Source of the DNA: Alphaproteobacteria bacterium
GTDB lineage: Bacteria; Pseudomonadota; Alphaproteobacteria; Rhizobiales; Devosiaceae
Direction of reading: 5' to 3'
Assembly (NCBI GenBank): GCA_018818925.1
Contig: JAHJQZ010000144.1
Location: 1-38,741 of the forward strand
DNA length: 38,741 bases
A program made the translations under genes and the position numbers. The stretch's first letter is position 1; the number at the start of each line of letters is the position of its first letter. Positions 1 through 38,741 of this stretch are shown here, in pieces. The notes under the pieces are model-generated. The model was not told the origin of the DNA, did not search any database, and worked only from the letters and a program-made list of their open reading frames with translations.

Positions 1-148
1 CGAAACCATGACGCGGCTGAACGAAACATGCGGCGCGAACCTGCCCGGCCGTCACCGGAAGCGGTGATTGTCGGCTTGGGGGGCAGTCGATGATCGAAAG
101 GCCGCCCGCCTCGTCTTCCGGAGCTGCGGCCTGATTGTCGTCGACCCT

Positions 149-1921
149 TCAACGCATCCGGGCCACATAGGCCCGCCAACCGCCGAACTGGCTGATCTCC
201 TCGGCGCCTTCGATTGCATAGGGCTCGACAAGGAATCCCTTGACCTCCGAACGGTCCTCGAGCGTGATGGTGCCGATGCCGAGCGGGGACGGAATGCTGG
301 CGACGAAGCGACCGAATCCAGCGGGAGCAAGGCGCCAGACTTCGGTTTCGATGGCGGTTCCGCCGCCATTGCCGTCGCGGACGAGTCCGGGTTTTTCGAC
401 GGGTTTTGTCGGCAGGGCATAGAGCCGATAGATGGGCGCGGTCAGCGATTTGCGCACGAAGCTGGCGCCGAGTGCGGTCAATTCCTTGTTGAGCGGCATG
501 CCGCTGAGATGCGCGCCGACAACGACGAACTCGATGTCGTCACTTTCCGCGCTCGCGACAGAAGGTGGGCCGGCTTTTGCCCGCCCGGTTTCGCCGAGCA
601 ATTTGGCTCCGAATTCCGCCAGCATGTGGTCGGCGCCGCCGCGCCCGAGCAGGGTGACGCCGAAGGGTCGACCGTCGGCGCGCGATCCGAACGGAACGGC
701 AAGACCGCACAAGTCCATGAGGTTGGCGAAATTGGTGTAGGTGCCAAGGCGCGAATTCGGCCCGATCGGGTCAGCTTCGAGGTCCTTGAGCGTATAAAGC
801 GTCGGGATTGTCGGCACCACGAGCATGTCGATGCCTTCGAGCAGCGCCTCGGCCAGGCGTTTCAGCGCCTTGAGACGGTACAGGCCGTTGAAGGCGTCGA
901 CGGCGGTGAGCGAGCGGGCGCCGAGGATGATTTTCGCGGTTACCGGATGCAGGGCCGTTTCGTGGCCATCGGCGAAGTCCTTGATCGCGGCGAGGCGCTC
1001 CGCGACCCAGGCGCCGTCATAGAGCATGCCGGCAACGTCATAAAGCGGTCCGAAATCGATATCGCGGACGGTAAGGCCATGAGCGGCGATCCCGGCGACG
1101 GCGCTATCGAACGCCGCCTGCTGCACATTGTCGCCGAAGAACCGGATGCTTTGCGGGGAGGGTATGCCGATCACCGGCGTATTTGCGGTGGGCGCTGCCC
1201 GCGCCGGCCTGTTTCGGGAATAGGGGTCGGCCCGGTCGTAGGCTGCGGCGATCTCGAAGACCCGCCAGGCGTCGTCGACGGTCGTGGCAAAGACGGACAC
1301 GCAATCGAGAGTGCGACAGGCCGGTACGACGCCGCGGGTCGACAGCGCGCCGAGCGAAGGCTTGAGGCCGACAATGCCATTGAGAGCGGCCGGCACGCGA
1401 CCCGACCCGGCGGTATCGGTGCCGAGCGCGAAACTGACGATGCCGCGCGCTGTCGCGACCGCCGATCCCGAACTCGATCCGCCCGGCACGAGGCTCGGGT
1501 CAAGGACGTTGCGCGGCACCGGATAGGGCGTGCGGACGCCGACAAGGCCGGTGGCGAACTGGTCGAGATTGGTCTTGCCGACGACGATGGCGCCGGCCGC
1601 CTTGAGGCGCGCGACAACCGGCGCGTCCTCGGCCGGGACATAGGCGAAGTCCGGACATGCGGCCGTCGTCGGCATGCCGGCGACATCGATATTGTCCTTG
1701 ACCGCGAACGGAATACCCCAAAGCGGTTTTGCCAGGGGATCGAACGGACCGAGCGCCGCGACCGCCGCGTCGATGTCCGCCTGCGAAACCAAATGAATGA
1801 AGATGCCGGGGTCGTCTGCCGCAATCAGGTGCTCGCGGCAGGTGCGCAACACCTCTTCGATGGGCATGCCGGCCTGATAGGCGGCGTGAAGGGCGGAGAT
1901 CGTGATGTCGGTCATGCGCAT
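149..1921 (-). CDS. atzF: Allophanate hydrolase (amidase-signature family)
   Basis: 590 aa. Family role: hydrolyses allophanate to ammonia and CO2 in the cytoplasm, the second step of the urea carboxylase route and the last step of biuret or cyanurate breakdown. The amidase-signature core is intact: Lys75 (AVKDNID), cis-Ser149 in GGSSSGS and nucleophile Ser173 in GTDTAGSGR, with the spacing expected for the Ser-cisSer-Lys triad. About residues 465-585 form the extra C-terminal domain typical of allophanate hydrolases (VVGAHLSGMPLN...), which separates it from GatA-type amidases. It is the last gene of the ABC importer operon, starting 16 nt after the ATPase stop, so it probably acts on the imported compound. 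Two ATG starts are close (1921 and 1915); neither has a strong Shine-Dalgarno. No urea carboxylase gene is visible; it could lie beyond the left edge. Confidence 0.9.
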   Translation of the reverse strand: MRMTDITISALHAAYQAGMPIEEVLRTCREHLIAADDPGIFIHLVSQADIDAAVAALGPFDPLAKPLWGIPFAVKDNIDVAGMPTTAACPDFAYVPAEDAPVVARLKAAGAIVVGKTNLDQFATGLVGVRTPYPVPRNVLDPSLVPGGSSSGSAVATARGIVSFALGTDTAGSGRVPAALNGIVGLKPSLGALSTRGVVPACRTLDCVSVFATTVDDAWRVFEIAAAYDRADPYSRNRPARAAPTANTPVIGIPSPQSIRFFGDNVQQAAFDSAVAGIAAHGLTVRDIDFGPLYDVAGMLYDGAWVAERLAAIKDFADGHETALHPVTAKIILGARSLTAVDAFNGLYRLKALKRLAEALLEGIDMLVVPTIPTLYTLKDLEADPIGPNSRLGTYTNFANLMDLCGLAVPFGSRADGRPFGVTLLGRGGADHMLAEFGAKLLGETGRAKAGPPSVASAESDDIEFVVVGAHLSGMPLNKELTALGASFVRKSLTAPIYRLYALPTKPVEKPGLVRDGNGGGTAIETEVWRLAPAGFGRFVASIPSPLGIGTITLEDRSEVKGFLVEPYAIEGAEEISQFGGWRAYVARMR

Positions 1922-1937
1922 GAAGTCAGGCTCGCAG

Positions 1938-3653
1938 CTAGAAGTTCGGATGTGGAATGGCCTCGATCAGGGCCTTCGTATAGGGATTTGTCGGGTGCTC
2001 GAGCACGGTTTCGCAGTCGCCCTGTTCGCCGATCCGGCCTTGCTTCATCACGATCACGCGGTCGCAAAGCAGCCGGACCACCGACAGGTCGTGCGACACG
2101 AACAGATAGCTCATGTTGAGTCGGGCCCGAAGGTCGACGAGCAGATTGAGAACCACCGCCTGCACGGAGACGTCGAGCGCCGCCGTCGGCTCGTCGAGCA
2201 CCAGCAGCGCCGGATCGACGGCGATGGCGCGGGCGATGCCTACGCGGGCTTTTTGGCCGCCGGAGAGCTGATGGGGAAAACGATCGAGCAAATGAGCGGG
2301 AAAGCCGACGAGCTCGGCCAGTTGCTCGACCCGTTCGGCGATAGCCCTGGCCGAGCCGAGCTTGCCCATGCGCCGGATTGGATCCGCGATGGAGCGCGCC
2401 GCCGAAAAGCGCGGATTGAGGCTGTCCGTCGGATCCTGGAAGACCATCTGCAGACGCGGGCGCTGCTCCGAGGTCGCGAAGCGCCCGGCCGGAATGGCGC
2501 CGATGTCCTGCCCTTGAAACACAATCGAGCCGCTGGTCGGATCGAGAAGGCGCATGGCCATCGCCGAAATCGTCGACTTGCCGCAGCCGGACTCACCGAC
2601 AAGCCCGACGCTTTCGCCATGGCCGACGGAAAAGGAAATGTCGTCGACGGCGCGGAATACCGGCGCCGGCTCGCCGCGCCGGCGTGCGGCCGACGCTTTC
2701 ATCGGGTATTCCTTGACGAGATTTTTCACCGCAAGGATCGGTGTGGTCTTGTGCTCGGCGCTCTTTGGTGAAGCCGGCACAGGACGGTTGGCGAGCGGGG
2801 AATCCTCGGGCAGGAGTTCGCGGATCGTGCCGGTGCCGTGCGGCGTGGCCCGGATCAACTTGCGCGTATAGGGGTGACGCGGCGCCTTGAACAGGACTTC
2901 GGCAGGCGCGGATTCGACGACTTCGCCATCCTTCATCACGATCAGGTCGTCGCAATAGCTGGCGGCAAGGCCGAGATCGTGGGTGATGAGGATGGTCGCC
3001 ATGCCGTGTTCGCGCGTCAGGTCGGCCATCAGGTCCATGACCGCCTTCTGCGTCGTGACATCGAGGCCGGTCGTCGGTTCGTCGGCGATCATCAATTGCG
3101 GTCGGCAGGCGAGGGCGAGGGCGATGACGATGCGCTGGCACATGCCACCCGAGAGTTCGAACGGATAGGAATGATAGCGCTCCTCGGGATTGTTGATGCG
3201 CACATGCCGAAGCGCTTCGATGGCCTTTTGCCTGGCGTTCGCGGCGCTGGCCTGAAGGTGCTGGCGCAGCACGTCCTCGATCTGATGGCCGACCTTGCGG
3301 ATCGGGTTGAGCGCCAGGCGCGGACTCTGGAAGACCATCGAGATTTCGCGACCGCGCAAGTCGCGCATTTCCGCTTCGGTCGCGGCGCCGATGTCGATGC
3401 TTGAAAACCTGACCCTTCCCCCGGCGATGTAGCCGGCGGCATCAAGAATGCGCATCAGCGCATAGGACGTGACCGACTTGCCCGAGCCGGACTCGCCGAC
3501 GATGCCAAGCGTCTTGCCTTTCATCAGCTCGAAACTGACATCGCGCACCGCGTGGACAATGCCGTTGCGCGTCTTGAAGTCGACCGACAGATTGTCGACC
3601 TTGACGAGCGGCACGGCCGCCTCGATCGTTCTGCCACCGTCCGAGAGTATCAT
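1938..3653 (-). CDS. Dipeptide/oligopeptide-type ABC transporter, fused double ATPase (DppD-DppF type)
   Basis: 571 aa. Two complete ABC ATPase domains in one chain energise the inner-membrane importer encoded upstream. Domain 1 (about 15-270) has Walker A GESGSGKS at 53-60, signature LSGGM at 167-171, Walker B and DE at 187-192, and H225. Domain 2 (about 305-571) has Walker A GESGCGKS at 353-360, then LSGGQ and LLVLDEP. Each domain is followed by the PYT(R/K)-type segment usual in Opp/Dpp ATPases. The domain-1 signature continues with Cys172 where Arg is common (LSGGMCQR). The frame is open further upstream, but that part lies inside the permease gene. ATG 3653 has GAGG just before it and follows the permease stop by 7 nt, so this start is well supported. 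Confidence 0.93.
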   Translation of the reverse strand: MILSDGGRTIEAAVPLVKVDNLSVDFKTRNGIVHAVRDVSFELMKGKTLGIVGESGSGKSVTSYALMRILDAAGYIAGGRVRFSSIDIGAATEAEMRDLRGREISMVFQSPRLALNPIRKVGHQIEDVLRQHLQASAANARQKAIEALRHVRINNPEERYHSYPFELSGGMCQRIVIALALACRPQLMIADEPTTGLDVTTQKAVMDLMADLTREHGMATILITHDLGLAASYCDDLIVMKDGEVVESAPAEVLFKAPRHPYTRKLIRATPHGTGTIRELLPEDSPLANRPVPASPKSAEHKTTPILAVKNLVKEYPMKASAARRRGEPAPVFRAVDDISFSVGHGESVGLVGESGCGKSTISAMAMRLLDPTSGSIVFQGQDIGAIPAGRFATSEQRPRLQMVFQDPTDSLNPRFSAARSIADPIRRMGKLGSARAIAERVEQLAELVGFPAHLLDRFPHQLSGGQKARVGIARAIAVDPALLVLDEPTAALDVSVQAVVLNLLVDLRARLNMSYLFVSHDLSVVRLLCDRVIVMKQGRIGEQGDCETVLEHPTNPYTKALIEAIPHPNF

Positions 3654-3660
3654 TTTGTCC

Positions 3661-4623
3661 TCACGTGCGCTGGCGTGGATCGACGAGGTCGCGAAGGCCG
3701 TCGCCGAGCATGTTGAACGTGAACACGGCGAGCATGAGCACCGCTCCTGGGAGCAGCGCCAACCACCATTCGCCGGAGACGATGAAGCGCGCGCCTTCGG
3801 CGACCATGATGCCCCATTCCGGGGTCGGCGGATTGACCCCGAGACCGATGAAGCTGAGGCCGGCTGCATTGAGAATGGCCCAGCCAAGGTTGAGCGAAAT
3901 CTGCACCATCATCGGCGGCAGGGCGTTCGGGAAGATCTGGGTGGCGAGCGCCCTGAGGTCGGTGTTGCCCGAGAGCTTGGCCGCCTGCACAAAGCCGGCA
4001 TCGCGCCGGACATTGACCTCGGCCCGTGCCATGCGGGCATAAAAGGGCAGGTTCACGATAGCCGTCGCGTAAACGATGTTTTCGACCGAATTGCCGAGCG
4101 CGGCGACGATGCCCATGGCCAGAACGAAGAGCGGGAAAGCCATGATCGTGTCGATGATGCGACCGGTGATCTTGTCGATCCAGCCGCCGTAATAGCCGGC
4201 CAGCGAGCCGACGATGGAGCCGAGGACGAACGAGATCGCCACGGCGGCCAGGGCGATGGTGAGGTCGAGGCGCGTGGCGACGAGGACACGCGAAAAAACA
4301 TCGCGTCCGAGATCGTCGGTGCCAAACCAGTGCGAAAAAGAAGGAGGCTGCAGGGCTGCCGCGGCTTCGCTCTTGAGCGGATTGTAGGGGGCGAGCACCG
4401 GCCCGAACACGGCCGCGAGCAGCATGACGACGAACAGAACCGAGGCGACCAGCGTCATCGGGTTGGACTTGAGCACGTAGACGAGATGTCTTGCTAGGCT
4501 CAGCGACGGCCGGCCCGCCGGAGCGCCGTGCGGCCGAAGTGGCGGGCCGGCATCCGGCGCGGGCGCGGGTTCGGGTGCAACGCTGGCGGCAAACGGATCG
4601 ATCGCTATCTCGGTGTGCTTCAT
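3661..4623 (-). CDS. Peptide-type ABC transporter permease, DppC/OppC family
   Basis: 320 aa inner-membrane permease. A Pro/Ala-rich N-terminal tail (about 10-40) precedes the first membrane segment (LVASVLFVVMLLAAVFGPVL) and the N-terminal OppC motif ending LAPYNP. The BPD_transp_1 domain follows, with the ATPase-contacting EAA loop ARMARAEVNVRRDAGFVQAAKLSG. It pairs with the DppB-like permease encoded just upstream to form the channel. ATG 4623 is chosen; a TTG two codons further upstream (4629) is also in frame, but GGGG lies at a reasonable distance from the ATG. The stop is 7 nt before the ATPase start, so translation is likely coupled along the operon. The substrate cannot be read from the permease. 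Confidence 0.92.
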   Translation of the reverse strand: MKHTEIAIDPFAASVAPEPAPAPDAGPPLRPHGAPAGRPSLSLARHLVYVLKSNPMTLVASVLFVVMLLAAVFGPVLAPYNPLKSEAAAALQPPSFSHWFGTDDLGRDVFSRVLVATRLDLTIALAAVAISFVLGSIVGSLAGYYGGWIDKITGRIIDTIMAFPLFVLAMGIVAALGNSVENIVYATAIVNLPFYARMARAEVNVRRDAGFVQAAKLSGNTDLRALATQIFPNALPPMMVQISLNLGWAILNAAGLSFIGLGVNPPTPEWGIMVAEGARFIVSGEWWLALLPGAVLMLAVFTFNMLGDGLRDLVDPRQRT

Positions 4624-4636
4624 CTGCAATCCCCGC

Positions 4637-5668
4637 CTAGCCGTCGAAGCCGACGCGCGGATCGATCGCGGTATAGGCGAGGTCGATCAGCAGATTGATG
4701 GTGACAAACAGGATGGCCATGGTCAGCACAAACCCTTGAACGGCCGCATAATCGGAGACCACGAGCGCCTCGACCGCATAAGACCCAATACCGGGCCAGG
4801 CAAAGACCTTCTCGACAAGCACGTTGGCGCCAAGCATGAAGGAAAAGACCATGCCGAGCGTGGTCACGATCGGCAGCAAGGCGTTGCGCAAGGCATAGGC
4901 GAACAGCACCTTGGTCCAGCCGAGCCCGGCCGCCCTTGCGGTACGGATGAATTCGCTCCCCAGCGCCTGCAGCATCGCGGCGCGCGTCATGCGGGCGATC
5001 GGCGCCAGTGTGAACAGGCCGAGCGTCATGGCCGGCAGGACGAGCTGCCGCAGCGCCGCCAGGGCCGTTTCGGCATCGCCGGCGATCAGGGCGTCGAACA
5101 CGTAAAACCCTGTCACCTGCGGGGGCGAGAGATAAATGAAATCGAGCCGTCCGAGCGGCGACGGCGCGATGCCGAGCAGGTAGTAAAGGACATAGACCAG
5201 CAACAACCCGGTGAAAAAGACCGGCAGCGACACGCCGGCGGTCACGATCAGCCGGCAGAGATGGTCGATCCAGGTGCCCGGCTGCGTGGCGGCGAGGATG
5301 CCGAGCGGCAGGGCGACGCCGATGGAAAGCAGCAGCGCCGTCAAGGTCAGTTCGAGCGAGGCCGGCAGGCGCGACATCACATCGGAAAGAACCGGCTGCC
5401 CGGTCGAGATGGACTCGCCGAGATTGCCGGTCATCAGGTCGCGGCAATAGATGAGGAATTGTTCGGGCATCGACTTGTCGAGCCCGAGCGCCACGCGCAC
5501 CTGTTCGATCGATTCCGCGGTTGCCGCCGGCCCGGCGAAATAGACCGCCGGGTCGCCCGGCAGGGCGCGGGTCAGAAGGAACGCAACGACGATCACGCCG
5601 ATCAGGGTCGGAATTGCCTGGACAACTCGCCCAAGCACCAGGCTCGACTTTGTTTTGACCTTCGCCAT
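4637..5668 (-). CDS. Peptide-type ABC transporter permease, DppB/OppB family
   Basis: 343 aa inner-membrane permease. The N-terminus carries the DppB/OppB hallmark: one membrane helix (LVLGRVVQAIPTLIGVIVVA) followed by FLLTRALPGDPA, then a periplasmic segment with the LGLDKSMPEQFLIY motif. Five more helices form the BPD_transp_1 domain, with EAA-loop sequence IARMTRAAMLQALGSEFIRTARAAG. ATG 5668 is preceded by AAGGGG about 8 nt upstream. The gene starts 30 nt after the binding-protein stop and ends 13 nt before the DppC-like start, consistent with one transcript. It is a normal length for the family with no visible defect. Confidence 0.93.
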   Translation of the reverse strand: MAKVKTKSSLVLGRVVQAIPTLIGVIVVAFLLTRALPGDPAVYFAGPAATAESIEQVRVALGLDKSMPEQFLIYCRDLMTGNLGESISTGQPVLSDVMSRLPASLELTLTALLLSIGVALPLGILAATQPGTWIDHLCRLIVTAGVSLPVFFTGLLLVYVLYYLLGIAPSPLGRLDFIYLSPPQVTGFYVFDALIAGDAETALAALRQLVLPAMTLGLFTLAPIARMTRAAMLQALGSEFIRTARAAGLGWTKVLFAYALRNALLPIVTTLGMVFSFMLGANVLVEKVFAWPGIGSYAVEALVVSDYAAVQGFVLTMAILFVTINLLIDLAYTAIDPRVGFDG

Positions 5669-5698
5669 CGCGTGCCCCTTTTCCGGTGCCGGTGTCGA

Positions 5699-7348
5699 CT
5701 ACGCCTTGGAGAGCTTGCGCGGATCGATCTGGCGATGGAACCAGTATTCATAGCCCTTGAGCGTCGGCTGCATGGCCGAACTGAGCGTCGGCTGCCACAG
5801 CGGGATGCGCGGCACCTCGTCGAAGGCGATCTCGATCAGGCGCTTGATCCTGGGCGCCCATTCCGCGTCGTCGACGGACATGTTCAGCGCTTCGGCGACC
5901 AGGGACTCGATCTCGGGATTCTTGTAGTTCGAGGCGTTGAACAGGCTGGTCTCGAGATAGGCCCAGTAGAAATAGTAGTCGGGGTAATTGAGCCAGCCGG
6001 CAAAATCGTCAAGCGACAGCTCGAGCCGCTTCTCGACCAGGGCCGCGGTGCGCCAATTGGCGCCGGGGATCTTCTCGATCGGCGCCTCGATGCCGATTTT
6101 GGCGAGGTTTTCCTGGATGAGGAGCGCTGCCGGCTCCATCCACGAAACGAGGTCGAGGCTGATATAGAAGGGCACCTTGAACCCATCGGCATAGCCGGCC
6201 TCCGCGAGAAGCGCCTTGGCCTTGTCGAGATCGGTCGAATAGGGGAAAGGCTGCGGCCAGGTCGCATCGGCCGGAGTCATCGCGGTTGCGCCCCACATCG
6301 GCACGCCCTGGGTATAGGCAGCGGTCTTGAAGATGTCCTCATAGGGCACGGCCCAGGCGATGGCCTGGCGCACGCGCTTGTCCTTGAACGGCTCGAAGAT
6401 CTCGTTGCAGCACACGACGAAGAGCGAATTCTCGATCGGGGTGGTGATCACCTCGAGATCGCCCTTGGCGCGCAGTTCGAGCGCGTCCTTGGGCGGCACT
6501 TCGTAGGCCATGTCGATATCGCCGCGCTCCACCAGGGCACGGCGCGTCGCCGGAGAGGGGATTTCGCGCATGATTACCCGCGCGACGCCGGGCAGAGGGC
6601 CGGAGGTCCACTTGTCGTTGCGGGCGTAAACAAGCTGCTGACCGGGGTCCCAGCGCTCGACGACGAAGGCGCCGCTGCCGGCGGTGTTGCGATGCAAGTA
6701 TTCGGTTGCCCACGGATCGTCGGGGGTGGCGTGGGCCAGCGCCACCTTGGAATTGATGATGAAGGGCACCGGCACGGCGAGGTCGGGCAGGGTGAGCTTG
6801 GAGAATTCCGGCAGCTTGACCACGAAGGTATGGTCGTCGACCGCCTCGAATTGATCGGCGGACGTCATCAAGCCCGCCCCCATCTGCGTCGTCGGGAAGC
6901 CGCCAAGGGTGACGGCGCGGTCGAGCGACCACTTGACATCGGCGGCCGTCACCGGCGTGCCATCGGCGAAGACGGCGTTGTCGCGCAATATGAAGGTAAT
7001 GGTCAGCCCGTCCTCGGAATAGGACCAGCTTTCGGCAATGTCGGGTTCGATGACGCTCGAATCGTAGCTTGAGGAACCGTCGGGCATGGTCTTGGTGCCG
7101 AACGAGACCAGTCGGTCATAGGCGTTGACCGCGACCTGGTAGGACGGCCTGTTGGTGCCCTGACGGTGCAGGTCGAGCGAATTGATCGTGGTGCCGAGCG
7201 CGACGACGGCGGTATCATTGGCCGCCGCCAAGGCCGGCAGCGTTCGGGCGAGCGGCAACACGGTGCCCAAGGCCAGGGCGGCGGCACCGGACGCGCCGGT
7301 TTTCAGGAAAGTTCGTCTCGATAGCGCCCGGGGAGTATCGTCCGTCAT
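5699..7348 (-). CDS. ABC transporter substrate-binding protein, family 5 (DppA/OppA type), Tat signal
   Basis: 549 aa periplasmic binding protein that determines the importer's specificity. The N-terminus is a twin-arginine signal: SRRTFLKTG, then a hydrophobic stretch (AAALALGTVLPLA) and a likely cleavage after PALA. The mature part has family-5 features: SWSYSEDGLTITFILRDNAVFADGTPVTAADVKWS near 115-150, then the long two-lobe peptide/nickel-type fold. ATG 7348 has AGGAG 8 nt upstream; an in-frame ATG 30 codons earlier is rejected because it would hide the Tat signal. It is the first gene of the operon, after a 369 bp divergent promoter region. The ligand is unknown; the allophanate hydrolase at the operon's end suggests a urea-, biuret- or amide-like compound (inference). 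Confidence 0.92.
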   Translation of the reverse strand: MTDDTPRALSRRTFLKTGASGAAALALGTVLPLARTLPALAAANDTAVVALGTTINSLDLHRQGTNRPSYQVAVNAYDRLVSFGTKTMPDGSSSYDSSVIEPDIAESWSYSEDGLTITFILRDNAVFADGTPVTAADVKWSLDRAVTLGGFPTTQMGAGLMTSADQFEAVDDHTFVVKLPEFSKLTLPDLAVPVPFIINSKVALAHATPDDPWATEYLHRNTAGSGAFVVERWDPGQQLVYARNDKWTSGPLPGVARVIMREIPSPATRRALVERGDIDMAYEVPPKDALELRAKGDLEVITTPIENSLFVVCCNEIFEPFKDKRVRQAIAWAVPYEDIFKTAAYTQGVPMWGATAMTPADATWPQPFPYSTDLDKAKALLAEAGYADGFKVPFYISLDLVSWMEPAALLIQENLAKIGIEAPIEKIPGANWRTAALVEKRLELSLDDFAGWLNYPDYYFYWAYLETSLFNASNYKNPEIESLVAEALNMSVDDAEWAPRIKRLIEIAFDEVPRIPLWQPTLSSAMQPTLKGYEYWFHRQIDPRKLSKA

Positions 7349-7391
7349 TGTCTGCTCCTTGCTTGCGGAACGGGTTAAGACCTTGCTAAGG

Positions 7392-7401
7392 AAGTGTATG
7401 C
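7392..7401 (+). promoter_or_regulatory. Putative operator site 1, AAGTGTATGC
   Basis: AAGTGTATGC, about 45 bp upstream of the binding-protein start. The same AAGTGTATRC word recurs 53 bp away (7445-7454), close to five helical turns, and its TGTATRC core recurs next to the GntR gene. GntR/FCD regulators commonly bind GTATAC-like palindromes, so these are predicted operators. Seen: the repeated word. Inferred: the function. Confidence 0.4.
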
Positions 7402-7444
7402 AAAAGCTATGCCGACTGAAAATACCATAGAAAATCATTGTATT

Positions 7445-7454
7445 AAGTGTATAC
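7445..7454 (+). promoter_or_regulatory. Putative operator site 2, AAGTGTATAC
   Basis: AAGTGTATAC contains the palindromic GTATAC core typical of FCD-class GntR operators. It lies about 97 bp upstream of the minus-strand ABC operon in AT-richer intergenic DNA, in the same orientation as site 1 and 53 bp from it. Confidence 0.42.
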
Positions 7455-7678
7455 GATCAACAGAATCTGATGAAGCCAATGCCTATTGTGGCAGCGATTA
7501 GCCTACAATTTAGCTAATGCAACGCAATGCATATATTACGTGCGATTGAATGCCTCCCTTCCCGGTGCAATCACGCGCCTCGTTCCGGCCCAGCGTCCCT
7601 GAGTCCGGCGAAATCCCGGAAATCAGGCGGTCATCACCGGTGAGGCCGCCCGCAAACGCTTCATTTTTGTCTGCCTTC

Positions 7679-7690
7679 ACTGTATGCAGT
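7679..7690 (+). promoter_or_regulatory. Putative operator site 3, ACTGTATGCAGT
   Basis: A near-palindrome (ACTG-TATG-CAGT, imperfect only at the centre) ending 27 bp before the GntR start codon. It shares the TGTATRC core with sites 1 and 2. Its position suggests autoregulation of the GntR gene. The rest of the 7349-7717 gap is AT-rich; no clear consensus -35/-10 pair could be assigned. Confidence 0.42.
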
Positions 7691-7717
7691 TCGGACGCGC
7701 CGTTCGGAGCAGGCTTG

Positions 7718-8410
7718 ATGACACTACGCAAAGCGCGCGCCGGCACCACGGTCGAGGACTTGGTCCGTTCGATCGCCGACGCGATCATTTCGGGCCGTTG
7801 GAGCCCGGGCGAGAAGCTGGACGAGCTTTCGCTCGCTCGCCGTTTCGGTGTTTCGCGAACGCCGATCCGCGAAGCGCTGATGCAGTTGAGCGCGATGGAA
7901 TTGGTCGACAGACGGCCCAATCGCGGTGCCGTGGTCGCCGAACTCAGCCAGAAGCGGCTTGGTTCGATGTTCGAGGCAATGGCCGAGCTCGAGGGCGTTT
8001 GTGCCCGGCTTGCGGCTGAACGCATGACCTTGTCCGAACGCTACGCCTTCGAAGCGATGCACCTGGCCTCGGCACAGCTGGTGCGCCAGCAGGCCGAGGT
8101 GGAATACGAAGGTCACAACACAAGGTTCCACAGCGCCATCTACGCGGGCGCGCACAGCAACTATCTCTACGACATCGTGGCTGCAACCCGCAGCCGCCTT
8201 GCTCCGTTCCGCAGTGCCCAGTTCCGCCTGCCGGAGCGCCTGACCAAATCCTACAAGGAACACGACGCCATCGTCACCGCGATCCTGCGCGGCGATGGAA
8301 AGGCCGCGGAAGCCGCTGCGCGCAGCCATGTCGGCAATGTCAGTGACGCCAGTTCGCGGCTCGTCGAGGCGGTGCGCAGCCAAAAAGCGCCGGACGAGCA
8401 GCAAGCGTGA
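7718..8410 (+). CDS. GntR family transcriptional regulator, FCD subfamily
   Basis: 230 aa cytoplasmic DNA-binding regulator. A winged helix-turn-helix fills about residues 10-75, with the recognition region LARRFGVSRTPIREALMQL at 39-57. The C-terminal FCD effector domain has the usual metal-site residues: Asn134 (the Asp/Asn position), His138, His182 and His204. The frame is open upstream to 7550, but ATG 7718 has GGAG 8 nt before it and begins at the normal N-terminus of the family, so it is preferred. It is divergent from the ABC importer/allophanate hydrolase operon and probably controls it, with the imported compound or a breakdown product as effector (inference). Predicted operators are the TGTATRC sites in the shared promoter region. 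Confidence 0.9.
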   Translation: MTLRKARAGTTVEDLVRSIADAIISGRWSPGEKLDELSLARRFGVSRTPIREALMQLSAMELVDRRPNRGAVVAELSQKRLGSMFEAMAELEGVCARLAAERMTLSERYAFEAMHLASAQLVRQQAEVEYEGHNTRFHSAIYAGAHSNYLYDIVAATRSRLAPFRSAQFRLPERLTKSYKEHDAIVTAILRGDGKAAEAAARSHVGNVSDASSRLVEAVRSQKAPDEQQA

Positions 8411-8565
8411 AGGTTGCGCAAGCGATCGGCTCCTGAATGTTCGCAGAGTTCGGCAGCAGAACGCTTTGGATGCTCGAATTTCTTGACCGGCTGCCGCGTT
8501 CTGGAACGGGACCTCGGATGCGACGTTCGCTGGATCCCTGCGCCTGACGGCGAATACGCCGTGGC

Positions 8566-8583
8566 TGATACACAAGTGTCACA
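8566..8583 (+). promoter_or_regulatory. Imperfect inverted repeat upstream of the second ABC operon
   Basis: TGATACAC-AA-GTGTCACA: the inner ACAC/GTGT halves pair and the outer TG/CA match, with two mismatches between. It lies 39 bp before the ATPase start codon, where an operator would be expected. The rest of the 8411-8622 gap shows only a TTGCGCAA palindrome at 8412 and no convincing promoter. Confidence 0.3.
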
Positions 8584-8622
8584 TTGATGCCGTAGCCGGG
8601 CGCTTTCAAGGAGCAACCGGGC

Positions 8623-9687
8623 ATGGCGGACGTTACGCTCCACGGCATTTCGAAACGCTTCACCGAAGCCAATGTGCTCGAGGCAATCGATCTCGAGATT
8701 GCCTCCGGGGAGTTCGTGGCCCTGCTCGGGCCCTCCGGCTGCGGCAAGACCACGCTCTTGCGGATTATTGCTGGTCTTGAACGCCCCAGCCTCGGCGAGG
8801 TGCGCATCGGCGGCCTGCTGATGGTCGGGGCGAACACCTTCGTGCCGGCGGAGGAGCGACGCCTCGGCATGGTGTTCCAGTCCTATGCGCTCTGGCCGCA
8901 TATGAGCGTGGCGGACAACATTGCTTTCGGCCTGAAGGTTCGCCGCATGCGGCATCGGGAGCGAGCCGAGCGCGTCGAACGGGCGATGGCTGTCGTCGGG
9001 CTTGATGGGCTCGGTGGGCGCCGTCCTGCGCAGTTGTCGGGCGGACAGCGGCAGCGGGCCGCATTGGCGCGCTGCCTCGTGCTCGAACCCGAACTCATCC
9101 TGCTCGACGAGCCACTTGCCAACCTTGACGCCCATCTTCGCTTGCAGATGCAGGCTGAGTTTCGCCGCATTCACCGCGAAACCGGAACGACCTTCGTCTT
9201 TGTCACCCACGACCAGGTCGAAGCCATGGCGCTGGCCAATCGCATCGCGGTGATGAACAGGGGGCGCATCGAGCAGACGGGTAGCCCCGAGGTGCTCTAT
9301 CGGCAGCCGGCGACGGCAATGGTGGCCGGGTTTTTCGGCAAGGGAGTGGTGTTGCCGGCCGAGGTTCTGTCCGTTCCGGCCCTTGGGCGCGTGGTCGCGT
9401 CGATCGCCGGCAGCATATTCGAATTCGGCGGCGCCGCGCCGACGGGGCCGGCACTCGTCAGTCTTCGCCCCGAGCATCTCAGCCTCGTCCGAAACAGGCC
9501 GGCCCTCGCTGCCGTTGCCACCTATGCCTGGTTCCGCGGCGAGGACTATCTCGTGTCGTTCGTCCTGCCGGAGCTCGGCGGCATCATGATCGAACTCGCC
9601 TTGGCCACGGCGCCGGCGCAAGGCGAGCGCGTATCGCTCGGCATCAAGGATGGCTGGGTCATCCCGACGGGCTTGTCGACACGATGA
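8623..9687 (+). CDS. ABC transporter ATP-binding protein (FbpC/PotA-like, ferric-iron or polyamine-type)
   Basis: 354 aa. Cytoplasmic ATPase of a binding-protein-dependent importer. Walker A GPSGCGKT at 36-43, Q-loop in VFQSYALWPHM near 84-93, signature LSGGQRQRAALAR at 138-150, Walker B LILLDEP at 158-164 and H-loop in VFVTHDQVEAMAL. The order and spacing match the CUT/MOI-type ATPases. After about residue 235 comes a TOBE-like regulatory domain ending in the SLRPEHLSLV strand. ATG 8623 has AAGGAG 9 nt upstream. Its stop overlaps the next start as ATGA at 9684-9687, so the next gene is translationally coupled. The class includes transporters for Fe3+, thiamine, 2-aminoethylphosphonate and polyamines; the substrate is not decided by this gene. 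Confidence 0.92.
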   Translation: MADVTLHGISKRFTEANVLEAIDLEIASGEFVALLGPSGCGKTTLLRIIAGLERPSLGEVRIGGLLMVGANTFVPAEERRLGMVFQSYALWPHMSVADNIAFGLKVRRMRHRERAERVERAMAVVGLDGLGGRRPAQLSGGQRQRAALARCLVLEPELILLDEPLANLDAHLRLQMQAEFRRIHRETGTTFVFVTHDQVEAMALANRIAVMNRGRIEQTGSPEVLYRQPATAMVAGFFGKGVVLPAEVLSVPALGRVVASIAGSIFEFGGAAPTGPALVSLRPEHLSLVRNRPALAAVATYAWFRGEDYLVSFVLPELGGIMIELALATAPAQGERVSLGIKDGWVIPTGLSTR

Positions 9688-10766
9688 AGGTCCGGGCCAT
9701 TTCCGGCTTCGGCGTCAAGGGACCGGCCTGCTTTGTTGTCGAAGTGGGCGGTTTGCGTCTTCTTGTCGACTGCGGCCGGGGACCGGATTTCGACACGCCG
9801 CCCGATTTGTCCGGTCTCGGCGTCATCGACGCGGTGTTGATCAGTCACGCCCATCGCGACCACGCCGGCGCGCTTGATCTGCTTGAGGCAGCCGATCGTC
9901 CGCCGGTCTATGCCTCCGATCTCACCGCCCAACTCGCCGGCTTCGTACCCGACCATTTGCTGCCGCTCGACGGCACACTCGATATCTCCGGCATCGAAAT
10001 CCTTGCCGGCCGCGCCGGGCATGCGCCGGGCGGCGTGTGGCTACGGATCGGCGGCGCCGGCGGCCTGCTCTACACGGGTGATTTCTCCAACGAAGGCGCT
10101 CTGTTCTCCCCTACGCCCTGGCCGCGGGCGCAGGCGCTCATTTTCGATGCCTCCTACGGCGCCTACGACAAGGACGTGGCAGGTGCCATCTCGGCTATCG
10201 GTGACATCGCCCGAATCGGGCCAGTCCTGCTGCCGGCGCCGGCGGCGGGCCGGGGTCTGGAAATGGCCGTCGAATTGCACCGGGCCGGGCACGAGGTGCG
10301 GCTTTGCCCGGTGCACAGGACCGTGGCGGCTACGGTACTGGAACGCGACGTTGAACTCGCGCCCCAGGCGCGCGACGCCCTGGCCGGCCTTCTTGCCGAA
10401 ACGCGCGAGCTCCGTGTCGATGCCGCGCCTTCGGGCGTCATGATCGCCGCCAAGGCCGACGGCGGCGGCGGACTTGCCCGACGGCTCGTCGACGCCTGGG
10501 CCGACCGGCGGGAGGTGGCCATCGTCTTCACCGGCCATCTGTCGGCCGGAACGCCGGCGCCTGACCTTGTCACATCCGGCCGCGCCCGGTTCATCCGCTG
10601 GAACGTCCACCCGCGACTTGACGATATCGAGACGCTGCTCGTGGCCGTGGCGCCGGAAGCGGCGATGCCGGCTTTCCTGCCAATCGGGCAAATGCCCGAA
10701 TTCGTCGCGGCCCTACCCGATGCGCCGCTCGTCCTGTCGCCGGAACTGCAATTGTCACGCAGGTGA
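9684..10766 (+). CDS. MBL-fold metallo-hydrolase, beta-CASP/CPSF-like, embedded in an ABC importer operon
   Basis: 360 aa. The metallo-beta-lactamase metal motif SHAHRDHAGAL (His55, His57, Asp59, His60) is intact, followed by His113 (GHAPGG) and Asp133 (YTGDFSNEGA). The second half resembles the beta-CASP family of RNA-processing and related nucleases: an Asp-containing strand ALIFDASYG, then VFTGHLSAGTPAP (the family's G-x-x-x-GT turn) and WNVHPRLDDIETLL, which keeps the His of the family's S-A-H-A-D region. The final conserved His-Gly seen in RNase J/CPSF proteins is not evident. No signal peptide, so probably cytoplasmic. ATGA overlap with the ATPase gene and a 51 bp gap to the binding protein place it inside the importer operon. 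The substrate is unknown; it could be a nuclease or a hydrolase acting on the imported compound. Confidence 0.8.
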   Translation: MKVRAISGFGVKGPACFVVEVGGLRLLVDCGRGPDFDTPPDLSGLGVIDAVLISHAHRDHAGALDLLEAADRPPVYASDLTAQLAGFVPDHLLPLDGTLDISGIEILAGRAGHAPGGVWLRIGGAGGLLYTGDFSNEGALFSPTPWPRAQALIFDASYGAYDKDVAGAISAIGDIARIGPVLLPAPAAGRGLEMAVELHRAGHEVRLCPVHRTVAATVLERDVELAPQARDALAGLLAETRELRVDAAPSGVMIAAKADGGGGLARRLVDAWADRREVAIVFTGHLSAGTPAPDLVTSGRARFIRWNVHPRLDDIETLLVAVAPEAAMPAFLPIGQMPEFVAALPDAPLVLSPELQLSRR

Positions 10767-10769
10767 CAA
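10752..10769 (+). promoter_or_regulatory. Perfect palindrome TTGTCAC-N4-GTGACAA before the binding-protein gene
   Basis: Seven-bp perfect arms with spacer gcag, overlapping the end of the MBL gene (stop at 10764-10766) and 48 bp before the binding-protein start. A TATAAG hexamer follows at 10780-10785, so this may be the operator of an internal promoter raising expression of the binding protein; no well-spaced -35 is visible. A short attenuating hairpin is the alternative. Confidence 0.4.
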
Positions 10770-10817
10770 GCGCGGTCGCTATAAGCCGCCGCTTCCACAC
10801 CTACCGGGGACAAACCG

Positions 10818-11807
10818 ATGAATTCCACGCTTCTTCGACTCGCCGCCGCCCTTGCCATTGCCGCGCTGCCGGGCGCCGCTATGGCTGAGGACGCCTCGAC
10901 CATCACGGTCTACACCTCGCAGCCGACCGAGCAGATGACCGCCGTCATCGAAGCGTTCAACACGGTTCACCCGGAGATAAAGGTCGACCTGTTCCGCTCC
11001 GGCACCACCGAGGTGATGAGCAAACTGCAGGCCGAATTCGCCGCCGGTCAAGTGCAGGCCGACGTGCTGTTGATTGCCGACGCCGTTGCCATGACCCAGG
11101 TAAAGAATGCCGGGCGTCTTTACTCCTATTCCGATGCGCCGGTCGAAAACCTGCCGGAAAGCGTCGTCGATCCCGACATGACGTTCTTTGGCACCAAGCT
11201 CATCACGACCGGCATCGTCTACAATACCGGCCTCGTGCAAACGCCGCCGACATCCTGGGCCGACCTCGAAAAACCGGAGATCGCCTCCGGTCTCATCATG
11301 CCGAGCCCGCTCTATTCCGGCGCCGCCGTTATTCATGTCGGAACCATGACGCAGCAGTCTGAATTCGGCTGGGAATACTACGAAACGCTCGCCGACAACG
11401 GCGCCGTCGCCGGCCAGGGCAATGGCACGGTCATCGAAGCCGTGGCCCGGGGCGAGAAGCCCTACGGCATCATCATCGAATACATGGCGATGAACGCCAA
11501 GAATGCCGGTTCGCCGGTCGATTTCGTCTTCCCCGCGGAAGGCGTCTCCTCGATCACCCAGCCCGTTGCCATCCTCAAGGACTCCGACAACATCGAGGCC
11601 GCCAAGGTCTTCGTCGACTGGCAGCTGTCGCAGACCGCCCAGGAGCAGTCGGTGGCGCAGGGCTACTTCCCGATCTTTGCCGGCGTTGCCGCACCGGCCG
11701 GCTATCCGGACGTCTCATCCCTCAAGATCCTGTCGGCCGACTTCACCAAGATGCTGGCGGATGACGTCGACAACAAGAAGAAGTTCGCCGACCTCTTTGG
11801 TGGCTAA
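10818..11807 (+). CDS. ABC transporter substrate-binding protein, ferric-iron/phosphonate-like (FbpA/AfuA class)
   Basis: 329 aa periplasmic binding protein. Sec signal peptide at residues 1-23 (MNSTLLRLAAALAIAALPGAAMA) with an AMA cleavage site. The mature chain starts ITVYTSQPTEQMTAVIEAFNTVHPEIKVDLFRSGTTEV, the typical opening of the class that binds Fe3+, thiamine or 2-aminoethylphosphonate, with the KLQAEFAAGQVQADVLLIAD segment next. A clustered tyrosine pair needed for bare Fe3+ binding cannot be confirmed by eye, so the ligand is left open. ATG 10818 has GGGGA upstream. The stop overlaps the following permease start region by 8 nt. Confidence 0.88.
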   Translation: MNSTLLRLAAALAIAALPGAAMAEDASTITVYTSQPTEQMTAVIEAFNTVHPEIKVDLFRSGTTEVMSKLQAEFAAGQVQADVLLIADAVAMTQVKNAGRLYSYSDAPVENLPESVVDPDMTFFGTKLITTGIVYNTGLVQTPPTSWADLEKPEIASGLIMPSPLYSGAAVIHVGTMTQQSEFGWEYYETLADNGAVAGQGNGTVIEAVARGEKPYGIIIEYMAMNAKNAGSPVDFVFPAEGVSSITQPVAILKDSDNIEAAKVFVDWQLSQTAQEQSVAQGYFPIFAGVAAPAGYPDVSSLKILSADFTKMLADDVDNKKKFADLFGG

Positions 11808-13533
11808 CCTGGCCTTTTCGCCGGTGGCGCGCCGCCGGCACTTGCCCCTTGCGTCCGGCGAGGCACTGATCCTCGCCGGATTGTGCGTTTATGCCCTTGC
11901 CCTATCGGTGTTGCCGCTCGGGCGGCTTTTGCTCGAAGCGTTCCGTCCGGGTGAAAACGGTTTGGTGTTCGGCACCTTTTTCGACGTCTGGAACAGCCGG
12001 GCGGCGCCGCGCGCACTCGGCAATACCTTCATCGCCTCTTTGGGCGCCACCTGCATATCGGTTGTCGTCGGCGCGCTCGCGGCGGGGATCGTGCGGCTTG
12101 CCGACTTGCGCGGCCGCGAGATTATCGCGTTTCTGTTCCTGCTGCCGATGCTGATCCCTCCGCAGATATCGGCGCTGGCCTGGATCGAGCTCACCGGCTC
12201 GACAAGCCCGATCCTCCGGCTCGTTGGCCTCGCCCCGCCGCCCGGCCGCACCAATCCGCTCTATTCCATGCCCGGCATCATCTGGGTTATGGGCCTCGAG
12301 CACGCCCCGCTCGTCATGCTGTCGATGCTGTCGGCGCTGCGCGGCATTCCACGCGATCTGATCGACGCCGCCCGCGTCGGCGGCGCCCGTGCTGGGCACA
12401 TCCTCGGCAGGATCGTTCTGCCATTGGCTCTGCCGGGGCTCATGGCCGGGGCGGCGCTCGCCTTCGTCTCCGCCATCGGCAATTTCGGCGTGCCGGCGCT
12501 GCTCGGCATTCCGGGACGGGTCACCGTGCTGACGACCCTTATCTATCAGCGACTCAACGGTTTCGGTCCGTCCGTCCTGCCCGAAGTGGCGAGCCTTGCA
12601 CTCGTTCTGGTCCTGCTTGCCGTCGCGGGCCTGGTGCTTCGCGGGCTGGTGATGGGACGGCGCGGTTTTTCGGTTGACCGCACCGGCTCCGAACTCGAGC
12701 CCTTTCCGACCGGCAGATGGCGCCCGATCTTCGAGCTTGCTGCCTGGATGTTTGCCCTCACCATCGCCGTCCTGCCGCTCTTGGCACTCGTTTCGAGCGC
12801 CCTGGTGCCGGCCCTCGGGGTTGAGCTCAGCTGGGCAACCCTCAGCCTCGAGAACTTCGAGTTCGTCCTTGGCGGCAGCGGCATGATCAGTCGCGCCTTC
12901 GCCAACAGCTTTGTTCTCGCAGGGGCCGCCGCCCTTGCCACCGCGGCTGTCGCAATGCTTCTCGGCTATCTCGTCGTCGTCCGGCGCAATCCGGTTGCGC
13001 GGGTGATCGACCGCATCGCCGACGCGCCCTATGCCGTGCCGGGCACTGTGCTGGCGCTTGGCGTCATCATCGTCTTTCTGCCACCGCTGCCGGTTCTCGG
13101 CTTCTCGATCTACGGCAGCATGGCCATCATTCTGGCTGCCTATCTCGCCCGTTTCCTGCCGCTGTCGCTGAGGCCGGTCATTGCCACCCTCGAAACCCTC
13201 GATCCGGCGCTGGACGAGGCCGGCCGGGTGGTCGGCGCCGGCATGCCGCGCCGTCTCGTCGGTATCGCCGTGCCTTTGGTGTTGCCGGCAGCCCTGGCCG
13301 GCGGACTGCTCGTGTTCATGACAGCCGTCAACGAACTGACCCTTTCGGCGCTGCTGTGGTCGACCGGAACCGAAACCCTCGGGGTCGTCGTGTTCTTTCT
13401 TCAGTACGAGGGCAATTCGCCAGCAGCTTCGGCGCTGGCGAGCGTCGTCGTCGCGGTAACGATTACCATGGCGGCGCTGCTCGAATTCCTCGCCCGCCGC
13501 TTCGCTCCCGGCGCTTCCTTGCTGCGCGGCTAG
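11800..13533 (+). CDS. ABC transporter permease, fused two-domain FbpB-like protein
   Basis: 577 aa inner-membrane protein with two BPD_transp_1 domains in one chain, as in iron-type FbpB permeases. Each half has six or so hydrophobic helices and an EAA loop for the ATPase: LIDAARVGGARAGHILGRIV in the first half and LDEAGRVVGAGMPRRLVGIA in the second. No ATG precedes the first helix (ALILAGLCVYALALSVLPLG). GTG 11800 is chosen because it sits just before the mature-looking N-terminus and overlaps the binding-protein stop; TTG 11797 is one codon earlier and equally possible. With the ATPase and binding protein it completes a one-permease importer. It is the last gene of the operon; convergent oligopeptidase B lies 165 bp beyond, with no clear terminator between. 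Confidence 0.9.
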   Translation: MANLAFSPVARRRHLPLASGEALILAGLCVYALALSVLPLGRLLLEAFRPGENGLVFGTFFDVWNSRAAPRALGNTFIASLGATCISVVVGALAAGIVRLADLRGREIIAFLFLLPMLIPPQISALAWIELTGSTSPILRLVGLAPPPGRTNPLYSMPGIIWVMGLEHAPLVMLSMLSALRGIPRDLIDAARVGGARAGHILGRIVLPLALPGLMAGAALAFVSAIGNFGVPALLGIPGRVTVLTTLIYQRLNGFGPSVLPEVASLALVLVLLAVAGLVLRGLVMGRRGFSVDRTGSELEPFPTGRWRPIFELAAWMFALTIAVLPLLALVSSALVPALGVELSWATLSLENFEFVLGGSGMISRAFANSFVLAGAAALATAAVAMLLGYLVVVRRNPVARVIDRIADAPYAVPGTVLALGVIIVFLPPLPVLGFSIYGSMAIILAAYLARFLPLSLRPVIATLETLDPALDEAGRVVGAGMPRRLVGIAVPLVLPAALAGGLLVFMTAVNELTLSALLWSTGTETLGVVVFFLQYEGNSPAASALASVVVAVTITMAALLEFLARRFAPGASLLRG

Positions 13534-13698
13534 GCGTCTTTTGCCCGAGGATGACGGTCACACGATCCGCTTGATGTCGCCGAAAAAGGCTCGACCCCAT
13601 GTGACGGCAATCAGACCGTGGCGTCAGATCCCTTGCCGCTGCCCCAACGCCTGCGCCTCTCCGCATCAACGGCCGGTCCGGGGCAGGGCGACAGCGCG

Positions 13699-15792
13699 CT
13701 ACAGTGTTTCAACGCCTGTCACCCACAGGGCGAAGGCCTCGGTCAGCGCGACTTCCTTCAATCGGTCGAACCGACCCGAGGCGCCGCCGTGGCCGGCGCC
13801 CATATTGGTCTTCAAAAACAGCGGATTGTCGTCGGTTTTGCTGGCGCGGAGCCTTGCCACCCATTTGGCCGGCTCCCAATAGGTGACGCGCGGGTCGGTC
13901 AGGCCGGCAAGGGCGAAGATCGGCGGATAGGGCTTCGCCTCGACATTGTCATAGGGCGAATAGGAGGCGATCAGCCGGAAATCGTCTTCCGAGGCGATCG
14001 GATTGCCCCATTCCGGCCATTCGGGCGGCGTCAGGGGCAGGGTGTCGTCGAGCATGGTGTTGAGTACGTCGACGAAGGGCACCTGGGCGATGATGCCGGC
14101 AAAGAGGTCGGGCCGCATGTTGGCGATGGCGCCCATCAGCATGCCGCCGGCCGAGCCGCCCTCGGCGACGATGCGGCCGGGCCGGGTATAGCCGGCCGCG
14201 ACCAGCAGTTCGGCGGCGGCGATGAAGTCGGTGAAGCTGTTCGTCTTGTGGCGATGCTTGCCGAGGCGATACCAGCGATAGCCCTTGTCCTTGCCGCCGC
14301 GTACATGGGCGATGGCGTGAATCATGCCGCGATCGACCAGCGACAGCGCCGAGATCGAGAAATGCGCCGTCATCGAATGACCGTAGGCGCCATAGCCATA
14401 GAGCAGCACGGGCGCGTCGCCGGTCGTTTCGAGGCCCTTGCGAAAAAGCAGCGTCACCGGCACTTTTTCGCCATCCGGCGCCGTGGCGAACAGGCGGCGG
14501 GTCTCGTAGTCGTCGGGATCGTGGCCGGAGGGGACGATCTGTTCCTTCAAAAGGACGCGTGCGCCCGTGGCGAGGTCGTAGTCGTAGGTGCGGTTGGGCG
14601 TCGTCGGCGAGGAATAGGAAAAGCGGATATTCGTGGTGTCGAACTCGTAGCCGACCGAAAAGCCGAGCGAATAGGCCTCTTCCATAAAGGCGATCTCGCT
14701 TTCGACGCCGGTCTTCAGATCGCGCACGACGATGCGCGGCAGCCCGTCCTGCTTCTCGAGCCGGATCATGTGGCCCGATATGACGATCATCGCCGTGATC
14801 AGCACGCCCTCGCGATGCGCGATGAGGTCCGTCCAGTTTTGGGGGCCCGGATCGGCGGCCGGGGCGGTCACGATCTTGAAATCCTCGGCGCCGTCGGCAT
14901 TGGTGAGGATATAAAGGAGCCCGTCGCGCTCGTCGGCATCGTATTCGCGGCCGGTCTCACGGCTGGCGACGAGGCGCGGCACGCCCGGGTTCCCGGCGTC
15001 GATCAGGTGGATTTCGGAGGTTTGGTGGTCGTGGGCGGCGATGGTGATGTACTTGCGCGACAGCATCTTGCCGATGCTGACGAAAAAGCCCGGGTCCTTT
15101 TCCTCGTAGACGACCTCGTCCTCGGCTTGAAGCGTGCCGAGCCGGTGGCGCAGCACGCGATACGGGCGGTGGTTGTCGTCGAGCTCGGTGTAATAGAACG
15201 CTTGTCCGTCCGCGCCCCAGACGCCGCCGCCGGAGGCGCGTTCGATGCGATCCTCGAGCTCCCGGCCGGTTTGCAGGTCACGCACCGACAGAGTGAAGAA
15301 TTCCGAACCCTTGCGGTCCGCCGCCCACAGCAGCAGGGAATGGTCCGGCGAGTGCCCGGCGCCGCCAAAGCCGAAATAGTCGACGCCTTCGGCCTCGACA
15401 TTGCAGTCGATCAGCACCTTTTCCTCGCCGCCGGCACGGGCGGTGCGCACCAGTTGCGGATATTGCTTGCCCTCGAGGGTACGGGAGAAATAGGCGAAAG
15501 GCCCGTCCGGGGTCGGGATGGAGGAATCGTCTTCCTTGATGCGGCCGCGGATCTCCTTGTAAAGCGTCTCGGTCAGGCCCTCGGCGTTCTTGCCGAACGC
15601 CGAATCGAACCAGTCGTTCTCGGCTTCGAGATAGGCGCGGATGTCGGGGTCGAGCACCGACGGGTCGCGCATGACTTCCTGCCAGTTGTCCGCCCTCAGC
15701 CAGAAATAGGGATCGTCACGCGTGATGCCGTGATGCGTGGTCCGGTGAGGAACGCGGGCGGCGCGCGGCGGCTGGGGCAGGTGCTTGTCCAT
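13699..15792 (-). CDS. ptrB: Oligopeptidase B (S9A serine peptidase)
   Basis: 697 aa cytoplasmic peptidase cleaving short peptides after Arg or Lys. The N-terminal beta-propeller opens with the family sequence PHRTTHHGITRDDPYFWLRADNW. The catalytic alpha/beta-hydrolase part has Ser547 in EGGSAGG, Asp633 in LTDPRVTYWEP and His668 in GAGHGG; the spacing of 86 and 35 residues matches the family triad. GGKDKGYRWYRLGK before the catalytic domain is also typical. ATG 15792 gives the usual N-terminus; the frame is open 19 codons further but that part has no family character. The ribosome site is weak (AAAGAG directly adjacent). msrB lies upstream on the same strand, 108 bp away with a strong hairpin between, so co-transcription is uncertain. 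Confidence 0.93.
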   Translation of the reverse strand: MDKHLPQPPRAARVPHRTTHHGITRDDPYFWLRADNWQEVMRDPSVLDPDIRAYLEAENDWFDSAFGKNAEGLTETLYKEIRGRIKEDDSSIPTPDGPFAYFSRTLEGKQYPQLVRTARAGGEEKVLIDCNVEAEGVDYFGFGGAGHSPDHSLLLWAADRKGSEFFTLSVRDLQTGRELEDRIERASGGGVWGADGQAFYYTELDDNHRPYRVLRHRLGTLQAEDEVVYEEKDPGFFVSIGKMLSRKYITIAAHDHQTSEIHLIDAGNPGVPRLVASRETGREYDADERDGLLYILTNADGAEDFKIVTAPAADPGPQNWTDLIAHREGVLITAMIVISGHMIRLEKQDGLPRIVVRDLKTGVESEIAFMEEAYSLGFSVGYEFDTTNIRFSYSSPTTPNRTYDYDLATGARVLLKEQIVPSGHDPDDYETRRLFATAPDGEKVPVTLLFRKGLETTGDAPVLLYGYGAYGHSMTAHFSISALSLVDRGMIHAIAHVRGGKDKGYRWYRLGKHRHKTNSFTDFIAAAELLVAAGYTRPGRIVAEGGSAGGMLMGAIANMRPDLFAGIIAQVPFVDVLNTMLDDTLPLTPPEWPEWGNPIASEDDFRLIASYSPYDNVEAKPYPPIFALAGLTDPRVTYWEPAKWVARLRASKTDDNPLFLKTNMGAGHGGASGRFDRLKEVALTEAFALWVTGVETL

Positions 15793-15814
15793 CTCTTTGT
15801 CCGTTCGGTGTGCG

Positions 15815-15847
15815 GGCGCGAAACCGGCGCCATGCCGGTCTCGCGCC
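15815..15847. other. Strong stem-loop between msrB and ptrB
   Basis: 14-nt arms GGCGCGAAACCGGC and GCCGGTCTCGCGCC with one mismatch and a 5-nt loop. On the minus strand, the direction of both genes, no T-run follows, so it is not a classic intrinsic terminator. It may still separate or stabilise the two messages. Confidence 0.5.
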
Positions 15848-15900
15848 AAAAGAAACGTGGTGCATGCGCCGCCTCGACGACCGGAAGCCGGTCCAGCGGC

Positions 15901-16308
15901 TCATGCCTCCTCGGCTGGCCTGAAATCGAGCGCGACGCCGTTCATGCAGTAGCGCAGGCCGGTCGGCTTTGGTCCATCGGGGAATACATGACCCAGATGC
16001 GCCTCGCAATCGGCGCAGCGCACCTCGGTGCGGCGCGAGAACAGCGAACGGTCCTCGTGTTCGGACACCGCGCCCGCGTTGGCCGGGGCGAAAAAGCTCG
16101 GCCAGCCGCTGCCGCTCTCGTACTTGGCATCGCTTTGAAACAGCGGTGCGCCGCAGCAGGCGCAGGCGAACGTGCCCGCGCGCTTTTCGGCATTGAGCGG
16201 ACTGGTGAACGGGCGTTCGGTGCCATGTTCGCGGGTGACGCGATATTGCTCGGGCGTCAGGATCTGCTTCCATTCGGCCTTGGACCTGATGGGAGGCGAC
16301 GTGTTCAT
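15901..16308 (-). CDS. msrB: Peptide methionine-(R)-S-oxide reductase MsrB
   Basis: 135 aa. Repairs methionine-R-sulfoxide in proteins, using thioredoxin as reductant. Catalytic Cys121 is in RYCMNG. Two CxxC pairs that bind the structural zinc are present (Cys49/Cys52 and Cys98/Cys101), along with the SGWPSF motif at 68-73 and GHVFPDGP at 106-113. ATG 16308 has AAGGAG 9 nt upstream; an in-frame upstream ATG would add 15 residues without family character. No signal peptide, so cytoplasmic. It is divergent from the Mrp antiporter operon, with two palindromes in the gap. Confidence 0.95.
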
Positions 16309-16387
16309 TGCTTGTGCTCCTTTGCCCCAACATATGGTCGCGGCGCGCGGCATTGGCCATCGGCCTGGCTGTTGATTGCGGTAAACT

Positions 16388-16397
16388 TGTGATCACA
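16388..16397. promoter_or_regulatory. Palindrome TGTGATCACA in the msrB/mrpA gap
   Basis: Perfect 10-bp palindrome. The TGTGA/TCACA halves are those of CRP/FNR-type sites but without their usual spacer, so a CRP site is not claimed. It lies 9 bp from the longer palindrome at 16407. Confidence 0.35.
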
Positions 16398-16406
16398 TGC
16401 GAATGA

Positions 16407-16427
16407 TCTTGTCCCCCGGGGACAAGA
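16407..16427. promoter_or_regulatory. Perfect 21-bp palindrome upstream of the mrp operon
   Basis: Arms TCTTGTCCCC and GGGGACAAGA around a single central C, perfect over 10 bp each side. It lies in the 176 bp gap between msrB (minus) and mrpA (plus), about 57 bp before the chosen mrpA start. The near-absent loop argues for a dimeric-protein operator rather than an RNA hairpin, and there is no T-run. The regulator is unknown. Confidence 0.5.
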
Positions 16428-16484
16428 CGTTAACCTCGACCGGCACGATTCGCGTCCGGGTCGATGACGCGAGCGGCTGGACGC

Positions 16485-18923
16485 ATGCGCTTCGAGGTTC
16501 CCTTGTCACAAAGCCTGGACTATTCCGTCGCGCTTCTGCCTGTCGCTCCCTTCCTTGCTGCCCTGCTCGCACCCTTCGTGCACCGAATTTTCGGCGCGCT
16601 CTCCGGCTGGGTACTGGCCGTGGTGCCCGCCGCGATCTTTGTCGTGCTCCTTGGCTATGTCGCCCCGCTTGCCGAGCATCCGGGCGAGGCGATCACCTCC
16701 GGCCTGCCCTGGATACCGGACCACGGCATCGCCCTGAGCTTTCTCATCGACGGGCTGAGCCTGACCTTTGCGCTGCTGATCTCGGGCATCGGCACGATCA
16801 TCGTCGTCTATTCGGGCGCCTATCTCAAAGGCCATCGCCACCAGGGGCGGTTCCTGAGTTTTATCCTGATGTTCATGGGCTCGATGCTCGGCGTCGTGCT
16901 GGCCGACGACATGATGGTCTTGTTCGTCTTCTGGGAACTGACGACCATTACCTCCTTCCTGCTGATCGGGTTCGACCACACCCGCGAGGCGTCGCGCCGG
17001 GCCGCCATCCAGGCACTGGTTGTCACCGGCGGCGGCGGGCTGGTGCTGCTCGCCGGTTTCGCAACGCTTCATCTCTGGTCGGCGGGACTGGCCGGGGACA
17101 GCGGCACCTGGCTCCTGAGCGAGATCAGGCAGCATGACGAGGTACTGCGCGCCGGCGCGGTCTACACGCCGGTGCTGCTGATGGTGCTTGTCGGCGCCTT
17201 CACCAAGTCGGCGCAGTTCCCCTTCTCGTTCTGGCTGCCCAATGCCATGGAGGCGCCGACGCCGGTTTCGGCCTTCCTGCATTCGGCGACCATGGTCAAG
17301 GCCGGCGTCTATTTGCTGATGCGGATGAACCCGATGCTCGGTGGCGAGGACGCCCTGCTCTGGCAGGTGCTCCTCACCGTGTTCGGCGGCATCACGCTGA
17401 TCTGGGGCGCGACGCTCGCCTTGCGGCAGACCGACCTCAAGCAGATGCTGGCACAGACGACGGTCGCCTCGCTCGGCCTTTTGGTCCTGCTGACCGGGCA
17501 GGGGACGGAAGCGGCGATTGCCGGCGCCTGCCTTTATCTCGTTGCCCACGCCGCCTACAAGGGCGGGCTGTTCCTCGTCGCCGGCCTCATCGACCACGGC
17601 ACGGGCACGCGCGAGATCACCGACCTGGGCGGGCTCAGGAAGGCGATGCCGCTGACCTTCGTCGCGGCGGTTCTGGGCGGGCTGTCCATGGCCGGCCTGC
17701 CGCTGACCCTCGGTTTCCTCGCCAAGGAGGAAATGTATCTGGCCTTCGCTCAAATGGGCGATGTCTGGGGCTATGTGGTCATGACCGTCGTCTTCGCCGG
17801 CAACGCGATGATGATGGCGGTGGGGATCGCCATCGCCGTCATGCCGTTTTTCGGCGGCACGACCGATACGCCCAAAAACGCCCATGAAGGCCCGCTCGCC
17901 ATGTATGCCGGCCCGATTCTGCTCGGTTTTCTGGCACTGGTCGGGGGCACCCTCACCGGCTGGACCGGCGAAAACATCCTCGCGCCGGCGGCGAGCGCGA
18001 TCGCCAGCCACGAGGTGCATCCGCATCTCAAGCCGATCCCGGATTTCCTGCAATTGCCGATCTATGTGTCGGTCGCCACATGGGCGCTCGGCTATGTGCT
18101 GTTCCGAAGGCTCAAGGACATAAGGCTGGCGCTCAAGGCGCTGCTCGAGGCGACGGGCTGGAGCTTTGACCGGATTTTCGACGCGCTGATGTCCGGTCTC
18201 GTCCTCGGCGCCCACGGGCTGACACGGTTCCTGCATCACGGACGACTCGAACTCTACCTGATCGTCGTCTTTATCGCCTTCGCCGCCGCCATCGGCGCAC
18301 CGATCCTTGCCGCCGGCGCCTGGCCCGAAATCGTCGCCTGGCCGGACCTGACCAGCTACGAATACGCCACCATCGCCATCGCCCTGATCGGCCTTTTGGC
18401 GGTGCTCGTGGCGCGCACGCGGCTCGTCGCCATCGTCTCGCTCGGTATCCAGGGCTTTGCGGTGGCGCTCATCTTCATGCTGTTCGGGGCGCCGGACCTG
18501 AGCTTCACCCAGTTCATGGTCGAAATCCTGTCCGTCGTCATCCTGACCCTTGTCATGACACGGCTCTATCTCGACCGGCACGACCGGCGCGTCCTTCCGG
18601 AAGTCTTCCGCGACGGCGGGCTGGCCCTGATCTGCGGCGTCGCCGTGAGCGCGCTGCTGCTTGTGGTGCTGCAAACCCCGCTCGACATGCGGCTTTCCGA
18701 GCTGTTCGCGGCGACCAGCGTGCCCATCGCCCACGGTCACAACGTCGTCAACGTCATTCTCGTGGACTATCGCGGCCTTGATACGCTCGGCGAGATTTCG
18801 GTGGTCATGACCGCCGGCATCGCCATTTTCGCCCTCATTCGCATGCGCGGCGGCGGGCCGAAGCTCGGTATCGGGGCGAAAAAGCACGAGGCGGCCGACA
18901 CGGCGGAAAGGGCCGGCGCATGA
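16485..18923 (+). CDS. mrpA: Mrp/Pha/Mnh cation:proton antiporter subunit A
   Basis: 812 aa, largest subunit of the multi-protein Na+(K+)/H+ antiporter of the inner membrane. Many helices, related to complex I NuoL. The key acidic residue Glu151 is in [15 protein letters not shown], and the [13 protein letters not shown] and [12 protein letters not shown] helices supply the conserved Lys and His. The last 130 or so residues form the extra MbhD/E-like C-terminal part that marks subunit A. Start is uncertain: ATG 16485 is chosen; ATG 16464 is seven codons earlier, and TTG 16503 has GAGG at good spacing. Its stop overlaps mrpB as ATGA. It begins a complete A-G operon for sodium tolerance and alkaline pH homeostasis. 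Confidence 0.92.
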
Positions 18924-19336
18924 ACACGGTCATCTTCCGCACCATCGCGCCGACCCTTGCGGCGATCATGCTGGTCTTTTCGATCTTCGTTCTCTTGCGC
19001 GGCCATAACGAGCCGGGCGGCGGCTTCATCGGCGGCCTCATCGCCGCCTCGGCGGTGGCCATATACGGCATCGGCGCCAGCGTTACCGAAGTCCGGCGGG
19101 CCATCAGGCTCGACCCGCTTTCCATCGCCGGGGTCGGCGTCGTGCTGGCCGGCGCCTCGGGCCTTGTGTCGGCCTTTTTCGACGTGCCGTTCATGACCAG
19201 CCAATGGCTCGCCTTCGAATTCGCCGATAGCGAGGTGGTGCTGTCGACCCCGATGATCTTCGACATCGGCGTCTACCTCGTCGTTTTCGGCACGATCTCG
19301 GCGGTAGCGCTGGCACTCGAGGAGCCCGAGCAATGA
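18920..19336 (+). CDS. mrpB: Mrp antiporter subunit B
   Basis: 138 aa, four membrane helices. The family motif [15 protein letters not shown] is at about 26-40. It is a separate gene here, whereas many Hyphomicrobiales genes of this kind are annotated as A/B fusions. ATG 18920 overlaps the mrpA stop by 4 nt, and its own stop overlaps the mrpC start by 4 nt, so the three subunits are translationally coupled and probably made in fixed ratio. Confidence 0.95.
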
Positions 19337-19716
19337 TCGAGACCGCCTATGCGCTCCTGATCGGCGTCTTTTTCGCCACGGCCGTCTACCTGATCCTTTC
19401 CAAGGCGGTCATCCGCATGCTGCTCGGCGTCGCCGTGCTCGGCAATGCCGTCAACCTTTTGATCTTCACCGCCGGCCGGCTGACGCGCGAGGCGCCGCCC
19501 ATCGTCACGGCTGAAAGCGGCGAACGCCTTGTGGCGCCCTATGCCAATCCGCTGCCCCAGGCCTTGATCCTGACGGCCATCGTCATCGGATTTGCCATGT
19601 TCACCTTTCTGCTCGTGCTCGGCTATCGCGCCTATCAGGAGCTCGACGCGGACAATACCGACACCATGCGGTTGACGGAGCCTGAAAAGGCTCCGCCACC
19701 GCCAACGACCTATTGA
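19333..19716 (+). CDS. mrpC: Mrp antiporter subunit C (NuoK-like)
   Basis: 127 aa, three membrane helices, related to complex I NuoK. Typical opening with [41 protein letters not shown], then a periplasmic or cytoplasmic loop and the third helix [23 protein letters not shown]. The C-terminal tail is Pro-rich ([11 protein letters not shown]). The start overlaps mrpB as ATGA; the stop is 10 nt before mrpD. Confidence 0.95.
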
Positions 19717-19726
19717 GCGGGGCGGC

Positions 19727-21361
19727 ATGGCTTCACAAACACAAGCACCCGATCCCGGCGCGCTGCCCGCGGCGATGATCGAGCACGCAACGGCGATGGC
19801 CGACTGGGTCGTCATCCTGCCGGTGGTTCTGTGCCTGATCGGCGGCGCGCTGCTCCTGATCATGCGCAAGTCGCGCATCGGGCAGGCGGGCCTTGCCATT
19901 CTCGTCACCATCGGCGTCATTGCCTCCGACATCGCCCTGCTCATGCGCACGCTCGACGGGCCGGTGTCGATGACCATGGGCAAGTGGCTGCCGCCCTTCG
20001 GCATCGCTTTTACCGCCGACGTCCTGAGCGCCGGCTTCGCGCTGGCGGCGGCGGTCGCGACGCTGGTCGTCTTGTTCTACACCCAGGCCGAATTGCAGCT
20101 GCGCGAGGTGCGCCACGGCTTCCACGCCCTGGTGCTTTTGATGCTGGCCGGCGTCAGCGGCGCGTTCCTCACCGGCGACATCTTCAATCTTTATGTCTGG
20201 TTCGAGGTGATGCTCATCGCCTCGTTCGGCCTGATGATCATGGGCGGGCGCAAGATCCAGCTCGACGCGGCGGTCAAGTACGGGTTTCTCAATTTTCTCG
20301 CCACGACCTTCTTTCTGGTCGCGCTCGGCTATCTTTACGGCCTTGTCGGCACGCTCAACATGGCCGACATCGTCACCGCCGCCGCCGTGGCGCCGAAAGT
20401 GCCGATGGCGGCCATAGCCTCGCTCATGCTGCTCGCCTTTGGCATGAAGGCGGCGGCCTTCCCGGTCAATGCCTGGCTGCCGGCCTCCTATCATGCGCCC
20501 GATCCCGGCGTGTCGGCGCTGTTCGCCGGCCTTCTGACCAAGGTCGGCGCCTATACGCTTTTGCGCATCCTCGTGGCGTTGATGCCCGGCACGCGCGACT
20601 GGCTCGGGCCGGTTCTGGTCGTGGTTGCAACTACGACCCTTATCATCGCGCCACTCGGGGCGCTGGCCCAGACCAATCTCAGGCGGGCGCTCGGCTTTTT
20701 CGTCATCGGCGGCATCGGCGCCATCCTTGCCGGTCTCGCCATCGGTACGCCGACCGGCATCCAGGGCGGCGCGATCTACGCCTTCAATTCCATGCTGGTC
20801 ATGACGGCCTTCTATCTCGTCGCCGGTCTGGTCGAGCGCGTGACCGGCGAAATGGACACGCGGCAGATGGGCGGGCTCTATGCCGTCAATTCGCCGCTTT
20901 CCATCGCCTTTCTCGTCCTGGTCTTCGCGGCCGCCGGCCTGCCGCCGAGCCTTGCCTTCTGGCCCAAGCTGCTTTTGGTCGAGGGCAGCGTCGCTTCCGG
21001 CCAATACTGGGTGCTCGCCGCCGTGCTGATCAACTCGATCCTGACCTCGATCGCCGGCTCGCGGCTCTGGGCCCATATCTTCTGGCGCCAGGGCCGCGCC
21101 GGAACCCATTCGGAGCAGCCCAACGACAGGCTCAGGCCGCTTTCGCCCACCTATCGGGGCTTTGCCGCCGTGCCAACCGGCGCTCTCGTTTTGGCGATTG
21201 TCCTGCTCGGCCTCTGGCCCAATCCGGTGTTCGAAGCCGGACGGCTGGCCGCGACGGGCCTTGTCGATCCGGTGCCCTATGTCGCCGCGACCGGGCTCGC
21301 GCCCGCAAATGACGCAGCACAGGGCGGCGCGGCGATGGCGAGCGAGGAGACGCCACGATGA
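19727..21361 (+). CDS. mrpD: Mrp antiporter subunit D (NuoM/NuoN-like)
   Basis: 544 aa, about 14 membrane helices, homologous to proton-pumping complex I subunits NuoM/N. The conserved Glu is in the [18 protein letters not shown] helix and the Lys in [16 protein letters not shown], followed by [26 protein letters not shown]. The C-terminal tail is hydrophilic. It is the only subunit not overlapped at its start (10 nt after mrpC, with GAGCGGGG before ATG 19727). The stop overlaps mrpE as ATGA. Confidence 0.95.
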
Positions 21362-21837
21362 TCTTCGTACTCGCCGCCCTTGTCCTGGCGCTGATGTGGG
21401 CGGCCGTTACCGGCGCCTTCACCTTCGGCAATCTCGTGCTCGGTGGCGCCGTCGGCGTGATCGCCCTGTTGCTGATGCGCGAGCGCATCGTCCGGCCGAC
21501 GCTGTTCGTCAAGTTCGGCAAGGCCTTTTCGCTTGCCGGCCTGTTCCTTTTCGAACTGTCGCGCAGCGCCGTGACGGTGGCGCTGCTGGTGCTCTCCCCC
21601 GACCTGTCCAAGCGCCTCAAGCCGGCGATCATCGCCTTTCCGCTGCGCGTTCGGACCGATGCGGAGATCACCCTTCTGGCCAATTTGATCACGCTGACGC
21701 CCGGCACGCTGAGCGTCGATGTCTCCAACGACAGACGGGTGCTCTACGTCCACGCCCTGTCGGTGCCGGACCGGGACAAGCTGATCGCCGACATCGCCGG
21801 CGGCTTCGAGGCCAAGATCATGGAGGTGTTCGAATGA
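21358..21837 (+). CDS. mrpE: Mrp antiporter subunit E
   Basis: 159 aa. Two or three N-terminal membrane helices followed by a cytoplasmic domain with the family signature [17 protein letters not shown] near 101-117. Normal length. Overlaps mrpD upstream and mrpF downstream by 4 nt each. Its role in the complex is assembly or structure more than transport, as known from Bacillus Mrp studies. Confidence 0.94.
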
Positions 21838-22151
21838 GCGGCGCGGCCTTTCTCGACTGGGCCATCGCGATCACGCTGGTCGTTTTGTCCATCGCCTTCG
21901 TCCTGACCGCCATAAGGGTCGTGATCGGGCCCGAACTCGGCGACCGCGTGCTCGCGCTCGACATGCTGGTCTCGGTCGGCATCGGTTTTATCGCCGTCAT
22001 CGCCATCAAGACGGGGTTCTCGCTCTATCTCGACATCGCCATCGCCCTGGGGCTGGTCGGCTTCCTGTCGACCGTCGCCTTCGCCCGCTACATCCTTCAT
22101 CGCGGCAGGCCGGCGGACGCCGGAAGCAAAAGGGTGGCGAGCGATGGTTGA
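21834..22151 (+). CDS. mrpF: Mrp antiporter subunit F
   Basis: 105 aa, three membrane helices. Conserved opening region [31 protein letters not shown] with the RVxxGP and DR signature, then [22 protein letters not shown] 21834 overlaps the mrpE stop as ATGA, and the C-terminus overlaps the mrpG start by 8 nt. A longer open frame extends upstream but is antiparallel noise of the mrpD/E genes and is not used. Confidence 0.95.
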
Positions 22152-22482
22152 TGTGCTGCAATATGTCGCCGGCATCGCCATGCTGCTCGGCGGCGGCTTC
22201 GCCCTGACGGCCGCCATCGGCCTCATCCGCCTGCCCGATCTCTACACGCGCATGCACGCGGCCTCAAAGGCCGGCGCCATGGCGACCGGACTGATGTTCT
22301 TGTCGATCGCCGTGGTTGCTTTCGACGGATCGGTCATTCTTCGCGCGGCGATCGGTTTCGTCTTCGTGCTGCTGACGACGCCGGTATCGGCGCATCTTCT
22401 GGCACGGGCGTCGTTCCTGACCGGATACCGGCCGGCCGACATAACCAAGCCGATCGAGCTCGACGCCAAGGATATCGAATGA
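22144..22482 (+). CDS. mrpG: Mrp antiporter subunit G
   Basis: 112 aa, three membrane helices, last gene of the operon. Conserved [25 protein letters not shown] at about 26-50 identifies the subunit, and [13 protein letters not shown] follows. It overlaps mrpF by 8 nt. No intrinsic terminator was seen in the 132 bp to mucR. Confidence 0.95.
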
Positions 22483-22568
22483 TGCAGATTTCTTGTGCTA
22501 ATCAATTTAATCGATTCCTTGTCGTCTGAAAGTTGCAATCCACTAACGAATACGCTAAACGACGTACA

Positions 22569-22587
22569 GTTCATGAATAGAATGAAC
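22569..22587. promoter_or_regulatory. Inverted repeat GTTCAT-N7-ATGAAC before mucR
   Basis: Six-bp perfect arms with a 7-nt spacer, 28 bp before the mucR start codon. The gap 22483-22614 is markedly AT-rich against its surroundings, as expected for MucR/Ros autoregulatory DNA. TTGCAA (22536-22541) and TAAACG 17 bp further is a weak promoter candidate. Confidence 0.35.
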
Positions 22588-22614
22588 AAAAGCAAGAAAA
22601 GCAAAGGATGACCC

Positions 22615-23037
22615 ATGAACGACCAGTCTGCTTCCGCGACTGCGCCTGAAGTCGACCTCGTCGAACTCTCCACCGAGATCGTGTGTGCCTATGTCAGCCA
22701 TAACGCGATCAGCCCGTCCGACCTGCCCAAAGTGATCTTCGACGTGCATACTGCGCTCAAAGGCCTGCGTGGCAATGAAGTGCCGCCGCCGGCCGAGGAA
22801 CTCCGCCCCGCGGTTCCGGTGCGCAAGTCCGTGGCAAACGATTACATCATTTGTCTCGAAGACGGGAAGAAGTTCAAATCTCTCAAGCGTCACCTGAGGA
22901 CGCATTACAATCTGACGCCCGAGGAATATCGCGAGAAATGGGGCCTTGCGGCCGACTACCCGATGGTGGCGCCGAGCTACTCGGAAACCCGTTCGCGCCT
23001 GGCCAAGGACAATGGACTCGGCCGCAAGGCCGGTTAG
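22615..23037 (+). CDS. mucR: MucR/Ros family zinc-finger transcriptional regulator
   Basis: 140 aa global regulator; in rhizobia and Brucella the family controls exopolysaccharide, motility and virulence genes. The C-terminal single finger has Cys80, Asp83, His93 and His97 (CLEDGKKFKSLKRHLRTHY), so the second zinc ligand is Asp instead of Cys, as known for several MucR/Ml proteins. The conserved LTPEEYREKWGLAADYPMVAP follows. The N-terminal 10-60 region (oligomerisation in MucR) contains VELSTEIVCAYVSHN. ATG 22615 has AAAGGA 6 nt upstream. Monocistronic: a promoter region lies before it and hairpins follow. Confidence 0.94.
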   Translation: MNDQSASATAPEVDLVELSTEIVCAYVSHNAISPSDLPKVIFDVHTALKGLRGNEVPPPAEELRPAVPVRKSVANDYIICLEDGKKFKSLKRHLRTHYNLTPEEYREKWGLAADYPMVAPSYSETRSRLAKDNGLGRKAG

Positions 23038-23044
23038 GACATCT

Positions 23045-23095
23045 GGCGTTTTGACGGATTCAAAACGCCTGACCTCAGGCAAAACGCGTTTTGCC
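23045..23095. repeat. Palindromic intergenic repeat with two hairpins after mucR
   Basis: First hairpin: GGCGTTTTGA (23045-23054) and TCAAAACGCC (23060-23069), perfect arms, 5-nt loop. Second: a perfect 18-bp palindrome GGCAAAACG-CGTTTTGCC at 23078-23095. The first hairpin is nearly the same as the one at 24708-24730, and both copies are followed within 100-130 bp by a GTCGCATGTYC...ACCGG block, so they are two members of one repeat family. It may also end mucR transcription. Confidence 0.7.
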
Positions 23096-23278
23096 CCAAT
23101 CGGATCACGTGCTCTGTTTTCACGAGGTCGCGGCGCTTGTCGCGAAAGCCGGTATCCCGTATTTCGCACGCCGCGCCAGGTCTTTGGTTGGTCGCATGTC
23201 CAAACCGGGAAAGCGGCGAACGCCGCCACCGAGCATGCTCCGGCGAACCGCAACGCGAGACCAATCGCACAACAGCAT

Positions 23279-23307
23279 GGGGCGGGTTTTTCCCGCCCCT
23301 TTGCTTT
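23279..23307 (+). terminator. Intrinsic terminator-like hairpin
   Basis: GGGGCGGG (23279-23286), loop TTTTT, CCCGCCCC (23292-23299), then TTTGCTTT. It lies 242 bp after the mucR stop, further than expected for that gene alone, so it may end a small RNA made from the 23100-23280 stretch. The gap 23038-23435 holds this, the palindromic repeat and the operator-like site at 23404; no small protein was recognised. Confidence 0.6.
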
Positions 23308-23403
23308 GGGGTGCGCACATGCGGGTTCCACCCGTGCCGAGCCGGAGACCCCGGACCTGCGCTCTTGCCCGATGAGTTATCCCCCTTATAGCCTGCCGCG
23401 ATA

Positions 23404-23419
23404 TAGGAAAGTATTCCTA
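23404..23419. promoter_or_regulatory. Palindrome TAGGAA-N4-TTCCTA before the DnaA-C-like gene
   Basis: Perfect 6-bp arms with spacer AGTA, ending 16 bp before the start codon and just upstream of its GGAGG ribosome site. The position fits an operator or an element overlapping the transcription start, possibly for the HTH protein encoded next (inference). Confidence 0.45.
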
Positions 23420-23435
23420 GTTGCGGAGGTTCCAG

Positions 23436-23864
23436 ATGACTCGCCTGATACAAGCCTCGGAGGTTGCCGGTGCCGAGGCCCTTGACCCTATCCGCGGTCT
23501 TCGCCATTTGCCGCCCACCAATCAGGCTGCCGATCGGGCTGCCGACCGCGTGCTGGCGCTGGTTTCGGCGCGCAACGGCGTTTCGACGGCGCTGATGCTG
23601 CACCCTTCGCGCTGCCGCGCCCCGATCGCGCGGGCGCGCCAGCTTGCCATGTACCTGATGCACACCCTTTTCGGTTGCACCATGACCGAGGTCGGGCGCT
23701 ATTTCGGTCGCGACCGCACCACGGTCGCCCATGCCTGCGGCCGCATCGAGGACGAGCGCGACGACCGCGCCTTCGACGCCGAGGTCAGCGCGATCGAGTG
23801 CAGCCTGCTGGCGTCCGCGACGGCCCCTTGCAGCGGCGAGACGGGCGCGTGCCATGTCCGCTAG
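23436..23864 (+). CDS. DnaA C-terminal-domain-like helix-turn-helix protein
   Basis: 142 aa. The part from about residue 60 to 125 resembles domain IV of DnaA, the DnaA-box-binding helix-turn-helix: CRAPIARARQLAMYLMHTLFGCTMTEVGRYFGRDRTTVAHACGRIEDERDDRAFD, including the DRTTV(A)HA core that contacts the box. There is no AAA+ ATPase domain, so it is not the initiator itself; a regulator binding DnaA-box-like DNA is more likely (inference). ATG 23436 has GGAGG 6 nt upstream. The stop lies inside the next gene (11-nt overlap), so it is coupled to the DUF6456 protein. The pair is common in Hyphomicrobiales as far as I recall; its role is not established. Confidence 0.82.
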   Translation: MTRLIQASEVAGAEALDPIRGLRHLPPTNQAADRAADRVLALVSARNGVSTALMLHPSRCRAPIARARQLAMYLMHTLFGCTMTEVGRYFGRDRTTVAHACGRIEDERDDRAFDAEVSAIECSLLASATAPCSGETGACHVR

Positions 23865-24651
23865 TGCCCAAGACGCGAAAGCCGCCCTCGCGCGGAAATC
23901 GGACGCCGCGACGCGGCGCTTCGTTGCGGCGCTGGTTCGCGCCGGCAGCGCGACGCGCTCGGCGGATGCCTATGTGGCCGGAGAGGGCGGCGGCCAGAAG
24001 AGCCTGGCGCTCGACACCGTCCGCACCCTTGCGGCCGATGGCCTGGTCCGGATCGAAAACAATGCCTGCCGGCCAACCGCCGAGACCACCGCCTGGCTGC
24101 GCCGCCGTCTGTCGGCGCCAGCCGACTTCGCGGCGCAACACCGGCTGATCGCCCCCGGACCCGAGGGCACGACGCGCGATCTCGCCCATGACGTGCTCGA
24201 AAAGCTGGCGCGGCCGGCCGCAGGGGGCTTTCTTCAACCGCATCAGCTCGAGGCGGGCCGGAAGGTCGCGATGTGGGGGGCGCGGGCGCAATTGCGGCAG
24301 CGCGTTACCATGTCCTACGATCCGGCCCAGATCGGCGGGCGGCGCGGCGGCGCGGCCGGCGCCGACCTAGCCGACATGGCGGCCGAGGCGCGCAAGGCGC
24401 TCGCCCGCCTGTTCCGCGACCTGCCGCGCGACTGCGCCGAAGTGATCTTCGACGTCTGCGTCTTCGAAAAGGGCCTGCAGGCCATCGAAACCGAGCGCGG
24501 CTGGCCGCGACGCAGCGCCAAGCTGGTGCTGCGCATCGGGCTCGACCGGCTGGCCGAGGCGCTCGGACTGATGCCTGAGGCGACGGGATGGCCGACCTCG
24601 CGGCATCACGACTGGCGCGACGAGAGCTTTGGGCCGACACGATTCGAGTAG
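23854..24651 (+). CDS. DUF6456 domain protein
   Basis: 265 aa, no signal peptide, probably cytoplasmic. The N-terminal half (about 20-100) is Ala/Arg-rich with a winged-helix-like look (LALDTVRTLAADGLVRIENNACRPT). The C-terminal half has the DUF6456 features: YDPAQIGGRRG near 150, then LADMAAEARKALARLFRDLP, CAEVIFDVCVFEKGLQAIETERGWPRRSAKLVLRIGLDRLAEALGL. The start ATG 23854 overlaps the end of the DnaA-C-like gene by 11 nt, indicating coupled translation and a shared function, perhaps as DNA-binding partners. No catalytic motif is recognised. A terminator-like repeat follows. Confidence 0.75.
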   Translation: MSASAQDAKAALARKSDAATRRFVAALVRAGSATRSADAYVAGEGGGQKSLALDTVRTLAADGLVRIENNACRPTAETTAWLRRRLSAPADFAAQHRLIAPGPEGTTRDLAHDVLEKLARPAAGGFLQPHQLEAGRKVAMWGARAQLRQRVTMSYDPAQIGGRRGGAAGADLADMAAEARKALARLFRDLPRDCAEVIFDVCVFEKGLQAIETERGWPRRSAKLVLRIGLDRLAEALGLMPEATGWPTSRHHDWRDESFGPTRFE

Positions 24652-24707
24652 CGGCAGCGAGTCGCCGGCGGCAGGGCCGGTAGGGGGTGCCGTCGCGGGT
24701 CAAGTCA

Positions 24708-24796
24708 GCGTTTTGATTGCATCAAAACGCCGACCTGAGTCTTTAGTGGTCGCATGTTCGAACCGGAAAAGTGGTATCCACTTTTCCTGAACATGC
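24708..24796. repeat. Palindromic intergenic repeat between the DUF6456 gene and sufE
   Basis: Hairpin 1: GCGTTTTGAT (24708-24717), TGC, ATCAAAACGC (24721-24730). Hairpin 2 is nested: GCATGTTC (24752-24759) pairs with GAACATGC (24789-24796), and GGAAAAGTGG (24765-24774) pairs with CCACTTTTCC (24778-24787). It is related to the element after mucR. It ends 1 bp before the sufE stop codon, in the gap of a convergent gene pair, where it can act as a two-way terminator. Confidence 0.8.
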
Positions 24797-24797
24797 T

Positions 24798-25220
24798 TCA
24801 GGCGAGGGCGGCGGCTTCGGCGCGCATGCGCTTGACCATCGCCTGCAATCCGTTCGAGCGCTGGGCCGTCAGGTGCTCGCGAAGGCCAAGCTCGTCGAGG
24901 ACGGCGATGGCGTCGGTGCCGGCGATTTCGGCGGCGGGGCGGCCGGAATAGAGCGCCAAAAGCACGGCCACCAGCCCCTTGACGATCATGGCGTCGGAAT
25001 CGCCGGCGAAGTGGACGCGCGGCGGCGTGCCGTCGATGCCGGTCGCCACCAGCCAGACCTGCGAGACGCAGCCCGTCACCTTCGTGTCGGCGGTGCGCCG
25101 GTCCTCGGAAAGGGGCGGCAGCATCTGGCCGAGCTCGATCAAATATCTGTAGCGGTCTTCCCAGTCGTCGAGGAACGACAGGTTGTCGGCGATCTCGGAA
25201 AAGGCGGGCAGGTCGGTCAT
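24798..25220 (-). CDS. sufE: SufE-type Fe-S cluster assembly sulfur-transfer protein
   Basis: 140 aa. SufE accepts sulfur from the cysteine desulfurase SufS and passes it to the SufBCD scaffold. The sulfur-accepting Cys51 is in KVTGCVSQVWL, and DDWEDRYRYLIELG at 18-31 is the family's N-terminal signature. Length is normal. No suf operon genes are adjacent, as is usual for the stand-alone alphaproteobacterial sufE. ATG 25220 has only a weak ribosome site. An intrinsic terminator of the gene upstream separates the two. Confidence 0.93.
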   Translation of the reverse strand: MTDLPAFSEIADNLSFLDDWEDRYRYLIELGQMLPPLSEDRRTADTKVTGCVSQVWLVATGIDGTPPRVHFAGDSDAMIVKGLVAVLLALYSGRPAAEIAGTDAIAVLDELGLREHLTAQRSNGLQAMVKRMRAEAAALA

Positions 25221-25265
25221 GCCGGCCTAGATAGCGCGCGGCGGCGGCAATTCCAATCCTTCGGC

Positions 25266-25304
25266 AAAAAAGAACCGCAGGCGGATGATGCTCGCCTGCG
25301 GTTC
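25266..25304 (-). terminator. Intrinsic terminator of the 25356-25640 gene
   Basis: Perfect 12-bp stem (GAACCGCAGGCG at 25272-25283 and CGCCTGCGGTTC at 25293-25304) with a 9-nt loop, followed on the minus strand by TTTTTT (25271-25266). It lies 52 bp after the stop of the small minus-strand gene and before sufE. Confidence 0.85.
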
Positions 25305-25355
25305 CAAAAGCCCCGGGGCCGGAGCGTCACTTGGGGGAATGGGCCTCGGGGGTAA

Positions 25356-25640
25356 TCACAGGCGCGGCCGGGCGAGCGGCGCGGCCGGGTAGGGCGCATC
25401 GCGTTCCGGCGTTAGGATCGCGGCCGGCTGGGTCAGCGCCGATTGCGCGATCAGCCGGGCGCCGGCGCATTCGAAACTGTCGCAGCGAACCTCTGCGAGA
25501 GTGTCGAGCGCGGCGACACGGCCGGTCTCGATCGCGGCCGTGCCGAGCGCGCGCGCCGAGCGGTCGAAATCGACGCCATGGGGCTGGATGACGAACAGCG
25601 CCAGCCCGAGCCAGAACACCGATCTAAGGATGAAGGTCAT
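25356..25640 (-). CDS. Small exported or membrane-anchored protein, probably DUF5330
   Basis: 94 aa. N-terminal hydrophobic helix TFILRSVFWLGLALFVIQP serves as a signal or anchor, and the rest faces the periplasm if so. A Cys pair (Cys53 and Cys58, RCDSFECAG) could form a disulfide. The layout resembles short DUF5330 proteins of Hyphomicrobiales; this is recollection and not certain. ATG 25640 has a weak ribosome site. It has its own intrinsic terminator and is divergent from the histidine kinase gene. Confidence 0.6.
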   Translation of the reverse strand: MTFILRSVFWLGLALFVIQPHGVDFDRSARALGTAAIETGRVAALDTLAEVRCDSFECAGARLIAQSALTQPAAILTPERDAPYPAAPLARPRL

Positions 25641-25977
25641 GCCGGTCCGCTTTGCCCCTTGGTCGCAATTGCCGAGTGCGGCGCAGTCTGGACCGCTTCG
25701 CTTTAAGTGCGCATGAGACCGATCGGTAAAATTTTAGGCAAAGTCCACCGGACGGCGCGGCGCCGGCCGAACCTGTGCGAAAACGGGCTGCAATGCCGCC
25801 CGCGGATCGGGTCGGCCGCAATGAATTGTTTACGCTAGCCGGAGAAACAACCGCCGCGACAAGGCAATAACGCCATGGAACCGCGTTGTCGACACCAGCG
25901 CTTAAGCCTGTTTTTATGTTCCGGTGGAAAGGTCACCGGCAAATCCGGCGCGTACCTGCCGGCAAGTCGAGTTGCGT
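25641..25977. other. Divergent promoter region between the small exported protein and the histidine kinase
   Basis: 337 bp. It contains a TAAAATTTTA palindrome at 25727-25736 and scattered AT-rich stretches (25730-25740, 25820-25835, 25908-25918) where promoters could lie. No consensus -35/-10 pair, CtrA box or small gene could be supported. Confidence 0.4.
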
Positions 25978-27780
25978 ATGTTTGAGATGGCCGAGCACGG
26001 TTCCGAGCACAGCACTGCCGCCAGAAAAGCGGCCGGCGACGCTGTCGAGCCCCTGCGTCAACGGACTTTGGCGGCAATCGCGCGGCTCCTCGCCGCGATC
26101 GCCATCGCCGCGGTCCTGCCGGCGCTCTTTATCCTGCCCTCGGGCCAGTACATCCCCTTCGCCACGGCCATCGCGGCCCTGGCCACCGGCTTTGCCGTCA
26201 TGGTCGCCAGCGAGCGGCCCGGCGGTCCCAAAGCCCTGCCGATCCTTTTGTCGGGCATGGCGCTGATCGGCGCCGCCCATGCCGTGCTCAACCCGGCGCT
26301 CGCCGATTTCGGCCTGGCCACGGCGACGCTCGTGCCGGTGCTCGCGGCGCTGCTCGGCGACCGTCGCGCCCAGCGGCTTGGCTGGATCCTTTTGGTATCG
26401 GCGCTCGCCGTTTCGGCGGCTTCGCGCGCCCTGTTCGGCGACATGCCGCAAGCCCAGCTCGAGGCCGGCCTCATCGCTTCGGTCGCTACCTATTTGGTGT
26501 GCGCCCTGATCGTCGCCATCACCGCCCTCAGGCTCGGCGCCATGATCGAACAGGCCGAAAAGGCCCAGACCGACACGTTTCGCGAGCTCATCGACAGTTT
26601 CCGCTACGTCGTCATGCGCCTCTCGCCCGAGGGCCAGACCCTTTTTGCCTCGCGTTCGGCCGAAACCCTTTTCGGCTGCCGGAGCTTCGAACTGGGCGGC
26701 AGCGGACTCGGCGAACGCGTGCACGTCCAGGATCGTCCCGCCTTCCTGACCGCCTTGTCCGATGCCGCCCGGGCCGGCAGGCCGGGCACCATAGAGACGC
26801 GGATGCGCAAGGACGACGCCGGTTCGACGGCGCTGCCGAGCTTTGTCTGGCTCGAATGCGGCTTCTCGCCGGTCAAGGCGTCGGGCAAAGGCGACGAACC
26901 GCGCGAAGTGATGCTGTTGCTGCGCGACATTTCGGAGCGCGTCGCCCAGCGCGAGGAAATGAACCGCGCCCGCCTCGCGGCCCAGGAAGCCTCCGAGGCC
27001 AAGTCGCGGTTTCTCGCCACCATCGGCCACGAATTGCGCACGCCGCTCAACGCCATTGTCGGGTTCTCGGACATGATGCGCAACGGTCTCGGCGGCAACA
27101 CCAAGGAAGCGCAGCGCGAATATGCCGACCTCATCCACAAGTCCGGCATGCACCTGCTCGACACGGTCAACATGCTGCTCGACATGTCCAAGATCGAGGC
27201 CGGCAAGTTCGAGGTCCAGATCGACGAATTCGCGCCCGAATCGCTTCTGGGGCCGAGCATCGCCATGCTCGAACCGATGGCGCGGACCCGCCGCATCGGC
27301 ATCAGCGTCGATATCGGCCCGAACCTGCCGCGCATTCGCGGCGACGAGCGCGCCTATCGCCAGGTCGCGATCAATCTTTTGTCCAACGCCATCAAGTTCT
27401 CCAATCCCGGCGAGGAGGTGCATGTCGGTCTCGAGCGACGTGGCCGCCATGTGGCGCTGACGGTAACGGACAAGGGCATCGGCATGGCGCCGGACGTGAT
27501 CGCCCGCCTCGGCGAGCCCTTCTTCCAGGCCAATGGCGGCCTCAACCGCAAGTTCGAGGGCTCGGGCCTCGGCCTGTCGATCGTCAAGGGACTGATCGAT
27601 CTGCACGAGGGCCGGCTCGAGGTGAGCTCGCGCCCCGGCAAGGGCACCATCATGACGGTGCTCATGCCCATTTCCGGCCCGGTCGCCGCGCAACCGCCGA
27701 AACCGGTGGTCACGGCGCTGTCCGAAGCGCGGACCGACAGCCATTTCCCGCAATCCGCGCGACGGAGTGCCGCCCTATGA
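25978..27780 (+). CDS. Membrane PAS-domain sensor histidine kinase (DivJ/PleC-like)
   Basis: 600 aa. About six membrane helices fill residues 30-190, then a short linker, a PAS-like domain (about 200-320), a HisKA domain with phospho-acceptor His351 (ATIGHELRTPLNAIVGFSDMM) and a HATPase domain with N-box NLLSNAIKFS, G1 DKGIGM and G2 GSGLGLSIVKG. The FLATIGHELRTPLNAI...GFS pattern is that of the PleC/DivJ/PdhS class controlling polar development and cell cycle in alphaproteobacteria, an inference by likeness only. ATG 25978 is preferred; GTG 25924 is also in frame. No response regulator is adjacent. The stop overlaps the next start as ATGA. Confidence 0.88.
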   Translation: MFEMAEHGSEHSTAARKAAGDAVEPLRQRTLAAIARLLAAIAIAAVLPALFILPSGQYIPFATAIAALATGFAVMVASERPGGPKALPILLSGMALIGAAHAVLNPALADFGLATATLVPVLAALLGDRRAQRLGWILLVSALAVSAASRALFGDMPQAQLEAGLIASVATYLVCALIVAITALRLGAMIEQAEKAQTDTFRELIDSFRYVVMRLSPEGQTLFASRSAETLFGCRSFELGGSGLGERVHVQDRPAFLTALSDAARAGRPGTIETRMRKDDAGSTALPSFVWLECGFSPVKASGKGDEPREVMLLLRDISERVAQREEMNRARLAAQEASEAKSRFLATIGHELRTPLNAIVGFSDMMRNGLGGNTKEAQREYADLIHKSGMHLLDTVNMLLDMSKIEAGKFEVQIDEFAPESLLGPSIAMLEPMARTRRIGISVDIGPNLPRIRGDERAYRQVAINLLSNAIKFSNPGEEVHVGLERRGRHVALTVTDKGIGMAPDVIARLGEPFFQANGGLNRKFEGSGLGLSIVKGLIDLHEGRLEVSSRPGKGTIMTVLMPISGPVAAQPPKPVVTALSEARTDSHFPQSARRSAAL

Positions 27781-28703
27781 CCAGCGCCGCGACCAACGTC
27801 AACTGGGCCGGCGCCGCCGGCAATGCCGCGCTGACGTTCTGCGGCCGCCTGGTCGGGCACGGCTTCGTCTGGGCCTTCCGCCATCCCCTGAGTTCGGGCA
27901 TGGCGCTCATGCTGTCGTTCGGCATCGGCATGGGCGCGATCAATGCCTTGTTCCTGCAGACGGCACCGCATCCGGCGCCCCTGTTCATAGAAACCGCCAG
28001 CATCGCCCGGCCGGAACCGGCGCATTCGGCCGTGAGCGCCGCTCAGCCCATCCCGATGCCGGTGTCCCGACCCATCGAACGCGTCGTCGAGACAATTGCG
28101 GCGCCGGCACAAGTCTCCATGCCCGGCAGCGTCGGCAACAAGGATGTCGCCGAATTGCAGGCGCGCCTGTCCGCGCTCGGCTTTTTCGCCGGCAAAATCG
28201 ACGGCTATTACGGGCCCAAGACCGCCGACGCCATCCGTCGCTTCGAGGGCGAGGCCGGCCTGACGCCGGTCGGCGCCGTGACGCCGGAGGTGATCGCGGC
28301 GGCCAAGACCTTTGCGCCGCGGAACATTACGCAGCCCGTGCCGCGATCCGAGCCGGAACCCGTGGTCGTGGCGTCGCCCGCGGTCCCGGTCGCCGACGAT
28401 CCGATCGGCCGCATCGCCGCCGCCGCCGCCGCCGAACCGGTCGTGGTCGCGGCAGCGCCTCCCGCGACGCCGGCACCGGACGTCGCCGTCACCCGCACGC
28501 CGACCTACGACGCCGAACTGGTCCGCATGGTCCAGACCGGATTGAGCCGGCTCGGGTTTCTGCATGCCGAGATCAGCGGCAGCTTCGACGCCGAAACGGC
28601 CCGGGCCATCCGCGAATTCGAGAACTACAACAATTTCCGCGTCACCGGCGAGTTGACGCCCGATCTGGTCGATGTCTTGATGGCCGCCGGCGCCTTCAAC
28701 TGA
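27777..28703 (+). CDS. Membrane-anchored protein with two peptidoglycan-binding domains
   Basis: 308 aa. One membrane helix at about 40-61 (SGMALMLSFGIGMGAINALFLQ) with a cytoplasmic N-terminus, then a Pro/Ala-rich periplasmic linker. Domain 1 (about 121-175, VAELQARLSALGFFAGKIDGYYGPKTADAIRRFE) and domain 2 (about 247-305, VQTGLSRLGFLHAEISGSFDAETARAIREFE) are PG_binding_1 repeats separated by a second Ala/Pro/Val-rich linker. It is coupled to the histidine kinase by ATGA (27777-27780), so the two may act together, for example as a cell-wall sensor and its kinase (inference). No catalytic domain is present. Confidence 0.85.
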   Translation: MTSAATNVNWAGAAGNAALTFCGRLVGHGFVWAFRHPLSSGMALMLSFGIGMGAINALFLQTAPHPAPLFIETASIARPEPAHSAVSAAQPIPMPVSRPIERVVETIAAPAQVSMPGSVGNKDVAELQARLSALGFFAGKIDGYYGPKTADAIRRFEGEAGLTPVGAVTPEVIAAAKTFAPRNITQPVPRSEPEPVVVASPAVPVADDPIGRIAAAAAAEPVVVAAAPPATPAPDVAVTRTPTYDAELVRMVQTGLSRLGFLHAEISGSFDAETARAIREFENYNNFRVTGELTPDLVDVLMAAGAFN

Positions 28704-28725
28704 TCCGTCCTTTTCGAACGAGCCC

Positions 28726-29091
28726 ATGCCCCAGCTGCGATCCGACCTGTGGTGCGCCGCCTTTGTCCGGCGGCATAACGATATCGGCGACCGCGCCGTC
28801 GTCGTTCGCAAGGGCGACCCGGTCGCCGGACAGGTCTGGATCGAGCTCGATCACCTCGATGGCACGGTGACCCTGTTCGCCCCGGCTCCGGCGCCCTATT
28901 ACGAAGAAAAGTCGCATGACCGGCTGTTCGAGCGGCGGCTGACGCGGGCCGCGCCGGAAGCGGCGCGCGATCGCATGGAACGCGAGGCACGCTTCGACAG
29001 CGACTTCTGGCTGCTCGGGCTCGAAACGCGTTCCGACAATCCGGGAATCGACGTGGTTTCGGACGGCAAGGCTCGGGGCGGTACCGAGTAG
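28726..29091 (+). CDS. DUF1491 family protein
   Basis: 121 aa, no signal peptide, probably cytoplasmic. Typical family opening RSDLWCAAFVRRHNDIGDRAVVVRKGD, a strand-rich middle (AGQVWIELDHLDGTVTLFAPAPAP) and the C-terminal block RMEREARFDSDFWLLGLE. Function unknown. It starts 22 nt after the peptidoglycan-binding gene with GAACGAG upstream, and is probably the third gene of that operon. The palindromic element at 29118 follows and may end the transcript. Confidence 0.85.
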   Translation: MPQLRSDLWCAAFVRRHNDIGDRAVVVRKGDPVAGQVWIELDHLDGTVTLFAPAPAPYYEEKSHDRLFERRLTRAAPEAARDRMEREARFDSDFWLLGLETRSDNPGIDVVSDGKARGGTE

Positions 29092-29117
29092 GGCAGGTGT
29101 CCGATCAAGCTTTCGGC

Positions 29118-29219
29118 GTCATTGCGAGGCGCAACGCGACGAAGCAATCCAGAAGGCTTCGGGCGTCGGTGCTTGCAGCCCCCTGGATTGCCACGCGCCT
29201 TTCAGGCGCTCGCAATGAC
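29118..29219. repeat. Palindromic intergenic element, module A (complete copy)
   Basis: 102 bp. Outer arms GTCATTGCGAG (29118-29128) and CTCGCAATGAC (29209-29219); inner arms GCAATCCAG (29144-29152) and CTGGATTGC (29183-29191). The right half and the 40 or so bases after it recur at 30763-30852. Elements with the CATTGCGAG/CTCGCAATG ends are widespread in this order. Confidence 0.85.
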
Positions 29220-29275
29220 GGCGAAAAGTAATGCCCCTGGACTATTTCACGTCTTGACGCAAACAGGTGGCTCGC

Positions 29276-29370
29276 TTTCCTCTCCCTTGTGGGCAGGGTT
29301 GGCGAACAGGACTTGGCTTCAGCCAAGTTCGTCGTGCGCCTGGGTGGGGGCTGCGCCGGTGCTTGTGGCC
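29276..29370 (+). repeat. Intergenic repeat, module B copy 1
   Basis: About 95 bp beginning TTTCCTCTCCCTTGTGGGCA and ending GGTGCTTGTGGCC. It contains a hairpin CTTGGCT-TC-AGCCAAG. It recurs almost unchanged, same orientation, at 30668-30762. Confidence 0.85.
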
Positions 29371-29412
29371 CCACCCCACCCTCAATCCCTCCCCATCAAG
29401 GGGAGGGAAGCC
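29370..29412 (+). repeat. Intergenic repeat, module D copy 1
   Basis: CCACCCCACCCTCAATCCCT followed by CCCCATCAAGGGGAGGGAAG. The inverse orientation of the same sequence is at 37324-37365, with a few differences. Confidence 0.8.
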
Positions 29413-29686
29413 AGCTATACGACGGATCGAAATGCGCGAATCCGGTTCCTGACTTTGCGCACAATGCTCTATTGGTCAAAATCTCACACTTGGTACCGTT
29501 GGGAAGGCGTCGGCTCCCGACCTCGTTTAAGGCATTCCAAAGTCCAGAATCGCCTCCCGAAAGCAGACTTTCTTCGTGCGAAGCCCTTCGTCTTAGGTGT
29601 GAGGAGTATGGCTGAAGTCTGATAGCCGCTACCTTCGAGGGACTGGCTTTGCTGAACCAGTTGGCTCATCGCTGGAGAGCGGCTAC
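29413..29686. other. AT-richer region upstream of the orphan gene
   Basis: Non-coding DNA of visibly lower GC than the neighbouring operons. No recognisable protein or RNA gene was found. It ends in the promoter of the orphan gene. An imperfect ACTGG...CCAGT repeat is at 29642-29661. Confidence 0.5.
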
Positions 29687-29695
29687 TGGTATAAT
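29687..29695 (+). promoter_or_regulatory. Extended -10 promoter TGGTATAAT
   Basis: A consensus TATAAT at 29690-29695 with the TGn extension directly before it. No good -35 is at 16-18 bp upstream, as is usual for extended -10 promoters. Transcription would start near 29702, 46 bp before the GTG start at 29748. This rules out the upstream in-frame TTG at 29649 as a start for this transcript. Confidence 0.55.
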
Positions 29696-29747
29696 TTTTG
29701 AATCACGATTTCGTTCGAATTCACTTCAATCCAATGCGGAGCCGGAT

Positions 29748-30407
29748 GTGGTCGAGTTTTTCCAATATTTGGGGCAAGAATGGAAAGTGATCGGCGGTGC
29801 TCCTTTCACATTCATTGTTGGACTCTTCTTCGCAGGGACAGCAATTTGGTTTGTAATCAAAGGGATGGGCGCCGCCACCGAGTCCGCATTGCGCGAACGG
29901 ATATCCTTGAGAGATGATCAACTTCTGGATTACAAAGAAAAGCTCTCAGGCGCTTCACCAGATGAGGCCAGACAGCGAATCGAGGCTCTCGAACTGAGAA
30001 TAGCTGAGCTTGAGCCCGTGACCATACCTCAGCACCAACAACTAGCTATGATCAATGTTTTGCGGTCGGCCATCGGGCAGGTGTCGATTTTTCGTGAGAT
30101 GGGATCAGCCAGCCTTAGCAAGTTACACAACCAGCTGTCTTCCGTGTTTCATCAAGCGGGGTGGACGGTCATTAATGGGACTGGGATGGACATGAGTTTC
30201 GAGCCAGATTCGAAGGTTACAGTCACATCTCCGAACCTCACTAATCCCCAGTTTCAGGCATTGAGTGAAGCGCTCAAATTGAGCGGCATTCAATTCAAGT
30301 CCATCGTAGATGAGTCGTATGTGAAGAAGGACACAAGTGAACCAACACTAAGTATCCGACTAGCTGACGACTTTGTCAAAATGGACACTTGGTCTCTGTC
30401 TGCTTGA
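29748..30407 (+). CDS. Orphan membrane/coiled-coil protein, unknown function
   Basis: 219 aa from GTG 29748, which has GGAG 6 nt upstream and lies downstream of an extended -10 promoter; TTG 29649 is a longer alternative. One membrane helix at about 17-38 (TFIVGLFFAGTAIWFVIKGM), then a charged heptad-rich segment (ALRERISLRDDQLLDYKEKLSGASPDEARQRIEALELRIAELEP) that should form a coiled coil, then a soluble C-terminal domain of about 120 residues with alternating helices and strands. The DYKEKLSGASPDEA segment is like a widespread family of membrane proteins without assigned function (recollection). Codon use and GC are lower than all neighbours, and the gene sits between copies of repeat modules A and B, which suggests horizontal acquisition. 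No partner gene is adjacent. Confidence 0.65.
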   Translation: MVEFFQYLGQEWKVIGGAPFTFIVGLFFAGTAIWFVIKGMGAATESALRERISLRDDQLLDYKEKLSGASPDEARQRIEALELRIAELEPVTIPQHQQLAMINVLRSAIGQVSIFREMGSASLSKLHNQLSSVFHQAGWTVINGTGMDMSFEPDSKVTVTSPNLTNPQFQALSEALKLSGIQFKSIVDESYVKKDTSEPTLSIRLADDFVKMDTWSLSA

Positions 30408-30667
30408 TACGTTGCTTAAGGATCTCTATGTTTCGAACCATTTTGTCACGTGAGGTCTGCTAACCTAGGGAGGCGGAGCTTTATCCCGAAGACACGGCCC
30501 AACCGCTACGGCAGGCATGGAGCGCAAACCGGTTGAGCGGCTTCACTGTCCAAATGTCTGCTTATCGCGCTTGCCGCCGCCAAAGCTGCCAGTCCGCATC
30601 CCACCCCGTCCCGGTCGTTTGGCCGTCGATCATGATGGGTACCAAGTGTCAGGTTTTGACCACCAGC
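30408..30667. other. Non-coding stretch after the orphan gene
   Basis: AT-richer for the first 70 or so bases, then GC-rich. Short open frames here overlap each other on both strands without codon bias. No gene, RNA or clear terminator supported; possibly decayed sequence. Confidence 0.45.
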
Positions 30668-30762
30668 TTCCCTCCCCCTTGTGGGCAGGGTTGGCGAACA
30701 GGACTTGGCTTCAGCCAATTCGTCGTGAGCCTGGGTGGGGGGCTGCGCCGGTGCTTGTGGCC
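30668..30762 (+). repeat. Intergenic repeat, module B copy 2
   Basis: Second copy of the 29276-29370 module, same orientation, differing at a handful of positions (for example CCAATTCG against CCAAGTTCG). Here it stands before module A, whereas at 29118-29370 it stands after module A. Confidence 0.85.
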
Positions 30763-30852
30763 CTCTGAATTGCCACGCGCCTTTCAGGCGCTGGCAATGA
30801 CGGCGAAAAGCAATGCCCCCAGGCACTTACATGTTTTAACGGAAACAGGCTG
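30763..30852 (+). repeat. Intergenic repeat, module A copy 2 (right half only)
   Basis: Matches 29181-29270: TGCCACGCGCCTTTCAGGCG and the sequence after it up to AAACAGG, with scattered differences. The left arm (GTCATTGCGAG) is missing, so the copy is truncated and cannot form the full hairpin. Confidence 0.8.
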
Positions 30853-30864
30853 TTTGGCGTCTTT

Positions 30865-30993
30865 CACCTCTCCCTTGGGGGAGAGGTCGGGCCGCAGCAA
30901 AGCGGAGGTCCGGGTGAGGGGGCCTTCGCGGAGTTTGCAGAAAGGCCCCCTCACCCGCCGCTTCGCGTCGACCTCTCCCCCAAGGGAGAGGTG
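30865..30993. repeat. Large palindromic intergenic repeat, module C copy 1
   Basis: 129 bp with 25-bp perfect terminal arms (CACCTCTCCCTTGGGGGAGA... against ...CTCCCCCAAGGGAGAGGTG) and an inner inverted pair GGGTGAGGGGGCC and GGCCCCCTCACCC. Two more copies lie at 37171 and 37408. It ends 38 bp before the DUF2336 stop codon. Confidence 0.92.
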
Positions 30994-31031
30994 AAGGAAG
31001 CACCCGCTGCCTTCAAAAACATGGAACGCCC

Positions 31032-32183
31032 TCAGCTCGCCTGGCGCAGGCCGCTCAGCTTGATCGCCGCCACGGCCCGGGCGATGGCCGGGTCCGAGAT
31101 CGTCGTATCGCGGGTCACGTCCGCCCGGCGCCGGGCCGGCTCGGCGGTGCGCTGGTATTCGGGCTTGCCCAGATCCATCAGGTCGACCTCGCCACGCCAG
31201 GCGCTGAGCAGATAGGCCATCGCGTCCGGGCTGATGTCCTGGAACAGCTTGGCGAATTCGCTCAAGGCCTGCGAGCGGTCGCGGTCGTGGCTGGTGGCGT
31301 GGATCAGCACCTTGAGCCCGTCATAGGCGGTGCAGGAAAAGGCCCTGAGCACCACAAAGAGCGCCGCCCCCGACGTGTCGTGGGCGATCTGGCCGCAGCG
31401 CACCTCGTCAAGGCCGGTGATCTGGCTCAAAAGGCGCGTGACCTCGGGCCGCCGGTTCTCGGTATAAAGCTTCATCAGGGCGCGGGTCAGGTCCTTGGTC
31501 GCCACCGAAATCTGCTCGATGGTCTTCTTGATCGGCGCTTCCGGCGTCTTGCGGGCGTCGAAGGCATGAATGACCATCAGCCGCTCGGTCTCGGGCAGGT
31601 CGAAAAAGGCCGGGGCGAGAAGGGCAGTGTCGAAATCGTCGCGATTGGCGAGCAGCCGGGCGATTTCATGGTCCATCTGCGCCGAGCGGGCATAGGCGCC
31701 GAGGAAGGCGCCGCGCGGCACGATGTTGCGATTGGCCGCCAGCGCGCGATAGACGCGGCGGGAATTCATCTGGAACAGCCTGGTCAGGATCGGGGCGTTG
31801 AGATCGTGACGTGCCGCGACGGCCGAGCACAGATCGACATCGCCGCCGTCGATGAGTTCGGCGAGCGCTTCGTCCGACAGGCCGCGGGCCGCCGCCACAA
31901 AACCCGGCAACCCGTCGCCGAGATGTTCCATGACCAGTTTCTGCAGGATGGGCGACAATGTGTCGGAAGCCGCCAGCGCTTCGGCCGCCTTTTGCCGCGC
32001 ATCCGGCGTGGCGGTGCGGAACAGCCGACTGGCCAGCGCTTCGAACTGGGCGATTTCGGATTGTGGCGGCTTGCGCCGATGCGCGAATGCGTCGCAGGCC
32101 GCGATCAGCAGGGTATTGGCTCGGTCTATGCCGCCGGTTTCGACCAGGAGCTGGAAGGTTTCGTAGGGCTGAAAGCCGATCAT
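31032..32183 (-). CDS. DUF2336 domain protein
   Basis: 383 aa, cytoplasmic, nearly all helical with HEAT-like repeats (for example ILQKLVMEHLGDGLPGFVAAARGLSDEALAELIDGGD). The family signature FAHRRKPPQSEIAQFEALASRLF is at about 33-55. Family function is not established. The family is common in Hyphomicrobiales. ATG 32183 has a weak GAG ribosome site. The upstream gap with the divergent small gene holds a near-consensus CtrA-type site (32239-32255), so cell-cycle control is possible. The C-terminus is Arg/Ala-rich. A palindromic repeat lies downstream. Confidence 0.85.
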   Translation of the reverse strand: MIGFQPYETFQLLVETGGIDRANTLLIAACDAFAHRRKPPQSEIAQFEALASRLFRTATPDARQKAAEALAASDTLSPILQKLVMEHLGDGLPGFVAAARGLSDEALAELIDGGDVDLCSAVAARHDLNAPILTRLFQMNSRRVYRALAANRNIVPRGAFLGAYARSAQMDHEIARLLANRDDFDTALLAPAFFDLPETERLMVIHAFDARKTPEAPIKKTIEQISVATKDLTRALMKLYTENRRPEVTRLLSQITGLDEVRCGQIAHDTSGAALFVVLRAFSCTAYDGLKVLIHATSHDRDRSQALSEFAKLFQDISPDAMAYLLSAWRGEVDLMDLGKPEYQRTAEPARRRADVTRDTTISDPAIARAVAAIKLSGLRQAS

Positions 32184-32238
32184 GGCCGACTCGCTGATTA
32201 AGAAAAGGTGAACGCGCGACGATCATTTCGGCAATTCG

Positions 32239-32255
32239 TTAGCAGACTGTTAACC
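32239..32255 (+). promoter_or_regulatory. CtrA-like binding site TTAG-N7-TTAACC
   Basis: TTAG-CAGACTG-TTAACC matches the full CtrA box TTAA-N7-TTAA(C) with one mismatch. It sits between the divergent DUF2336 gene (start 32183) and the small protein at 32361, about 55 and 105 bp from the two starts. Confidence 0.5.
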
Positions 32256-32360
32256 AACCCCTCCTCTAGTGCGAGAAACCTGTGCGCAGGCAGCGAATTG
32301 CCACGATCGCCGGCGCCGGCGCCAGGATGGAGTTGTCAGCCGGTGCGAGCGAGGTGGAGC

Positions 32361-32528
32361 ATGAGCAAATTGCTGCCGTTTGCACGGAAAAAACGCCCCG
32401 AATCCGAACATCCCGAGCGTGAAGAGGACGCCGAACTGGTGCTGTTCACCGGTGTGCGCTATCAGCGGCAGAGCCCCGATGACGAGTCGCCGACCGATGC
32501 ACGAAAGCAGCGCGAAAACGGCAGCTGA
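32361..32528 (+). CDS. Small conserved-looking protein (VLFTGVRY motif)
   Basis: 55 aa, highly charged, soluble. Opens with SKLLPFARKKRPESEHPEREEDAELVLFTGVRYQRQ; the block before TGVRY resembles small hypothetical proteins of Hyphomicrobiales (recollection). ATG 32361 has GAGG 6 nt upstream. It has good third-position GC bias, supporting a real gene. Its last 32 nt overlap the start of the lipoprotein gene in another frame, so the two are coupled. Function unknown. Confidence 0.65.
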   Translation: MSKLLPFARKKRPESEHPEREEDAELVLFTGVRYQRQSPDDESPTDARKQRENGS

Positions 32529-33267
32529 AAACCCAAGACCTCGCGCCCGCCCGCCGCGCGCTGTCGGCTTCGCACTTGTCATCGTGTTGGCGCTGGGGCT
32601 TGTGGCCTGTTCGCAACGCGCCGGCGATCTCGGCCGTCAGAATCGCGACTACGTCGCCCGCTATGTCTTCGACGACGTCGACCGGCACTTGATGGCCGGC
32701 GGCCGAGCCGAGCTGTCGCGCCTGCCGCTGACCGATGTCGAGCAAGCGATGTACGACCGGCTCTGGCGCTTCTTTTCGGCGCCACACGCCTATGAGTGGT
32801 CGCCCTTCGGCAAGTCCCGCGTCAATCCGGTCGATCTCAAGTCCGGCAAGGCCTTCGAGGCGACCGACAAGTACTACAAGTACCTGCGCCATGCCGGGTT
32901 CAAGTCGACGCGCGGGCGCTATACGGCGATGACCAGCCATATCGAGGCCGATCTGGCGATGCTGCCCGACGCCTTCGCCGCCGTCTGCGCCGTCGAAAGG
33001 CTCGACGACCAGCGCCGGACCGCCGCCAGGGGCCTGCCCGAACTCGATGCGGAAACGGCGGGCCAGCTCGACATGCGCCTGATCGAGAACGCCAATGTCG
33101 CGCTGATCCTGGCGGCGGCGCTCGACTATCGCTACCAATCCTATTCCTACGCCCTCAAGCGCCTGCTGATCGAGACGCCCGACGAGGCCGCACGCGACGT
33201 CGATGCCGGGCTGAGCCGGCTGGCCGTCGGCGTCGAGGCCGCCGGCCGCGGCGCCTATTGCGGCTGA
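32497..33267 (+). CDS. Lipoprotein of unknown function
   Basis: 256 aa. A basic N-terminus and hydrophobic helix (VGFALVIVLALGLVACSQ) end in the lipobox LVAC, so signal peptidase II processing and membrane anchoring are likely; the mature protein starts at the Cys. The body is soluble and helical (VEQAMYDRLWRFFSAPHAYEWSPFG, then KYLRHAGFKSTRGRYTAM). The family was not recognised. Start is uncertain: ATG 32497 is chosen, ATG 32479 is six codons earlier. It overlaps the 3' end of the preceding small gene and, by 13 bp, the convergent DUF1254 gene. It could act in the envelope, given the PBP1A cluster nearby. Confidence 0.72.
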   Translation: MHESSAKTAAENPRPRARPPRAVGFALVIVLALGLVACSQRAGDLGRQNRDYVARYVFDDVDRHLMAGGRAELSRLPLTDVEQAMYDRLWRFFSAPHAYEWSPFGKSRVNPVDLKSGKAFEATDKYYKYLRHAGFKSTRGRYTAMTSHIEADLAMLPDAFAAVCAVERLDDQRRTAARGLPELDAETAGQLDMRLIENANVALILAAALDYRYQSYSYALKRLLIETPDEAARDVDAGLSRLAVGVEAAGRGAYCG

Positions 33268-33878
33268 CGGGGCGGAGCCGGGACCGGCGCTCCGCCTTCG
33301 GCCGGCGGTGGTTCGTTTGCCACGACCGGCAGCGCCGGAAGGTTGGAGCAATCGAGTTCGGCCAGCCTCTTGCGATAGCTTTCGAGCATGGCGCGGTGCG
33401 GCGGCGCCAGCCGGACCGTCGCGAACACCTGGTTGCCGGGGCTTTCGACCAGAAGGAAATCGCTTTGCTCGGCGATGTCGCGCTCGGCCAATAGCCGCGT
33501 CTGCGCCGGATTGAAGATGCCGAGATTGAGCCGGTTCGCCGTCGCCGCCCGGTGCGTGGTGCTGAAAAAGGCGATGCCATCGGTGTTGAACACCGAAACC
33601 GACCAGAAATCGTCGGGCAGGCGCCCGGAGACGATGCCAGGCCCGTCGTCGAGATCGAGCCGGCACACGGCCACGGCAAGGGCCGGGTCGAGCTCCAGAG
33701 GGTTGCCTTCGCCGATGGCCGGGGCATCGAGCAGGGCGATCTCTCCCGGTTCGGCAATCGCCGCCATGCGGTTCCACAGGTCGTTGTTGGCGAGGCGCGG
33801 CAGGTTGAGAATGACGATCAGGTGGATGATCAGCCCGAGAAACACGCCGCCCAGCGTCCACAGCACGAACCGCGTCAT
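33255..33878 (-). CDS. DUF1254-like membrane-anchored protein
   Basis: 207 aa. One N-terminal membrane helix (FVLWTLGGVFLGLIIHLIVIL), the rest probably periplasmic. The core DPALAVAVCRLDLDDGPGIVSGRLPDDFWSVSVFNTDG fits DUF1254. A Pro-rich tail ends the chain. ATG 33878 is chosen because it gives an ATGA overlap with the DUF1214 stop and GGGGGAG 6 nt upstream; ATG 33884 is two codons earlier. Family function unknown, though DUF1254 and DUF1214 proteins normally occur together. The 3' end overlaps the convergent lipoprotein gene by 13 bp. Confidence 0.78.
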   Translation of the reverse strand: MTRFVLWTLGGVFLGLIIHLIVILNLPRLANNDLWNRMAAIAEPGEIALLDAPAIGEGNPLELDPALAVAVCRLDLDDGPGIVSGRLPDDFWSVSVFNTDGIAFFSTTHRAATANRLNLGIFNPAQTRLLAERDIAEQSDFLLVESPGNQVFATVRLAPPHRAMLESYRKRLAELDCSNLPALPVVANEPPPAEGGAPVPAPPRQPQ

Positions 33879-34450
33879 GCGCATCTCCCCCTTGTGATCG
33901 AGGGCATTTCGCTCGACGACCAGTCTCGCCCGCCGGCGATCGGCGTGTCGTAGAGCCGCAGAACCAGACGGAAGGCGCCGGTGCCGGCGATCTCGAGCCA
34001 GTCGCCGGGCACAAGGTTCGGACCGATTGCGATCATGGCGGAACCGTCGGCGGCGCGGGTCAGGTGATAGCTGTCGAGATAGGGCAGGGAAGCCGACACG
34101 GCGATGTTGCGGCCGTCGGGATCGACGGCGCTAAGCGTCCACAACGTCGCCGTCGGCGTCTTGCCGTCGACGAGATAGGTGCAGGCGGCATCGAGCGGCT
34201 GACCGTCGCTGTCGGTTTCGGCGACGAACCTGAGGCCCTCGCTCGAGCCGAGCTGCAACGCGCCATGTCGCGCCAGATAGGCGCGCGTATAGGGGTCGGG
34301 ATGGGGTCCGCCGGTTTCGGGCCAGGCCAGCCAGGGACCGATCTGCCTTGCGCCGACGAGCCGTCCGTCGGTCAGGGCATAATAGGACAGGCCGAGTCCG
34401 AGACCGAGCGCGATCAGGGCCGCATAAAGCAGGTAAACGATGAAGCGCAC
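33875..34450 (-). CDS. DUF1214 domain membrane-anchored protein
   Basis: 191 aa. N-terminal membrane helix (IVYLLYAALIALGLGLGLSYYAL), then a beta-rich periplasmic domain with the DUF1214 pattern: TATLWTLSAVDPDG, ...AADGSAMIAIGPNLVPGDWLEIAGTGAFRLVLRLYDTP. The start is GTG 34450, with GCGGAG about 8 nt upstream and 3 nt after the PBP1A stop, so it is in the PBP1A operon. The next gene overlaps by ATGA. Role unknown; an envelope function is inferred from location and neighbours. Confidence 0.8.
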   Translation of the reverse strand: MRFIVYLLYAALIALGLGLGLSYYALTDGRLVGARQIGPWLAWPETGGPHPDPYTRAYLARHGALQLGSSEGLRFVAETDSDGQPLDAACTYLVDGKTPTATLWTLSAVDPDGRNIAVSASLPYLDSYHLTRAADGSAMIAIGPNLVPGDWLEIAGTGAFRLVLRLYDTPIAGGRDWSSSEMPSITRGRCA

Positions 34451-34453
34451 GGG

Positions 34454-36652
34454 CTAGCGCTCCGCTGGCGGGCTAAAGGAGGCGCGCATCTGCGGCTGTG
34501 CGCTCGCCGCGATGGCGGCGCGCCGGAACAGTGCCGAAAGGTCTTCGAGCTTGTCGGCCGCGTCGGGCTGGAGCGTCGGAGGCCGGGTCACGACCTCCTC
34601 GCCGGCCTCGGCCGTCTCGACCACGGGCTTATAGGGCTCGGGCGTAAAGTCGACGCCGAAAACCGGCTTGATCTCGATATTGGAATGGGCGAAGGCCATG
34701 AACTTCTGCCAGGTCATGGCCGGCAGCGCTCCGCCGGTGACGCGCGCCATCGGATGATAGTCGTCATTGCCGAACCACACGGCGGCGACGTAGTTGCCGG
34801 TGAAGCCGCAGAACCAGGCATCGCGATAGGACGAGGTCGTGCCGGTCTTGCCGGCGGCCGGCACCCCTTCAACCTTGGCGCGGGTGCCGGTGCCCGAGGT
34901 GACGACGTTGCGCATCATCATGTTCATGTTGGCCACGACGTCCTCGCTGAGGACGCGCTCGCGCGCGGCGCCGAGATCGTGTTCGAAAACCGGCTCGCCC
35001 CTGAGCGTGGTGATGCGGATGATGCCGACGCCAGGCGTCTTGTAGCCGCCGCTGGCAAAGGACGAATAGGCCGATGTCATGTCGAGCACGGAAACCGAGA
35101 CGACGCCGAGCGGAAGCGAGCGGGTGACCGGGAAGTCGTTGGAAATGCCGAGCCGGTGCGCCATGTCGGCGATGGGCTGGCGCCCGGTCTTGGTCGACAG
35201 CGTTACCGGCACCGTGTTGATCGACCGCGAAAAGGCGGAAAGGATCGTCACCGTGCCGGCATAGGAGTGGCCGTAATTCTGCGGGCACCAATTGCCGATG
35301 CAGACCGGCCGGTCGGTGATCAGCGAATCCGGCGTCAGATCGAGCATTTCGAGCGCGGTGGCATAAACGAAGGGCTTGAACGACGAGCCGGGCTGGCGCG
35401 CCGAGACGATGGCGCGGTTGTATTGCGACTCGCCATAATCGAGCCCGCCGACCATGGCGCGCACGGCGCCATTGGGTTCGGCTACCACCATCGCCGCCTG
35501 GCTGACATCGTAGCGCTCGCCGTTTTCGCGGATGATCGAGGTCACCGCCTCCTCGGCATAGGATTGCAGCGTCGGATCGATGGTGGTGCGCACGATGAAC
35601 CCGACATCGTCGCGACCGGCGACGATCTTCTTGGTTTCCTCGAATACCCAGTCGAGGAAATAGTTGGGCGAATTGATCTGCGCCGACTGGTCGATGGGCG
35701 TCGCCGGATTGCGCCGCGCCACCGCCACCTGGCCCTCGGTGAAATAGCCCGCGTCGACCATGCGCGACAAAACGACATTGGCCCGGCCGCGCGCCGCGGC
35801 GAGATCGACATGCGGCGCGTAGCGGGTCGGCGCCTTGAACAGTCCGGCCAGCATGGCCGATTCCGCCAGATCCACGTCCTTGACGGACTTGCCGAAATAG
35901 AACTCCGCCGCTGCCGTCACGCCGAAATTGCCACCGCCCATATAGGCGCGGTCGAAATAGAGCTTGAGGATCTCGTCCTTGGTGTAGTGGGTCTCGAGCC
36001 AGATCGACAGGAACGCCTCCTTGATCTTGCGCTCGATGGTGCGCTCGGAGGAAAGGAACAGGTTCTTGGCGAGCTGCTGGGTGATCGAGGAACCGCCCTG
36101 CAGCGAGGAATCGCCGGAGGCATTGGTGACGAGGGCGCGCAGCGTGCCGGCGATGTCGATGCCGAAATGCTCGTAGAAATGCTGGTCCTCGGTGGCGAGC
36201 GTCGCCTGCTTGAGCACTTCGGGGATCTGGTCGAGGGTGACTGAATCGTCGGCGCGGATGCCGCGCCGGCCGATCTCGTTGCCATAGCGGTCGAGGAAGA
36301 TGATGGCGTAGTCCTCGGCCTTGTTGATTTCCCCGCTCGCCGTCACGTCGAAGGCCGGCAGGGCGAGCGCCGTCATCAGCACGAGGCCGATGGCGAGGAA
36401 ACTGAGCCCGTCCGAGACCATCTCGACGAAAAAGCGCCGGATTCCGGTGACGCGGAACCGGTCCATGAAATCCTGGACCGAGGTGTAATTGTCCGAAAGC
36501 GATGCGAAAAAGTCGTAAAGCGAGGAATCGATCAGCGCGTCCGCCTCGAGCAGGCGCGTGCGACCTTTCTTCTGCTTCTTTTTGGCGTAGAAGGGGTCCT
36601 GCATCTGCGAATACGCGCCCGGCTTGAATCCCGATCCTGACGGCAGGGACAT
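34454..36652 (-). CDS. Class A penicillin-binding protein (PBP1A/1C-like, bifunctional)
   Basis: 732 aa. Builds peptidoglycan: glycan polymerisation and peptide cross-linking in the periplasm. Cytoplasmic N-terminal tail of about 80 residues, one membrane helix (about 83-101), GT51 glycosyltransferase domain with catalytic Glu155 (ATEDQHFYEHFGID) and QGGSSITQQLAKNLFL, then the transpeptidase domain with SxxK Ser423-Lys426 (GSSFKPFVY), SxN at 477-479 (SIN) and KTG at 602-604 (GKTGTTSSYRDAWF). All motifs are intact. The C-terminal 80 residues are low-complexity. ATG 36652 has a weak ribosome site. It heads an operon with DUF1214 and DUF1254 proteins. Confidence 0.95.
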   Translation of the reverse strand: MSLPSGSGFKPGAYSQMQDPFYAKKKQKKGRTRLLEADALIDSSLYDFFASLSDNYTSVQDFMDRFRVTGIRRFFVEMVSDGLSFLAIGLVLMTALALPAFDVTASGEINKAEDYAIIFLDRYGNEIGRRGIRADDSVTLDQIPEVLKQATLATEDQHFYEHFGIDIAGTLRALVTNASGDSSLQGGSSITQQLAKNLFLSSERTIERKIKEAFLSIWLETHYTKDEILKLYFDRAYMGGGNFGVTAAAEFYFGKSVKDVDLAESAMLAGLFKAPTRYAPHVDLAAARGRANVVLSRMVDAGYFTEGQVAVARRNPATPIDQSAQINSPNYFLDWVFEETKKIVAGRDDVGFIVRTTIDPTLQSYAEEAVTSIIRENGERYDVSQAAMVVAEPNGAVRAMVGGLDYGESQYNRAIVSARQPGSSFKPFVYATALEMLDLTPDSLITDRPVCIGNWCPQNYGHSYAGTVTILSAFSRSINTVPVTLSTKTGRQPIADMAHRLGISNDFPVTRSLPLGVVSVSVLDMTSAYSSFASGGYKTPGVGIIRITTLRGEPVFEHDLGAARERVLSEDVVANMNMMMRNVVTSGTGTRAKVEGVPAAGKTGTTSSYRDAWFCGFTGNYVAAVWFGNDDYHPMARVTGGALPAMTWQKFMAFAHSNIEIKPVFGVDFTPEPYKPVVETAEAGEEVVTRPPTLQPDAADKLEDLSALFRRAAIAASAQPQMRASFSPPAER

Positions 36653-36714
36653 TTCACAATACCACGGCTAAAAGCAAGGCTTGCGTCGCGGCGCGCGCTT
36701 TGCGGAAGGACACA

Positions 36715-37164
36715 ATGGCGTTCTGGGAGGACAAACGGCTCGATCAGATGACCGACGCGGAGTGGGAGGCGCTGTGCGACGGCTGCGGGCGCTGCTGCCT
36801 GATCAAGCTCGAGGACGAGGATACGGGCGAAATCTGGACTTCGGACGTCAGGTGCCGGCTGCTCGACGGCACGAGCTGCCGCTGCACCGACTATCCAGAC
36901 CGCAAGAGCAAGGTTCCCGACTGCATCAAGCTCGATCTCGACAACCTCAAATCCATCGGCTGGATCCCGACCACTTGCGCCTATCGGCGCCTGGCCGAGG
37001 GCAAGGGCCTTGCCTGGTGGCATCCGCTCGTTTCAGGCGATCCGCAGACAGTGATCGCCGCCGGCATTTCGGTGTCGGGGCGCACGCTGGCGGAAAAGGA
37101 TGTGCCGGAGGACGAATGGGAGAACCACATCGCCTCCTGGCCGGAATGGGATCCGGAGGAGTAG
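36715..37164 (+). CDS. YcgN/UPF0260 family cysteine-cluster protein
   Basis: 149 aa, cytoplasmic. Opens FWEDKRLDQMTDAEWEALCDGCGRCC, the family signature, with Cys21, Cys24, Cys27 and Cys28 and further Cys at 47, 55, 57, 70 and 88. The pattern resembles a metal- or Fe-S-binding cluster; function is not established. ATG 36715 has GAAGGA close upstream (4 nt); the frame extends 5 codons to a TTG that is less likely. Divergent from PBP1A. Repeat module C follows 7 nt after the stop. Confidence 0.9.
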   Translation: MAFWEDKRLDQMTDAEWEALCDGCGRCCLIKLEDEDTGEIWTSDVRCRLLDGTSCRCTDYPDRKSKVPDCIKLDLDNLKSIGWIPTTCAYRRLAEGKGLAWWHPLVSGDPQTVIAAGISVSGRTLAEKDVPEDEWENHIASWPEWDPEE

Positions 37165-37170
37165 GTCTTT

Positions 37171-37300
37171 TACCTCTCCCTTTGGGGGAGAGCTCGGACT
37201 GTAGCGCAGCGAAGGTCCGGGTGAGGGGGCCTTTGCAGGGTTGCAGGAAGGCCCCCTCACCCGCCGCTTCGCGTCGACCTCTCCCCCGAGGGGAGAGGTA
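37171..37300. repeat. Large palindromic intergenic repeat, module C copy 2
   Basis: 130 bp, TACCTCTCCC...GGGAGAGGTA arms with the inner pair GGGTGAGGGGGCC and GGCCCCCTCACCC. It starts 7 nt after the YcgN stop. Two of the arm positions differ from copy 1. Confidence 0.9.
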
Positions 37301-37323
37301 ACGGTCGGCGCTCGCCGCTCGCG

Positions 37324-37365
37324 CTTCCCTCCTCTTGATGGGGAGGGATTGAGGGTGGGGCGGGC
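37324..37365 (-). repeat. Intergenic repeat, module D copy 2
   Basis: CTTCCCTCCTCTTGATGGGG followed by AGGGATTGAGGGTGGGGCGG. This is the reverse complement of the 29370-29412 copy with a few substitutions. It lies between module C copies 2 and 3. Confidence 0.8.
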
Positions 37366-37407
37366 GAGAAAACTCTCGCTGCGCGCCTGCCGTCGCCCGG
37401 CCTCTTC

Positions 37408-37538
37408 CACCTCTCCCTTTGGGGGAGAGGTCGGGCCTTCGCATGGCGAAGGACCGGGTGAGGGGGCCTGCGCGGCGTTTGCAGCAAGGCCCCCTCACCC
37501 GCCGCTTCGCGTCGACCTCTCCCCCAAGGGGAGAGGTG
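37408..37538. repeat. Large palindromic intergenic repeat, module C copy 3
   Basis: 131 bp, same orientation and structure as copies 1 and 2. It ends 3 bp before the FlhB-tail stop codon (37542), so it is the 3' end structure of that transcript. Confidence 0.92.
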
Positions 37539-37541
37539 AGG

Positions 37542-37820
37542 CTACCGCATCTTCTCGCGCGTTCGCAGAACATAGCCGATGACCTCGGCGACGGCCTTGT
37601 AGAGCTCGACCGGGATCAGCTCGTCGAGTTCGACCCGCGACAGCGCCTCGGCAAGTTCGGGATTGGTGTCGATGACGACGCCGTGTTCTCCGGCCAGTTC
37701 GACGATGCGCTGGGCGATGAGGCCGCGTCCCTTGGCGACGACGCGCGGCGCCGCGTCCTCGCCCTTTTCGTAGGCGAGGGCGACGGCCACGTCCTTGAGG
37801 CTCGGCTTGTCGTCGTTCAT
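37542..37820 (-). CDS. FlhB C-terminal-domain paralogue (type III export switch-like, FhlB type)
   Basis: 92 aa, cytoplasmic. Matches the FlhB/YscU tail after the cleavage site: VAVALAYEKGEDAAPRVVAKGRGLIAQRIVELAGEHGVVIDTNPELAEALSRVELDELIPVELYKAVAEVIGYVL. The NPTH autocleavage motif and the membrane half are absent, so it is the stand-alone FhlB-type protein, which can substitute for the FlhB tail in flagellar export in some bacteria. ATG 37820 overlaps the stop of the FliK-like gene (ATGA), so the two are coupled. A link to flagellar export is supported by both genes but no structural flagellar gene is seen in the window. Confidence 0.88.
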   Translation of the reverse strand: MNDDKPSLKDVAVALAYEKGEDAAPRVVAKGRGLIAQRIVELAGEHGVVIDTNPELAEALSRVELDELIPVELYKAVAEVIGYVLRTREKMR

Positions 37821-38741
37821 GTGTCGCGGTCCAGGTAATGGCTCGAGGGTTTCTGTGTGGCGGCCGGAAAAGCGGAAGGCGGCGGCGCGCCCAGGCGCCG
37901 CACCCGCAGCGCCCCGGGCATGAGGCCGCCCGCCGCCAGGCCGTCGGCCAATTCACCAAGACCGGCCGTGAGCGCCTCGACGGTCTCCGGTTCGGCCGCC
38001 GACAGGACGACAATGGTCCGGCCGCCCAAAAGCCCGACCTCGGCCCCGACCTCGCCGATGACGCTGGCATTGATGGAAAACTGCACCCGCCAGGCCGGAT
38101 TGCGCCTATCGGGCGTGTCGCCCTCGTCGTCGCGGCTGATGACAAGGCTCAGGACGCCGGGCTGCTGGCCCAGCGTCACCGGCAGGTCGAGGTGAACGTC
38201 CTTGTGGGCGGCGGGGGCGGCATCGGGCCGGTCGGGCAGGGAAGCGATCTGTCCGAGGCGCAGCCGCGACAGCGCCGCGTCGGTCTGCGATAAAAGCGTC
38301 TTGCCGATATCGGTGATCGGCCGATCGTCGACCGCATCCGGGGACGGTGCCGGTGCCGGCGCCCGCGGCGCTACGCCGGGCTGCGGCGGCGGCGGCGATT
38401 TGCCGGCCAGAACCAAGGGCCTGGCTTCCGGGCCGAGCCAGAAGCCGAGCACCTGGCGCAGCGTCAAAAGCACAGCCTTGAGGTCGCCTTCGACGGCGGC
38501 ATTGCCGGCGCCGGCGCCGAGTCGCGATTCGAGAAAGGCGCCTGAGCGCACGATGGCGCGTTGCAGGGCCTGGGCGTCCGGTCCCTCGCCGTCGAGCGGC
38601 AGGACGGCGGCGGACAGGCGGACGATGGCGCGCTGGACCGCGTCGGGAAGTTCGCGCGCCCTGTCGCCGAGTTTGAGCACCGAGGCCAGCAGCACCGAGA
38701 CCGAATTCTGGTTGCCGAGCGCGGCGAGCGTGGCCTGGGAC
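37817..38741 (-). CDS. FliK-like hook-length control protein, 5' part beyond the window
   Basis: The frame is open to the right edge, so at least 307 codons belong to the gene and its start is not seen. Helical N-terminal part, a Pro/Ala-rich linker (about 100-120 residues after GTG 38695), then a C-terminal domain like Flg_hook (FliK C): HLDLPVTLGQQPGVLSLVISRDDEG, WRVQFSINASVIGEVGAEVGLLGGRTIVVLSAAEPETVEALTAGLGELADGLAAGGL. FliK sets hook length and triggers the export switch, which fits the FlhB-tail gene coupled to it. Sequence likeness is moderate, so a different flagellar or secretion role is possible. Confidence 0.7.
   Translation of the reverse strand, partial: SQATLAALGNQNSVSVLLASVLKLGDRARELPDAVQRAIVRLSAAVLPLDGEGPDAQALQRAIVRSGAFLESRLGAGAGNAAVEGDLKAVLLTLRQVLGFWLGPEARPLVLAGKSPPPPQPGVAPRAPAPAPSPDAVDDRPITDIGKTLLSQTDAALSRLRLGQIASLPDRPDAAPAAHKDVHLDLPVTLGQQPGVLSLVISRDDEGDTPDRRNPAWRVQFSINASVIGEVGAEVGLLGGRTIVVLSAAEPETVEALTAGLGELADGLAAGGLMPGALRVRRLGAPPPSAFPAATQKPSSHYLDRDT

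Follow-up and report, generated by a model that had tools for sequence, protein, structure and literature searches.

Mobile insertion cassettes and other elements without a transposase

Mobile insertion cassettes (MICs) consist of two inverted repeats around a passenger gene and contain no transposase, and one of them, MIC231A1, is mobilised in trans, according to PMC3913671. The term is also used in PMC3129680, and a paper on the Paracoccus mobilome (PMC3281130) places MICs together with MITEs among the known non-autonomous elements. The element described here resembles MIC231 of Bacillus cereus, mic-qnrD and mic-qnrS2 in having two inverted repeats, a passenger and no transposase inside. MIC231 has a parent IS, IS231A, whereas none was found here, as is also the case for mic-qnrD and mic-qnrS2. 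Here a single family of ends surrounds many different cargoes in several alphaproteobacterial groups. A target-site duplication usually accompanies a MIC, and the IS that mobilises it in trans has the same ends.

MITEs likewise have inverted repeats and no transposase, and one 102-bp member of the present family (L172, 5001-5102), too short for a gene, takes this form. Most members, however, are long enough for whole genes and many carry them; the element studied here has the coding capacity that a MITE lacks, provided that its ORF is a gene. Integron gene cassettes, which carry one attC each and stand in arrays, also combine a common end sequence with interchangeable genes. The present family differs from them in that each cassette has a facing pair of ends and most of the sites are dispersed, and the parallel ends of an integron-type layout were seen in 0 of 36 end pairs, 34 of which face each other.

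An orphan gene of deviant composition

The gene at the centre of this work lies in a 38,741-nucleotide stretch of a Devosiaceae genome, which was analysed whole and is called the window. It occupies 29748-30407 on the + strand, with a GTG start at 29748, a stop at 30407 and 219 codons. The original prediction had singled it out for its GC content and codon use, and both indeed deviate. Its GC of 0.491 (0.54/0.40/0.54 at the three codon positions) and its codon-adaptation-like score of 0.427 are the lowest of the 20 ORFs compared, against 0.617-0.723 and 0.540-0.812 in the 19 others, which were picked by size and may include some in the wrong frame. The 500-bp blocks spanning 29501-30500 are also the GC minimum of the window (0.510, 0.490); this is not its sole low-GC region, the next-lowest blocks being 22501-23000 (0.544) and 7001-7500 (0.576).

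The same prediction gave the gene its own extended -10 element, and a perfect match, TGGTATAAT, lies at 29687-29695 on the + strand. The string TGNTATAAT occurs once in the 38.7 kb on both strands, inside this site, which by its consensus match is the likely promoter of the cargo gene; the list of a two-hexamer promoter scan did not include it. GGAG stands 6 nt upstream of the GTG. To judge from sequence, the gene is probably expressed.

The architecture that had been proposed was recovered in outline: after an N-terminal hydrophobic helix (peak window at residues 19-37, mean KD 2.03) come a run of basic residues, a helical region and a C-terminal part, and an AF2 model made from the single sequence is poor (mean pLDDT 46.7). 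Because the basic stretch follows the helix, the C-terminal part would be cytoplasmic and held at the membrane. At best tentatively, the product can be seen as anchored in the membrane with a domain in the cytoplasm, and as a possible sensor or regulator. Its layout (membrane helix, coiled coil, 'SPDEAR..IEALE', alternating C-terminal domain) may resemble that of uncharacterised proteins common in proteobacteria; two probes modelled on such a layout had no match in plasmids.

The protein had no match in the 60 other relatives searched, nor in the viral contigs, plasmids and phages searched. The sole match in a scan of GTDB contigs (L005) is a chance one, lying in and before a glycosyltransferase-like frame with one peptide word in common. 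A scan of the class reached E <= 1 in 45 of 289 genomes, its own counted (best other E 0.0027); 29 other loci read from it held unrelated longer proteins or broken or non-coding-looking frames, none with the target layout. The best E among PDB sequences was 0.58 and the best PHROGs value 0.057, and the best Pfam match, Knl1_RWD_C (E 0.013), is below the Pfam cut-off and is not believed. An Rfam scan of 29000-31100 and a tRNA scan found nothing. The suggestion of a stress or phage-defence membrane sensor went unsupported: the only PADLOC match is a weak one (CorA-like, E 0.0024) over the helical stretch at residues 72-125, PADLOC gave no convincing defence family, and a defence role is improbable.

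Is the ORF a gene at all? It could be a chance open frame in what is only a long MITE-like relic, a reading that accommodates the lack of a homologue in any search, the stop-free runs of >=219 codons in 47 of 5000 Markov-1 simulated elements and the existence of the 102-bp member without room for a gene. It sits poorly with a promoter-like site that is unique in the window, a well-spaced ribosome site, a clear membrane helix and an organisation shared with members whose genes can be recognised, and such a relic is distinctly unlikely.

Inverted ends, dispersed repeats and an empty site

The decisive feature, absent from the original prediction, is a pair of facing inverted repeats, TGGTCAAAATCTCACACTTGGTACC at 29473-29497 (+ strand) and TGGTCAAAACCTGACACTTGGTACC at 30638-30662 (read on the - strand). 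They are 25 nt long, lie 1140 nt apart, match at 23 of 25 bases (92% complementary) and form the third inverted pair listed by the repeat search. In the weight matrix of the end family they score 45.1 bits (left, with its outer block) and 45.6 bits (right), and over 58 bp the right end shares 91% identity with one of the ends of another member, L151. The element that they bound is 1.19 kb long, or 29469-30666 once the outer blocks of 4 bp are added (left CTAT, right CCAG). Read inward these blocks are CTAT and CTGG; they differ from the family consensus, CTAG, and an exact target duplication is therefore not seen. The repeats enclose an AT-richer stretch (GC 0.51 vs 0.66 in the flanks), in which the cargo gene is the only ORF of >=70 aa kept. 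With two inverted repeats and a passenger without a transposase match in Pfam or NCBIfam, the element has the architecture of a MIC. A two-ended element of IS size might also be a decayed autonomous IS whose ORF is a remnant of its transposase or of an accessory gene, but the lack of a transposase match, the membrane helix of the protein and the unrelated genes carried by other members make this a remote prospect.

The genome itself holds the end pattern at the two window places and at one more with three mismatches. A second element with related, more decayed ends lies on another contig (C41:4172-7741), one end passing the matrix and the other seen by BLAST to the window's end; its cargo is an MCP gene and a CheW gene. 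This element bears on the possibility of a chimera or contaminant, which an atypical gene in a draft genome of 177 contigs with 4.63% contamination might suggest. Not only does the same end type occur on another contig, but the neighbours on both sides are typical of the family and the flanking repeats recur in the same genome, so that an artefact of this kind is hardly credible.

The repeats around the gene follow the predicted order, A-B-(D) before it and B-A-C after it. Module A, a dispersed palindromic repeat, has its left copy at 29101-29267 and a partial right copy, 84% identical, at 30745-30849; module B, also dispersed, has its left copy at 29274-29380 and a right copy, 95% identical, at 30666-30763, which starts at the right end of the cassette. 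In BLAST searches of the own genome A has at least 54 pieces and B at least 31, lower bounds that include palindromic double matches and come from 40 of 67 and 40 of 68 scored candidates. The end of a third dispersed repeat (29441-29472) stands directly outside the left cassette end, and module C, a large palindrome with arms of 42 nt, lies at 30857-31001. Because A and B have dozens of pieces elsewhere in the genome, they alone explain nothing about the cargo gene; they are dispersed genome repeats and not cassette carriers. The notion that the gene belongs with these modules finds no support, as they are scattered over many places and the ends of the element lie inside them. Recombination between dispersed copies could nonetheless have trapped a foreign gene, with the inverted repeats incidental, since A and B stand on both sides of it and are common in the genome. 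The inverted repeats, however, are what bounds the low-GC stretch, and unrelated cargo lies between such ends in loci that were retrieved through the ends alone, so that such trapping is very improbable.

The neighbouring genes mark the site of insertion. DUF1491 (28726-29091, + strand) lies to the left and DUF2336 (31032-32183, - strand), convergent with it, to the right. A DUF2336 query matched in 25 of 41 genomes, its own included, and in 22 of the 24 relatives of the same family the two genes stand side by side, convergent and without the cassette. The gap between them is 5 to ~800 bp in these relatives (<270 bp in 20 of the 22, by alignment edges) vs 1940 bp here. In the remaining two, no DUF1491 was found within 1.5 kb of the DUF2336 examined, and the cargo protein matches none of the 24. 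Relatives thus offer the site without the gene that had been foreseen, and the opposite outcome, in which every relative would have the gene in this position and with codon use to match, did not occur. The inverted-repeat element, the absence of the protein from 60 relatives and the adjacency of the neighbours in 22 of 24 support the proposal of a horizontally acquired single-gene cargo.

The same ends around other genes

The consensus of the family ends, CTAGTGGTCAAAATCTGACGCTTGGTACC, was found in rhizobial and methylobacterial plasmids and in a few percent of related genomes. BLAST of the two window ends against plasmids gave 8 and 5 records, from Mesorhizobium, Microvirga, Rhizobium, Sinorhizobium and Methylobacterium together with three weak unrelated ones. 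Four of the six plasmid loci read (L117-L120) have an inverted partner 0.67-0.93 kb off, one annotated gene between and CTAG outside 7 of 8 ends, and the other two (L115, L121) have a single end only. A wider plasmid search reached E <= 1 in 29 of 72,556 records, of which 25 cover 80% of the query and the few weakest are probably chance. Among genomes, the ends occur in 14 of 397 drawn from the order and 7 of 385 from the class (its own counted in both), and in 20 of 199 and 14 of 394 from two families; these sets overlap, and the reversed-pattern control was zero in every row listed. A viral contig collection gave one exact match to the end sequence.

A weight matrix was built from 70 distinct ends, CTAG included, and, applied to 598,060 bases of loci in reverse, had 0 matches at 14 bits. 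Rows were dropped before pairs were counted: L148 shares its site with L147, L208 duplicates L206, L159 holds the element of L185, and L116 and L184 have no ends; L147 and L197 were counted separately despite their common cargo. The 36 consecutive end pairs in the fetched loci comprise the 34 facing ones and two that diverge. Facing pairs span 102 to 11,461 bp, with 27 of the 34 at 480-2330 bp, and GC is below that of the flanks in 24 of them (mean -0.036 over the 34, Wilcoxon p 0.0018). Both outer edges have CTAG in 24 of the 34 pairs, a count somewhat biased because the matrix itself includes CTAG, and in a side-by-side comparison of 23 of these 24 nothing further out looks shared. This CTAG may reflect a TA or CTAG duplication or may belong to the ends. 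For 54 further ends a partner was not found in the stretch examined. At L152 (~4977) and L163 (~5011), in two genomes, the end is one arm of a short palindrome, its partner likewise not found in the stretch examined.

The passengers differ from pair to pair. In 19 of the 34, record annotation or Pfam places a passenger in a named family, and these families are highly diverse; the other 15, the window's among them, have no passenger of a recognised family (unrecognised ORFs or no clear gene). Record annotation gives HAD hydrolase, NTF2-like and ankyrin proteins (L118-L120). Pfam gives single genes or short sets: glyoxalase-like (L151), DUF1648 (L157), alpha/beta hydrolase (L161), ankyrin-cytochrome (L165), O-methyltransferase (L173), OprB porin (L177), DUF4440 (L248), SLFN_AlbA/AAA (L249, with a weak left end), TetR with a glyoxalase-like gene (L254), TetR (L256), HxlR with NmrA (L258), DUF2726 (L259), aldo/keto reductase (L282), molybdopterin oxidoreductase with SLAC1 (L147; L197 is counted as recognised by its identity to L147) and carboxymuconolactone decarboxylase with a sigma factor (L203). 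In the single-ended locus L288 the first genes of this L203 set are found again.

Some loci touch on defence. The 7.8-kb pair at L249 (3053-10860) holds TPR, SLFN_AlbA and Ppl-like AAA genes, possibly a defence island moved as a cassette. L289 carries, at 3075-5506, a gene for an nSTAND3 NTPase that matches the defence candidate PDC-S73; the gene starts ~190 bp inside a family end.

Evidence of movement

Family members have moved in the past. Sinorhizobium CCBAU 05631 has a 740-bp member at its type III secretion locus, and pSJ05684a has this member at 100% identity between unrelated flanks, the identity stopping at the edges of the element. It stands at a third site, in pNGR234b, at 94%. In pNGR234a the left flank of this member (98.1% over 2.8 kb) runs to the element edge and the element is absent; a target duplication is unreadable there (S. 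fredii) because the right flank is not homologous.

A second case is an 11.4-kb member that genomes G343 and G876 share at 96.8% identity across 11,395 bp while its flanks differ between them (L147, L197). The match stops at one element end; on the other side it stops 48 bp (L147) or 73 bp (L197) inside, and there the end sequence itself aligns separately. The 11.4-kb block of L147, L148 and L197 consists of molybdopterin oxidoreductase, SLAC1 and other genes. L206 and L208 lie within a larger duplication and were for that reason kept out of the evidence for mobility.

In search of the moving enzyme

Which enzyme moves these elements? A Pfam scan of 92 proteins, made up of 86 of the 133 listed ORFs and 6 from paired elements, matched 154 families, and among the 25 of these that were listed a transposase with the ends of this family was not found. 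Among the ORFs scanned, the transposase genes inside pairs are a nested IS1182 (L185) and a 135-aa HTH_Tnp_1 fragment (L256). The latter lies beside the TetR gene in a pair with a weak left end (2291-4446) and might be the remnant of an inserted IS. Other transposase-domain proteins were placed by Pfam at L207:2563-3630, L196, L262 and L162, and others were assigned by similarity or by eye at L115 and, two more, in L207; the 92-protein scan also gave one DDE_Tnp_1 match. An IS91-like ORF was seen by eye in L201.

IS1182 has an apparent claim to be the parent, with a copy inside a family member (L185, 7405-9075) and another beside a family end in L288 (near 4165). The L185 copy, however, is nested and has different ends of its own, GGCTGTGTNAAAAC, and the sharing of ends expected of a derivative was not found; in L288 only one GGCTGTGTNAAAAC-type end was found. 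Four other IS1182 loci have no family end within 9 mismatches of 29, and the IS1182 transposase that was tested finds no match in the genome of the window. The IS1182 copies in L185, L288 and, to judge from its flanks, L180 lie at GACCC/GATCC motifs that resemble the ones just inside the ends of cassettes, and such motifs may be insertion hot spots for IS1182. Two other ISs near family ends look different by eye: in L176, where one family end was seen, an IS66 appears to have its own ends with an 8-bp duplication, and an IS in L115 seems to have its own ends.

IS630-type enzymes prefer CTAG or TA and cut at TA. The CTAG at most outer edges of family members is a likeness to IS630 and Tc1-mariner elements, and because of it the favoured picture is that of an enzyme that would cut at TA within CTAG, duplicate the TA and act on ends starting with GTGG. 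The IS630 copies at hand differ from the family: the one beside the member in L291 has other ends, and the one in L196 seems by eye to have its own ends, although a script found none at its threshold. At L292 (pNGR234b, 2501-5450) tandem cassettes, the second with an adenylate cyclase-TPR protein by eye, abut at CCAC/GTGG with neither TA nor CTAG between, which is not as simple cut-and-paste predicts.

A pool of interchangeable cassettes?

The end pair, the varied cargo of its relatives, their past movement and the empty site lead to the conclusion that a mobile insertion cassette without a transposase carries the cargo gene as its single passenger, and that this cassette belongs to a family apparently not yet described; a probability of roughly 0.87 is attached to this reading. 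The events at the locus may have run as follows. A transposase made elsewhere, acting in trans, would recognise the two inverted ends and move everything between them, mostly into CTAG sites. The cassette would have inserted among dispersed repeats between the convergent DUF1491 and DUF2336 genes, its AT-richer DNA bringing in an orphan gene for a membrane protein together with a promoter-like site, and its ends would have decayed slightly since.

Neither the end sequence nor such a family was found in the open-licence PubMed Central text searched. Since the MIC architecture is known and the end family is absent from that literature, the kind of element is known and the family, set against open-licence literature only, appears new. 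In the literature examined, MICs are each described on their own, next to a resistance gene or a parent IS. One end family with many passengers and no visible parent raises the questions of which enzyme moves the cassettes and how genes enter them. The 29-bp signature offers a means of finding more.

Given that these ends surround many different genes in other alphaproteobacteria, single genes seem to be passed around among such bacteria. Whether this amounts to a widespread alphaproteobacterial system of interchangeable cassettes, in which one pair of ends and a trans-acting transposase would capture and move nearly any gene or operon up to ~11 kb and the window gene would be an orphan of the pool, is an evenly balanced question. 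Such cassettes would explain isolated, compositionally odd genes that otherwise resemble unexplained horizontal transfer. If the larger picture is true, the system would parallel the integron cassette pool, with inverted repeats as its basis.
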